Of a DNA stretch of 64,000 bases, positions 1-64,000 are shown piece by piece. The stretch covers positions 1,984,001-2,048,000 of the forward strand of contig JBAIAA010000258.1 of the NCBI GenBank assembly GCA_037893245.1, given 5' to 3'. The position numbers and the translations under genes were made by a program. The DNA is from Crossaster papposus (Eukaryota; Echinodermata; Asteroidea; Velatida; Solasteridae). Under the pieces are notes generated by a model. It saw only the letters and a program-made list of their open reading frames with translations. It made no database searches and was not told the origin of the DNA. Numbering within the stretch: the first letter of the stretch is position 1; every line of letters starts with the position of its first letter.

Positions 1-1
1 G

Positions 2-91
2 TCCAAGTATGAAACGAAGGACCCTGACGAATCCAGCGTGCCTCCTGATCAACCAGCAACCTTGAGTTCCTCGCCCAGTTGCGATTCCTAG
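2..91 (+). CDS. C-terminal tail of an unidentified ORF, cut by window edge
   Basis: An open frame of 29 codons enters from the left edge and stops at 89-91. It is rich in Ser, Pro and Asp and has no motif I recognise. The proline/serine tail just before repeat-rich DNA would suit the end of a retroelement polyprotein, but that is only inference. It may also be chance, because 29 open codons are not significant. Confidence 0.2.
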   Translation, partial: SKYETKDPDESSVPPDQPATLSSSPSCDS

Positions 92-1123
92 ACGAGTAGT
101 TTTAATGGTTGACAGTTTCAAGTGTTTCTACTAGTTTGCGAATTTCCTTAGGAAATTAGGGGGCGGCTTTGTTGAATCCAACTTTCTCAGATAGAGAGGG
201 CGCCCTTCAATGTTGATGGTGGTGTTCTACAGAGTTTTCTTGCCACCTGGTGGCGCTTGTTATTACTAGCATCATGGCAGTTTTGCCCGTTTTCTAACCG
301 TATTGTTCCCAGATTACATCATATCTAATCCGCTTCCATAACTATTGACTGGGTGAGTTTGACAAGCATTATTTTAGATTACAATGTAAAGATCCCTTTG
401 ATATAATAGCATAAGTGATCTGTGCGACCATTTAGTGGGAAATTCAGGGGGGGGGGGGGGGTTCATGGGCTTATTTGTAACGTTGGCAACTAGTCGCTTT
501 CCGTACCCATACCTATTGTATTATGATCACATCCGATGATAATCCATGTTATTGTTAAGTATTTGTTGATTGTTAATGCATGTACAATTATATTGTATGT
601 TTGCAGCATACAAGAGAAGCACAGGGAAGAGAAAGAAAGAAACACAAACCAAGAACTGTGTGTCATGTGTCATGTGTTTTTTTATCGGCCAGCATGGTTT
701 TAATAATTCTGTTTGAGGTTTCCTGCCAACCAACTCCAGTGAAGCCCAACACAGTTCCTACACTATGCATAGTTTTCCTTAGCCTTGGTCAAGGCGTCAT
801 TACCCGTCCGTACATACATGTACGTACGTCGATGCCACGATGCCCGAAATTTCGTAGGACTGTCTTGCGACGACGCCCGATGACCCACGATTTGCCCAAA
901 TTGTATGTCGTGTCGTGGAACAAATGCGTCGTGGGTTCGTGACCAGGGCAGAACATTTCGTACGATCCGTTGTGACCGGGGCTTAACACAGAGCCCTTTG
1001 GGTGAAACGGAACAAATAAATTCCCATAGACCTAAGTGCTAAAACGCCCATACTTTCACGATCTTATTAAAATACTTAGAACTCTCACGTGTTCAGGGAC
1101 TACAGAAACATGACGACTAGCAT
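92..1123. other. Gene-free stretch with a 15-G run
   Basis: No convincing coding sequence is present. The frames open at 580-942 and 789-989 lie on opposite strands of the same DNA and resemble nothing I know. A run of 15 G lies at 447-461. The rest appears to be unique or decayed repeat sequence. Confidence 0.5.
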
Positions 1124-1247
1124 GTCAATTTTATTTAAATTTCCTAATTTCCAATGAAAAACATATACATTGCCACCCTACTTCCGAGTGTCGCTAGGCA
1201 GCGCCGTTTGTCTGATTTTGTGTTGTTTCCTTTGAGCCCGCGCTTTG
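1124..1247. repeat. Direct repeat, copy 1 (about 125 bp)
   Basis: This block recurs in the same orientation at 2584-2728. The core, from about 1146 to 1246, matches with few substitutions, and the second copy has about 24 extra bases near its left side. Copy 2 ends exactly where the gypsy integrase fragment begins. The pair may be ends of an unrecognised element inserted into or beside the gypsy copy. Confidence 0.7.
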
Positions 1248-1439
1248 CTGGTGACTTCTATTTGTGTGGTGCGCCCTCTATCGACATAAAATAAGTCGAG
1301 TTTTCGGACAATTAATGCGTGGGCGGCTCATTAACCCTGAAAACACAGTTTCTACTTCTTTCTTTGAGCAGATGTAGGATAGAGCTATTACTCCAGCTTC
1401 GAAACCTATTAAGTCACATCGATTTGAAAGAATCTTGAC

Positions 1440-1535
1440 TTGTAGTTGAATTATCGAGTGGTTTAGGCTTCTCGTCTGCGGGTTTCCATCACCTGGGCTC
1501 GAGTCCTAATCCTGGCCGACGTCTTTTTTTTTCTT
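1440..1535 (+). repeat. tRNA-like (SINE-type) sequence with Pol III terminator
   Basis: GGCTCGAGTCC near 1496-1506 is one base from a Pol III B box. It is preceded by an A-box-like GTGGTTTAGGCTTC and followed after about 20 bases by a T-run that could terminate Pol III. A good cloverleaf is not evident, so this is more likely a decayed tRNA-derived repeat than a working tRNA. Confidence 0.35.
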
Positions 1536-1710
1536 CTCAGTTTTAACGCGCGCGATTTCGCAATCTTATCCTTAAAAGAATTAATTTCTCGTTTTCAAAT
1601 ACCAACCGGAGTTAGCTCAACGGCTTAATTCGCCAGGTTGAAGAGTCCTATATGAGAGTCGGTCAATGTGTAGAGTCATAGGTCCGTACCCCTGAATGCT
1701 TGGTCAACAC

Positions 1711-2491
1711 ATGGAGAAATAAGACACAGGGAGTTTGAACGGCCCGCTAATCCCCCACAGGGTATTCACTGACCAATTGGAGACCCTGGATGACCAGTGA
1801 TAAAGGCATGGAGGCTTCCCGATTTACGACAGCGATAAGATCTCTCACATCTCAGGGTTTGGTACCGCTCGCCACCACATACTGGAGAAACGAATTGCTT
1901 GTGCGGTCAATAGTTAATAGTTCACTAGCAAGCAAACGAACCAGTTTTCGCATGCGCAGTAGCTCTCTGTCGGTCGAAACACGTGAGCCATTGTGGGAAA
2001 TCGATGCGCCTTGAAAAACTGAATCTGCCAATATTTTTTTGGTCGAACTCCGACATTCTGATGGCAAGTTACGTTTGTTATCCTTTTAAAATATGAACGG
2101 TACAATCATGGAAATATGGTAGCATATTTTTTATGATTTTGACGACTTAAGGCCGAGTTTGGCCGGCCAGAAATGGAAGGGTTTGCTCGTTGAGGCTTTT
2201 GTCCATTCGTGTATCGCTCAACGGTGTGCGACGTGTTGCGTTTTCTTTTTTTTGCATAAGAAAATCGAAATGTTTTAGAAACTTGCGTACTATTTCGATA
2301 TGCGCCTGCGCACTAGCGCGTACTCGCGCTAGTGCGCAGGCGCACATCTTCCCGAATTCGTGTGGCTGCGGTCGCGAGATTGCCCGCGGGGTGTTTACAG
2401 TCAATTATCCCGGGCTGTTTCACGACCGCGGTACCAGAGCCTAAACGTTTGATCCAGAGGTTGTTGTAACTCCCTGTGTCTTATTTTTCCA
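1711..2491. mobile_element. Candidate MITE bounded by a 20-bp inverted motif
   Basis: The motif AAATAAGACACAGGGAGTT near 1716-1735 returns inverted near 2470-2488 with one difference. Flanking bases ('tggtcaacaca' and 'ggtcaacacca') are also similar but in direct order, so the exact terminal structure is unclear. No protein is encoded between the arms. A perfect hairpin sits inside at 2301-2344. Confidence 0.4.
2301..2344. repeat. Perfect GC-rich hairpin, 20-bp arms, 4-nt loop
   Basis: Arms 2301-2320 and 2325-2344 are exactly complementary around the loop TACT. The sequence is dominated by GCGC and CpG. Flanking DNA is ordinary, so this stands out as a strong local secondary structure. It could be the core of a MITE or a cruciform-prone site. 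Confidence 0.9.
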
Positions 2492-2583
2492 TGGTCAACA
2501 CCACATAACTTGTTTTTCTTCATTTTTCTCTTACCACCAATGAAGGCCTACACTTTTTTTGAAAGAATTCTTACCCAATCGAG

Positions 2584-2728
2584 ACAATTTTATTTAAAAC
2601 GCAAGGCTGACTCCTTACAATTTTTTAATTTCCAATGAAAAACATATACATTGCCACCCTACTCCCGAGTGTGGCGAGGTAGCGTCGTCTATCTGATTTT
2701 GTGTTGTTTCATTTGAGCCCGCGTTTAA
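2584..2728. repeat. Direct repeat, copy 2 (about 145 bp)
   Basis: Second copy of the 1124-1247 repeat. It contains the shared run beginning AATTTCCAATGAAAAACAT and ends at the junction with gypsy integrase sequence. Confidence 0.7.
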
Positions 2729-3152
2729 ACTTCATAGAAGTTGTGAAACTGGAGGCATGACCACAGAGACGCTACTAGTGAAGAAAACCAAACCAGTCTT
2801 TGCCACACATGACATACCAGCCACACTGATAAGTGACAACGAGCCAAACTTCGCCTCGCGTGAGTTTAGCCAGTTTGCTCACGAATAAGACTTTTTCACA
2901 TCACCACAAGCCCACACCATAGCAGAGCCAATGGCAAAGCTGAATCCGCCGTCAAGATCACAAAAGGTCTCATAAAAAGGTCTAAACGAGATGGTGGAGA
3001 TATGTGGCAGTCCATTATCGAATGGCCTAACACTCCAACACCAGGGATGAACAGCTCTCCGGTCCAACGCCTCATGTCGCGCAGATGCAGAACCCTAATG
3101 CCATGCAACAACACAATCTACAATTCAGATAGCTCGAAAGCGAAAATACAAT
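2729..3152 (+). pseudogene. Ty3/gypsy integrase fragment, left part of a split polyprotein
   Basis: Translation across frames gives the middle and C-terminal part of a Ty3/gypsy integrase core: an acidic region with ISDNEP, an HGIPA-like stretch and then the downstream SSPVQRLMSRR segment typical of gypsy pol. It is about 80-90% identical to the copy at 21187-21757 over the shared part. A stop interrupts the core (HE followed by TAA near 2885), and frameshifts occur near the end. The sequence breaks at 3152, where an Ngaro element begins. The polyprotein tail resumes at 8639. It is a dead copy; the zinc-binding N-terminus is missing. Confidence 0.8.
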
Positions 3153-3234
3153 AGTTGAGCTACAGTGCACACGGTAAGGGTGTGGCAGTCATTGATCGTT
3201 TTCAGCGCAACTACATCGGACGTCAAATTTAGTT
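3153..3234 (+). repeat. Ngaro split direct repeat A1
   Basis: 82 bp, matching A2 (8173-8254) with a single visible difference. It marks the 5' end of the element. Confidence 0.9.
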
Positions 3235-3252
3235 CGTCTCTCGCTCGCTACA

Positions 3253-3726
3253 ATGTCTTTTTCTGATGGTGCTCAACTATCTGACACCGAGAGGCCTTAT
3301 TTCCAACCTTCTCAACCTGCCTCAGTCCTTACTGCTAAGGATGTCTCCGCAATAATGAAGGCAGGTGTATCGGAGGCTCTTGGTGGTTTCCAATCCCACT
3401 TTGACAAGGTTATAGCAGAAAGAAAACAGGAAAACGAGAAAGCTCTCTTGCAAGTGCAGTCCTTAAAAAGGGCTAGTGAGGTGCAGTTCCGATTTAAAGG
3501 TAATCGTACCCAGTTTGAATTTAACGAAAAAATAGTTCAAAGCATAGGAAGTGCACAGAAGCTGTCAAAGGAAGGCTCTCTAGCATCCGCAGAAGAAAAC
3601 CTATCAGAGGCAGTTACAGATCTACAAAAGAGAAACAAGTTAATTCGCCTTGCGGATAAATCCGAGGCAGATTCGTATTGTTTGATTCTGTACAAATCAA
3701 ATAACTTAATAGCATTTTGTCAATAA
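3253..3726 (+). CDS. Ngaro Gag-like protein, N-terminal exon
   Basis: The frame opens with an ATG 19 bases after repeat A1 and runs 157 codons. The product has a long charged helical middle (residues about 30-75) and a conserved-looking QFRFKGNRTQFEFN stretch seen in Ngaro and DIRS first ORFs. The last 15 or so residues look non-coding. A likely intron runs from a GT at 3675 or 3680 to the acceptor TTTTGTTTAG ending at 4034. The second donor keeps the frame into an acidic segment and then a zinc knuckle. Role by family: RNA-binding structural protein. The intron is inferred. Confidence 0.65.
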   Translation: MSFSDGAQLSDTERPYFQPSQPASVLTAKDVSAIMKAGVSEALGGFQSHFDKVIAERKQENEKALLQVQSLKRASEVQFRFKGNRTQFEFNEKIVQSIGSAQKLSKEGSLASAEENLSEAVTDLQKRNKLIRLADKSEADSYCLILYKSNNLIAFCQ

Positions 3727-4034
3727 GTTCAGTTGATTTAAGTGTGGTACAGTACCGGAGGTGTCGCTGAATACTTCAAATAGCGTTTTAACCACTGTTC
3801 CATTACATTGCGTCTTTAATATCTCTTCCCTGGTTAGTAGCCATTGTCATTGATTCTGCATTATGCTTGTTGGATATGCAGGCATGCATGACGCCAGTAT
3901 CACACTGTACACGTATTTATAAGTATTGGTTTTACCTATTCTGAATTCAATCGTATTATAGGGCCTACTTGTTGAATTGAAGCACGCATGGTATTTTACA
4001 TGGATTCAAGAATTTCACGTGAAATTTTGTTTAG

Positions 4035-4396
4035 GCTGGGGAGCTGTGGATGAATATATGAGTGACGAGCTGGCAGATGACTCGGAAGACGAGAAGCGTA
4101 TCCGGTCAGCTCAGTCCCGGGCCATGGCCAAACGAAAAAAGGCGAAGGGTGTGCACCGGCAGAAGCCCTATCAGCAGGGAAACCGACAGGTGTCCGAGTC
4201 TCCGGCTAACCCAGATAATCTTTTTCGCCGCTATAGTAGTCAATATAGATCGGCGTCTCGGTTCCCATACAGCACAAGCTTTGGGTCAAACACCAAATCC
4301 ACTGACATCTGCTTCAAGTGTGGCAGAGCAGGCCACTGGAGGAAGTCGTGTCCCGGAATACAGCCGACATCCGGAGGCAAAGATGCAAGGCCATAG
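4035..4396 (+). CDS. Ngaro Gag-like protein, C-terminal part with CCHC knuckle
   Basis: Begins after the probable splice acceptor at 4034. An acidic segment (DELADDSEDEKR) is followed by a basic region and a single zinc knuckle, CFKCGRAGHWRKSC, near 4312-4353. The frame stops at 4394-4396, and the RT region starts almost at once. CCHC knuckles in retroelement Gag proteins bind nucleic acid. Together with 3253-3679 it would make one protein of about 260 residues. There is no damage in this exon. Confidence 0.7.
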
Positions 4397-4398
4397 TA

Positions 4399-6012
4399 AA
4401 TGTGCAAGAGCCACGGGAAGCCATGTGCCTTCAACTGAACACACCGAAATAGGGTATGAGAAGTTATATTCGGATAATTATTTTGATTATGAACAAGGAT
4501 CTGCAGAACCCATTGTTGTGGGACGTTTAAAAGATTCCATAACGTTTTGGGAGAGTATAAATGCTTATTCCGAGGTGTTGGACATTATTAAAACTGGTTA
4601 TAAAATTCCATTTATTAGCACGCCTCCGTTTTCATACTCCAAGAACAATCAATCGGCGATCTTCTATTCTGAATTCGTTTCAGAGGCCATATTGGAACTC
4701 AAGAGTAAATCTTATTTCAGAGTTAGATTCACCCACTTATATTGTAAACCCATTGACTGTCGCAATACAAAGTTCTGGCAAGAAAAGATTGATTCTTGAT
4801 CTGAGATATGTTAATCAGTTCGTTTGGAAAGAAAAGATTAAGTTTGAAGATCACAAGGAAGCATTGAGATATTACAGGCAATTTGATTTTATGTTTTCGT
4901 TTGATCTTAAGTCTGCTTACCACCACGTTGACATATTTTCCGACCACACTAAGTTTTTAGGTTTTGCGTGGAATTTTGGTGGTGTTACAAGATACTTTAC
5001 GTTCAATGTTTTTCCTTTTGGTCTGACTACAGCTCCTTATGTATTTACTAAGATTTTAAGACCATTGGTAGCCTTCTGGAGATCCAGAGGTATGTATATT
5101 GTTGTATATTTAGACGATGGATGGGGAAGAGAAGACTCCAGGTATAAGTGTGAATTGACAGCTAGCTTAGTAAAGGCTGACTTGCTCGCCGCTGGGTTGG
5201 TTCCTAACAAGGACAAATCTATATAGAGACCAACTCAACAATTGGATTGGTTGGGACTGACATGGAATTCAGTAGAAGGCTCTATTCAAGTCACAGATAG
5301 AAGACTTGTCGATACGTTGGTATCGCTGGAAAGTTTAATTAGTGGTTTACCTAAAGTAACCGCAAGAAAACTAGCTTCCGTTGCCGGTAAAATAATATCT
5401 TGTTCATGTGTTATAGGGTACATAGCTCAACTGAAATCCAGATATTTGCACATGCAAATTGCCAAACAAAACCATTGGGATTATGAGTTTTCTCTTAATA
5501 GCGACAGCAAAGTGATTGAAGAACTATTTTTCTGGAAATCAGATTTGAATAACCTGAATAAACGGTTACTGTTTAAATACTCTATTCCGCAGGTTCTTGT
5601 TTATACTGACGCAAGTCAGTCGGGATGTGGAGCATGGTCCATCGCTTCCCAGAAAATCGAGTTTCAGCAAAACTGGTCTCAAGAGGAGAGAGCGAAAAGT
5701 TCCACTTGGCGTGAGTTGAAAGGGGCGTCCCTAGCAATCAGAGCGTTTGCTCCAGTTCTAAAAGAAAAAACTGTAAAATTGCATACAGATAACAAAGGAG
5801 TTGTAGCCGTAATAACAAAAGGGAGCATGGTTAAAGAATTACAGGAAATCAGTTTAGACCTGTTTTATTTTTGTAGTCTTAACCAAATAAACTTGAAAGT
5901 TGAATGGATTCCAAGACACGATAACGCGGAGGCAGATTATCTCAGTAGACAGGATGATTTGGATGATTGGGGCGTGTCGCATGAATTCTTCCAATTTATC
6001 GACAATTTATAG
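4399..6012 (+). pseudogene. Ngaro reverse transcriptase and RNase H, broken
   Basis: The N-terminal stretch is in one frame to about 4715 and the RT core is in another, so a frameshift lies near 4700-4725. The core shows LILDLRYVN, a first catalytic Asp in SFDLKSAYHHV, FPFGLTTAP and the YLDD active site near 5107-5118. A TAG at 5224-5226 cuts the frame and LDWLGLTWNS continues directly after it. RNase H follows with VYTDASQSGCGAW, WRELKGASL, LHTDNKGVV and a final DNAEADYLSR; the four acidic catalytic residues are present. Another TAG stands at 6010-6012. A further conserved region continues to about 6420 in shifted frames. Confidence 0.82.
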
Positions 6013-6420
6013 GGTCCACACTCAGTAGATCGGTTCGCTAACGAGTACAACACGAAACTGCCTATATTCAATTCGAAATACTGCAGTGGATGCCCAATTC
6101 CAGTCACGTTGATGCCTTCAGTGTTGATTGGAGCAAGGATAATAATTGGTTAGTGCCTCCAATTAATCTCGTATGCAATGCATTGGAGCATATAAAAGCA
6201 TGTAAAGCTATAGAGGGACATTAGTGGTTCCTGATTGGCCTTCTGCATTATTTTGGCCTGTTTTGTTCTCAAACTCTAGCCTCTATACAACTTTGGTTGT
6301 TAAAGTGTTGAGATTCAGTGATCCAGTAAACATATTTGTTCAAGGAAAGAACACCGAGTCCATTTTTGGCAGTACCAGAATGACAAGCGCAGTTTTGTGT
6401 ATCAGACTTCAAGGTTAACA
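6013..6420 (+). pseudogene. Ngaro linker between RNase H and recombinase, decayed
   Basis: After the stop at 6012 the typical DIRS/Ngaro continuation GPHSVDRFANEYNTKLP is readable. A second frame then gives VDAFSVDWSKDNNWLVPP, and a third gives LVVPDWPSALFWPVL. The three pieces together are the conserved post-RNase H region, so at least two small indels have occurred. The function of this region is not known to me with certainty. Confidence 0.65.
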
Positions 6421-6769
6421 CGTCTCGGTAGGATACTGTTAATTAAAACAGCATCGATGTTCGCCAGTCATAGCTGGCAAAGCCACTTGGCTCATTAAGA
6501 GAGTGTTCACAGGATGTGGCCCTATGGAGAGTAGTAATTCCGCTTGGTAGCTCTCACAGACGTCGCTTGACATTGGCCTGAACGTAATTGTCGCTTGACT
6601 GTGGCCGAGATGCAAACAAATTTTGTACGGCCAGTAAACCGTTAATTGATAAGTTTGTAGGACATCATAACATGTGATTAATGTTGTCATCTTGCGGTCT
6701 ATATCAGAATCCTGTGTTCTTTAGTTCAATAATGTTATTAATTCATGTAATTTTTAATCAACAGAGAAA

Positions 6770-7677
6770 GAAGCCACACGCACTTACTTCAAGAAGTTCT
6801 GAAAGCTTCGAGGGCACCTAAGACAGTACTCAAATATGAGAGATGCTTTGCCACCTGGCAACATTGGTGTGTGGAAAACAAGGTCTTGGCTCTTCCAGCA
6901 AAATCAGAAGATGTAGCAAGGTTTTTTATGGAATTATTTAAAGAAAACGCACCATTTTCGAGAATAGAAGGAACATTCTACAGTATTAAGTGGCATCATG
7001 ATTGCAATCCAAATGTTGCAGAAAATCCATGCGATAGAAAATTCTTCAGTTTAATTTTGGAAGGTTTAAAGCGTCTGTCCGCCAAACCTATATGCAAGAA
7101 AGACCCTGTTACTCCAGAACTTTTAAGAAAAATTGTTGATAAGTTTGGATTGACAAACAATTTAATGCACATTTGACTCTGCGCAATGTGCTTAATTTCC
7201 TTTGCAGGTTTTTTACGTAATGACGAACTTGTTAACATCAGAGAATGTGACGTGGACATTCATTCGTCCTTTATTAGGATCTTTCTCACTAAAAGTAAGA
7301 CTGATCAATATAAAGAAGGTTCTTAGGTTTACATTGCCTAGACGGGATCTGCCATTTGCCCGGTATACATGTTATTGAAATACGTGGATTTGGCTAAGAT
7401 CACAGAGATTACGGAAGGATTTTTATTCAGACCAGTTGTGTATATAAAATCTATCAAAGCTCATAAGTTAAGAAAAGGTCAGCTCTCGTACTCCAGGTGC
7501 AAAGAGATTTTCAAAGAAGCTCTGAAGGAGGTGGGTGTAGACCCAACAAAGTTCGGTCTGCATAGCCTGCGTTCAGGTGGAGCTACAGCAGCTGCTGCTG
7601 TGGGTGTGCCAGACAGGTTGTATAAAAAACATGGCAGATGGCGCTCAGAAAGTTCTAAGGACGGATATGTAAAATAA
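6770..7677 (+). pseudogene. Ngaro tyrosine recombinase, broken
   Basis: The N-terminal core-binding part reads YERCFATWQHWCVENKV and on through 7173. A TGA at 7174-7176 lies where the family has Arg, consistent with CGA to TGA decay. The catalytic part follows: GFLRNDELVNIRE (first Arg box), then TAG stops at 7324-7326 and 7339-7341. The C-terminal catalytic motif LHSLRSGGAT (H-x-x-R) comes next, then HGRWRS, and the nucleophile Tyr in DGYVK just before the stop. Role by family: integrates the circular cDNA by site-specific recombination. Three stops make this copy inactive. Confidence 0.82.
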
Positions 7678-7960
7678 TCTTTACAGAACCAATTAACTGT
7701 GTCAATGAATCTAGGTTTATAAATACAGTATTAATTTTGTTGATGCAAGTCGCTTAAACATTATTATTCCATAGCTGGCAATCAGAGGATATTTTTGCCA
7801 TAAAGTACACTTTAAAAGTATCTGTCTTACTAGTATTTTCGATTATTTTGACCTCGCAAAATAATAACGGTTGCGATTGTATGCATTATAAATCAAGAAG
7901 ATTTCTGAGAAATGTATAACTTCATGCATACTTCCCGTTCTTTGTCACTTGAGATGGCGG

Positions 7961-8117
7961 ACACGTATCGGTCCGCTTGTAGCTCGTCGCCGAAGAACGA
8001 TGTTACCCATTGTGAGTGCATTAACATGTTCTTTCTTTCAGGTCGTGGCGGGGGATTAGGCGGATTGGCGTGATAGAAAATATTTTATTCACGTTTGAGC
8101 TGCGAATTAGTGAATAA
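7961..8117 (+). repeat. Ngaro split direct repeat B1
   Basis: 157 bp, nearly identical to B2 at 8482-8638. Confidence 0.9.
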
Positions 8118-8172
8118 TTACATTTTCTATCGCGAGCTAAGGAGCCTGTAATATTTGCATATTACGTAAGAG

Positions 8173-8254
8173 AGTTGAGCTACAGTGCACACGGTAAGGG
8201 TATGGCAGTCATTGATCGTTTTCAGCGCAACTACATCGGACGTCAAATTTAGTT
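8173..8254 (+). repeat. Ngaro split direct repeat A2
   Basis: Second copy of A1 (3153-3234), lying between B1 and B2 as expected for Ngaro. Confidence 0.9.
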
Positions 8255-8481
8255 TTATGAAAACTAATTTATATATGTCATTGTGATAAGATGTATAAAT
8301 ATTGCATTAATGACGGCATTCTATGATTCAAGTTCACGTTTCACAGGTACTTGGTTATCGTGAATATGTCATCAAACTGGAAGGAACAGCAAGAAAAGGT
8401 TTGGTTCTTCAACATTCAGGTATGGATTGGAGGAATTTGTATTCCTCCATAATTCAACTTTCCAAGCTACTTGGCCTTGGT

Positions 8482-8638
8482 ACACGTATCGGTCCGCTTG
8501 TAGCTCGTCGCCGAAGAACAATGTTACCCATTGTGATTGCATTAACATGTTCTTTCTTTCAGGTCGTGGCGGGGGATTAGGCGGATTGGCGTGATATAAA
8601 ATATTTTATTCACGTTTGAGCTGCGAATTAGTGAATAA
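8482..8638 (+). repeat. Ngaro split direct repeat B2, 3' end of element
   Basis: Second copy of B1. Gypsy coding sequence resumes at the next base. Confidence 0.9.
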
Positions 8639-8886
8639 GCTACATTGTTGAGGTGGATGGGCGACGGTACCGTAGAAACCGAGTTCACCTCAGGGACACA
8701 CTGATTACCCACTACACAGGAAAGATATTTGACAGTGAAGCCCTAATCATGGACATAACTCCCGCAGCACCAATCTCCATGGCAAAGTCATCGGACTCTC
8801 ACAGTGAGCCGCCGGTCGTAACTAGGTCCGGCATGATTTCCAAGCGTCCTCAACACTTAAAGAACTATGTGAACTCCCATAAATGA
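8639..8886 (+). pseudogene. Ty3/gypsy polyprotein C-terminus, right part of the split gene
   Basis: The frame gives SYIVEVDGRRYRRNRVHLR, the standard post-integrase motif of Ty3/gypsy pol. It then runs through a Ser/Pro-rich tail with TRSGMISKRPQHLK and stops at 8884-8886. It continues the polyprotein broken at 3152. Relative to typical gypsy pol, about 45 codons appear to be missing at the Ngaro insertion point. This is inferred from general family length. Confidence 0.8.
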
Positions 8887-9218
8887 AGTTCTTCAGACAT
8901 TTTGTTTTACTTGTGCTTTATTGAACACTTGTGTTACTTTAAGTGTTTACTCTAACTAAATTTACTTGAGCATGATGCAAAAGTATTGTTGTTGCTTTTA
9001 TTTATTAAAAAAACGGAATTAAAACAAAGAAGGCTGTTGTGAAAACTTTAAAACGTATGTTCTGCTACAAATAATTTAACTCCAACGAAAGGGAGATGTT
9101 ATGGTAATGCAATGTAGTCGGCTCTCATGGCAGTTTCAGTGCACCGTACATGTACATGTACACCGTAAGGTACAATGTACATGTACATGGAATAAAGCAG
9201 GGCTGTTAGTTAACGATT
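8887..9218 (+). repeat. Gypsy 3' region: purine tract and LTR-like start
   Basis: AAAGGGAGA at 9088-9096 looks like a polypurine tract and is followed at 9097 by TGTTATGG, a plausible LTR beginning with TG. An AATAAA lies near 9190, after a TGTACATG-rich segment. The LTR end is not resolved, and no 5' LTR is seen in the window. Confidence 0.5.
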
Positions 9219-9568
9219 TTTCACTTTATGCATTCGTAGGTGAAAAAAATACATAATAAAACAGTGTTGATTTGCAATTCTCGTTCTAAAGTATTCTCGC
9301 GGTCAGACATCCGGGAACCTTGTTTTTCCTTCTATTGTTTATGCACTTTAGCGCGAAGGGGATATTTCAACGTCGCGTTATATAGCAACTATTTATATTA
9401 CATGTAGATACCTCTGTCGTATCTCTACTGAATAAGAAAAAACAAAGCTTTAAAAATGCATAATGTACAGGTACGATATTGCGCAGTCTTGAAAAGCAAA
9501 GTTCTTACATGACTGTCACACGATCCTTCAAGATTTGGACCAAGTGATACAATTTTGATACAGCTGAA
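9219..9568. repeat. Dispersed repeat, copy 1, adjoining gypsy 3' end
   Basis: Matches 21815-22336 in the same order. Copy 2 has about 150 extra bases in the middle (about 21956-22110). Both copies lie directly downstream of gypsy sequence, so this is probably LTR or flanking sequence of that element family. Confidence 0.75.
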
Positions 9569-10215
9569 GCAGAGGGGCAGAGGGGCGGAGTGGGGGGGGG
9601 GGGGGGGGGGGGGTGCAGCAAAGTGCGCCATCAACGTTAAAATGTATCTCATTCATTCTTTCACGCTCACGAGCCGCACATGTCACACAGTAAATACGTA
9701 TAGATCGCTACCTCGAAGCGCCCTATTGAAACACGTACAAATTTGCTCCGTGAATCGCTCCCCGAATTCAGTGATTTATCCAACGTCCGCAAAGCCAGGT
9801 AAACATGCACGATCTACACGGAATTTGTTTGGGGAGATGTCATTTTCTGCCATTTTCGTTCGAAAACAACACAATACAAAAATAGTGGGTTCGAAGCAGG
9901 ATTTTCAACAATTTATCGATTATTATTGCCCTTTTTAGGGGAGGTATTTGTTGACGTCGGTTGGGTATTTGTGCACAATCTCCACGTGCATCAACGGTAC
10001 GTCAACGTTCATTTTTTTCGACTGCTTTTTTCATTTTCAATACAATTTTTGTCATTGGATGATACAAACTAAGGTAAATAACAACCTTTTTTAACTACAA
10101 AAGACAAGATGTTAAGATTGGATGCCAAAAACTCTTTATTTTTCGCATGAAATAATTGTTCCCCCCTATTTTGAGAATGGACGTTACCACAGCCTCAAAG
10201 GACCCCCCTCCGGGG
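9569..10215. other. Gene-free stretch with a 22-G run
   Basis: A run of 22 G lies at 9592-9613. The open frame at 9555-9938 owes its start to the G-run and shows no family signature. Nothing else is recognised. Confidence 0.5.
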
Positions 10216-10320
10216 CAGTGACTGAAAACCTAATCCACATATTGGCCCAGGCGGGGTTTGAACCCGGGTCATAGTGGTGGAAGGCGAGAAAAGAAGCGCT
10301 ACGCCAACCTGACTCCCCTA
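10216..10320 (-). repeat. tRNA-derived SINE, copy 1
   Basis: On the minus strand the body shows an A-box-like GTTGGCGTAGCGC and a perfect B box, GGTTCAAACCC. About 90% of the bases agree with 48942-49046. The CCTGACTCCCCT edge and the internal spacing are shared. No cloverleaf with intact acceptor stem is evident. Confidence 0.75.
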
Positions 10321-10641
10321 ATATGAATGCATTGCGATTAAAAAGAGCTTCCAGTCCATTCCATTCAGTTAAAATGTTGCATGATATATATCGAAAGTTT
10401 CAGTAAGCGGAATCCTCTGACCCTTACGCCTTTCTTAATATTTATGCCGACATCATACTTTTAATGCCAAAGCAAGGCGTTGGGTGGTAAATTGAAGATG
10501 GTGGCTTTTACTCAATGAGAAGTTTAGTACTGATAATACAAGGTTAGAGTACCTGTTATAACAAGGTAAATGTAGAGTCCCAAAGGACCTTGTTATATAA
10601 AAGGTGTTTTACTGTAGACGCAGGTTTAAGCCCATTTCCAA

Positions 10642-11060
10642 AATGCGTATACTGCTTAAAATCAGGGAATTGTACCTAAATAGGCACAGTTTGCTAATTT
10701 AAAAGCCACACCCACAACCAATTTCTCAGAAAAATGGTGTCCAATGTTTCCAAAAATGGTTTGCAAGGCACATGGTCTACTGGTTTGCACCCAAAACACA
10801 TGCAACAATAATCGCTTTGAAAAATGCGTATTGTTCAGAATCCGGGAAACCCCTAAAGAGGCGTGGTTTGTTAATTAAAAAACCACGCCCACAACTAATG
10901 TATCGTTAAAATGATGTCAAATGTTTGCAAGGCATTGGTCTACAAGTTCAAACTGGTTTGCACCCAAACACATGCACTGATAGTCGCTGGAAAATGCGTA
11001 GGCCCCCTACTACTTAGAATCAGGAAAACCTCTAAAAGGGGCGTGGCTTGTTAATTTTAA
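10642..11060. repeat. Tandem repeat, about 165-190 bp unit, 2.4 copies
   Basis: Units start near 10642, 10831 and 10993, each with AAATGCGTA. They share the GGCGTGG/CCACGCCC block, TGGTTTGCACCCAAA and ACACATGCA. Units differ by about 20-25%, so the array is old. Confidence 0.75.
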
Positions 11061-11541
11061 AGTGATATTATATACATAAAACATAATTAATTATCATTTG
11101 AAAACATTGTGGATATTTTCTCAGATTCAACTCACCGTTAGGGACTAAAAAACAGTAACTCATGGTGTTCATTTTTGCGTGAATATATAGCGGCTTTCAC
11201 TTTTTGCCCCCTTTTTTCTAAAAATACCCACAGAAAATCACGTAGAGGGTCCAGGTTTGGGGTGTCTGGTACGCGTAGTGCAGCGGTCTTTTCGTCTGTC
11301 GTAACCCATTTTGTACTCTATGAACTCAACTTGTTCATTTGGCATCATTTTTTAGTGGTACCTCGCTCAACTATTTAGTACCCAGTTTTTGACCACTTTG
11401 GGGGTCCCCCAGGGGTGCATGCAGCTGGTGGTACCCGGCAGACTCTCATTTTCATTCATTTCAGGTGACCCCCTACACACTCACATAGTCAGATATTGGT
11501 ACCTGTTCATCTAACCAAATGTCCGCGGGCTGCCGGTCTAT
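11061..11541. other. Gene-free stretch
   Basis: No coding signature and no clear repeat. The frame at 11175-11378 is unsupported. Confidence 0.4.
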
Positions 11542-12911
11542 AATGGGCAGCTCCCAACATTACACAAATCTGAATCTGTACATTTGAAAGTTCCTCATAC
11601 TGTGCTCAAACTCATTGCTTTACAATGTACATTGTTAGGCTGTTCGTCACATGTTATCATAACATTTTTTTTTAATCAATGTTAAAATCCATAGAGAGAC
11701 ATTTCATGCGCAGTTACGGCAAATGAGCTTTTTAGCAACCTTTCTGTAAGCTTCATTTCTCCAGCAATAGATGATTGTATTGAGCAAAGAATTGCTGTAA
11801 CGTAGAAATTCCAACAATGTCCAAAGACATAAATTAATGTCTATAGAAATAACTGCAATTGTAGGTAGCCAAGTCACACAGAAGTGCATGTGATAATCAG
11901 AAATGTTTTGAGAGATTTGACATTTGAGCGATGCAGCTGAACCTGTGCATCTTCAACATTTATCTCAGTTTCTGCTCTACGCTGTGCATGATGTCTCGCA
12001 ATTAACAGCAATTTTACATATGGAATAATGATGCACAAAGTAATATTATTGCAACTGAAATGTACAGTATGGCCAACAAAGTTACTTTTACACATTTTAA
12101 ATATGATATCAATCTAGCAGATTCAACAGCAAGGCAGAGTAGAGCTGTACATGCCAAGCCGATGTAAGCTCGTCTTTTGGTAACTAGAGCTTGTAGCCTC
12201 AGAGGTTGCGACACTGCAATGTATCGGACCACAGTGATCATTACCAGAATGCCAAATCCCAGTCTGTCACAATTCTTATGGTGTATTTAACAAGATCCTC
12301 GAAAAATATATGTATAAGACCAAAAGTTCCCACACCAACATCAGATATCGCCAGAGCTACTAGCAGCAGTTTGGTGACGTCGTGCATGTCACGTATGCGA
12401 TGGAACACCAGCAGAGAAAACAAGTTGCAGATGAGGCAAAACAAACAGATAGGAGCTAGAACACACTTGTACATCAAAATGCATTCATCAGAATCATTTA
12501 ATAAGCTTGAGAACGAGCACATTTCTGTAATGTTTTCCATTGTGTGAGTCGTTATTATAGTTCTTCGTGATGTTCTTTGCACACACCCAGGATTCAGTCC
12601 TGTAATTTCACCGTGATGCATTCAAGACATCAATATCTACTTGGAGTAAAATCCATCTGACCACTCCCAAATCATTATACGGTTTTCCCAGCTGTTCTGT
12701 TTTAATTGCTCTTCCAAACTCTTCTTAAGTTCCGTAATACACCTTTAGATTCACAGTGTTTCAGCGATGACTAGTGACTTCTGTGTCTGCGGCGCAGCAA
12801 GAATTGTGCCTCACAAATGCATCGTAGCAGAATCACGGCAACCAGTTGATCGATGAAAAGCAATCTGCTTCTTAATGAGCAGTGCAAGCAATCACCAAAT
12901 ATTGCCTTATA
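11542..12911. repeat. Duplicated GPCR block, locus A
   Basis: About 1.37 kb matches 25607-26964 at roughly 90%. The match stops at TTGCCTTATA on both sides. In locus A a TIR-bounded element (12915-20165) follows; in locus B a different element follows at the same place. Confidence 0.85.
11704..12621 (-). pseudogene. Class A (rhodopsin-like) GPCR, copy 1, frameshifted
   Basis: Read on the minus strand in three to four frames. The N-terminus holds an NITEM sequon, then TM1 with CNLF, TM2 with LLLVALAISDVGVGTF, a VRYIAV motif at the end of TM3 in place of DRY, TM5-TM6 with TWLPT, and TM7 with NTIIYCWRN in place of NPxxY. Compared with the paralogue at 25773-26624 it has a 13-base deletion near 12276, a one-base loss near 12042 in TM5 and a one-base loss near 11890. 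Three frameshifts make it a pseudogene. The ligand is unknown. Confidence 0.82.
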
Positions 12912-12914
12912 GTT

Positions 12915-13110
12915 AGGTGGCTTAGTGAAATTACCGTGACTCGGCGGATTAAAGTACCAAATTTGGCATGAGGCTCCCCTAGGGCCTATTAATTAAGATT
13001 AGCATAGGAGCCCTCCGGAATGTAAAATACAAAATTTCAAAATGGCCGCCATATATGACAAAATATCACTTTTCTCGAGTACTGGGAGTCATAAGAAGCT
13101 CAGGTAATTG
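12915..13110 (+). repeat. Left inverted repeat of the 7.25-kb element
   Basis: Pairs with 19985-20165. Confidence 0.85.
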
Positions 13111-13221
13111 AACAATATAATAGTACCAAAACATTTTTAAAATATTATAAATACCGTCGTTATTCAACTTCCAATCAAAATCCACCCTCTTTTGGGGCGG
13201 ATCGCAGAATTTTTGAAGGGT

Positions 13222-13366
13222 GGGGGGGGGGGGGGGGTTTCAGGCCCGTCCGATTTTTGTTTCACAAAAACAAAAGTAAATAAACAAAATCGCAGGATGC
13301 TTTCTAGACAGTCACTTATTCAAAACATTCACCACATACAATGTATACAGATAATAACCCCCCCCC

Positions 13367-13397
<31 letters not shown>

Positions 13398-13430
13398 TGG
13401 GGGGGGGGGGGAGGGGGGGGGGGGGGGGGG
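13222..13430. repeat. Two long G-runs and a C9-T10-G block
   Basis: G-run at 13222-13237. C9, T10 and then about 53 nearly pure G at 13358-13430. The apparent poly-Gly frames here are artefacts of this composition. These tracts can form G-quadruplexes and are error-prone in assembly. Confidence 0.9.
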
Positions 13431-13741
13431 TTGACCACCCCCTCCCCGGATCCCTGTCTGCTTTTCTGGTTGGAAGTTAAATTTTATCACCCAATAAAGT
13501 ACATAATCATTCGTGAAGCATGTATCTCAATAACTAGATAAAACTCATTTTTTTTGGAAAATACACAACGCTTTATTTGTAGGCTGCCAAACAGTTCTCA
13601 ATTTTCCTGACTATCTCACCCCATGAAGACTAGACCATTGCAAGGATGGGGTTGAATTGGAATGCAGTGTAAAGAAACTTTCACAATTTTCTCAGTTTTC
13701 TAAGTATGTGTGATTGTTAAGTGATGTCCATTAAACTGAAC

Positions 13742-16700
13742 TTACAGTTTACAATGTTCTATGGAGTACATTTGCACTTGCAAAGTGGTGAGCAGTCGAG
13801 ATTTGCTTTGCCGCATTTGTTCACGGCACAATCTGGAAATCTCTGGAATTGTCATCCAAACTGGTACCCATGACTCTGATACTTTGGTCCAGGCAAAATC
13901 CTTTGGATAAGGAACCACAGGCTGTGTTTGTGTGCATGTCGTCCAGATTCCTGCTTGATACACTACCAGGCGGACATGCTGGAGTAGTGCATCCTTGGTG
14001 GGTGGCAGTTTGTCCATTGCTCAATTCTTATGCCAGAAAAGTTCCCTTCTTGTCTCGTTGACGGAGCTCGAAGGACTGGTTTTGCCATACAGGATAACAG
14101 TCAGTCTCTCGAGCTTCAGGAAAGAGTCGTCGTCGAGATCGTGCATCTGGAAAGGATGGTCGGCCAGATACACAAACGTCTGTGTGACGTCTTTATAGGC
14201 CTGCCAGGCCTGCCAAACTGACTTCTTGCCCTTGCCATTGAAAGCAGATGTTGTGTCACAACCTGAAAATGCGTGGAAAATGGGTAATGCTCGTGATTGT
14301 TGCTGCCCTAGGCTTGAGTAGATGGCGTTGATGTGGTAAAACCTGTAATTCTTGCCCATGCCAAAGGCCACCCAAAGGTTCAGTCGTAATCAGATAATGG
14401 AATGTGCCAGCAAGGATTACTACAACATCTGTGTCAACAGTACGTACATGGATAGTCTTTCCCCCGTGTTTGAGAGCATGCAGCAAATGAACCACAACCC
14501 TGGTGTCCGCATCCTCATGATTGCAGTTTTGCATGGGGATGCTGGTACCAATGGATGCCACAGATTTCCCGGATGTGACATAATAGAGCTTTGGCTGGCG
14601 GCAAATTGAAATCCACAATCTTGGAAGTCAAAAAGGCAAACAGCTCCTTCTTGTTGAGTGGGTCACGGAGAAAGTCCATCCAATTGCCTGGTAGTTTGGT
14701 CTCACCGGACACTTTCCTGCGCACACCCTTGCCTCTCTTTTCCTGGGTAGACTCCTTCAAACTATCTGGGATGTATGTGTCCTACACAACATCCAACCTC
14801 GTGGCATCCTGCAGCTGCTTCTCCAGGTAAGGGATGAATACCCTGTCTGCATACTCATGGAAGGTGCCGACGCCGGTAGTGGGCAGACAGTGTACGATGA
14901 CGGTACCATCCAGGACTTTGCAGTCATAGTTTGAGGGTGGCTCTGATTGACCAGGTTGCTCAAGACACATCAGCAGGTCGGACTTCGTGCTTGGCAAATG
15001 AAGCTTGTCAAAATCTGAGAGGGAAGAAGGGAAGGACTGTATCTCATGTGCAAAGAACTCTGCCAAGTCACCATCCCGGTTCTGCATAGATATGTACAGC
15101 TGGCCAAAGAGTGCCACATTGTTTTGAAGCACTTTGATCTTCTTCCCCTGCTTAGATGTTACCTTGCGTTTAGGTTTACTGAATAGTGCTAGAGAATTCC
15201 TCTTGATTGGGTCATGGATAGAGTGGCTGCGCACATCAAGCACATTCTTGACAAAGTTCTCGTATTGTTTCCTGCCTGTATCCTCCAAAGTGCGCAATGC
15301 GGCTACCACTGATTCATCTGCGCAGTTGCGACTGTCGAGAGTTACTAGATCTGAGAAATCATCCAAGAAGGGATTGCCCATTCGTCTGATGGTATCAGAG
15401 AGGCTGACAACCTGTCGCTGGAAGGTCTTGTGTGTTGAGAGACCCTGCTCATGGTGCTGGAAGTTCTCCGGGATCTCTGTCATCATCAGGAAGGTATTCT
15501 TCTTCAAATTGCTTCAGCAGCCTGGAGATCTCTGGTCCCGAGAACATCCATCTCCGAAAAGCCACAGGGTTTTCTGTGAGCCCAACAGCTCCACCAGAAC
15601 CTTTTACAATCTTGTTTTCCTGCTCATGAGCTTGATCAAATGGGATCGCAAAGAATTTGTTACTGGTCTTGGAAAGGACCCAATGAGAAAACTTCTCAAA
15701 CTCATCCTTGATAGTGTCGGGCAAGGACTTTATATCTCTGATGTGGACAGACATCCACCGTGAGTAGTTCACATGATCCAAGGCAAAGAACAGTGGTGTG
15801 AGTTCCTCCAAGACTTCAACATACAAAGGGAAATTCTTCTCTCTGTGAGCCCTGATGAATATGAGAATGAGGGTTTCGTAGCTCATTATCAGGTCCCAGT
15901 ACATGAAAGTGGGACTTCTCTTCTGCATGTTGTTTCTCCAAGCCATGGCAGACTCTTCATCTTTGGGGCCCTCACTGAGCATGAAAGCCTCCCTCTGGAG
16001 ATTGTGAAGGGTCAAGATAGTGATTTGGTGAGCGTGCCTAGTTCGAGTTAGGTGTGCTGCCTTCAGATACGAATCAGCCGTGCCATATGATGCTACCTCT
16101 GCCTCTGTGAGGGCTGTAGTCCAGCCAGAACTTTCTAAGACATCCCCAAGTGTATTCCACAGTGCCATTTTTGTGTGCAGACCACCTAGCATAACCACAT
16201 GTACTCTCTCGCCATGAGTGTCTGGCCATTTCCACTGTACAAACTTTGCCAGGGCAATCAGAGGCTGGTCAAATGTAGTGACTGGGATTTGTCCTGGGTT
16301 CAGAAATTCGACAGCTTGTCTCTGTACATCCATGCCATGTTTGATCATAGCAGGAGTGGCGGACTTCTCATAGAATAGAGGAAGGAGTGCACATTGTGCT
16401 GGAGGGTCTTCTACCGGAGGTTGATTAGAGGCATGATAGGCAGCCCATGCAATGGTATCTTTACTGGTGAGTTCTTTTGTCTCTAGAAGTAGCAGTGAAT
16501 GCTCTACCCAGCTGTGTTCCCCTGTTCTGGCCTCATCTAAGCACCTCTCGACTGGAAACACATCACTTTCTGGCACCGCAACAGCAGTTGTCTTCAAGGT
16601 TATGGCTGGTACATAGGCGTAGCTGTCAGGAAGAGCGTGCTTTTCATTTCCAGAAGGTGGTATCATAACAGGTGGTCTGCTCTCACCAGGTTTGGTCTTG

Positions 16701-18183
16701 GTAGGCAACTGGAAAAGGCTGATTCCCGTCCCATGGAATGATGTTTTGGAAGTGGTTGAGCTGGGGTTGTGATCTAGGTTGTCCAGGGCACCAACCGTGA
16801 ACAAACCTTTCCGGAGGCTAGCCGGAGACACCACTTCATCTTCTACAAAGCGTTCACAGGTAGAAGTGGCGATCCAGTCCTCAATCTCCATAATCCTGTC
16901 ATAGGAAATGCTGATGCCGAAGTGATATAACTGCTTGATGAGTTTCTTGCTTCTGGTCAGTGCATGCACATTGATGCCAATATAGATGGGGAGGGGTGGC
17001 TCACGCTCCATAGTGTGTCTGGTCTTCACAGCAGTATCAGGTGTTCGTTTCTTTGTATTGTAAACGATGACTTGGTTGATGGTGAGGCAAGCCTGGGATT
17101 CACGCTTGTCTTGATCTTTTAAGTTGGGATCATTCAAGATCATGGAGACAAGAGACTTGATGCTTGAGGGCAGTGAGTCTTCCTGACATTGTTCCGGGAA
17201 GCAACCTGTAAATTTGAAGCCTTGATGGTTAAAGATGTCCTTTCTTACTTTTGTAGCAGCTTTGGTCAGGATAACAGCGTCTTCTGAGAAGTCTCGACTC
17301 TTCAGAGCTTCTTTCAACATATTTCTCATGCCTTCCCTGAAAATGAGAACAGTGTTTCTCCCATCATACTGTTCTTGCGCCTCTGGGAAGCGTTCTAGCA
17401 AACGACCCTTCAGTCTGGTCTTGTAGACTTGTTTCTTGATGCCCAGTTCTTCAAGACGACTCATATACAGATAGTGAACCTCATTCAGCTTGAAGAGGAG
17501 AGTTTCAGAATCCACAGAATCCTCAATGTAGGTGGTCAGTTCCACAAATGCCCGAGACTCATTCATTTTCTCGCAAGGCAGGCCAAACACCTGAAAACAC
17601 ATGTGTTTTCAGGTGTTTGGCCTGCCTTGCGAGTATGGCTACGGTAGCGATTTCTTAGCTTGACCAGACATGTCAGGTGGTACTTTGCATCAATTGCAAT
17701 TAGATCTCCCCCAACTATTCTAGCCATAAGCAGGGTGTCATTTAGCTCTGTGATCATGTCCCGGATATTTTTGTCGGCATCCAAGGTTGAAACTTCATGA
17801 AGAACTTTTTCATCTTCGCCTTTCTCGCAGAATAAACACTTTTGACTGTCTAGTGCTTTGCGCTTACTGGGCCTTTTCTCTTCACCATCAGGGTTATGCT
17901 GTATCTTCTTCTTTGCTTTTGCCAACTTAGAATTGTTAAACTTCAAATGGCAAGATTTGTGCTAGGAAGCAGAATGAGAAACAAAACTGTCAACAGTTTC
18001 ATCACTCCCAAAATAGAGTTCGGCTGGAAGAGCACCAATGGCCCTGAACTGTTCTACGTTGGTCATGAATGATGTGTAGGCACCTGCCTTGTCAATACTT
18101 GTCCCAGGACTCCTCAAGGGACACTTCAAGGGTTCAGCAGTGTCCTGCTGGCAAATCACGCAGCGATCCCAATATAGCTCCAT
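13742..18183 (-). pseudogene. Long uncharacterised metazoan gene with a PIN/FEN-like C-terminus ('GCDTTS' family), decayed
   Basis: A continuous minus-strand protein of about 1,400 residues is readable with interruptions. The N-terminus has a zinc-like RCVICQQDT...CPL segment (18150-18110). A TAG at 17962-17964 lies where HKSCHLKF follows. The main body runs 17602-15449 in one frame, then shifts near 15480, with a TAG at 14782-14784 and frameshifts near 14590 and 14350. The C-terminal part has HEDADTRVVVHLL, VRTVDTDVVVIL and FHAFSGCDTTSAF, in the order of the acidic motifs of XPG/FEN nucleases. The last part has PPTKDALLQHV and SWVPVWMTIPE. I know this as a multi-copy uncharacterised family in invertebrates; the nuclease reading is inference. 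A 64-bp palindrome frameshifts it at 17570-17633. Confidence 0.72.
17570..17633. repeat. 64-bp perfect palindrome inside the gene
   Basis: 32-base arms meet with no spacer at 17601/17602, and every base pairs. It lies between codons for RYRSHTRKAGQTPE and MNESRAF on the minus strand. One arm is an inverted copy of adjacent coding sequence. Leaving out 32 bases puts the two flanking frames in register, so the duplication is itself the frameshift. Confidence 0.95.
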
Positions 18184-19984
18184 GTTTAGTCACAACCTAA
18201 AAAGATACCAGTGTATTAGAATAATATGTAAGGTGTCCGAGGGCACTACAATATTTAGTTGGACTCGGGTTCAGAGAATTCATGCTAGTGGCTCATTAAT
18301 TCATGTCTCCTGGGTTAATTTATTTACTGAGCAGCACGAGGGAACTACCTGAGCAAATCTGATAGGGGTTTGTGCAGGAATCGAATAAAAAAATTATTAA
18401 GCATACATACGTGTATCTAAATGTAGTAACAAATTAAAATTTAATATCAGAAAATGTAGACTGATTCGGGAAATTAAATCATCACTAAAAAAGAAAATTT
18501 AAGTAAGAATTACTGTATGTTTCCGTGTGTGTCAAGGTAACACTTGACAAGGTAAGCCTAACATTCTCCATAAAAATGCTCTGCTTCATCAATACTCTTC
18601 AATACTTTGAATATCTCTGACAATTGTTATTTAATTATAAAAATGAATCTCCTTTTAACCCTATTAACAATGTCAAATCAAGGAGTCCCCTGGCAACATA
18701 TAAGGCAAAAAGGCATAAACTCACAAGCGTTCACAAGCAGGCCGGCTAAATTTACATATTTACATTCTTACTAAAATACCCCCATGCTGCCAGCAACAAC
18801 TAAAGACATAAGAAATCCCCTATTAAAATATAATGGAAAAAAAAGGTACTCTAAATTCAAAACACTGCAGTCCCAAAGTGGGCACATATGCACTGCCATT
18901 AATTATTATTCAATGTATATCCAACATAAATACCTATGCACACACAGCACATCATCCAAACTTTCTTGACTTTTCTTACTCTAAAATAAATTTTTAAGGA
19001 GGGTACTAATTACCACAAAGTTGTCATACAGTCTGTAACTATCAAAGAATGTCATAAGTAAAGGATGATTCATTATCACTCTATTTGAATAATGATGTTT
19101 ATAGATAGAAATCTGATGAAAATTAGTTATTTCTCACCTGATGAAATGTGCAGGATTGGTGACCTTTCTTCTTTCTTTATTATTTCTACCACATATCATA
19201 AAGGTTACAAGAGAATGCAATTCATCAATAAATAATCAGGTGTAAATTTGTGAGCTAATCATGTACATTCTTTTAAATAGTATAGATACATGCGGGAGGA
19301 GATCCCCAAGAAGCAAAGCTTGTCGAGTAGGAATCCCCTATGACACAAGTTTAGTGAAAAAGAAAGAATACATACATAAGACGAAACCAAGTTTAAGATA
19401 ATGCTCAAGATCAATACAAATAACATAGATAACAGAGTAGGTGTGATACAGAGTACATGTGTATGTGTGGCAACCCATTAAGGATTTCTCGTCTAAGAAA
19501 TTCAATCAGAATTCAAGTAAATGGACAAAAGATTAGATTTAAATTTATATTTAAATAATGAGAGGCTACGAATACCTTTCAGTGAGTTATGCAAGGAATT
19601 TAGCAGGTCACAAATGAATGGACAACAACAAAGAGCGCCACCGCTCATCAATCTGTGCTTAGTGTCTGCATCAAAATACCTCTTACATATTACATTTCTT
19701 AGAGACAGGAAATATCTCAACTCAAACAGCAAAAACAGGCAAATTATCAAAGCAGTAAAGTAAGAATAATTAAAAATATGAAATTTGTCAATATTTTATA
19801 AAACGACACTTCTCAAGAAACTAATGGCTCCTCACATTAAGAACCCATTGTAGGTTTATGGTTTAATAATTACATTGATGAAACTGCTTGCACATGTAGG
19901 TCCACTCGTAGTGTTGCAATGTATTCAAAATTGAATTCAGTTTGTTCAGTGGCCTCTAAAACCAATATTTTGTAACCATTCTTA
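18184..19984. other. Gene-free interior of the 7.25-kb element
   Basis: AT-rich, with no coding signature. It lies upstream of the minus-strand gene and may hold its promoter, but no clear TATA or initiator could be assigned. Short frames at 18784 and 19502-19763 are unsupported. Confidence 0.5.
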
Positions 19985-20165
19985 ACTTCTCATGATTCCC
20001 AGGACTCATTAAAGTGATATTTTGTCCAAAATGTCGGCCATCTTGAAATTCCGGGGGGGCTCCTAGGCTAATCTTAATTAATAGGCTCTAAGGGAGCCTC
20101 ATGCCAAATTTGGTGCTTTTATCCGCCGAAGCACGGTAACCTTAAAATTTAACACTAAGCCACCT
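19985..20165 (-). repeat. Right inverted repeat of the 7.25-kb element
   Basis: Pairs with 12915-13110. Confidence 0.85.
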
Positions 20166-20172
20166 GATTAAT

Positions 20173-20965
20173 ACATGTACATTGTATAGTCTAGATGCAA
20201 ACGAGCAAGCATTTTGTTGACATAAATTGTGCAACTATTGAAAACCCCATTATTTTTTTGGATCGACGCAGGATATGGCATGGTGACCATGGAACCAAAA
20301 GTGGTCGGTCTAATTTCATCATTCAATTCGGGCGATTCACAATGCAGTGCGCCACCAAGCGTTTGACTCAAAAGAGCCACTTTTAAACTTTACGGTCGAC
20401 TTCTTCCGTATATCATACTGTAGTGAAATATCTATTCTTCATTGTTCACGCGAGGTACAACACAAACATAAATGTATCTGGAAGCGTCGTTGATTAAAAC
20501 ATTGTTATTTGCAGAACAAAATTTGAGCTTTAATCGTGCGCGTCCAAAAAGACGTAAAAACTGATGAGTTCATGCAAAATGAATACCGTTTTTCAAACTG
20601 ATGCCGACTTTTTCCCAAGATGCACTGCGGGTATAGCAGGATTTGCGCCTCCAACGGCAGCTTCTAGGTATTGTGAATCGCTCGAATTACATGTATTGCT
20701 GAAGATCTTTGGGAATTGTAAGGGTTGTTGGAGTCCTTCTTTCACTGACGGAAAAATTTGATGCATTGCACATGTAGTGCAGGAAAGATGGCATTTTCCT
20801 AATTCAAAATGGTTAAATATAACAAGTAATTGGGGGAAATGTTTTGCTTTGCTTTGTTTTGGGTGTTGGATTTGATTACCCTATTCCCCATAGACTTGTG
20901 TGCAATTTATCGGCCATGTGGGGTTTTTTTTTCAGAAAGAAAGATTCTCGAATCTTGTTGTGTAC
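20173..20965. repeat. Locus A downstream half of a duplicated block
   Basis: 20173-20315 matches 27961-28095 and 20700-20965 matches about 28484-28712. Between them locus A has about 385 bp of its own, while locus B has a MITE (28101-28457). With the GPCR parts, this shows a duplication of about 2 kb or more that was later invaded differently at each site. No gene is recognised at 20385-20700. Confidence 0.75.
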
Positions 20966-21186
20966 ATGTGCAGTTCGAATAGCGAACTGGCTCATTGTCA
21001 ACAAGAGAAATGTACATAACCCAATGAAACCGGTATTAGTTTCTCATTGTACCGGATTATACGCACAGCTGCACTGCGCAATGGACAAGAGCATGCAGCT
21101 GTCACACAGGCAGCGTTCTACAGCGTACCACAGCTGGCAGCAGCATTCCGGACGTATTAGCGGGCTGCATACACGCTCATCGTCAG

Positions 21187-21757
21187 AGCCCATGCATCGC
21201 ATCTAGGGATCCAGAGTACTATCAACAAGACCCGTGAGATAATTTTATGGCCAAACATGAGCGAAGAACTGACTGAAGCCATTCAGACGTGCCCTACCTG
21301 TCAGGAGGCCCAACCAGCAAATTGCAAAGAGCCTATGATGACGCATCCCTTACCCACAGTGCCATGGCAAGCTGTTGCTACTGGTTGTTTTTAGCTAAAC
21401 GGTCACTGTGTCTTTGTCGACATGTACTCTGACTTCATAGAATTTGTGGAACTGGAAGGCATGACCACAGAGACGCTAGTGAAGAAAACCAAACCAATCT
21501 TTGCCACACATGGCATACCAGCCACACTGATAAGTGACAAAGGGCCAGGCTTCGCCACGCGTAAACTTAGCCAGTTTGCTCACGAATGGGACTTTCGCCA
21601 CATGACCACAAGCCCCCACCATAGCAGAGCCAATGGCAAAGCTGAATCCGCCGCCAAGATCACAAAATGTCTCATCAAAAGCTCCAAACAAGATGGTGGA
21701 GATATGTGGGAGATGCTTTTGTCTGATCACACGTTAAACACATGCCACCAACTTTGA
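21187..21757 (+). pseudogene. Ty3/gypsy integrase fragment
   Basis: An H-x2-H and C-x2-C zinc-binding segment (HASHLG ... CPTCQ) is followed by KEPMMTHPLPTVPWQ and the integrase core VDMYSDFIEFVEL. The expected first catalytic Asp region is damaged (ATGCF then TAG at about 21392-21394). LISDKGPGF follows with the second Asp, then SPHHSRANGKAESA. The final Glu lies in the NGKAE segment. The frame ends at 21755-21757, and unrelated repeat DNA follows. By family, integrase inserts cDNA into the host genome; this fragment cannot do so. It is the closest relative of 2729-3152. Confidence 0.85.
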
Positions 21758-21814
21758 AGAGTTTCAGGAAAGGGCGAAAGTTTCGTTAGAAATTTTGTAA
21801 AAATTGTGCGATTT

Positions 21815-22336
21815 TTTTACTTTATGCATTCGTAGGTGAGAAAAATACATAATAAAACAGTGTTAAATTGCAATTCTCTATCTAAAGTATTCTCGCGGTC
21901 GGACATCCGGGAACCTTGTTTTTCTTCCCATTGTTATGTACTTTAGCGCGAAGGGAAAATGTGAGGTTTAACGCATGTTGTTACGGACGGCTAAATAATC
22001 GTCCCATTCATCATAGGCACATTTAAATTATGACTGCAGTCGATGCGCTTAACGCGCGACGTCATGTTTAACATGTTGTAGTTGTTATGTTGTATAATCA
22101 ATCCTTTTAAACATGATATTTCGGCGTCGCGTTATATAACAACTATTTATATTACATGTGTGTACCTCTGTCGTATCTCTACTGTGTAAGAACGAACAAG
22201 GCTTCAAAAATCCATATTGTACAGGTATTGTACGATATTGCGCAATCTTGAAAAAAACAACACGTTTGTACGTGACGTGACTGTCGCACAATCCTCCATG
22301 ATTTGGACCAAGTGATACAATTTTGATACAGCTAAA
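21815..22336. repeat. Dispersed repeat, copy 2
   Basis: Homologous to 9219-9568, with an extra segment at about 21956-22110. Follows the gypsy integrase fragment. Confidence 0.75.
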
Positions 22337-22671
22337 GGAACCCCAAGAAAAAGGAACACCTCAACAAACGAAACAAGAACACAGAGTAATACATTCAGCA
22401 AAACAGTTTAATTATTACTAACAACTTAAATAAACATAACTAATTCATTTAATACAATCACAATAAATTAAGATATTACACTCGAACCCGATGTTATGTC
22501 CGTTACTTTTGATGGGGTCACCAGCTCAAAGGCACGCATCGGTGGATGATGTCAGGTTTCCAAGATGGCATTGGTAGTGTCTGGTGTTCCCCATGTTCAT
22601 ACCAAAACAAATAGCCCTGAAAATTAAGTTATATTATCACATCGTTTAATTTTTGGAAAATACTCGTCTTT

Positions 22672-23050
22672 TAAAGGTAGGATACACCATTGGTAATTAA
22701 TTGCTTGAATTGTCAAGAATGGGTGGATTTTGAAGGTTGTATTTTATAGTATAAAAAATAGTATATCGTTTAACTAACCTGTCCGAAGTGTTATGATCAT
22801 GGATGCTGAGAAAATCAAGAAAAACGGCGTTCGTTTTTAACTAGCGTCTGGCATTGTTTCTTATGTTGTTCTTGTTTGTGTTCGCGATTGCCGTCCAGCG
22901 ATCGGGAATTTTGGGATATCTAGTTAATTATAGGATATCTAGCGCAATCATTTTGCTGAATGCCTAAAATTATGATTTACTTTCAAACAAATAAGATATT
23001 TCTTAATAATTCGATAGTAAGATTTTTTGTTATCTGCATCTTACCTTTAC
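22672..23050. mobile_element. MITE family 'AAAGGTAG', copy 1
   Basis: Starts TAAAGGTAGGATACACCATT and ends with the inverted form ATCTTACCTTTA. It is inverted relative to, and diverged from, copies at 28101-28457 and 48387-48740. Shared internal landmarks are GTATTTTATAGTA, TCGTTTAACT.ACCTGTC and the GATCGCCGTCC-like core. Non-coding. Confidence 0.75.
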
Positions 23051-23249
23051 GTTACTTCTCGTTTAAATCATTAGGAACGAGTTTCCATTAACAGCTGTTT
23101 ATGAACAATTGCCACAATAATTATTCTTATTGATCAACCTGTACAAACATGTAATATACAAATCGTGATTATTGTTTATCACAAGTCGGTAGTATATGTT
23201 GTTATACAATAAAATATTACATCTAAACTTACAGAAAAATCTGGCATGA

Positions 23250-23474
23250 AATGCTTTGGCGACTTAGTAGCTTTGCTTTCATGATCTTGGCAATCTTAAA
23301 ACGGATGTCCTCCAAGTCATCGGCTATAACAACGCCGGAATACCCACATGACGGCTGATCAGGCCGGCATCAAAGGAGCTCAGATCCGTACCCCAAGGGT
23401 GGGGTCTCAGGCAGAGGCCTCGATGCCAATAGTTTTCAAGATGACGGTCAAGCTACTAAGTGCCACCAAAGTCT
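23250..23474. repeat. Short inverted-repeat element
   Basis: Imperfect arms of about 40 bp (23250-23292 and 23432-23474) share GCTTTGG, ACTTAGTAGCTT and ATCTTG. The spacer is about 140 bp and non-coding. Probably a MITE. Confidence 0.5.
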
Positions 23475-23490
23475 TTTACTTTATCTTATA

Positions 23491-24208
23491 TAGGGTACGT
23501 GTAGGTAATATGGGACTGTAGGTAATATGGGACGCATGAATTAAATTCGGCGCCTATTTAACTATAAAGCTTCAGAGACAAGAAATAGCGCCCTAAATAG
23601 TTGCGATAACTCATTGCCATCGCTGCCGACATGGCTAATTTGTTCGGGAACGGAGATCTCGGTGAAGAAATAATCAAAATTTGACAAGGTATGTTAAGTT
23701 GACAGAATTTTTTTGCTCTGATCTAAAAATAGATATTTCATGGAATGTACTGATATTAAAAACTGACCAGAGGGTGAGCTGAATTCTTGACATATTTAGA
23801 ATGCTTATGAAGTGTTTTGATTGTATTGAGGGTGTGGGGTCCTGTGTATAATTGTTTTAGGATTTATTATGCGTTGAATGGGAGCTCCGGTAGCGCAACA
23901 AGGTGCAGGTAATATGGGACGCCATAGGTGTGATAGAGCGGAATGAAATTGCATTTGAAAATTATATTACCATATACCATACGTCCCATATTACCTGCAC
24001 TGCAGGTAATATGGGACCTTTGGTGATGACGTCATAATTTGAATGTAACTGTCATAAATGGATACAACATGGTTTAAATTATATCATCAAAAGGAAGGGT
24101 AGTTGTTACTGATTCCAATAACCAATGTTTCTTTAGAATGATTTTATCTATCTTTATACAAATTATGCAAATGAGCTTAATGGTCCCATATTACCTGCAC
24201 CTACCCTA
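23491..24208. mobile_element. MITE with five copies of GGTAATATGGGAC
   Basis: Ends are TAGGGTA...GTAGGTAATATGGGAC and its inverse at 24183-24208. The same 13-mer recurs in tandem near 23524, again at about 23913, and as an inverted pair at about 23983-24018 that forms a palindrome. 718 bp with no coding frame. The repeated motif inside and at the ends is suggestive of transposase-binding sites. Confidence 0.75.
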
Positions 24209-25606
24209 CTACCTACATTAAATTTAACTAATCTTAAACCCACAAAGTAGATCTATGTACTAGTATAATCAGGTGAGAAAGAATCCTTTACTTTTCTTTA
24301 CAAACTTTATAAAATAAATGAATGATTCATTAAAAACCTCGATTCAGACCATACGTGTGTACAACTATCAAATCATACGATGAATACGTTTGCATGTTTA
24401 TGCAATAATAAGGAGTTGACATTCCAACAGATTACTGTGTTTAAACCATACCAAACATGTACGGAGCCTATGGCTCTGTGAGCATTAAGAAAGGGGAGTG
24501 CAGGTTATCGTTCTATAAAAACCGACGGTACTCCTAAAAGGACATGTTCTCAACGTACACGTCACCCACAAGTCACGATTGAAATACAATTCCTTGTTTT
24601 CTGTTCTCATATACATATATAAACACATACAACATTACATATAAATATATATTATTTTATTTATTATTATTATTTTGTTCACGCTTTAAATCCAAGTTCG
24701 TGACAGTGACGTGAAGTGAAGTTCAGGAACGCGCGAGCGCATTACATCAGAGTGTGGAGTTTTCGAAATACGCGCGCAGTACGCACCGGATAGCCAGTCA
24801 GCATCGTTTACCTTCTCTTCACGGCCAGGGGTTAGTGAAGAAACGCACACGCGCCCATGTTGGCTAGGCTGCTCCCGGACTCACCACGCAAGTGAAGATA
24901 TTTAAGGAACATACCATAATATAGCTAGAGGGGTGTTTCACAAAATATGAAGTTATTGTTTAACAAAGTTGTTTTTGTTTTGACGTATTTTACTTAAAAG
25001 GGATTATGAAAGACAAGAAATATGTAGTTGGCCGGCATTAAACGTACGATTAAATCCGGCCAATGTGCCTGGACATTGTTAATGCCCTCTCCTTGGCCTT
25101 CGGCTCGGGTATGAACGCGTCTAGGTCAGGTTTATTCCCTTATTAATTGGCCGTTTAGCGGTCCGTATAGAACGCATAGAGTTGCTGGGTGTAGTGCTAG
25201 TGATTGATTGCAATGAGAAGTCTGTCGATCGTCGTACGTGTACAGATTCTTACACTACCTTTACTACAAAGATAGTGCAGTGCTCGTTCAATATGTGCGG
25301 AATTACACATGTCAGCGATTCAACCATGAAAAATAGCCAAACCCCGAAACCAAAAATATCACTTTGGATAATGGTTGGATATTGGTGTGCAATACAAATG
25401 TAACACATACATGTATTATATAATGGCCTGTATCATCACAACATCGATACCCAAATGACTCAAGATAATTTACAACAGGATAAGACCTTGAGTTAACCTC
25501 AGATCTGTGAATAAGTGACTAAACCTGCATATACCAAGATACAAAGCTAACTATGCTTTCTTACTGTGCATCAAAATAAAGGTGAAGTTAAAAGTGCAAG
25601 GATCAT
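24209..25606. other. Gene-free stretch
   Basis: AT-rich with a CpG-rich patch near 24710-24890. No coding family is recognised. The frame at 25182-25403 is unsupported. Confidence 0.4.
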
Positions 25607-26964
25607 ATGGGGCAGCTCCCAACATTACACAAATCTGAATCCTGTACATTTGAAAGTTCCTCATACTGTGCTCAAACTCATTGTTTTACAATGTACACTG
25701 TTAGGCTGTTCGTCATACGTTATCCTAACATTGTTCTTTTTTTATCAATGTTAAAATCTATAGAGAGACATTTCATGCGCAGTTAAGGCAAAGGAGCTTT
25801 TTAGCAACCTTTCTGTAAGCTTCATTTCTCCAGCAATGTATGATTGTATTGAGCCAGGAATTGCTGTAACGGAGAAATTCCAACATTATCCGAATGCATA
25901 AATCAATGTCCACATAAATGGTTGCAATTGTAGGTAGCCAAGTGACACAGACAGTGCCTGTGATAATCAGAAATGTTTTGAGAGATTTGACATTTGAGCG
26001 ATGCAGCTGAACCTGTGCATCTTCAGCATTGATCTCAGCTGCTGCTATACGCTGCGCATGGTGCCTCGCAATTAACAGCAATTTTACATATGGAATAATG
26101 ATGCACAAAAGTAATATTATTACAACCGAAATATACAGTATGGCCAACAAATTTACTGTTACACGTCTTAAACATAATATCACTCTAGCTGACTCAATAG
26201 CAAGGCAGAATAGAGCTGCACATGCCAAGCCGATGTAAGCTCGTCTTTTGGTAACTAGAGTTTGTAGTCTCAGAGGTTGCGACACTGCAATGTATCGGAC
26301 CACAGTGATCATTGCCAGAATGCAAAATCCCAGAAGCTTTAAACAGTCTGTCACAGTTTTTAGGGCGTATTCAACAAGATCCTCCTAAAAGATAAGTAGA
26401 AGACCAGAAGTTCCCACACCAACATCAGATATCGTCAGAGCTACTAGCAGCAGTTTGGTGACGTCGTGCATGTCACGTATGCGGTGAAACACCAGCAGAG
26501 AAAACAAGTTGCAGATGAGACAAAACAATCAGATTGGAGCGAGAACACACTTGTACATCAAAATGCATTCATCAGAATCATTTAATAAGCCTGAGAACGA
26601 GCACATTTCTGTAATGTTTTCCATTGTGTGAGCCGTTATAATTCTTCGTGATGTTCTTTGCACACACCCAGGATGCAGTCCTGTAATTTCACCGTGATGC
26701 ATTCAAGACATCAATATCTACTTGGAGTAAAATCCATCTGACCACTCCCAAATCATTATACGGTTTTCCCAGCTGTTCTGTTTCAATTGCTATTTCAAAA
26801 TCTTCTGAAGTTCCGTAATACACCTTTAGATTCACAGTGTTTCAGCGATGACTAGTGACTTCTGTGTCTGTGGCGCAGCAAGAATTGTGCCTTACAAAAT
26901 GCATCTTAGCAGAATCACGGCAACCAGTTGGTCGATGAAAAGCATCACCAAACCTTGCCTTATA
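25607..26964. repeat. Duplicated GPCR block, locus B
   Basis: Paralogous to 11542-12911. Confidence 0.85.
25773..26624 (-). pseudogene. Class A GPCR, copy 2, two nonsense codons
   Basis: The minus-strand frame is better kept than in copy 1. An uninterrupted 193-residue segment covers TM4 to the C-tail, with VRYIAVSQPL, TWLPTIATIY, LNTIIHCWRN and a basic tail ending in CLNCA. The N-terminal part has a TGA in TM1 (about 26526-26528, after VLAPI) and a TAG at 26385-26387 before TM3. The rest is one frame from ATG 26624, so only these two stops appear to break it. No introns are seen, which suits an intronless lineage-specific receptor. The VRY and NTIIH variants of DRY and NPxxY occur in both copies or nearly so, so the ancestral gene was already atypical. 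Confidence 0.82.
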
Positions 26965-27113
26965 TATCGTCACCGACACCACGAAGTAACACTCGACCAC
27001 ACTTCCATGCAGTAAACAATTGTTTTAAAACAATTTAAAACAATTTAAATAGTTAATTATTATGGTAATTAGGTTAATGAGTGCAAGTAAAATAACGCGG
27101 TTTGGTGGATTGT

Positions 27114-27161
27114 TCGTTTTCACGAAGTAACACTCTATAGAGTGTTACTTCGTGAAAACGA
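27114..27161. repeat. 48-bp perfect palindrome
   Basis: 24-base arms with no spacer, centred at 27137/27138. Each arm is one CACGAAGTAACACT motif with flanks. Confidence 0.95.
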
Positions 27162-27529
27162 TTCTGAGTGTTGGGTTTGTAAATAAATGGACACAAGAGA
27201 CGAGCTTACTGTCGTGTTACTTTGTGCTGTAATTCGTGAAAACCAACATGGATGCCATAAACGGCATGGTACAGTAACAATGAATAGCGCCCTCATGTGA
27301 GCACAACTGAACAATGTAAAACAAACATTAAAGCAAATGGAAAACACAACACTGAGCACTTTGCATGTCTGTGTAGTTCCACGAAGTAACTCTCTACTCT
27401 CGTCCCCAGGGGTACACGCACATGTACATCAACACGGACATTTTACAGTGTACATGAATTGTACGCGCGCTCAATCAGTGTATTACGGCGCTCTACGGTC
27501 ATTATTGAAAACGACGTTGCATTCAAAGA

Positions 27530-27740
27530 TTTCGTTTTTACGAAGTAGCACTGATGCTTGTGTGCGCGCACTGTACGTATTTCCTGCAGATTTCGTTTCC
27601 ACGAAGTAGCACTGAGTTGTATGTGCGCGCACTGTACGGTTTTCTGCAGTTTTCGTTTTCACGAAGTAGCACTGATAATATCTTTGTGTACGTGCACTGT
27701 ACGGATTTTCTTCAGATTTCGTTTTCACGAAGTAACACTC
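27530..27740. repeat. Tandem repeat, about 60-bp unit, 3.3 copies
   Basis: Units begin CGTTTTCACGAAGTAGCACT or variants near 27533, 27595, 27653 and 27719. They share CGCACTGTACGG and TTTTCTGCAGA. Open frames here are only by-products of the repeat. Confidence 0.85.
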
Positions 27741-28620
27741 TTCTTAAATCTTTAATTAATTCGTAATTAATTAACCCGTGGAAACATAAGTAACACATTC
27801 ACGACGTTTTAATGTAGTACTTTATATAAATCCCAAACAGGTTTTCAATTCACATTTTATTTGCGGGATAATAACTTGCCAACATTCAAACGCGTTTATC
27901 TTCAAATCAAAACTATTCGCTGTGTGTACATGAGTGCTACTTCGTGGTGTCGGTGACGATATGTACATGTATAGTCCATCTGCAAAATAATAAGCATCTT
28001 GTTGACATAAATGTGCAACTATTGAAAGACCCTATTGTTATTTGGATCGACGCAGGCCATGGTAACCACGGAGCCAAAAGTGGTAGGTCTAATTTGCCTT
28101 CAAAGGTAGAATAGGCCTACACCATTGCAGATATCGACAAATTTTACCACCAAATTATTAGGAAATATATTACTTTTATTTGAAAGTAAATAACAATTGT
28201 AAACATCCATCAAAATAATTGCGCTAGATATTCTGTATTTTGTTCCAATTTTTTTTTTTTTTTTATTTAAAAAAAATCACCATCGCCGGACGGCGATCAC
28301 GAAAAAACCAAGAACAACATCAGAACAACTGCCCGACGCCGGTGGATTGTAACACTTTAGACAGGTCAGTTAAACGATATTTACTATAAAATACAACCCC
28401 CAAAACCACCCATTCATAATAATTCAAGCAATTACCAATAGTGTGTCCTACCTTTAATGCATGTCAACCATTCAGTTATTGATGAAGACCTTGAAATGTA
28501 AGGGTTGTGGGAGTCCTTCGTGGGAGTCCTTGATGCATTGCACATCTAGTGCAGGAAAGATGGCATTTTCTTAATTTGGAATGGTTAAATATAAACAATA
28601 ATTTGGGGAAAATGTTAATT
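27598..28620. repeat. Recent 1-kb duplication, copy 1
   Basis: Nearly identical, with a handful of substitutions and a poly-T length change, to 47881-48906. The copied DNA runs from the middle of the iteron repeat, through the right TIR, across unique flank and a whole MITE. It is therefore a segmental copy, not one transposon. Confidence 0.9.
28101..28457. mobile_element. MITE family 'AAAGGTAG', copy 2
   Basis: Ends CAAAGGTAGAATAGGC and CTACCTTTA. Absent from the equivalent place in locus A. Non-coding. Confidence 0.75.
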
Positions 28621-28797
28621 TGTTTTGCTTTGTTTTGGGTTTTGGATTTGATTACCACATCCCCCATAGACTTGTGTGCAATTTATCGGCCATGTGGGGT
28701 TAAAAAAAAAAAAGAAGATTGTTAAATCTTGTTGTGTGCATGTGTAGTTTGAATAGCGAACTGGCTTATTTCCAACAAGAGAAATGTACTTATTTAC

Positions 28798-28925
28798 GGG
28801 GGTTTATTGAGGGAATAACAGTGCGAGAACCCGGTCGTTCCATTACCAGCGGTCATCCCTAGCCCGGCCATTATCACACAGTAATGACCGGGTCCTCAAA
28901 CTGTTATTCCCTCTAATAAATACCC
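28798..28925. mobile_element. Short foldback element
   Basis: Imperfect arms of about 38 bp (28798-28836 and 28886-28925) share GGGAATAACAGT and ACCCGGTC in inverted order, around a 50-bp centre. Could extrude as a hairpin. Non-coding. Confidence 0.75.
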
Positions 28926-29126
28926 TTTTAACGAGAAAAATTGTGAAAATGCTCCAAATTCGTGACTTTTCTTTCGGCGATATTTCTAGTGTTTTTGTTT
29001 CATGTTCAGGGGCAATATTTTGCATGGTACCCTGTCTCTTAAATCTGTGTTGTTATTATTACCCATACTTTGAGACCAGACTAGCTGACTACTGATGCCA
29101 TTGATCTCCATTATGACTGAAGCCCT

Positions 29127-29393
29127 GGGGCCGTATTCACAAAACGACTTAAGTCCAAAAAAATAAGCACCCCACTTAAATACCCGACTTAGACAAATCT
29201 GAATGACTTAGCGGTATTCACAAAACATTTTTGCTAAGTACCCCACTTATTTTTGAGTCTTAAATCTAAGTGTGGTCTGACTAGTCTTAACTCGTTTAAG
29301 CGGGGCGCTTAGGTGTCATGGCGGCTTTTTTCAGTCCTTCGGTTTGTGCATTTTGGGCACAAAATTTGATATTCTAGGGGCTATAGGAAATCT
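29127..29393. mobile_element. Left piece of a split inverted-repeat element
   Basis: Begins GGGGCCGTATTCACAAAAC, the exact inverse of 45794-45812. CTTAAGT and CCCCACTTA motifs follow and recur inverted at 41627-41680 and 45722-45790. The element is cut at 29394 by the DIRS retrotransposon, resumes at 41096, is cut again at 41682, and ends at 45812. Flanks AGCCCT and AGCACT differ by one base and may be a target duplication. Confidence 0.7.
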
Positions 29394-29430
29394 CCCCCCC
29401 CACAGGAGTGTGGGACGAGTCTACGAATGA

Positions 29431-29578
29431 TACTTACCCAAATAGCTACTACGTATGCATATTTATTCAGCCGACAGGCTCAAACGCTAAAAGATTTAAT
29501 CAACCACCGAGCGCCCTCTCGGGGGCCTACCCATTATACTACGTCATGAGTCCGCCATTATACTTCCTCTTTTTTCTC
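29431..29578 (+). repeat. DIRS inverted terminal repeat (3' side of element)
   Basis: About 148 bp, inverted copy at 40934-41079. The outermost extra tip, 29394-29430, is unique to this end and begins with C8. Confidence 0.9.
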
Positions 29579-29636
29579 GCGCACTAAAGGTGAAAAACCA
29601 TCGTAACGCGAGCCGAGAGTGGGGAGGAGGGCGGGA

Positions 29637-29737
29637 AGCTATTTGGGTAAGTATCATTCGTAGACTCGTCCCACACTCCTGTGGGGGGGGGGGGAGTCTA
29701 CTTCATTCACTTACCCAAATAGCTACTACGTATGCAT
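29637..29737. repeat. DIRS internal complementary region
   Basis: 29637-29694 is the inverse of the element's left tip (29394-29446) and 29695-29737 is the inverse of its right tip (41051-41095). Placed together they equal the inverse of a right-to-left end junction. In DIRS elements such a region is thought to template completion of the circular cDNA. Confidence 0.9.
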
Positions 29738-29867
29738 AGAGTGGCACCGACAACCGGTGGCTGGGCAGGCGAGACGCCCTAAAATCAAATGGTTAAACAA
29801 CAGTGGATATATATACGTAGTGATTTAGACCATTTAGATTGAATATACATGTAAATGTATTACCTGC

Positions 29868-30977
29868 TTAGTTAGTCTCCTGGTCCGGCTGGGAAGGACT
29901 ACTGCGCAGGGTAGGGTTCGTAGACGAGGACTGGTGTTGTGTCAGTACCGTCTTCCCCGTGATCCCTCCAGTCTGGAGTACGTCACGTAGATAGCAAGAT
30001 GTGAATGTCGTGGCAGACTTCCAGCATGCTGCTTGAGAGATCTCCGAGATAGGGACCCCCCTAAAAAATGCCCAGGACGCCGCTACAGCGCGTACGTCAT
30101 GGGCTCGGACAAGGCCTTGGACAGAAGCATCACTTCTGGATGGCCAGTCAGCATGAGCAAATTTGATAGCCGCTACTATCCAACGCGCAATGGTGTCCCT
30201 TGAGGCGGGGCCATGTGGCTTTATGGTTGTAATAAAGAGCTGCATGCATTTATCCCTGAGTGTTTTAGTGTGTGCCAGATACCATTTCAGGGCGCGCACT
30301 GGGCACCATAATTTGTCTGAGGGGATAGAGGAGGTCGACTCTATTTTTGGGAGGAAAATATCAGGAGGGCTGAAACTTGCCGTCTGATTTTTCGTCAGGA
30401 AGGACGCCTTTGGGATCAGGCGAACCCCACCTGGTTCCCAGCGGATATGTCCCGAATCTAAAGTCAGCGCATGGATCTCGCTGCTCCGTCTAGCGGTAGC
30501 CGCTGCGAGCAGGAAGGCCAACTTTATAGATACCTGAAGGAGGGGTGCTTGGCCCAAGGGTTCGTATGGAGCCTTGGCCAAAATGTTCAGGACCTGACCT
30601 AGATCCCAGGATGGGACCAGTTTTCGGATTGTAGGTCTCTCGTTGAACATTCCCCGAAGTAGGCTAGTGATTGCAACATTAGAGGAGATAGATGAGCCAT
30701 CAGCGAAGCCTTTGTGAACTGCTGCTATGGCTGATCGATAATTTCGTATCGTTCCTACTGACAAATTGGCTCTGAACAATGACAGTAGGAATTCTGAACA
30801 ATGGCTTAAAGAAGCACAGAGCGGATCCACAGCCTGTTCTGCGCACCACCTACTATAACGTCGTAGTCGACTGTCATAGATCTGTCGCGTTGAGAGACGA
30901 CGTCCCTTTGCGGCCAGAGCTGCAGCGTCTTCAGAAAGACCTGCTGCTCGGAAGGCGCGCTTGACAGTGGCCAGCAT
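29868..30977 (-). CDS. DIRS tyrosine recombinase
   Basis: Start chosen at ATG 30977, giving 369 residues. The same frame is open far upstream, but that part is a shadow of the RT ORF. Residues 1-120 form the helical core-binding region (LSTRQIYDSRLRRYSRW). Catalytic residues are visible: Arg163/164 in TARRSSEIHAL, His293 and Arg296 in AHDVRAVAASW, Trp319 in ACWKSATTF, and the Tyr nucleophile at about 329 in SCYLRDV. The role by family is integration of circular element DNA by recombination. The ORF overlaps the RT ORF by 172 bases in another frame and so is probably made by internal initiation or frameshifting. No stop interrupts it. Confidence 0.85.
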   Translation of the reverse strand: MLATVKRAFRAAGLSEDAAALAAKGRRLSTRQIYDSRLRRYSRWCAEQAVDPLCASLSHCSEFLLSLFRANLSVGTIRNYRSAIAAVHKGFADGSSISSNVAITSLLRGMFNERPTIRKLVPSWDLGQVLNILAKAPYEPLGQAPLLQVSIKLAFLLAAATARRSSEIHALTLDSGHIRWEPGGVRLIPKASFLTKNQTASFSPPDIFLPKIESTSSIPSDKLWCPVRALKWYLAHTKTLRDKCMQLFITTIKPHGPASRDTIARWIVAAIKFAHADWPSRSDASVQGLVRAHDVRAVAASWAFFRGVPISEISQAACWKSATTFTSCYLRDVLQTGGITGKTVLTQHQSSSTNPTLRSSPSQPDQETN

Positions 30978-33055
30978 GCTAAGTGGAGATCTCCCGGAGA
31001 TGGGTGTCGGAACCGGGACTGAGGTTGAACGAGTAGGTCGTGACGATCTGGGAGGATTAGAGGGGAGCCCACTAGGAGCCTCACCAGTCGCGGAAACCAG
31101 GGCTGACGCGGCCAAAAGGGGGCGATCAGCAGGATCTTGCACCTGTCTCTCTCCAGTTTCCCGATGACCTTTGTAAGGATTGAGATCGGGGGGAAGGCGT
31201 AAGCGAACATGTTTGTCCAGTCTATTGATAGTGCGTCCGAGGCCCATGCATGAGGATGATGGGCTCTCGAGCAGAACACCGGGAGCTGAGTGTTGACCGC
31301 TGAGGCGAACAGGTCTATGTGTGGACGACCTAGGATCGAGAAGATCTGACGTACGATCCTCCTGTTCAATGACCACTCCGTGGGGACTAATTTGCCCCTG
31401 GAGAGAGAGTCCGCTATGTCGTTTTCCGTACCAGGAATGTGAATGGCACGTAGATCGACTTTGTGTCTGATTAGCCACTGAAACATTTCCCAAGTCCGGT
31501 AGCACAGCTGGGGTGATCTTGTACCGCCCTGTTTGTTGATATATGCTACCACTGTCGTGTTGTCGGTCTTGATTAGAACAGACCGACCCACTACGTCTGC
31601 CTGAAAGTGGTGTAGGGCATTGACTACCGCCTGGAGTTCTAGAACATTGATATGTAGGGACCGAGTGTTGTCGTCCCAAATGCCTGCAGCTTGTCGAGGG
31701 GGAAGGGAGGCTCCCCAGCCGTCGTTGGAGGCGTCGGTGGAAATTATGACGTGAGGATCCTCTCTGGGAAAGCTCCGTCCGCACCGAATGTTCTGGTCCA
31801 ATAGCCACCACCGAAGGTGTGGCCGAATGACATCGTCGATCGAGACCAACAGAGAGATTGGATCTGTCCTTGGTCTGTAATGTGCCAGAAGATGCATTTG
31901 TAAAGGACGCATCCTCAGTCTGCACCATGGAACCAGGTCCACTAAGCTGGCCATGAACCCTAGAAGTTTCAGCCAAGCTCGGGCCGGAGCGACTTGAGCG
32001 GATAGGAAGAGTTTGACGCACTTCCGCAGGCTGGTAACACGTTCCCCTGTGGGGACGGCTATGCCCCTGCGTAAATCGATCTCTGCTCCCAGGAAGGTGA
32101 TTTCCTGGGACGGGATTAAATGGGACTTCTTTTCGTTGATGATGAAGCCTAGCCTCGTTGTCAACGTATAAGTATCCCTCACATTCTGGGCAGTCTGGCC
32201 TTCTGATTTTCCCACTATCAGCCAGTCGTCGAGATACATGAAAATCATTATGTTCTCTCGTCGGAGACGTGATGCAACTGCCCGCACAACCCTGGTGAAC
32301 ACTCTTGGCGAGGTTGATAGCCCGAAGGGAAGGGCAGTGAACTCGTAAGTGCGCTCCTGATACCGAAAGCGCAGGAATCGGGAGTGCTCTTGGAAGATGG
32401 GGACGTGTAGGTACGCGTCTTGTAGGTCTAGTGACGCTCCCCACGCTGGTGTGGGTAATGACTCTAGAACTACGTGGAGATTTTCCATTCGAAAACGTTT
32501 GGGTCTGACAAACTTGTTGAGCGGTTTCAGATTGAGTACCGGTCGCCATTCGCCAGCTGCCTTCTTTGGTGTTAGAAAGAAGGAGGACAGGAAGCCTGTG
32601 AACTGCTCCATTGGTGGCACTAGGCGGACCGCTCTCTTCTCGATGAGGGATGAGATCTCTTGCTCGAGAGCTAATCGTTTGTCTGTGTTTGTCGGAACCG
32701 GTGTTTCGCGAACACATATTTCCGACGGAGGGGTGCTTGTAAATTCTAGTTGATAGCCGTGGCTGACTATAGAAAGCACCCATGCGTCGGAGGTGATCTC
32801 TCTCCAGGGCCCTACGAAATTTTTGAGACGACCCCCGATGGGCCCCAGTGTCGGGGTCGGCTCGGTAGGGGCGTCACCGCCGCCACCCAAAGCGGGGGGC
32901 AGATTGCCCCCCGCCACGCCCCCGGCCGCTAAATTGGCGTGGAGGGGCAGAGTAGGGGCGCGGAGCTGAAACCATTGCACCAGCTGATCCCTTGGCCGTC
33001 TGTTGGCGAAAGGGCTTGAATGGTTTCTTAAGGGCAGGGCGAAACGAGGGAGCAC
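30806..33055 (-). CDS. DIRS reverse transcriptase, RNase H and Dam-like domain
   Basis: 749 residues. RT spans about 130-330 with LDLQDAYLHVPI, ALPFGLSTSPRVFT and the active site YLDD at 274-277. RNase H spans about 435-555, with Asp441 in STDASNDGWGA, Glu473 in VLELQAV, Asp498 in KTDNT and Asp549 in NDIADSLSR. Residues about 580-660 (DLFASAVNTQLP, DALSIDW, YAFPP) align in my judgement with the Dam-like methylase domain of DIRS elements. FPP stands where methylases have NPPY, so methylase activity is doubtful. The start is at ATG 33055, overlapping the Gag-like ORF by 182 bases. Fully open. Confidence 0.88.
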   Translation of the reverse strand: MLPRFALPLRNHSSPFANRRPRDQLVQWFQLRAPTLPLHANLAAGGVAGGNLPPALGGGGDAPTEPTPTLGPIGGRLKNFVGPWREITSDAWVLSIVSHGYQLEFTSTPPSEICVRETPVPTNTDKRLALEQEISSLIEKRAVRLVPPMEQFTGFLSSFFLTPKKAAGEWRPVLNLKPLNKFVRPKRFRMENLHVVLESLPTPAWGASLDLQDAYLHVPIFQEHSRFLRFRYQERTYEFTALPFGLSTSPRVFTRVVRAVASRLRRENIMIFMYLDDWLIVGKSEGQTAQNVRDTYTLTTRLGFIINEKKSHLIPSQEITFLGAEIDLRRGIAVPTGERVTSLRKCVKLFLSAQVAPARAWLKLLGFMASLVDLVPWCRLRMRPLQMHLLAHYRPRTDPISLLVSIDDVIRPHLRWWLLDQNIRCGRSFPREDPHVIISTDASNDGWGASLPPRQAAGIWDDNTRSLHINVLELQAVVNALHHFQADVVGRSVLIKTDNTTVVAYINKQGGTRSPQLCYRTWEMFQWLIRHKVDLRAIHIPGTENDIADSLSRGKLVPTEWSLNRRIVRQIFSILGRPHIDLFASAVNTQLPVFCSRAHHPHAWASDALSIDWTNMFAYAFPPISILTKVIGKLERDRCKILLIAPFWPRQPWFPRLVRLLVGSPLILPDRHDLLVQPQSRFRHPSPGDLHLACWPLSSAPSEQQVFLKTLQLWPQRDVVSQRDRSMTVDYDVIVGGAQNRLWIRSVLL

Positions 33056-34913
33056 CCTTCGTTGCCTTCTTCCCAGAGAACTTGGGCTTGTTATTGGCGG
33101 AAGGCTTCTTCAAGCTCAGTTTGTCTGCTGTCTCTATTCGTTTGGCCTCAACTTCCAGAACTTCCTGGAATTTGCCTCCGAAAAGGTCTTTGCCCATAAG
33201 AGGCAGGTCTTCTAACTTCTTCTTAGCGCCTTCGTGTGGTATGTAAAGTGCATCCATCACGTTAGTCCTACGTGTCTTGGCAGACAGGATAGAGATTCTC
33301 GTGAATTGGTCTAGAGAGAAACGGAGTATTTCGTCCAGACATCGGAAGGCTGCTGCTAACATATCGGCTGGAATTTGTGAATCTTCCTCACATGCGCAGA
33401 CGATATATTCCGATAACAGAAGTAAAAAGGCGCTTGTTTGTGAGCCAAATCTAGCCGCCGCATCGACCTTCTTCATTGTATCCTCCACCTTTGTTCTAGT
33501 CTTATCGACAAATATTGACTTGGTCGGGGCTTTGCCGCTATCGCCAGTCAGTTTGTCCTTGGCCGTATCCGGAATAGAAGGAACCGTAAAGAAATCATTT
33601 CGGTCCTTTTCTGGAAATTGGAAGTAGGCTGCCGACCTTTTGTTGAAAGCCGCCCATTTCTTTGAGTCGGCGATGCGTTGTATGCGATCGGCGCATAAGC
33701 GATCCACCGGCATAGTTGGGAAAGCTGGATCCCGAGGTTCCTCCACGCCAGTCCGGCGTTTGAAAGAACGACGGGTGGTCTCTGGTTTACTGCTCTCTGG
33801 TAGTTGCAGTACCCGAACCATATCTCTTTGAACCAGCCTCAGCTGAGTCTCAAATGGCGAAAAATTGCCAGGGTCAGTGGCCTCATCATCCCCAGAGCGC
33901 TCATCGTGTGAGTGAGTGGAAGGGGGGTGAGTATCATCGACATCTATGTCAGGAGCATCTTGAATAGAAGTGCCCAGATTCATAGATGGGTGTAAGGAAA
34001 CTCCCGCCTGTGATCTCGGGGGCGCCCAATCGCGGCCCGGAGTAGGTGGATTGTCTGAGCAGACACTGATGGCAACCCCAGGATCTGGGGGCCCAGTGTG
34101 TTCCCCTCTCATCCCGCCCGAACCCGGATCCGGCAGGATTAGACCCGGATTTGGGTCCGGAAATGTGGCCGCCGGGAGTGACCTCTGAGTCACCGCCGTT
34201 GGGGCCGATCTCCATTGTTGTTGCTTAGTGAGGGCTGCTAGTGAAACGTTGATGTCCTGGAAAGCTTTTAGAAAGATTTCTGAGGATACACCTTTGTTTT
34301 TCTTTTTCCGATGCGTCGACTTACGGGGGGAATCCCCTGAAGAAGACGGCGCGGCCTGGTGTTTCCTTTTCTGGCTTGGGTGACTTGATTCACTAGAAGA
34401 AAACTCCGATATTATCCTGGGAATTCCGGAGCATTGATCAAAGAATGATGTTGACTGCGAGTCCGTGGCCCGAATTGGGGGAGGAGGCAAGTCAGTCACC
34501 GTGAGTCCTGCCCCACGGGTGGAAGCAGGATGTTTGGAGCGCGATGAACGCACAGACGGGGCCGGTGAGGATTGAATCCTTTTACCGCTCCGTGACTGGT
34601 CGTCCCCGAGGGTTGCTGGAGCCAGCAAACCGGTGGGACGAGGCGAAGAAATTCCCGTGGAACCACGGGAAAACGACGCCGGGTTGCTAGGAGACGCCGA
34701 TGGTGCGGAGACCGGAGGCGTGATCGAGCGACTATTGGTCCCTTTTTGGGGCTTACCCTTGGGACCGCCGCTGGCCTTTGATGCGGCCTTTTTAACCGCG
34801 GAACCCTTACGGTTGGTCGCCTGGGGGGCCGTGGTTACACGGGGAGTTTTATCCCCGGTAACCTCACGGTGCTCCATACCGTAGGACGTATGTTTGATGC
34901 CGGTCAAAAACAC
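32874..34913 (-). CDS. DIRS Gag-like ORF1
   Basis: Up to 679 residues; ATG 34877 is an equally good start after a leader that looks non-coding. The N-terminal half is Ser/Pro/Lys-rich and low in complexity. The middle (about 340-580) is a helical region containing RDMVRVLQLPESS and KWAAFNKRSAAYFQFP. The C-terminus is basic with GRGRGGG, suited to nucleic-acid binding. No CCHC knuckle is seen, unlike the Ngaro copy. Assigned as Gag by position at the 5' end of a DIRS element. It overlaps the RT ORF, hinting at translational coupling. Uninterrupted. Confidence 0.75.
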   Translation of the reverse strand: MFLTGIKHTSYGMEHREVTGDKTPRVTTAPQATNRKGSAVKKAASKASGGPKGKPQKGTNSRSITPPVSAPSASPSNPASFSRGSTGISSPRPTGLLAPATLGDDQSRSGKRIQSSPAPSVRSSRSKHPASTRGAGLTVTDLPPPPIRATDSQSTSFFDQCSGIPRIISEFSSSESSHPSQKRKHQAAPSSSGDSPRKSTHRKKKNKGVSSEIFLKAFQDINVSLAALTKQQQWRSAPTAVTQRSLPAATFPDPNPGLILPDPGSGGMRGEHTGPPDPGVAISVCSDNPPTPGRDWAPPRSQAGVSLHPSMNLGTSIQDAPDIDVDDTHPPSTHSHDERSGDDEATDPGNFSPFETQLRLVQRDMVRVLQLPESSKPETTRRSFKRRTGVEEPRDPAFPTMPVDRLCADRIQRIADSKKWAAFNKRSAAYFQFPEKDRNDFFTVPSIPDTAKDKLTGDSGKAPTKSIFVDKTRTKVEDTMKKVDAAARFGSQTSAFLLLLSEYIVCACEEDSQIPADMLAAAFRCLDEILRFSLDQFTRISILSAKTRRTNVMDALYIPHEGAKKKLEDLPLMGKDLFGGKFQEVLEVEAKRIETADKLSLKKPSANNKPKFSGKKATKGAPSFRPALKKPFKPFRQQTAKGSAGAMVSAPRPYSAPPRQFSGRGRGGGQSAPRFGWRR

Positions 34914-35799
34914 GGGATGACCGTTGCAAACTACGGCGATGTCCCTGCGTGGGGACTCACTGCTATCTCGTCTTTTCGTACTATTGTACTACTGAGATAT
35001 ATATTCAGTTGAGAACGGCCGAGGGGAAAGGAACGACCGCTGGTCGTTGTACCCCACGGAATTGTTCTTTACACGCCCGGCGAGGCGGCCGAGGGAAGTG
35101 AACGGCCAGCGGCCGATATACCCACGAATATCTCGCTACTATCTCGTTTGTCGTCGCACTACCGAGATAGCTTAGGACGGTGATGGGCAGGGAACGACCT
35201 CTGTCGATATACCCAACGAAACGTCCTCTTCTAGCTTACTAGCTCCCCGAGCTAGCTGAAACAGTCAGGGGGGAAGGGAACGACCTCTGTCGATATACCC
35301 CCACTGTACTCGTCTCACTAGGCCCTAGCTCACCGCGAGCGTAGGGGAAAACGAACGGAGAACAGGGAACGGCCGAAAACCGCTATATTCTTCGAAACGT
35401 TTCGCTAGTCCCCTGAACGGCCGAAAGTCTGACTTCCGGAACAGGGGCCCCACGTGGGGGCGACTAGCAGACCTTGTGGAGAATAACCGCACTTCTCTCC
35501 GGGGATATACGACGCACTGTCTCCCCTAAAGGTCTTTACGCATTTCTATGGAGTCCTAAACTAAATGCACTTGTTTTTTGTTGTTTTGTATTATTAGATA
35601 ACTGTACAACATAAATAATAATAACTCAGGAAAACCGACTCGGCTAAAAATGGGATTGCACTTGATCCCCAAAGGGAGAGACCACAATGCCTACCCGGCA
35701 CTGGGCTAGTCCCGCGGTGCCGACCTGGCCCGCCGCACGTGGTGTCAGCGCTACGCTACGTGCAAGAAAAACGAAAGCAAAATGACTCCAAAATCACTC
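34914..35799 (-). other. DIRS 5' untranslated region with degenerate repeats
   Basis: No gene. Between about 35020 and 35400 a GAACGACC or GAACGGCC...TATACCC unit recurs about five times at 70-100-bp spacing, several forming small hairpins (for example ACGACCGCTGGTCGT). CTATCTCG/CGAGATAG pairs also recur. These could be regulatory or packaging repeats; this is inference. The region runs up to the Harbinger insertion at 35800. Confidence 0.55.
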
Positions 35800-35803
35800 T
35801 AAA

Positions 35804-35845
35804 GCGGTGGTCACATCTTACGGTCATGAACGTAGTTGAACGTAG
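35804..35845 (+). repeat. Harbinger left terminal inverted repeat
   Basis: 42 bp, exact inverse of 40730-40771. Confidence 0.95.
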
Positions 35846-36285
35846 TACGGTGTGACCGTAGTTGACCGTAGTAGACCCTAGTAGTCGTAGTTAAACGTAG
35901 TTAAACGTAGTTAAACGTAGTGGACCGTAGTTCTGAACGTACTTAGACCTTGAGGAAAGCCATGATTTGGCCGTAGTTAGCCCAAAGGTTTTCAACATGT
36001 TGAAAATATTTATACGGTCACCTTGAATACCTATACCGTACTGTGAGCCTAGTATATACGTAGTTAACCCTAGTTAACCCTAGTTGACCCTAGTTGACCC
36101 TACTTGACCGTAGTGTGGACCGTAGTTGACCGTAGTTGACCGTAGTAACCACGACACTACGGTCGAAGTACGGTCAACTACGGTCGAACTGCGTTTGAAG
36201 TACGTTCACAGTACGGTCACACTACGGTTAAGTACGACAAGCAGGGTTAACTAGGGTGAAGTAGGGTGAAGTAAGGTTGAATTTA
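35846..36285. promoter_or_regulatory. Harbinger left subterminal motif array
   Basis: More than 25 copies of variants of CGTAGTTGACC, CCTAGTTGACC and their inverses CTACGGTCAACTA. Matching array at 40430-40729. In Harbinger elements such arrays are where the transposase or its Myb/MADF partner binds; binding here is inferred. Confidence 0.8.
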
Positions 36286-36300
36286 GGAGTTCCTGGACGA

Positions 36301-36310
36301 TATAAAAGGG
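36301..36310 (+). promoter_or_regulatory. TATA box of the Harbinger transposase gene
   Basis: TATAAAAGGG stands 107 bases before ATG 36417. Transcription should begin near 36330, after the earlier in-frame ATG at 36318, which argues for the later start. Confidence 0.75.
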
Positions 36311-36416
36311 GGCCAGCATGCCACATGGTCCCTGCAGTCTGTCTAACCTTTTCTGGAGGACATACGTCTTGTCTGCTCATGCTTCAATTCTACTTCTTCA
36401 ACTCCATACAAACACA

Positions 36417-37709
36417 ATGGGTGACAGAGTCAGGATGGCCAAGTACTTGGGTCAGGTCGACATGGAACTTGCTGGTCTGGCAAGAGACCTTGTGGAGTTG
36501 GAGGAGCTAGAGGAACAGGAAAGGAGGGAGGAAATAAGACAAAGAAGATGGTGGACCAGGGACTGGCTGCTGCGTAGACCCCTCCACGGCCAGTATGAGG
36601 CTCTGATGACAGAGCTTCAACTGGAGGACCCACATGCCTTCCATCAGTTCATGCGTGTACATGTGGCCACCTTCCATGACATCCTGTCCAGGATAGAGAG
36701 GAGGATCACCAAACAGACCACCTATTTCAGGCGACCCGTCTCTCCTGGGCTAAAGCTGGCGCTCACACTCAGGTACCTGGCCACTGGGAACTACTACCGA
36801 GACATGAGGTTCGGCTTCAGGGTGGCCCACAACACCATATCAGGCCTCATTGTTAATGGGGGTCAGGCTCTGGTTGAGGTCCTGGAACCAGAGTTTGTCA
36901 AACTTCCCACAGAAGCTGAAGAGTGGCAGCAGGTGGCTCGGGCCTTTCAGCAGAAGTGGCAGTTCCCGCACACCCTTGGTGCTCTGGATGGGAAGCACAT
37001 CCGGATCAAGAAGCCACCCCACTCAGGGTCTACCTACCACAACTACAAGGGGTTTGACTCCATTGTACTGATGGCCTTGGTGGATGCCCAATACCGCTTT
37101 ATGTGGACACAGATTGGAGACGTGGGTTCCAGCTCGGATGGCCAGATCTGGAACCATTGCGACCTCCACCAAGCTCTGCAGGATGGTGTCCTTGGTGTCC
37201 CAGATGCAGACCCGCTACCAGGGGATGATCTGAACACCCCGTACTACATCATAGGGGATGACGCGTTCGCCATGAGGACCTGGCTGATGAAACCCTTCCC
37301 TCGGCGCGGTTTGGACCACGGCCAGCAGGTCTTCAACTACCGGCTGTCCAGAGCCCGTCGTGTGGTGGAGAATGTCTTTGGCATCCTTGCCAACCGTTTC
37401 CGCTGTCTCCTCTCCACCCTCCAGGTCCATGTGGATACTGCAGCACTCGTAGTGAGATCGTGTGTCGTCCTGCACAACTACCTGAGGGTGAGGAACCCTG
37501 CTGCAGACCAGCATCTTGTGGACCAGGAGGATGCTCAGCACAACCTCGTCGATGGTGCCTGGCGGGCCAATGCCAACCTGTTGGACCTCACCCAACCACA
37601 GTGTGGGAACCGCGACAGCAGGGAAGCAAAGAGGCAGAGGCTGTACCTCAAGCACTACCTGACGTCACCAGCTGGCTCGGTTCCATGGCAGGACCAGCGT
37701 CTCCAATAA
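36417..37709 (+). CDS. PIF/Harbinger DDE transposase (HARBI1-like)
   Basis: 430 residues, single exon, uninterrupted. Residues 20-45 are an acidic/basic helix; 75-160 hold the helical region with LKLALTLRYLATGNYYRDM. The nuclease core has catalytic Asp191 in GALDGKHIRI, Asp281 in IIGDDAFAM and Glu318 in RRVVENVFGILANRF, the DDE_Tnp_4 arrangement. The length fits the family, though 350-420 is more usual. Start chosen at 36417 from the upstream TATA box; a Met 33 codons earlier would precede the transcription start. It cuts and pastes the element as a nuclease with a DNA-binding partner, here probably the gene at 38288-40285. Several AATAAA signals follow at 38023-38045. No damage is seen, so it may be active. 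Confidence 0.9.
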   Translation: MGDRVRMAKYLGQVDMELAGLARDLVELEELEEQERREEIRQRRWWTRDWLLRRPLHGQYEALMTELQLEDPHAFHQFMRVHVATFHDILSRIERRITKQTTYFRRPVSPGLKLALTLRYLATGNYYRDMRFGFRVAHNTISGLIVNGGQALVEVLEPEFVKLPTEAEEWQQVARAFQQKWQFPHTLGALDGKHIRIKKPPHSGSTYHNYKGFDSIVLMALVDAQYRFMWTQIGDVGSSSDGQIWNHCDLHQALQDGVLGVPDADPLPGDDLNTPYYIIGDDAFAMRTWLMKPFPRRGLDHGQQVFNYRLSRARRVVENVFGILANRFRCLLSTLQVHVDTAALVVRSCVVLHNYLRVRNPAADQHLVDQEDAQHNLVDGAWRANANLLDLTQPQCGNRDSREAKRQRLYLKHYLTSPAGSVPWQDQRLQ

Positions 37710-38287
37710 TGAGCAGGGTCACCCAAACTCAGGTCTCCCAAAATCAGTTGGTTGAGCCCCCCAACCCCCCCCCCACCAAACCCACCAAATTACCAGGGGC
37801 ACACAAACTCATGTCATGATTTTAACCCCCCCCCCTGCCCTACTTAAAATCAGGAGACCCCCACCCATTTATGAACCCGTTCATGTCTCTTTCATTTAAT
37901 AATTGTACACACTTTTAATCCTTTAAATTGTTCGGTTTTTGTTTTATTAATTTATAATTTTATGTTCACGGCCCCGTGGAAGACCACATTATATGTGAAC
38001 GAGCTACCCTGATAAAAGATCAGATAATAAATAAATAAATAAATAAACTCATTCTTTGGATTGAGTTTGGGTGCCCTGGGCCAATTTATTAAACATTACA
38101 ATTTGTTTTATTTCAAAATTAAACATTAAATGTTTAAGACAAATAAAGGACAAACAAACATTTCACATTTATAGCATCATAGAGTTGCTTTATTCTTTTG
38201 GGAGGATGTGGTGGGCCTAGGGCCGGGCGTAAAGCCGGGTGAATGTCGTATCCTTAAAAGGACCGTTCCCCACTTCCCCACCACCTT

Positions 38288-40285
38288 ACTCATGTAAAGT
38301 GGCGAAGAAGTCAATCCCACCAGCGGGTGCACTGCTGGGACGCTGCTGGTCTGCCTGCTGCTGGTCTGGCTGCTGTTGGTGCTGCTGCTGCGACTGGTAC
38401 TGGCGCTGCCAGTTAGCGATGAAGCCCCCTGGGCACTGCTGCTGCTGTTGTGTGGCTGCGGCTGATGCAATCCCAAAGTCGCCAATGGTGTGGTGGATGG
38501 TGGCACCGGGCGGCATCTGCGGCAGTGGCGGCGGGCGTGGTGCGGCCTGGGCGACTGCTGCGACCTGAGTCCTGGCACGGGACTCTCGCTTGTACTTCAC
38601 AAGTAGAGCGGTCACCTCCACCTGCAGGCCCTCAAAAGCCTCCTCATCCATCTCGGCTGCCGAGAGGCCTACCATGCGGCCAAAAGCCGCTCGAGGACTG
38701 TCCTCCTTAAATGACACATAAAGGAAAAACATATTAAAATATATAACAATTTGAATTTAAATGAAATTGCAACTGGTGTGACAAAAACAATTTGGAACAA
38801 GTTTTGGACAAACACCATTTGCATCTGCAACCGCATTGCGGCTGGTGTGACAAAAACTATTGTATAATAAAATATTATATGTTTGTCCACAAAAGTCTTT
38901 TGGATACAATTAGTGGAGAAGCATGTTATGTTTCATCAAAATATTTTTTTTACCTGTTGGGCAATCTGGGCCGTCTGCTGCTGATTGGCCGCCAACCTCT
39001 TCTCTATCTTCTCAAGAAGGATGTCAGAAGGCTTCCTCTTCCTATAGGCGGAGCTGGTGGTCCTCTGGCTGGCAGTAGAGGCAGGCTCCTCAATCTGCGT
39101 GCCCGTGGGGGAGGTGGTCTGCTCCTGGTCGGAGTCTGACTCCGTCTCCCGTGGCGGTGTGCCCTCAGCTGCAGGTAGGTCGAATCTCTCAGGATGCTTC
39201 CTGCGAAGCTGCCCCAAGAGCTGAAAGTAGAAAAGAGCAGAAATATTCATGCATTAATACATTTTCAACATTCAACATTACCATTCAACATTAACAATTT
39301 TCTTTGTGATTAAGTTATTTAGTCAATCATTAATTCAGTGTGTCAGTGTGTCAGTGTGTCAGTGTGTCAGTGTGTCAGTGTGTCAGTGTGTCAGTGTGTC
39401 AGTGTGTCAGTGTGTCAGTGTGTCAGTGTGTCAGTGAGTCGGTGAGTCGGTGAGTCGGTGGGTCGGTCGGTCGGTCGGTGGGTCGGTCGGTCGGTCGGTC
39501 GGTCGGTCGGTCGGTCGGTCGGTCGGTCGGTCGGTCGGTCGGTCGGTCGGTCGGTCGGTCGGTCGGTCGGTCGGTCGGTCGGTCGGTCGGTCGGTCGGTC
39601 GGTCGGTCGGTCGGTCGGTCGGTCGGTCGGTCGGTCGGTCGGTCGGTCGGTCGGTCGGTCGGTCGGTCGGTCGGTCGGTCGGTCGGTCGGTCGGTCGGTC
39701 GGTCGGTCGGTCGGTCGGTCGGTCGGTCGGTCGGTCGGTCGGTCGGTCGGTCGGTCGGTCGGTCGGTCGGTCGGTCGGTCGGTCGGTCGGTCGGTCGGTC
39801 GGTCGGTTAATACATGTTTTCACAATATATAAACGAGTGCAGCACCTGAAAATACAGTTTGGTATTATGTTTGTGAATTTCAGTAATTTTATCTTGCTAA
39901 TAGCAATATAAATTAACCACATTTGCTACTCACCATCATACTCAGTGGCCTTCAGTGACTCTGCCAAAGACTCCCAAAGAGCCAACTTCTGCCCTGTTTT
40001 GAGGAAATCAGGGTGGCCTTTGTTGTAAAGCTCCTGGTGAGCCTCAACATAGTCAAACACAGTTGACTCCTGCTCAATGGTCAGCTTCAAAGCAGGTGTC
40101 TTTTTCTTGGGTAGAACAGGGACAAGACCCCGCTTCTCCCGTTGAGGTGCATCAAGCCTCAGGGGTTCAGGGTCCTGAGCCCTCTCTGGCACCCTCTCTG
40201 GCTCCTCAACCGTCTCCTGGACAGTAGTAACAGCAGCAGCAGCAGCACTCTTACGTGGTGCTCTCTTCTTCCTCGTTGCAGGCAT
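38288..40285 (-). CDS. Harbinger-borne MADF/BESS-like DNA-binding protein, multi-exon
   Basis: Minus strand, at least three exons. Exon 1 (40285-39934) starts at ATG and has a basic RKKRAPRK stretch and then the first half of an MADF/Myb-SANT-like domain (FDYVEAHQELYNKGHPDF ... LWESLAESL). It ends at a GTGAGT donor. Exon 2 (39220-38955) has RKRKPSDILLEKIEKRLAANQQ and ends at a GTAAAA donor. Exon 3 (38708-38288) starts after TCATTTAAG, has a BESS-like helix (FEGLQVEVTALLVKY) and a Gln-rich tail. Exons 2 and 3 join in phase. Exons 1 and 2 do not, and the second half of the MADF domain is not found, so a small exon may be lost or hidden in intron 1. Expected role: bind subterminal motifs. Confidence 0.72.
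39335..39806. repeat. Satellite in intron 1: 8-mer GTGTCAGT array grading into (GGTC)n
   Basis: About 12 copies of an 8-base unit at 39335-39432 change through GAGTCGGT into about 345 bp of pure GGTC tetramer. Apparent Pro-Thr-Asp-Arg and Val-Gly-Arg-Ser repeats in all frames are artefacts. It lies inside the intron of the MADF-like gene. Confidence 0.95.
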
Positions 40286-40423
40286 GTCAGTAGTATAGAA
40301 AAGGAGAAAACAAAAAGAGACAAGTTCAGATAAAAAAACAGCAGTCTTGTCTCTCTGACTTTTCAAAGCGCAATGGCTGTCCCCACGCCGTGGCCGACCC
40401 GCACTACGCAGACACGGTCGCGA

Positions 40424-40432
40424 GCTTTTATC
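40424..40432 (-). promoter_or_regulatory. TATA-like box of the MADF/BESS-like gene
   Basis: Minus-strand GATAAAAGC about 140 bases upstream of ATG 40285. It makes the upstream Met at 40441 an unlikely start. Confidence 0.5.
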
Positions 40433-40729
40433 GTAGTACAACGTAGTTGACCCTAGTTGACCATAGTTGCACGCAGTTCACACGTAGCTCGACCGCAGTT
40501 CAACGTAGTTGACCGTATTAAGACGTAGTTCAACCCTAGTTAACCGTAGCCGATTTGACCGCAGTTCAACGTAGTTCAACGTAGTTGACAGTAGTTGCAC
40601 GTACTTCACCCTACTTAACCGTTCTTTATATTTGCTCTTTTGCCAATTTTGAACCTACTTCGACCCTACTTCACCCTACTTCACCCTAGTTGACCGTAGT
40701 TGCACTACGGTCTACTACGGTCAAATGAA
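40430..40729. promoter_or_regulatory. Harbinger right subterminal motif array
   Basis: Variants of GTAGTTGACC, GTAGTTCAACG and CCCTACTTCACC, mirroring 35846-36285. Confidence 0.8.
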
Positions 40730-40771
40730 CTACGTTCAACTACGTTCATGACCGTAAGATGTGACCACCGC
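40730..40771 (-). repeat. Harbinger right terminal inverted repeat
   Basis: 42 bp, exact inverse of 35804-35845. TAA target duplication at 40773-40775. Confidence 0.95.
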
Positions 40772-40933
40772 ATAAATGAGAACTACTTATCTCAAAACAA
40801 ACTCTACAAATTCTACACAACTCACTTGGTTGATAAATTCTATAAAACAGAAAACTCTTAAAGCGAAAATCGTACAAACACTCGTCAAAAGGCGAGAGCA
40901 AAAATATTTGCTTCTGCACGATGCCGTCGCTAA

Positions 40934-41079
40934 GAAAAAAGAGGAAGTATAATGGCGGACTCATGACGTAGTATAATGGGTAGGCCCCCGAGAGGGCGCT
41001 CGGTGGTTGATTAAATCTTTTAGCGTTTGAGCCTCCTGTCGGCTGAATAAATATGCATACGTAGTAGCTATTTGGGTAA
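40934..41079 (-). repeat. DIRS inverted terminal repeat (5' side of element)
   Basis: Inverse of 29431-29578; the tip to 41095 is specific to this end. Confidence 0.9.
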
Positions 41080-41095
41080 GTGAATGAAGTAGACT

Positions 41096-41681
41096 TGACA
41101 GTATCGAATTATTGTAAAAGGAAGCCAATTTGAAGTTAATGTGTGACAGCTCTAGAATTGTAGTTCGTTGACATTCTAACGATTTTTTTTCGATCGATTT
41201 GTTAAATTTTAGGCGGGCGGAATGATCGCGATTGGTGACATGTTACGTTAACGTTAACCAATGACATGCAATACACGTGACTGCCGACTATAAAATGCAC
41301 AAAAACTATCTTACCTTCCAGCATGTTTGAAAGAATGCGGATAAATCACCAGCACAATTTTGTTTCACACTCGAGAGTAAATAAAACAAACATTTCACTA
41401 CTATTCTGTGTTGAAACATCTAAAACGTGCATGACGAACTCGTTTAACGCGCGCGTGACGCAGACTATTTTGGTGCACAAACTTGGGCTTGAAAACTGCG
41501 TCGCTAGCTGCGTGCGTGTGCACGCGCGCATGGTAAACCGCGCAGATAGATTAAATTTTCATTGCGTAGGAACGTTTATGACGAAAATGTTTTGCGCATG
41601 AGCAACAGTGACTGCTTTAAACACTTAAGTTAAGTGGAGCACTAAGATAAGTGGGTTGCTTAGATCTTTTGTGAATACCAA
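41096..41681. mobile_element. Middle piece of the split inverted-repeat element
   Basis: Continues the element broken at 29394. It ends with CACTTAAGTTAAGTGG and TTTTGTGAATACC, matching subterminal motifs of the outer ends. The frame at 41323-41601 is unsupported. Otherwise non-coding. Confidence 0.55.
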
Positions 41682-44379
41682 GGCTGTTTTCCAAACCCCC
41701 GGCTTTGGCTTCGTCTTCGGCTTCGTCTCCATTCCGCCATTTTGAAGCCCATACCAAATGGAGGCTTTGGCTTTGGCTTCATCAAGAGGCTCCGTTTTTG
41801 GCTAAATTATGAAGCCTGCCGAGGAGGTGACTTCGTGGAGGCTTCGTGACGTATTGTCACGTGATACAAGCCACAAAATCATCACAAACAAAAAAGTTTG
41901 CGACGGCCGCCATTGTTTTCGCGGTGTGTCTGCCGTTTGCAAGGAAGTTTTCACCGACAATTCACTGGTAAGTAGTAATGATTTTGTTAAAAGAAATTTA
42001 CCAACTCAAATGAAAATGTTACGTGTAACCATGAAGATAATCATACTATCTATAGGACCTAGAACAACATTTCTAACCCTAACGTTATGCTACCGTTTTT
42101 TCGACGAAAGTTTCAATTCCAACTAGTCCAACCAACTTCCATGCAAACCCGCACTAGTCAAGCTGCCTGGTTATACATGTAAATAAAGGCAGTGGGACAG
42201 TGGCTATTGTTATGGCAGTCGGCCTTCTGGCTTCTTTTGACCCGAAACTATTGATCATAACGAGTTTCCACAAGTCGGTATGGTTATATAAGGGCATGTT
42301 ATACAGGGTGTAGCCTAACGTTAGGCATTGATTTATTCGCAATTTCTGTTTAATTTACTAGATCATAGATGGAGAAGTCGGCACCCATTCTGAGAATCGC
42401 ACGGCATGCCGTAACAATAGCCAGTTTAACTGAGCGCATTGCCACACCTCGTTGTCACATGCATGTTAATACAAATAATAAGTGAAAATAGTTTCATATT
42501 CAATACCAGAATCTGAGTTAGGCTAGGCCTACAAAAATGGAAATATTGCTGGAGATTTAGAAAGAATGTAGCTCACAAATTTCACCTCTAAATCTCAACA
42601 TGTCACAAGCTTTAGAGCTGGAAGCTGGAAGGAAAAGGGGTTATTTTGGAAATTAACAACTAATTTCTTTTTGAAATAGAAGTATACTTTTATTGTGTTT
42701 TGATTAAATTGATTAGTTTCTATCATAAGCAGAATCTGTACTAGATGACGCAAAATAAACCAAATATTTGCTGCTTAAACTGAACGAGCCATAAACCAAT
42801 TTGGTGATCCCTGTGGAGCATTTCCTCAGGAGAAAAACACAATGTCTTGTTTGGGAGGCAAATTTGTTTGCACCAACACCACCGCTTGAAGCATTAAGTG
42901 TTTGTGTATACCTAACTTGCTATTTTGTCCTAGACCTTCACCATTCTTAATTCTGCTTTTGTTTATTTTCTTGATGGTTCTTAATAGGTTCTGAGGATAT
43001 TCAGAATTCAAGCACAGGTAAACTCCATCGTTGACTTTCTACACCACCATGGATTGTGTGCACTAGGAAAGATGGGCAGCTCATTTTCTTCCCACTACTT
43101 ATTTCTAGCAGTGGAGGAAGGTTCATTCTCCAATACAAGCCTCTCCAAGTCCATCAGCCAAAAGAGGGAGAATCTCAATTTATGCTTGCCAGCCGTGTTG
43201 TTATAAAGGATCTTTGACAATATAGAGACTAATTGCACAGGTATATTCTGAACAATCAAAGCTAAAGATCTGTACTGAGTGAGCTCACATAATTATTTGC
43301 TCCCCTAAATCTCCGAATTTTGAAGAAAAACTATTCACTCCCTATTTATGTTGTTTGTAAACACTGGAACAGCATGGAATTATTGGAACAGGTCCTGGTC
43401 AACTTAACTCAACTCTCTTATTTATAATGCCTATGCCTGCACTACAAATGACAGTTGGTATTTGTTTATATGCTGGGGAAAATTATATTTCAAATAATCA
43501 ATTGTCAGCAGTAGAAAGTCTTAAAGTATAAAATGTAGGCCTGACAATAATAATGTTAATAATAAAGTGCAAACGTTATGTACATAAATTTAAATGCACT
43601 GTAAAATGATAAAACCAGATTCATTAAAATATTAAAAGGCAAAAATCTATGTACATCACAAACTACTATTACATCAAGGAAAACAACATGATTTTAAGAA
43701 AGGAGTACAATTTTTACAACATATCAATCAAAAGCGATTTCAAAAAGGTTGGTTTTGAGCAGCCTCTATTTGAGGCCTCAATCTATTTTTAAAACAAACC
43801 TAATCCTGGCATGTCTTTAAATTTGTGAAAACTTACTTCAAAGGAGCTATTATTGTTTTAGAATGGTACTGGTGGTAGGGGGTTTCAATAATATATATTC
43901 CCAAAAGTCACAGCAAAGGATACATTAAAATTTCAAACTTTTAATATTTTGTTGTTAATTTTTTAATTTAACATTGTGATTTTTTTTTGCAGTTTTGTCT
44001 TTTAAATTATCTATGTGAGCACTTATTTTTTAATTATATTCTCAATTTAATCTTTTGTTTAGTTTTATATTGAATGATTTGTAATTATGTTGCCCTGTCT
44101 TAATCTAAATGTTTATTTTTCCATGTTGTTTGCCAAATAAACCATCAGTAATAAATAATACATGGTTGACAATTCTTTGCCGAAAAGTACATATTTATTT
44201 CCTTGAAAGACGGACACAGCATATTAAAGGAGTGCATCTTACTTTTAGATCGAATCTGCAGATCAAATCGTAAAAAAAAGAATTACAAGGTCTCTTCCCG
44301 AAGTAAAAGCAGATTCCGTTTTTAGCAATAGCGATGCAAACAAAGTATTTTGAATAAGGCATTGGCCTGGCACTTGCAA

Positions 44380-44380
44380 C

Positions 44381-44401
<21 letters not shown>
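44380..44401. repeat. C22 run followed by poly-A
   Basis: 22 C at 44380-44401 and about 14 A immediately after. Confidence 0.95.
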
Positions 44402-44411
<10 letters not shown>

Positions 44412-44671
44412 AAAAACACAAAAAAAACCCAAAAGTGTGGTTTTTTTAATGGAAATATTTAAATTGTGCCCAAAATAAAACCTTTTCCAGAGGTCTACAG
44501 ACGCGGTTACGAAAAGGGGAAAAGACAGATTTTGGTTGAGTGAATAAATGGCATATACATGTACATACAAGTTTACATTTATTCCTTGATACGTCTATTG
44601 TCCCCGTAGTGAAAGCAGGCGCAAAATAATATTGCTTCAGCCGTTCATTAGCGATGTTTCCATCCCTAATA

Positions 44672-45523
44672 ATAATAATAATAACAGGCATTTATACTGC
44701 GCTTTTCCAAAACATGATCAAAGCGCATAACAAAAGAAAGGATAAATTAAAACAAACTAGAACAAAATTTAAATCTACTATTTAGGAAAAAGATAAGTTT
44801 TAAGTTTACTCTTAAATGTAACAACACAAGTAGAGTCACGGACACTAATTGGGAGACTGTTCCAAAGTTCAGCAGCAGAGTGTGAGAAGGCGTGTTTGCC
44901 ATAAGATAAACTTGAGTTTTGAGTGTTAAGCCGAGTTCTATCGGAAGAAGAACGGAGTCCTTGACGATTGCTTTGGTGAAGATGAAACATATCAGAGAGA
45001 TAAGGTGGGGCAATGTCCTTCAAACATTTAAAAACATATAGAAGAGTTTTGAACTTGATGCGTTTCTCCATGGGTAGCCAGTGTAGTTTAGCAAGTAAGG
45101 GGGATCCATGAGCTCTCCAACAGTTAACAGTGAGAACAAGTTTGGCAGCTCTGTATTGGATACTGGTGAGGCGTTTAAGATGTGCTTTGGTGATTCCAGA
45201 TAACAGGGAGTTACAATAGTCGAGACGGGAAGTGACAAGACAGCGAACCACATGGTGACAAGTATCATGATCAATGTATTTTCGAATCCTTGCAATGTTG
45301 CGCAGATGGAAGTTAGTAGAGCTACATACTGAATTAACTTGAGATGACATTGACATGACAGGGTCAAACATGACACCCAAATTCCGAATATTAGTTGAGG
45401 GGGTTACCCTAGAATTTCCAATGTTAAGAGAAACATCTTTAACATGTGACAAGTTGTTCTTAGAGGCAGCAACAAAGAACTCTGTTTTCTCAGCATTCAG
45501 TTTCAATTTGTTTGTGTGCATCC
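44672..45523 (-). pseudogene. 5'-truncated L2/CR1-type LINE, RT C-terminus
   Basis: A minus-strand open frame (45521-44778) gives the C-terminal third of a non-LTR reverse transcriptase: LNAEKTEF, LGVMFDPVMSM, the SRLDYCNSLLSGI box, AAKLVL, HWLPMEKRIKFKTL and a final FKSKLKTYLF. The catalytic RT core and endonuclease are absent. The 3' end is a short (ATT)n-type tract at 44670-44690, typical of L2-like tails. Truncation at the 5' end is the normal result of target-primed insertion. The remaining frame has no stop, so it is fairly young. It lies inside the GGCTTCG element. Confidence 0.85.
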
Positions 45524-45720
45524 CTAGGCCGGTAACTCAACGGAATGTAACGAAGCATCACGAATGGCATAGAGTCGCTAGTCGAAGCCAGCCGAAGCCT
45601 CCCGAAGCCTCGGTGTTCCAAAACTTTTAGGCTTGTCGCGGAGCCTCATGAAGACGAAGCCTCATAAATTGAAGCCGGAGCCGAAGCCAAAGCCGAAGCC
45701 TGGAGGTTTGGAAAAGGGCC

Positions 45721-45812
45721 CAAATTAAGCGCGGCACTTAAGTTAGCAGGGTGCTTAGATTTAGGTATGACTTAAGTATTCTCCTAAGTTTAAGTTTTGT
45801 GAATACGGCCCC
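45721..45812. mobile_element. Right piece of the split inverted-repeat element
   Basis: Ends GTTTTGTGAATACGGCCCC, exact inverse of 29127-29145. Confidence 0.75.
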
Positions 45813-46008
45813 AGCACTGTACATGTACATAGCAACGGGTTAACGTTAACAGACGACACGCGCATTTGAAAAATTCCACGCGTATAGATACAAACGTTCT
45901 ACGCGTACATTTATAGCGCGCAGTATCAAGATTTGACGCGTCCTTGTTACAAGTTACCGTAGGACTATTGCTTTCGGCCTATCATTGGCTTACATGATGC
46001 TTGAATAA

Positions 46009-46499
46009 GGCCGTGTCCGAAACGAGTGTCTAGAGCTACGGTACAGCTACAGCTACGTCTACGTAGGCGCTAAGGCAAATGGAATTCGGACGCGGCTACA
46101 GTAGAGCCTACGGCTAGTTATTGCGCCCCCAAGCGATGCTTGAATTAGTGTTTGCAAAATTACGATGTAAGAATTTACAACAATAATCGTCTGCTAGATG
46201 TTACGCAATGTTTGTTTACAGCAAGTCAAAATACCTGATGATATTGACGTATTTGTCGATCTGTTAGTTTCAATTCAATGCACTATAATTGAAAAATAAA
46301 CGAAAATTTGCTCCAAAATTAACGTTAGTGCTGCCGCCATTTTGTTTTGCATGAGCTAGACAACTTCTTTTACGGCTAGATTTTTGTGACGTTGTAGCCG
46401 TAGCTGTAGCTCTAGGCGGAATTTCGGACAGCGCTACAAAATGGCCGCCGTAGACAATAGACCTAGCCGTAGCTCTAGACACCCGTTTCGGACACGGCC
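46009..46499. mobile_element. Harbinger-type MITE with TAA target duplication
   Basis: Arms of about 35 bp start GGCCGTGTCCGAAACG and differ at one or two bases. TAA flanks both sides (46006-46008, 46500-46502). CTACGGCTA-type motifs repeat inside. 491 bp, non-coding. The TAA duplication fits PIF/Harbinger mobilisation. Confidence 0.8.
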
Positions 46500-46502
46500 T
46501 AA

Positions 46503-47880
46503 TGATGGTTTAGGGAATATTTATTCGCTTCTTCTTGAAAGCCGGTCAATTATTACAAAATCATGCCCTCCTCGTGATTGAGTCTCGACCAATCAGAAGC
46601 CATCAACTCTCCTAGGTATTTATTAAATGTAAATAAAAGCCGTGTTTCCGTTAAGAAATCGTACGCCGTGTATTTGCGCATATGAATTCCTTTCAGTAAA
46701 TAATGTTCAGTCAGTGGAGCGGTTTAAATCGTCGCCTTGTGTCAATTCTCATTTGTATGCATTGACATAGAGTATACGTGACTTCCGCCCCCCCCCCCCC
46801 CCCCCCCCCACACACACACCCACACACACAAGTGGGTAAATGCCGTCAATAGGGGACGGGGCATTGTCCGACCGTCTTCCCTCTTTTGTTTGCACTAACG
46901 TTTTCGGATGATCGCCATAGGATTTGCACACGAGTCTGAATCGGGGACCTTTGCGGAATAGGGGACCCCATTGTTCCCTTTGTCCTACGTCCCCTATTTC
47001 AATCAAAAACAAACTCACGTGAAGGCCGTGTATCCACCTGGAACACTCCATTGTTGAAATAGGTATGATCCTATGCAAATAGAGCCTTAATTTAAACATA
47101 GAATAAAAGGAGTATCGAATAAAAATGATTCAAATGTAAACAATTCGTTAGAATTGAAAGAATAAACTTCCATTTGATATGGGCTAAACACATGGATGGC
47201 GTATAAACAGAAACGTGTGCACAGCTTATTAAGAGGGTGACGTCGTTCGCGTGTTTGTGCACCCCCTGTGAACAATTGTACGATCTATTTCCATGCACAT
47301 GGTCATTTCCAGCGCCGCAACATTTTTAACGCGTTTTTCTCACTGATCTCTACAAACTGGATAGGTCGAGCGTAACCGCGCTAGCAGACAAATTATGTGC
47401 TTACCCTGTAAGCACATAATCCTTAATTACAGGTTGTACGCATGCATGCTCATAGACCAACATTTCTCGCTAACGCGTGAAATACGTTTACCGTAAGCAC
47501 CGAAATTTCTGCTATAGTAAGCAGGGTTTTTTCGCTAACGGTAAGCCGAGCCACGAAATAGGGCCCAGTGGTTTTTCTAGGTTAAATTTTAAAAAGTTTT
47601 GTACCTCAGATTCCCTCTAAAGTTTCAGATGTTGTTAGTTATTTATTAATCTTAACTTTCTTCAAGTTTTACGGGGATAAAGCAAGTATATAAAACTTGC
47701 CAAATATTGCAGAAGGTCGATTATCAATTGTACAGCTCAAAACGTGTGTATTTAAATGGCGACTCCTCAGCTCGGTCACTGATTTCGTTGAATGAGTCGC
47801 GGGATCTCGTTGGTCAAATTTTTTGGATTTTGCAGTGCTACTTGTAGTCTTGGTTCCAAGGCCTTCGTGTTGTTTATTCC
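46503..47880. other. Gene-free stretch with a C22 run
   Basis: C22 at 46788-46809 followed by a CA-rich tract. A 12-bp-arm hairpin (ATTATGTGCTTA) lies near 47391-47420. No coding family is recognised; frames at 46749-47298 depend on the C-run. Confidence 0.45.
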
Positions 47881-48906
47881 GTTTCCACGAAGTAGCACTG
47901 AGTTGTATGTGCGCGCACTGTACGGTTTTCTGCAGTTTTCGTTTTCACGAAGTAGCACTGATAATATCTTTGTGTACGTGCACTGTACGGATTTTCTGCA
48001 GATTTCGTTTTCACGAAGTAACACTCTTCTTAAATCTTTAATTAATTCGTAATTAATTAACCCATGGAAACATAAGTAACACATTCACGACGTTTTAATG
48101 TAGTACTTTATATAAATCCCAAACAGGTTTTCAATTCACATTTTATTTGCGGGATAATAACTTGCCAACATTCAAACGCGTTTATCTTCAAATCAAAACT
48201 ATTCGCTGTGTGTACATGAGTGCTACTTCGTGGTGTCGGTGACGATATGTACATGTATAGTCCATCTGCAAAATAATAAGCATCTTGTTGACATAAATGT
48301 GCAACTATTGAAAGACCCTATTGTTATTTGGATCGACGCAGGCCATGGTAACCACGGAGCCAAAAGTGGTAGGTCTAATTTGCCTTCAAAGGTAGAATAG
48401 GCCTACACCATTGCAGATATCGACAAATTTTACCACCAAATTATTAGGAAATATATTACTTTTATTTGAAAGTAAATAACAATTGTATACATCCATCAAA
48501 ATAATTGCGCTAGATATTCTGTATTTGTTCCAATTTTATTTATTTTTTATTTAAAAAAAATCACCATCGCCGGACGGCGATCACGAAAAAACCAAGAACA
48601 ACATCAGAACAACTGCCCGACGCCGGTGGATTGTAACACTTTAGACAGGTCAGTTAAACGATATTTACTATAAAATACAACTCCCAAAACCACCCATTCA
48701 TAATAATTCAAGCAATTACCAATAGTGTGTCCTACCTTTAATGCATGTCAACCATTCAGTTATTGATGAAGACCTTGAAATGTAAGGGTTGTGGGAGTCC
48801 TTCGTGGGAGTCCTTGATGCATTGCACATCTAGTGCAGGAAAGATGGCATTTTCTTAATTTGGAATGGTTAAATATAAACAATAATTTGGGGAAAATGTT
48901 AATTTG
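47881..48906. repeat. Recent 1-kb duplication, copy 2
   Basis: Nearly identical to 27598-28620, in the same orientation, about 20 kb away. Contains two and a half iteron repeats, one TIR, and the MITE at 48387-48740. Confidence 0.9.
48387..48740. mobile_element. MITE family 'AAAGGTAG', copy 3
   Basis: Carried within the 1-kb duplication; near-identical to copy 2. Confidence 0.75.
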
Positions 48907-48941
48907 AATATCCTGGGAAGAAGAATATCCTGGGAAAAACA

Positions 48942-49046
48942 CAGGGACTGAAAACCCAATCCACATATTGACCCAGGCCAGTTTTGAACCCGGGTCATAG
49001 TAGTGGAAGGTGAGAAAAGAACCGTTATGCCAACCTGACTCCCCTA
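48942..49046 (-). repeat. tRNA-derived SINE, copy 2
   Basis: Same family as 10216-10320. The B box GGTTCAAAACT is slightly decayed. It begins 36 bases after the end of the 1-kb duplication. Confidence 0.72.
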
Positions 49047-49459
49047 CAATGTCCATCAACACAGCAAATCATGGCTGCCTCGGCGTTTATTTGTGACTGC
49101 GGGTGCAGAGGTATGTCTCGTTCGTGTTTAAATTCGTGATGAGTGAAACCACTTTAACGGAGTCAGACAAACTTTAATACCCATCGTACTGGCGCGGGGT
49201 TATTTTTAACGAAACTCGATCTGAGGCGGGTTCAGGCCGATAGTACCGGGAAGCACAACCACGCATTTCCGGCCATGCTGGCTGCTGACAGACATTTTCG
49301 GCGTTGCTCGTGGCGTGTTTATGCGTCTGGGAAAAAAGTTGCGTGTTTATATACGTCATCCGGCGCGAACTAGTTAATGACGGGGTTTTCTAGTTTCAAT
49401 TAAATATTCTGTACTCGCATCTTGTTGTAAATTCATAGCAACAGACTTCCTTCTTGGTG

Positions 49460-49504
49460 ATAAAATCAAACCATCTCACTTGGGGTGAGATGGCCTGATT
49501 TTAT
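49460..49504. ncRNA. Hairpin with 20-bp arms (possible structured RNA)
   Basis: Left arm ATAAAATCAAACCATCTCAC and right arm GTGAGATGGCCTGATTTTAT pair at 18 of 20 positions around about 5 bases. The loop is too small for a typical animal pre-miRNA, so a MITE relic is also possible. Confidence 0.25.
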
Positions 49505-49578
49505 TCTTCCAAAAAGCCATGTCACAGAGAACCAGGCTGGGGGATATCTGATACAGTATATGAAGACGGCGTCACCCC

Positions 49579-49785
49579 ATCTTTGGGCATGTTCGTCGAC
49601 TGCCAAGTAACATCATAGCACACGCTGCCCTCAAGCTGGTCGTCGATGTTTCGGCAGGAGCCAAGCCTGATCCTGGTTGGTCACGACCACGCGACCGACC
49701 CAGAAATACCTGGGTCCGACAGCTTGTTGTCGACAACGCTCTGTCAGCCCTCGACCTGTATGGCACACCTCAACTAATCGACTAG
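49579..49785 (+). pseudogene. LINE reverse-transcriptase C-terminal fragment (GRPR-W type)
   Basis: 69 codons give FGHVRRLP, a central ALKLVVD stretch, then WSRPRDRPRNTWVRQLVVD and a stop. This is the well-conserved C-terminal tail of many non-LTR RT ORFs (FGHV ... RPxGRPRxTW). The RT core is absent. 'RDRPRNTW' replaces the usual RGRPRxTW. The fragment is isolated, between unrelated repeats. Confidence 0.75.
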
Positions 49786-50077
49786 ACTAGTGGCTCAACG
49801 TCCCGTAGCTGGATTTGGAGAATGGTGATGATGAGACTTCCAAAGGGGAAAAGCAAAATCACATTCATAACTACAGCAATGCAGTTAAAAACCTATATTA
49901 TTCGAATCTAGACTTTTTATGTTTTATTTTGATGCAGGTGTTTCTTGGGCCTCAACCCAGTGAAGGGATCCAAAATGGGACCCAAGAAACCGGTATAGTC
50001 CATCCTGGTGTACTAAAACTCGCCAAATCTATGAAAATCTTCGACATGATTGGGATTTGTGCCCATAAACGGAAGTG

Positions 50078-50212
50078 ATTTGCATATAATAGTGGCCGCG
50101 TGAGGTCGCTGTTTGCGCTGTATTTTTAAACTGCATCCAGCGCGTGGCGTACGTGGATTACCGCGTACGTACGTACGGACGGATAACATCGAACGCCTCG
50201 ACCAAGGCTACA
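50078..50212. repeat. Diverged single arm of a foldback repeat
   Basis: Shares TTTGCATA.AATAGTGGCCGCGTGAG, a GCGCG-G-CGT-CGTGGAT core and CC.AAGGCTA with 51985-52122, at lower identity. Confidence 0.6.
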
Positions 50213-50385
50213 TTCATATTAGATACAGTCTTCTACTTGGAGTACAATGTGCTACGAATTTCATTTTTGCAATTTCCATACAAATTCACACAAATTCACA
50301 AGTGATAAGGATCTCTCTAATGATGGTGCTTAAAACACATAAATTCCTACAATATTTGTCGTTCTGCTCTCACGACCAGTGGGCG

Positions 50386-50506
50386 TTAGGCCAAATAAAA
50401 AAAAAAACATGTTTAGCGTCACCGCCCGCTTCCTTTTTGGGGGCCGCCTCCTTTTTTTTTTTTTTTTTCTTTTTGAAAAAAATCATAAATTTGACAATTT
50501 TGGCAA

Positions 50507-50539
<33 letters not shown>

Positions 50540-50881
50540 TTTGTTTAAAGATAATAAAATTTTAAGATCGTATTTTATACTTTAGCATCACTGTGTACAT
50601 GCTCTGGAAATATTTTCTTTCCTTATAGGAAGTCTAGGGTGTGATGTGTAGTCGTGTACGGTGCATACTTGATCGACCCACATGAATTTGAATGTTTAAT
50701 CGTTGGTGAACCATGTTTTAATTTTAAATTGGAAGATAGGGTGTGACATGTTTACTGCATGACTCGAATTAAAGATGTGTCGGGCCATTTTGAAAAAAAA
50801 AAAAAAAAAAAAAAAGGGCCTCCTTCTTCCTTTAAAAAAAAGGGCATGACGCTAAACATGTTTTTTTTTTTTTTGGCCTTA
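50386..50881. mobile_element. MITE with A/T-run terminal inverted repeats
   Basis: Left end TTAGGCCAAATA(A)nCATGTTTAGCG is mirrored by CGCTAAACATG(T)nGGCCTTA at the right. Long T- and A-tracts lie inside. 496 bp with no coding signal. Confidence 0.7.
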
Positions 50882-50998
50882 TATAACCTTTTCAGGATGG
50901 TGTCAATTGAATATTTGGTATTTCTAAAACTTCATTATTTTTTGCTTTAATTCCAGATGTATAAAAATTATTGATTAAAAACAATTGATGCAGTAACG

Positions 50999-52122
50999 TA
51001 GCCTTGTGCAAGGCCTTCGTCGTTTATTTGTCCGAAATCCACGCCGCGCGCTGCAGTTTTATAGTTTAATAGCATACACAGTGCAAAAATACATCGCAAA
51101 CAGCGACCTCACGCGGCCACAATGCAAATCAACTGTATCCGACCGGAAGCCTTGTTTTATCCGGAGATGAAATCTTATGTTTTTCCTTATTTTGCGCTAT
51201 TTCTGACTTATTTCTAGCGCACGACCTCGTATGCTAAAACATAATTATAAGTATAGGTGCGGCTTATATGTGGAGTGACCAATTACACCTTGTTTAGTCC
51301 CAACGTCATGCAGCTACGTCATGCAGCTATAGGCTGAGCGTCGTCTGTCGTCCGAAAATCTGTCGTGTTGTTTGAATTCTGCAGCAGATACATTACCCCT
51401 TAAAGATTTTCGACCCGAGAAGCGGAAGAACTTAGAATCCTTTCTTCGTGGTAACGTTGTTTTCGTGGATTTACCGACAGGTTGTGGGTAATCCATCATT
51501 TTTCAGGCAGCCGGCCAAATTCTGCTCATAGCTAGCTGGCACAAAACCTATTTACGTTAGTTCATGTAGTTTTAACCATAACATTGTCAACATTCAAGCA
51601 AATACCCAGCAAAACGAGCGAAAATTTTACTGATAGGACAGTTCCAACCTACACGTGCAATTCCTCAAAAGCTTTCGTTAAAATCACTTTATATACGAAT
51701 CAACTTACAGTCCGATTGATTTCCGATATTTTGAGCACGCTGTATGTACTGTACATGTATATTGTACATGTACATATACATGTACATGTACACGTATCCA
51801 TGTACAAAGTACTCGTTTATAATACAAAAGCCATGTGCGTGCAGTTATGACCTTTCTCCGCTATCTAAATATGCATTTTCTACGCAACGATCGACCAATA
51901 ACAAAACGACTTTGAAGGTCAACTTGGGCTATTAGCATAATGAGCACCACCCCAAAACCTCACATGAATGGATGAAACAAGGCCTTCAGTCGGATACAGT
52001 TGATTTGCATAAATAGTGGCCGCGTGAGTTCGCCGTTCTCATAGCTGTGCTAATAAACTGTACAACTGCAGCGCGCGGCGTGGATTTTGGACAAATAACG
52101 ACGAAGGGCTTGCACAAGGCTA
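50999..52122. mobile_element. 1.1-kb foldback element with about 140-bp arms
   Basis: Arms 50999-51147 and 51985-52122 are inverted copies. Outer ends read GCCTTGTGCAAGGC, inner ends ATGCAAATCAACTGTATCCGA. The interior (51148-51984) is non-coding and includes a TGTACATG-rich patch at 51745-51800. Confidence 0.75.
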
Positions 52123-52394
52123 GCAGCACCGCTGAAGGCATCTGCTCATTGTATCAAGCAAATAATTGTTATATATCCATGAACTGAAACAATCACCATT
52201 TTCTTTTTAATCTCGCAATTTTTTTTTACTGAGATGAGTATATATTATGCAAGTTAATTTAACGTGGGACTGCTTTGGAATTGGTCCCTTGAGTACGATG
52301 ATAATGGTTATTAAAGGAATGAACACATTAATAACCGTCGTCAGTGCCATTTTATTGTTACCGTTTGGTATAATGTGTTATCTTTAAGGACAGG

Positions 52395-52792
52395 ACAGGA
52401 CCGGCAGGCGAATTTTGTTCTTCAATATTCATGAATTATTCAGTAGTTTGGATGAGAAGTTATGTTCATTCATAAAACATGACGTCACAGCATTGCTGTT
52501 ATTTAGTTAACTAGTTACATTAAATCACTTTAAAGGACAGCTGTTGTCGAGCTGCTATACGTAGTGTAGTGGATAGTGGGATGGGCTATGGATCAACAAT
52601 CCCTGGTTCGAATCCTGCGGTGATCACCTCGTTTTCCTAGTCAAATTGATATCTTTAGAGTATTTTTAGTTTAGGGGGAAAAAGAAACCCTAAAACCCAA
52701 GTGTTGTACAGTGATCAATGCAACTACTGAATCATTCATGAATGTGTACTCACCCACCTACGAAACAAAATTCGCGACCGGCGGACGACATT
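52395..52792. mobile_element. Inverted-repeat element enclosing a tRNA-like sequence
   Basis: Left arm near 52405-52452 and right arm near 52724-52786 share CGAATTTTGTT, TTCATGAAT and ATTCAGTAGTT in inverted order, and GACCGG near both edges. Between them, 52556-52630 holds A-box-like GTGTAGTGGATAG and a perfect B box, GGTTCGAATCC. Confidence 0.55.
52556..52630 (+). repeat. tRNA-like sequence, SINE-type
   Basis: B box GGTTCGAATCC at about 52612-52622; a degenerate T-stem (CCTGG/CCTGC) argues against a working tRNA. Confidence 0.45.
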
Positions 52793-53930
52793 TTACATTT
52801 GTGAGAACTGTTTGAACTGTTTGGGGCGATTAAGTTACTTACCTCTTCATATTTGCAGGAATTTGTAAAAGCTAATGTCACAAAAATATACTATTTTCAC
52901 AAAAGCTACTAAAATGGTCCAATAACAGCACTACTGTGATGTTTAAATAGTTGTACGAGAAAACAAGTAAAAAACATTGAGTATCACCTTAAAATGTGAG
53001 GACTAATTTGGTAAACCACAACAATAATTCATTTATTGTAATTCTTATTTTTACAATTTCTTCTTTTTCTGTTAAAATTGGTCTTTATGTGTTCATTTTA
53101 CCTGGAGCTTGTTAGTCATGCATAGTTTTACATGATCTTTAATTATGCTTATCTCTATATCTGCCGGAATTTGGACGTGCAAACATAAACATAGACAAGT
53201 TTTTCTGAAGCACTTACAAGGGCACGTGCAACCGCCTATATGGGCTAAACATGTTTATCAAATACCGCATGTATATAGTAAATGACTTTTATTTTCACAA
53301 AGTAACCTTCTAATGAATGAAAACTCGCTACCTTCGCAACACAAATATTGCTGCTGAAGAATAGAGAAATAAAAGTTTGTTCCATCTGAAATTTCCCTGT
53401 TTATCAGGTAGGTAGTTCAGTTTACATTTTCACTCTTAGAACTCAAAGGGATTAGGGATTGTATCAAGAATTTACAAAATCGTTCATGTCAGATGTTAAA
53501 AGTGATCCCAAAATATATATTCTTTTCAAACTTTAGTTCATTAGAAACCTTAGACAAGTGCATCCTGAGTCACGCAGCGTTTAACGGGCTCTTAAATTGT
53601 CGCCCTCAACCCTGCGGACATTTGCAGCAATCATTAAACAAGTTGCCAATATATGATATAAACGACCACCCCTGGTAAAACAACAATTTCTACCTTTATT
53701 CTTAATTTTATTGGCGTTTACGTAGCTTTTCAGTCTTTTATGTTTCTTATTCTGTATAATATATAATAACAAAGCTTTATTTCACGTTCTGTACGTAAAT
53801 TTTTACAATTTTTTCGATTAATTAAAAATTTTACGTGGGAGGATGAACATTAATTGTAAGAACACCTCAGATGTCCAAGCGAATGAATTAATAGAAATGC
53901 GCGTTGGTTCGCATGCCTTTGGCTGTTTTT
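52793..53930. other. Gene-free stretch
   Basis: AT-rich, no recognised gene. The frame at 53493-53678 is unsupported. Confidence 0.4.
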
Positions 53931-54028
53931 CGAACCCCAGCTTTGTCTTCGTCTCAGGCTTCATTCATACAGTTTAGCAATAGACTGTAGCCAACGAAGG
54001 ATCCAAAGCCAGGGTTTGGGAAATTGCC
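53931..54028. mobile_element. 98-bp miniature of the GGCTTCG element
   Basis: Ends GGCTGTTTTTCGAACCCCAG and the near-inverse GGGTTTGGGAAATTGCC match the termini of 41682-45720. CTTCGTCTC and CCAAAGCC motifs lie inside. Confidence 0.6.
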
Positions 54029-54584
54029 TTAGTCTGTTTGTAACGGAGGCTCTGATTGGGCGCATGATTTTTTGTGCTAATAACCACGGATCTGGCCGAA
54101 TGTCCGCAGGGCTTTGAGCGCTATTGGTAGAAAGCGCGTAAAAGCGCTGCGTGGCTCAGGATGAGACAAGTGCAGAATCTAGCTGGTTGAGTCCACTGGT
54201 TTTAAACATAGGGCCTACTTGTTTAATATTAGCTAAACACATTATTCCAATTCATAAAAACAATTTGGTCAAAAAGGAAATACAACTTAACAAAAGTACA
54301 TGTGAGTGGTCCATGGTGCGGCACAGGACCAATTTGTGCATTTATATGAACCCAACATTTGTCAACTTCAGTCATACGCAGACTATTTTGGTAATGGTTT
54401 AAAGTTCAATAAAATTACTTGGGTTGGTTCCCACCCGAAATAATGACATATACTGCCATGCTTTAAATTGCTATACTTAAAATACAGGTATTTAAGCACT
54501 GATTGTGATACAGTAGGTGGATCAGAATACAAGGAATGTTTTATTTCGAAAACTGTCAAACAAATTAGGGCCTTCCCCCAATTG

Positions 54585-54840
54585 ACAACAAAGTTAGTTT
54601 GATATTCCACCAAATGACAATAAAGTTAGTTCGATATTGAACATTATCATGGGTTTTTTACAGCGAATTCCTATGTTATATTTGGAAATTGGACATTCAA
54701 ATTGGTTTGTACAGCAAATGTTAATGTATTCGGATATTTGACATTGGATAATCACATTTTTACAGCGAATGTCCATAATACATGTATATGAAAATTGGAC
54801 ATTCACATGGGTTTGTACAGCGAATGTCTATTGTAGCGAT
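54585..54840. repeat. Degenerate tandem repeat, about 60-75 bp unit, 4 copies
   Basis: Units share TTTGTACAGCGAATGTC (or TTTTTACAGCGAAT) and AATTGGACATTCA, near 54650, 54705, 54760 and 54810. Non-coding. Confidence 0.7.
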
Positions 54841-54977
54841 TGTACCGGTACCCTGTTAAATATTAATAATAAACCAGCAAGGCATGCCCGTCACGAGTAA
54901 TATAAAGCAAGATATAAGACGGACAGAAAGCCCCACCCCTCCCCTCCTCTGTGGTGATTATTGTGATTTTTTTTAGT

Positions 54978-54986
54978 GGGTGGGGT

Positions 54987-55017
<31 letters not shown>

Positions 55018-55062
55018 AGGGGGGGGGGGGAAGGGGGGGGGGGGGGAGGGGGGGGGGGGGGG
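54978..55062. repeat. 85-bp G-tract
   Basis: Almost pure G with a few T and A. Poly-Gly/poly-Pro frames across it are artefacts. Confidence 0.95.
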
Positions 55063-55789
55063 CAACAAAAATCTTAATTTGCCGCATGCCCTGCCAAGTT
55101 GGCCGCAATCATCCCCTTCAAAATTTCCCTTACAGCGGCCAAGTTGGCCAGCATGCCCTTTTTGCAATAATTAAGCAATATACATTACAAGGCCCAGAAT
55201 TTCACGGCAGAAAATTAAACAAGATGTACAAAATTATCTTTAGTAAAATAATTCGCCCGTCATAGGCCGTACGGTGTCCACGTTTTGCTTTTCATTACAT
55301 TTCGACCTCCTGGGTCTAAGAGTACTCTTTGGTTTTGGACATAGTTTTGCCTGGAGATTGTGATTCAAAACAGTTCTCCATAAAACGGCTGTCGAATTTA
55401 AGTAATTATAGAGCGAAATCGGCACTAAATTATCAACAGCGATGCAATTGTTTATGGTTGTATTGCGCTAGCGCATCATGTTAGGATAAATTCTATGCGC
55501 TCTGGTACCACGTGATCCGAATTCTCCAATCACAACTCAGGTTATAGCATCATTGCAAATCAAAACAATCATGGCGTCGCCCATGTCACGATCGTCGCGT
55601 ATCCAGTTGTTTTGTTCAATTAAAATGTGTTACCGCCGAGAAAATCAGTGGGGCTATATTGACTTTTTTACATTTTTGTTCGCGTAACAGGTCGTTCCAA
55701 AATCCATTATTAATTGTATATTTCCCCCCTATTGTTTATCACCAGATTCAACTTTTGTATGCAGTTGCTAATCAAGGAACAAGCAGTGA

Positions 55790-56578
55790 TAATGGCAGAT
55801 CTCCAAAGGAGCATTTACTCAGATCCAGTGCCAGCCTACCATCTAAGACCCGAAGTTCGAAGCACGTCCTACCAGCCGTGTATATCATCTGCCAGATATC
55901 GCATGGGTTGTTCAAACTGTAACCTTAATGTTCTAACTTCAGTGATTTTTTGCAGAAGATGATATCTTCATAGCAGCTGAAATACTTGACCCGACCAATT
56001 ACCCGGTACCCCTCCAGGATTGAAAAGGGAGATCTCATGGAATATGGCAATGACCATGTTCGGACCCTAAAAGATCACTTCCAACCACTTCTAATGAAGC
56101 AGGGGTGTGATGCAACAAAATCCCTTCGGAATAGTCCAACAAACTGTGGCAAAAGATGATTACACAGAAGTCAGCGGAGTATCCCAATTTTCTCCACTTG
56201 ATTCAGATCCTTCTGGTATGCCCCATAGCCAGCGCCCAAGTAGAGCGTCAGTTTTCAGCAGTCAAGAGAATTATTGTGGACTGGCGCCTGAGCCTTGGAC
56301 TGGAAACCATAGAAACATTGAAGGATTTCTACTGAGGGTCCAGAGCCAGAAGACTTCCCTCCAAGGTCAACAGTTCACAAGTGGTGGCAAGACGGCCAGA
56401 CACAAAGCCCCTAAAAAGAGAGAGTTGTATCAGATCATGGAGGATATGTAGGTGGATCATCAGATGATGACTCGGACAGTGAGACCGACACTAGCTCTCA
56501 TCATTGTTTTGACAGCTTGCCTCGGGCAAATGAACAGGAGAGTGACATTGATATCAACAGTACTAAAGTAAACAGTAG
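55790..56578 (+). other. Possible 5' exons of the downstream gene
   Basis: An ATG at about 55793 opens MADLQRSIYSDPVPAYHL. Open frame 56107-56451 has no recognised fold. Just after it, in another frame, 56440-56578 encodes an acidic Ser/Asp stretch (GGSSDDDSDSETDTSS) that ends near AGTAGGTAAAA, a possible donor. Gene structure is unresolved. It could be unrelated to the nuclease exons that follow. Confidence 0.3.
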
Positions 56579-57207
56579 GTAAAAAGATGCGACCATTTAT
56601 TTGTCTGAATACAATCTTTTGACAGTTCTTCCTTTAACCTGCTGTATATGTTCCTGGCACAACAATCTGCTTGTCTACTTGTCTATAGTTGCTCCAGGCT
56701 CAACACTTCAGCTGAGATAACAATCTGGAATATATTTGTCATTATAACAAATCATAAGTTTTTATATTGATGAATTGCAAATTAAATTGGAAATTAATTG
56801 TTTAACAACTATTAACCTTACCAAATGCATTCACATCTTCAGTCCAATAACATTTTTTTTAAAGGATGCCAACTTGATATGCAGGTGTACATGTACAATG
56901 TTCATGTTATGGCATGTTTCTCAACACAGTGAGTGGTTGTGCATGTAATATCAAAACAATAAAAGAAACGCAGTGCGTGTAAAATCTTTGTTGTAATGTG
57001 CATCTTTTATAGTATCTTTATGTGTAAACTATGACAACTTAAGTAATTGACCCTCACTGCACATGCATGCTGTTGGTGATGGCAGTATAATCCGACTACC
57101 AGAAATGCAAAAAAGGAGTATTAAAATAAGCAACTAAGTTGACTTCGGTGCCTCTTCAGTTGGCCTCGGTGCCTCCTTAATTTGCCTTTGATTAATACTG
57201 AATGCAG

Positions 57208-59330
57208 ATACTTCAAGACATTTCTTGATGCCGTAAAACTGTTGGAGAGTAACAACTTGCAACCAGTTGTGGTTTTTGATGGCGAACTACTACCTGCTAA
57301 GCTCATCTGAATTAACAACGTGCTAGGTAAGATATGCACTGATGCTTCGAAAACAAAATCAACTTGCACAGTTATTTTCAGTCACATTTCAAAAACGTTT
57401 TTGTTAATGTAATTCAAAGTCCCATCGTGTTTTCCTCGTGTCCTGGAAAAAGTTTGCTATTTTTAATCACATAGTTGTACCACAAATTATTACAGTGCTT
57501 GGCCCTAACATTCTTTATCATTTAAATGTGTAATTGTTACAGTATAGTAAAACATGTAACGACAGATAACATGTATAAAGATGATAATATTTTGAATACA
57601 AAAAGGAACTGTAATGTACTGCAATTAGCTTTTAATTGTAAATCATCAATATATCATACATCCAAGTTTGTATTTTTTCTAGTGTTAGACGAGATGCCCG
57701 TGTGCAGGCACTGTCTTTACTGAGGGAAGGAAAAGATGTTCATGCAAGGGGACGGGCTGCGGCTGCTGTACATGTCACCCCAGAAATGGTTGACAAAGTG
57801 AGAGTGGTGAGTTTTTTCATTTGTTGGAGGAAGGGGGATAAGAATAAGAATTAGTTAAGAATTATGTGTAGTCTCCCTGTCAATACATAAGTTTTCATCA
57901 TAAAGTCACTATAATACACAGTTTAAGAAAAGTAATGTCAGTGAAGTTCTTTGTTCAGTTTGATTATTGTCAAATGGAATGTACATTTGTAACCGTCTAC
58001 TGTTTTCCAAAAGCAATACTGTTATGGTATAACCATAATGCCTCATGTCACATGCTGTGAATGTTCAGGGACATAATGACATCTACCTTTCAAATTAACA
58101 AAATGCATAATAACTGCAGACTGTATGACACGCTGCTAATTTTTGTTTTCTAAATTGGTTTTATTTTCCATCCAAAATAACCTGCACTTGTTACATTTTT
58201 CTACAGTCTTTGAATAATAGCCAGATTCCTTGGCAACAAGCACCTTATGAGGCCGATGCCCAATTAGCCTACTTGCCTGTCAATGGACAGATTCAGTATA
58301 TCATATCCGAGGATTCAGATTCACTCGTATACGGAGCGTTACAAGTAAGTGTCGGGAACATTTTTAATTATTAAAATACCTGCTAGTCATAAACCGTAAA
58401 AATAATAAGGTAGAAAAGAGGGTTTCATACTCGAAATTAAAGAGTTCACTTAAATTTCTAAAATGTTATTGCCAGCCACATTGTTAATAATAATGAAGTT
58501 GGATTTTTGATGTTATAGTTTGTCAAGGGATTCCACCTGAAATACAACAATTCCTTTTGAAAGGTTGACATGGTATCTCACAAACACAAATTCTGATGTT
58601 AAAACATCGGAGCTTGGCATTCATAATTTTGTGTCTTATTTATTAAGAGGTATGTATTTTTAACTGAAAGTTTAATTCAATGATGCCCTACACAGGTCAT
58701 TTACAAGTACAACTGCATTAATGGAAGAATGGAAGACAGTATACAGAGAGCATTTCTTGGTTACACACACACACAAAGTTTCAAGAAATGTGCATCTTAA
58801 GTGGTTGTGACTACCTTCAGTCACTGGCAGGCGTTGGGCTAGCAAGAGCTGAAAAATTGGGTCAACAGTGTTTCAGCTGCAGATATCACTCAGGTAATAA
58901 TTAATAAATTTTACTTAACTTCACACATTGTCCAAAAGAGGTACCACAGATAAACAAAGAAAAAGCTAACATACAATTGAAGCAAATTAATAATGTCACC
59001 CTAGCCTGTCGGGTTCCTTTTCAGAGACCACATGATTTGTTTAGAATACATTCACTCCACCTTTTGTAAAAAATAAAGGGTTGCTACCATCTAGGACAGT
59101 TATCTGGCAGACATCTTGAAAGGACCTTCTCCAGAGTTTCTTGAAATAAAGGCAAGACCCTGTTCTTCAATATTAATTTCTTCCTTAACATACATATTTT
59201 ATTTTGAAAACACACGAACTGCCAAATATTGGAAGAGTACCTGGCAGAGCATTGATTGTGGAGCAAAAAAGGTGGATTTTACAATCTGGAAATTAAAAAT
59301 GCAAAACAAATCAGCAACTTGAATAACACG
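57208..59330 (+). pseudogene. EXO1/XPG-like 5' nuclease exons, damaged
   Basis: Four or five exons with GT-AG borders: 57208 to about 57310, 57683-57806, 58207-58344, 58696-58893, and one starting at 59100. They encode in order YFKTFLDAVKLLESNN-QPVVVFDGELLPAK; RRDARVQALSLLREGKDV; PWQQAPYEADAQLAYL with IISEDSDSLVYGA; and [20 protein letters not shown]. These are the XPG internal-domain signatures (FDG, APYEADAQLAYL, EDSD, GCDY). The order and wording are closest to EXO1. A TGA follows LPAKLI, a shift occurs at the CACACA tract near 58765, and another near 58858. The N-terminal XPG region (MGIQGLL-type) was not found. Either a decayed retained gene or a lineage-specific duplicate. Confidence 0.72.
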
Positions 59331-59737
59331 GGAAAGTAGAAAAATTGTTCATGTTCAATTTAACGCATCATGTAATTAGAAAGACTGACTGTTGACAAAT
59401 AATGACTGTGGTCATCACTAGTTTCAGGACATGGTCTCCAAGACTAGGGTTGAAACAATTCAATAAGCATAAAGATAAAACACGAGCCACAGTGAAAAGC
59501 TGGTATGTTAAAGCTAAGTGGTATATTCAAACTCAACAATTCATTGAGAACCAACACTAGTTTCACAGATTATTTTTTAATAAACTACACAAATAATTCA
59601 CTTATTTCAGTCATGGAGGAAAATTCAGCAAGCATGAAATGTGTCTCACACTCACAGGCACATTTTAAATTGAGATATGCCAACGCTATTCAATTAAATA
59701 TATTACTCAAATCCCTGTTATTAAACATAATCACCAG

Positions 59738-61163
59738 GTTGTTGAACACTTCAACACGTTGTGCTCATCTCTCGACTCCAAGCGCGAGAAAAATATGTTC
59801 GTCAAATGTCTCAAACTAGACCTGCAGGACGAAATAATATTGGCAGGGATGAGAGCAATGGGGATTATATCCCAGCATACAGTATAACAACTCCACTAAT
59901 GCGGATGATTGAAAGTAATCTCCATGTACTTGACACAGACAAATTCTATACCAGGCTGCACCAGAAAGTCCAAGAGTGGATGATAGTCCCCTCCCCACTC
60001 GTCAATGACAGTACCATCCTGTTTGCAGAATTCCCACCAGTCAAGAATGAAATCCACGTGTCCCTATATGAACGAACAACAGGTAACATTAAAAACCTGA
60101 CCAAGCAAGCACTCTGTCATAATGCACAATCTTCATGTGTGTATCAGTCGTCAGGTCACTGATCACCTTCCTGGGGGAAGATTTTACAATACTACAGATC
60201 TCAGAGAAGAAACATCTACTTGCCCCAAGGACAATCTTGCTCCTGAGCGTATGTTTGCAGGTATCGATTATCTTAGGCGTAAGATGCCTAATGCCAATAC
60301 AGTGGCTTTTGAAGGCATTCTGCTTTGGAGCCTAAATAAGACGAGAGAATACCTAGATGATATGGATAAGGACACGAGAAATAAATTCCTAGTCAATGCT
60401 CGCAAACACAGAAGCTCGTTTCTAAAGTTATACCAGCACAAGGGGTGCAGGAATCAAGAAAACAGTTGCTGATAAACTGAAAGTCAACCGGGAAAAAAAA
60501 GAGGCCAGACAGCGCTTACTCACAAAACAAGCAGCAGAAAATACTGGAAATGCTTTGAAGGTTTGCGGCATCCTGTGCAACTCCCCAAAAGATGTAGACC
60601 ATTTGAAAGACAAACATAAGGGAAAGGATCTTGAACAAGCCTTGACAACCAAAATAAAGCATTGGAAGAGTGCCAGCAAAGGAGGAATTCAAAAAGACCT
60701 CTTCTATCTCACCAACAAAGGAAAGAAACTATAAGTGTAGATCAGTTGGAAAGTAACTTGAGAAATATTTTTGAACAGGTCATAACACAAGATAACCTAG
60801 ATGAAGACACAGGCACCTCACAGAGTTCTTCATCACATGAATGAACACGTAGACAAAGAGCAGCAAAAAAACTGAACTTAAAAAGAAACTTCTATCCAAG
60901 TTGTCTCCTACCAAAAAGAGACATAAAGGTCCATTTCCAGGGGATCGGATAATCCAAAAAAGAATACGCCATATGTTCCTAGAATCTAAAGGGGTGATTT
61001 AATCGAGTATAAGGCCATAGTTATGAGGAAAGCCACAGAAGAAGACATTGATGAATTGGTCGAACCAGGTGACAAAAAATACATTGGGGTGCACACATTT
61101 TATACCATTATGTACGACCCTCCATATCAGGAAATGCTATGTTACCCATTAGAAAAAGAATAG
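59738..61163 (+). pseudogene. Conserved uncharacterised module downstream of the EXO1-like exons, frameshifted
   Basis: Begins after acceptor AATCACCAG. Readable pieces: VVEHFNTLCSSLDSKREKN; after a shift near 59870, MRMIESNLHVLDTDKFYTRL; then PERMFAGIDYLRRKMPNANT and a Lys-rich helix; then GIQKDLFYLTNKGKK; finally IEYKAIVMRKATEEDIDEL and VGVHTFYTIMYD-like residues before a TAG at 61161. The succession resembles the C-terminal half of large uncharacterised metazoan proteins that I know only as unnamed multi-copy families. The last part may be a Tudor-like barrel. It may form one gene with 57208-59330. At least three frameshifts are present. Confidence 0.5.
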
Positions 61164-61545
61164 GATGAAGGCACATTAGATTTACATGTAATGTAAAAAC
61201 TTGTAACACAACAGCTTCCTGTAAGGTACAATGTAGTTCATACACAACTGTATGGTGATCATGCTGCATTTAAAGTAAAATAATGTACACTTCACTCCAG
61301 ATTTACAATTTTAAGTTTATTTTATTATCACAATATTATTAGTCAGTTGAGATCCATCACAACTCATAATGGATTATTTGACACATAAACACATGGTGCT
61401 ACCGCAAAACCACATAAGATGCTAATTAATATAATTATTTTCTGTATAAGATGCATTTATAAATGAGGGAAATTTTCAAAATGATGTACGAAACCCTGTA
61501 AATAACTACTGTAAAGTAAAGATATGTGCATAAACATTCATTGTG
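61164..61545. other. Gene-free 3' flank
   Basis: AT-rich. No polyadenylation hexamer can be assigned with confidence. Confidence 0.4.
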
Positions 61546-61549
61546 CCAA

Positions 61550-61780
61550 GTTTCATGGTTGTAAGTGCTTGCGTTAACCCAGGGGAGTCTCGCGCATATT
61601 TAATGAGGTAATTTTGTGTACAAAATGAATACTTAATTATGCTAATTTGCATAATGACGAGCAAAACTTTAAAACAAACACTTTAAATTGAATGTCTATA
61701 CACAAACAATAATTTGGCCAAGTTTCATAGCTGTAACTGCTTTAGTTATCCCAGGAGAGCCTTACGCATATTTAATTAGC
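61550..61780. repeat. Diverged tandem repeat, about 180 bp, two units
   Basis: Both units carry GCCAAGTTTCAT, CCCAGG.GAG and CGCATATTTAAT, near 61545 and 61725. Confidence 0.7.
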
Positions 61781-62109
61781 TGGACTTAGTCATTTTTTGA
61801 ACATTTGGGGGTTTCCCGTTATATAATTTTTGAAAATGTGCCAGTTTTGGTGACTGTTAAAAAAAAAAAAAATGTGATTGAACCCCCATTTCTCTTTTGC
61901 AAGTAGGTTTGACTTGTGTTTTATAAGAAAAGAAACACTAACAGCTTTTAAAATTGAGAAAAATCAATGAAAACTATAAGAAACTAGAAATGCGTTTGTG
62001 GACAAACACAGAGCTGTTTCGCATGTCTAAAATTACTTTCAATATTGGGGTGGTCTAAGTGTTCCAAATCTAAAGTCGATCGAATTAACCAAAGTTCCAA
62101 AGATATATT

Positions 62110-62660
62110 GGTTGAAAAAAAAACGTGTACAAATCGTATGTGAAAAAATTGACCTTTAATGTGACGTCACATGACACCCGATGACGTCATCATAATGTCA
62201 TTTTAATTTTCGTCTATAACTCATCCTGGAATACATGAATACCAAGTTTGACCCCAATCAGACTTGTACTTCCAGAGATAGAGGGTCTTAACAACTGCAT
62301 CTTTAATGTGACGTCACATGACCCCCGATGACGTCATCATGACGATTTTCCTCTTGGCCCTCCTGAGGATGGTGGTTGAGGTGTGTATGAAGTCTAAAGT
62401 CAATCTGATTGACCAAAGTGTCAAAGTCAATAGTCTGAAGGAAAACGTGTACAAAACCTATGGGAAAAAAATGCACTTTTAACGTGACATCACGTGACCA
62501 TGAAAGACGTAATCGTTACGAATTTCTTCTAGGACCATCTGTGGGTGGTAGTCTAAGTGTATGCCAAGTCTCAAATAGATCGGATTTATTAAAGTGTCAA
62601 AGTGTATTGGCAGAAGAAAACACGTGTACAAACCCTATGGAGAAGCTGAACAATATGAGC
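62110..62660. repeat. Degenerate repeat with paired TGACGTCA palindromes
   Basis: Units share ACGTGTACAAA.C.TATG, TTTAATGTGACGTCACATGA and CCGATGACGTCATCAT. TGACGTCA stands at 62162, 62181, 62309 and 62329, in pairs 19-20 bases apart repeated at 147 bp. A third, decayed unit (TGACATCACGTGA) is near 62485. TGACGTCA is the CREB/ATF palindrome; function here is untested. Confidence 0.8.
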
Positions 62661-62997
62661 CTAATATGAGCCAAATAAGGCATTGGCAGAACTTTGAAAA
62701 ATAGTGTGATCTGCCTACTATTAGTAATAATTACCAGGTTGTTGAATAGTTAAAGCTCAATGGTTAATATCCTCCCAGCAACGATGGTTAGTCTCCTCAA
62801 TTATCCCTTCTTAAAATATCCTCCTAGCCATGATCATGATGATGGTTAGTGTTCGACTCCATGGCTAAGTCCGATTCCACTTCCAGGATAACGACTTGTG
62901 AAGTTGTATAGGCCCCGCTCGAACGATTTCTGCACAACATGAAGGGTATCCTGACAGGATTTCTTATTAGAACTAACAAGTTAATCTCGCTGCGCCT

Positions 62998-63643
62998 ATG
63001 GATAGATCTGGCATTGCCAACCCCTACAGTATAGGAATAAACATAAAGTCACTGACTGTGCAAGAAGCAATAACATTCCTATCGGGAACGAAACCGCACA
63101 TAGATTTGTTTTACTTACCCCCCCCCCCCCCCCCCCCGTCAACTCACAACCAGGACATTTATATATGTTCCAGTTCAAGGAAGCCAAGAAACAACACGAC
63201 TGGAAGTGCAACAGAATCAAGTGGACATGCAGGGGTGTACATAAATTACCTTCGAAGGGCCCGCAGCTAACAAAAAACTATTTTATAATTGTTTAACCTA
63301 ATCGTTTAATCGTTTATATCGTTTGCTTAATGACGCATCAACTACTAGCTGGGTACTTGTCCATCATCTTTAATAGTCATAAGGAAAGCGCCTCGATTGT
63401 CCACACGGCAACATGAACAAAAACTTAACCGCTCTCACGTGAGAACAATGCCGTCGACGCTTAAAAGCATGGAAAAAGAGATACCCAGAAAGCCACAAGC
63501 AATCTACCGACCACCTATTAGCAAATCCATGCACTCATGCTCTTGTGCCAGTATCTCACCCAAGAGACACCATGCAAGTCAAGACGATCCTCAAAAACGC
63601 AAATGCAAAGGCTCGGATAAACCACAGTATCAGTAGCCTTTGA
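62998..63643 (+). pseudogene. N-terminal part of a MULE-like transposase, broken
   Basis: Frames around a 20-C run (63118-63137) give pieces such as KEAKKQHDWKCNRIKW (63170-63230), and later ANPCTHALVPVSHPRD leading into KTILKNANAKARINHSI. A TGA at 63641-63643 is in frame with the downstream transposase core. These match, in order, what I recall of the region before the MULE core in animal MULE-like proteins. Several stops separate the pieces. Confidence 0.45.
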
Positions 63644-64000
63644 GAATTACATGTGGGACATGTCACTACTTGTACCGACTTATCATGTTATATGCGGCCT
63701 GGACGTCGGCATATAGCTATTGAGCTGCTCAAACTCGACAGCGAATCAACGGAGAATTTGGTCTTTAATTACGACACCACGTTTAACATCAGCGACTTTT
63801 ACATGTCAGTATTTATCTTCCAGCACGTAGCCTTTAAAGAATCGCCTGTAATTCTACATCTGACCAAAGGTATGGGTGATCATGGTGAATGTTTCCGCAT
63901 ATTTGCCAAGAGATACGCATCACAAGCCAGCGACAACCTCATCATAGTAACTGACCGAGAGGTGTCCATCCAAACAGCCATCAAAAACAACTGCCGGACT
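63644..64000 (+). pseudogene. MULE-like transposase core, cut by window edge
   Basis: Open to the end of the window. The sequence NYDTTFNISDFYMSVFIFQH carries the DTTF block with the first catalytic Asp of MULE-type DDE transposases. It is followed by FKESPVILHL, a His-containing stretch, and VTDREVSIQTAI with a second Asp in VTD. The third acidic residue would lie beyond 64000. The upstream TGA at 63641 indicates this copy is probably dead. Confidence 0.75.

Follow-up and report, generated by a model that had tools for sequence, protein, structure and literature searches.

We found that a unit at positions 12910–20170 of the window, by which we mean the whole analyzed stretch of 64,000 nucleotides from Crossaster papposus (contig JBAIAA010000258.1, positions 1,984,001 to 2,048,000), belongs to a genuine multi-copy family of DNA transposons bounded by terminal inverted repeats (TIRs). 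The unit is 7,261 bp long and decayed. Its gene lies on the minus strand and encodes a "GCDTTS" protein which, as judged from its sequence, joins what is likely a standard transposase to what is likely a DNA-flap nuclease. We are fairly confident that the unit is a decayed autonomous cut-and-paste transposon, most probably of the AcademX lineage of Academ when compared with that superfamily by description. The initial annotation had proposed a new transposon class; however, the window family most probably joins an already described group.

Inverted repeats, genomic copies and target duplications

The repeat finder detected two ungapped blocks of inverted repeat in the window unit, namely 12931–13016 paired with 20054–20139 (86 nt, 91%) and 13033–13072 paired with 20011–20050 (40 nt, 88%). 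A gapped alignment of both arms extended over 194 columns at 77%. Together with the alignment of element ends, these comparisons placed one TIR on the 3′ side of the gene at 12910–13098 (plus strand) and the other on the 5′ side at 19986–20170 (minus strand), each of ~185 bp. Long inverted repeats bracketing the gene had been correctly recognized in the initial annotation, which set the limits at 12915 and 20165. The true ends, read from the terminal motif TAGTYAGG that is common to other copies and from the target duplications of those copies, lie five bases beyond. As aligned, the element termini read TAGTCAGG, and those of the window copy read TAGTTAGG and TAATCAGG.

The host genome (1.02 Gb in 1,841 contigs) was searched for further copies. 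The GCDTTS gene was found at 150 or more places, a lower bound because 150 of the 1,009 candidates were scored; it is thus multi-copy, as had been claimed. The TIR query gave 42 genome matches, several of which formed facing pairs ~4–14 kb apart. Among the 150 scored, the window itself (C258), C545, C599, C518 and C531 were the five closest gene places; the window-type TIR was present at both ends in four of them and, in C518, at the sole end seen. C545 represents the other haplotig of the window locus, since its flanks are the same as those of the window, and the C599 copy matched the window copy at 94.7% across 6,356 aligned columns. Gene-less copies with the same TIR as the window unit were also present, indicating that mobility of the repeats does not depend on carrying the gene. 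Gene copies lacking the repeats, or repeats occurring mainly as MITEs, had been named as evidence that would speak against the proposed transposon; neither was observed, as the closest gene copies carry the TIR, although gene-less copies exist as well.

Next, the sequences directly outside the termini were compared. An exact 3-bp repeat directly flanked TAGT...ACTA in 12 of the 13 elements whose two ends lie in one locus, the exception being the window copy, where TTA at 12907–12909 on the left only inexactly matches ATA at 20171–20173 on the right (both read on the plus strand). When the boundary was moved by 1–6 bases, an exact 3-bp repeat was left in only 0–1 of the 13 elements. Two further end pairs, each read across two loci (C531, 14 kb, and C507, 10.8 kb; loci L042/L043 and L044/L045), had no matching repeat, so that exact 3-bp duplications were present in 12 of the 15 elements with both ends read. 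The repeats varied (ATA, TAT, AAT, AGT, CTA, CCA, GTA and CAT) and therefore point to target duplication and not to a constant target sequence. To find empty sites, we fused the flanks of 12 insertions around one copy of the 3-bp repeat and used these joins as genome queries. Among the 40 places scored per search, three of the 12 joins gave uninterrupted empty sites: 34 places for the L054 join (100% over 161 bp), six for the L059 join (100%) and 40 scored places for the L047 join (96%). These three insertions entered other repeats, and the remaining copies of those repeats show the site before insertion. The check on target duplications and empty sites suggested in the initial annotation thus had a positive outcome for the family, with the window copy lacking an exact duplication.

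The TIRs differed between subfamilies. In C895, C124, C146 and C693, TIRs of ~290 bp surround the gene, and the TIR pairs of C825 and C193 extend over 152 and 164 columns, respectively; all six start with TAGT. The downstream ends of 30 gene loci were surveyed with 1.5-kb flanks, and the terminal motif was detected downstream of the gene in 19 of them, compared with a control rate of 0.007 in shuffled flanks. One of these matches (L012) was rejected as a chance match at another place, the true end lying beyond the flank, which leaves 18 of 30 loci. In seven others (L023, L024, L027, L028, L029, L030 and L032), the likeness between related copies stops at ...ACTA, the reverse complement of TAGT. 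The last five loci (L012, L021, L026, L031 and L033) were either truncated or altered or lay beyond the range covered. The readings from the 18 and seven loci, a minority of the 150 gene places, therefore indicate that the ends change with the protein subfamily yet keep TAGT. The expectation that the same repeats would flank other gene copies accordingly held for the five closest gene places, whereas distant copies have diverged TIRs of their own. The 3-bp duplications, the empty sites and the subfamily-own TIRs starting with TAGT together establish the family as a genuine DNA transposon family.

Seven loci with window-family TIRs carry a reverse transcriptase gene (C833, C512, C302, C346, C749, C567 and C507), which we take to be Penelope-like; the gene of L046 matched Pfam RVT_1 with E 3.7e-7. 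It sits behind ~490–590 bp of the left end. Five of these units (C833, C512, C302, C346 and C749) are complete at 3.9–4.1 kb, with the reverse transcriptase replacing the transposase and followed by a right end of ~210 bp, and exact duplications flank all five. Thus, a retroelement gene was moved as cargo. Only one end was seen in C567, and C507 is the pair with no matching duplication. Related reverse transcriptase frames are abundant elsewhere in the genome (up to ~680 codons, 83–89% identical), in places in rows ~6.6 kb apart.

The GCDTTS protein and its conserved parts

Translation of the window gene gave a minus-strand protein of ~1,450 aa that is broken into eight pieces; frame shifts, stops within the frame and a perfect palindrome of 64 bp mark its decay. 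The N-terminal part at 17566–18189, split into two pieces by a stop, contains Cys/His pairs resembling zinc fingers and aligns at 36.5% to residues 48–236 of the relative L058. The palindrome, a 32-bp inverted duplication found by the repeat finder at 17570–17633, lies at a frame change and is present in the C545 haplotig too. The main open piece of 719 aa lies at 15452–17608 (56% to L058 residues 235–929), and its end part corresponds to the transposase-like core; the conserved stretch LDHxNYxRW ... DQAHEQ lies at approximately 15500–15890 in the alignment to L054 and L058. A linker leads into the FEN/XPG-like region and, together with the first part of that region, occupies 14785–15513 (DGTVIVH ... 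RLDVV), as assigned by motif. The acidic motifs HEDAD, VDTDVV and GCDTTSAFNGKGKK are spread over two frames at 14024–14627, where the fold is a putative one, and a C-terminal remnant at 13745–14020 lies past an in-frame stop, at the place of the Cys-rich end motif of the relatives. Apart from the palindrome, these parts read on the minus strand. The initial annotation had described a large gene with a zinc-like N-terminus and FEN-like motifs, and this description agrees, at the level of motifs, with the ~1,450 codons, the Cys/His pairs, the "GCDTTS" motif and the acidic motifs found here.

Two relatives are open from stop to stop, L058 with 1,464 codons and L059 with 1,546 codons, and Cys/His pairs occur in the N-terminal part of the family protein as well. 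Between L058 and L054, codon positions 1, 2 and 3 differed at 0.31, 0.23 and 0.63, respectively, and the same order was observed in all 28 pairs compared, indicating that the GCDTTS protein is under constraint. Two scans of viral contigs gave no relative of the protein.

Of 17 members, 8 weakly matched the Pfam family DUF6589 in the middle of the protein (E ≤ 0.01, best 7.6e-6), and DUF6589 was the sole Pfam family matched by members at this threshold. The other nine, some of which are partial, did not reach it; at E ≤ 1, 9 of the 17 matched. The match of L054 (E 4.7e-5) scored 22.7 bits, with 14.5 bits as the other score shown, both below the Pfam cut-off of 27 bits. The Pfam tables examined showed no match of the GCDTTS protein above a curated cut-off, and the eight window pieces scanned gave no convincing family match. 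When compared by profile with five DUF6589 copies, the protein again gave a weak result (P 0.007, probability 5%). Across five aligned copies, the acidic residues D710, D733, D832, D846, D877 and E881 (L058 numbering) are invariant. We take DUF6589 to be the transposase core of Academ, and the DUF6589-like core is presumably a DDE/D transposase of the RNase H fold.

The C-terminal part contains acidic motifs in the order ExAD - DxD - G[CS]D - GxGxK, which is known from FEN/XPG nucleases. Of 16 C-terminal parts, 12 showed the pattern and four missed it as written, and none of 32,000 shuffles showed it; these counts are descriptive because the pattern was written after the family had been seen. 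The residues E154, D157, D181, D183 and D244 (numbering of the L058 fragment) are invariant, and a Cys-rich motif closes the C-terminus in those copies that extend that far. Thus, the GCDTTS protein resembles FEN, XPG and EXO1 nucleases in the order of ExAD, DxD and G[CS]D and in the G-rich K motif. However, it differs from them in that the sequence searches gave no significant similarity: neither the Pfam searches (window pieces and sets of 5, 16 and 17 relatives) nor the PDB profile searches matched a FEN/XPG nuclease. The best PDB match, the GTPase HflX (E 0.007), and small Pfam matches such as tRNA_edit (0.014) were taken as chance. A genome search with PF00867 (XPG_I) listed 21 places, all more than 10 kb from any of the 150 scored GCDTTS places. 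A structure prediction for one window piece (403 aa, from the single sequence with no alignment) reached pLDDT 33 and was discarded. For the motif order, the cellular EXO1-like exons that lie within the window at 58129–58904 offer a comparison.

Helicase-linked counterparts, proposed transposition mechanism and rival explanations

DUF6589 itself gave 112 matches in the host genome, which merged to 100 loci. At L060, DUF6589 scored 107 bits and the adjoining piece was a helicase (Helicase_C, E 2.5e-10; RecQ-like by eye) with 111 genome matches. A helicase match lay within 10 kb of 65 of the 100 DUF6589 loci, convergent in all 65, where ~0.2% per locus would be expected by chance. In contrast, a helicase match lay within 10 kb of 0 of the 150 scored GCDTTS places. 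Therefore, one transposase type seems to be paired with a helicase in some elements and, in a more distant form, with a nuclease-like domain in others. In three left flanks of the helicase-linked elements, no boundary was visible because they are near-identical throughout (two identical over 2,451 bases, the third 99.5–100% where overlapping).

We infer that the family moves by a cut-and-paste route with catalysis by the DUF6589-like core, and that the C-terminal part has nuclease activity with a role in this process. A single protein of ~1,450–1,550 aa, composed of the Cys/His N-terminus, the DUF6589-like core, the FEN/XPG-like nuclease and the Cys-rich tail, would bind the long TIRs starting with TAGT, its Cys/His parts being presumed to bind DNA, and would excise the element. 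The DUF6589-like core would cut at TAGT and join the element to the target with a 3-bp stagger, leaving 3-bp duplications at varied targets, and the FEN-like nuclease might trim ends or flaps as the element is excised or repair takes place. In a more far-reaching version, which we consider rather unlikely, the FEN/XPG-like domain would take part directly in the transposition cuts, for example by setting the 3-bp stagger through cleavage of the second strand or of a flap, and one core would be used with two chemistries depending on its partner, long duplications with a helicase and 3-bp duplications with a flap nuclease.

According to the initial annotation, the element would form a new class that is mobilized by its FEN-like nuclease, with no DDE transposase involved. 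The acidic pattern with its five invariant residues, and the failure of the GCDTTS protein to reach a curated Pfam cut-off, would agree with this. However, the same protein contains the DUF6589-like core, weakly matched in 8 of 17 members, with D832, D846, D877 and E881 invariant in five copies. Short target duplications of fixed length, such as those observed here, are typical of DDE enzymes, and other elements in this genome pair DUF6589 with a helicase instead of a nuclease. A nuclease acting without a DDE transposase is therefore very unlikely. The weakness of the DUF6589 similarity (22.7 bits against 27) and of the profile comparison would also suit a DDE superfamily separate from Academ, in which a distant DUF6589-like transposase was joined independently by a FEN-like nuclease. 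We consider this unlikely, as the available text of PMC10045372 describes just this pairing for Academ: one transposase has a helicase lineage and a nuclease lineage, and it is the nuclease lineage that makes the 3-bp duplications.

The existence of gene-less copies with the same TIRs might further suggest that the gene belongs to a host family or is a passenger between unrelated inverted repeats or MITE ends. Nevertheless, the window TIR accompanies all five of the closest gene places, at both ends in four and at the one end seen in the fifth; distinct TIRs enclose the gene in four members of another subfamily and in two more distant copies; and the TIRs diverge along with the protein while keeping the TAGT ends. 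These observations leave such an origin exceedingly improbable. The preferred reading thus remains an autonomous transposon whose own protein combines a putative DDE/D transposase with a putative flap nuclease.

Comparison with Academ elements

Academ proteins carry a Cys-rich zinc finger, and the nuclease of the AcademX lineage is probably of the XPG type. The AcademX lineage of the Academ superfamily is said to go back to Kojima in 2020. A literature search by name gave no publication on "GCDTTS" or on DUF6589. In the available text of PMC10294476, Academ elements are treated as DDE/D transposons that expanded in bivalves, where those of a curated library average 5,565 bp. The available text of PMC10045372 assigns duplications of 9–10 bp to AcademH and of 3–4 bp to AcademX and ties them to the encoded helicase or nuclease, respectively. 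A nuclease lineage with 3–4-bp duplications has therefore been described already, which argues against the new class proposed initially.

The loci with DUF6589 and a helicase (65 of 100) appear to be the counterpart of AcademH in the host genome, an identity that we infer. The window family differs from AcademH, as portrayed in the available text, in its nuclease-like C-terminus, in having no helicase within 10 kb (0 of 150 places) and in its duplications of 3 bp rather than 9–10 bp. Since open copies of the GCDTTS gene and the helicase-linked counterpart occur in one host, the relation between accessory enzyme and duplication length suggested for Academ is testable there. The multi-copy "GCDTTS" proteins, in turn, can be placed in a DNA transposon whose ends are defined and whose target duplications measure 3 bp. 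Membership of the family in Academ would accord with its likeness to AcademX, which in the available text of PMC10045372 is a DNA transposon lineage with duplications of 3–4 bp and an encoded nuclease, AcademX being compared by description only; the putative nuclease, assigned by motif, and the putative transposase core of the window family would point in the same direction. Thus, the window family has neither a helicase match near its scored gene places nor the 9–10-bp duplications of AcademH and agrees with AcademX in duplication length and TIR features.

Reverse transcriptase genes between GCDTTS-family terminal repeats

Five complete units in the C. papposus genome (loci L046-L050, on contigs C833, C512, C302, C346 and C749) carried a retroelement reverse transcriptase gene inside terminal inverted repeats (TIRs) of the GCDTTS family. 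These relatives of the GCDTTS element lacked the transposase gene and were 3.9-4.1 kb long. All five were bordered by exact 3-bp duplications, indicating that the retroelement gene was moved by a DNA transposon with GCDTTS-family ends, which carries it along as cargo. A further reverse transcriptase-bearing relative was observed on C567 (L051), where a single end was seen. Another on C507 (L044/L045) showed no duplication at its ends.

A reverse transcriptase gene was also found around the GCDTTS element on C124 (L055:3806-7820; duplication ATA). Pieces of this gene flanked the element on either side (L055:3332-8771), and the element thus appears to lie within it.

The window copy, its other haplotig and neighboring genes

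C545, the window's element on its other haplotig, contained a 1,867-bp insertion (L039:5656-7522) that was missing from the window copy. Its 288-bp inverted repeats shared 99.7% identity, and a GTAT repeat flanked it. This represents a recent, polymorphic insertion of another DNA transposon. The coding region of the window copy contained a 64-bp perfect palindrome (17570-17633), and it was likewise present in the C545 haplotig, where it showed up as a self-complementary stretch of 64 bp.

Elsewhere in the window, two plus-strand exons (58129-58374 and 58722-58904) of a cellular EXO1-like gene, encoding a FEN-family nuclease, matched PDB exonuclease 1 at 3.5e-7 and 6.5e-7. By eye, open frames resembled a retroelement integrase piece (21422-21757, plus strand) and a receptor-like transmembrane piece (12241-12621, minus strand).

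Gene spacing and DUF6589 loci with a helicase

Among the matches listed, GCDTTS gene copies on C443 (1294036, 1356069 and 1418126) were ~62 kb apart, and those at C429:1325842-1347594 lay at intervals of ~5.1-6.3 kb, as if duplicated in rows.

A convergent helicase was located beside the DUF6589 gene in 65 of 100 loci of the C. papposus genome, as at L060. These loci are probably AcademH-type relatives within the same genome.
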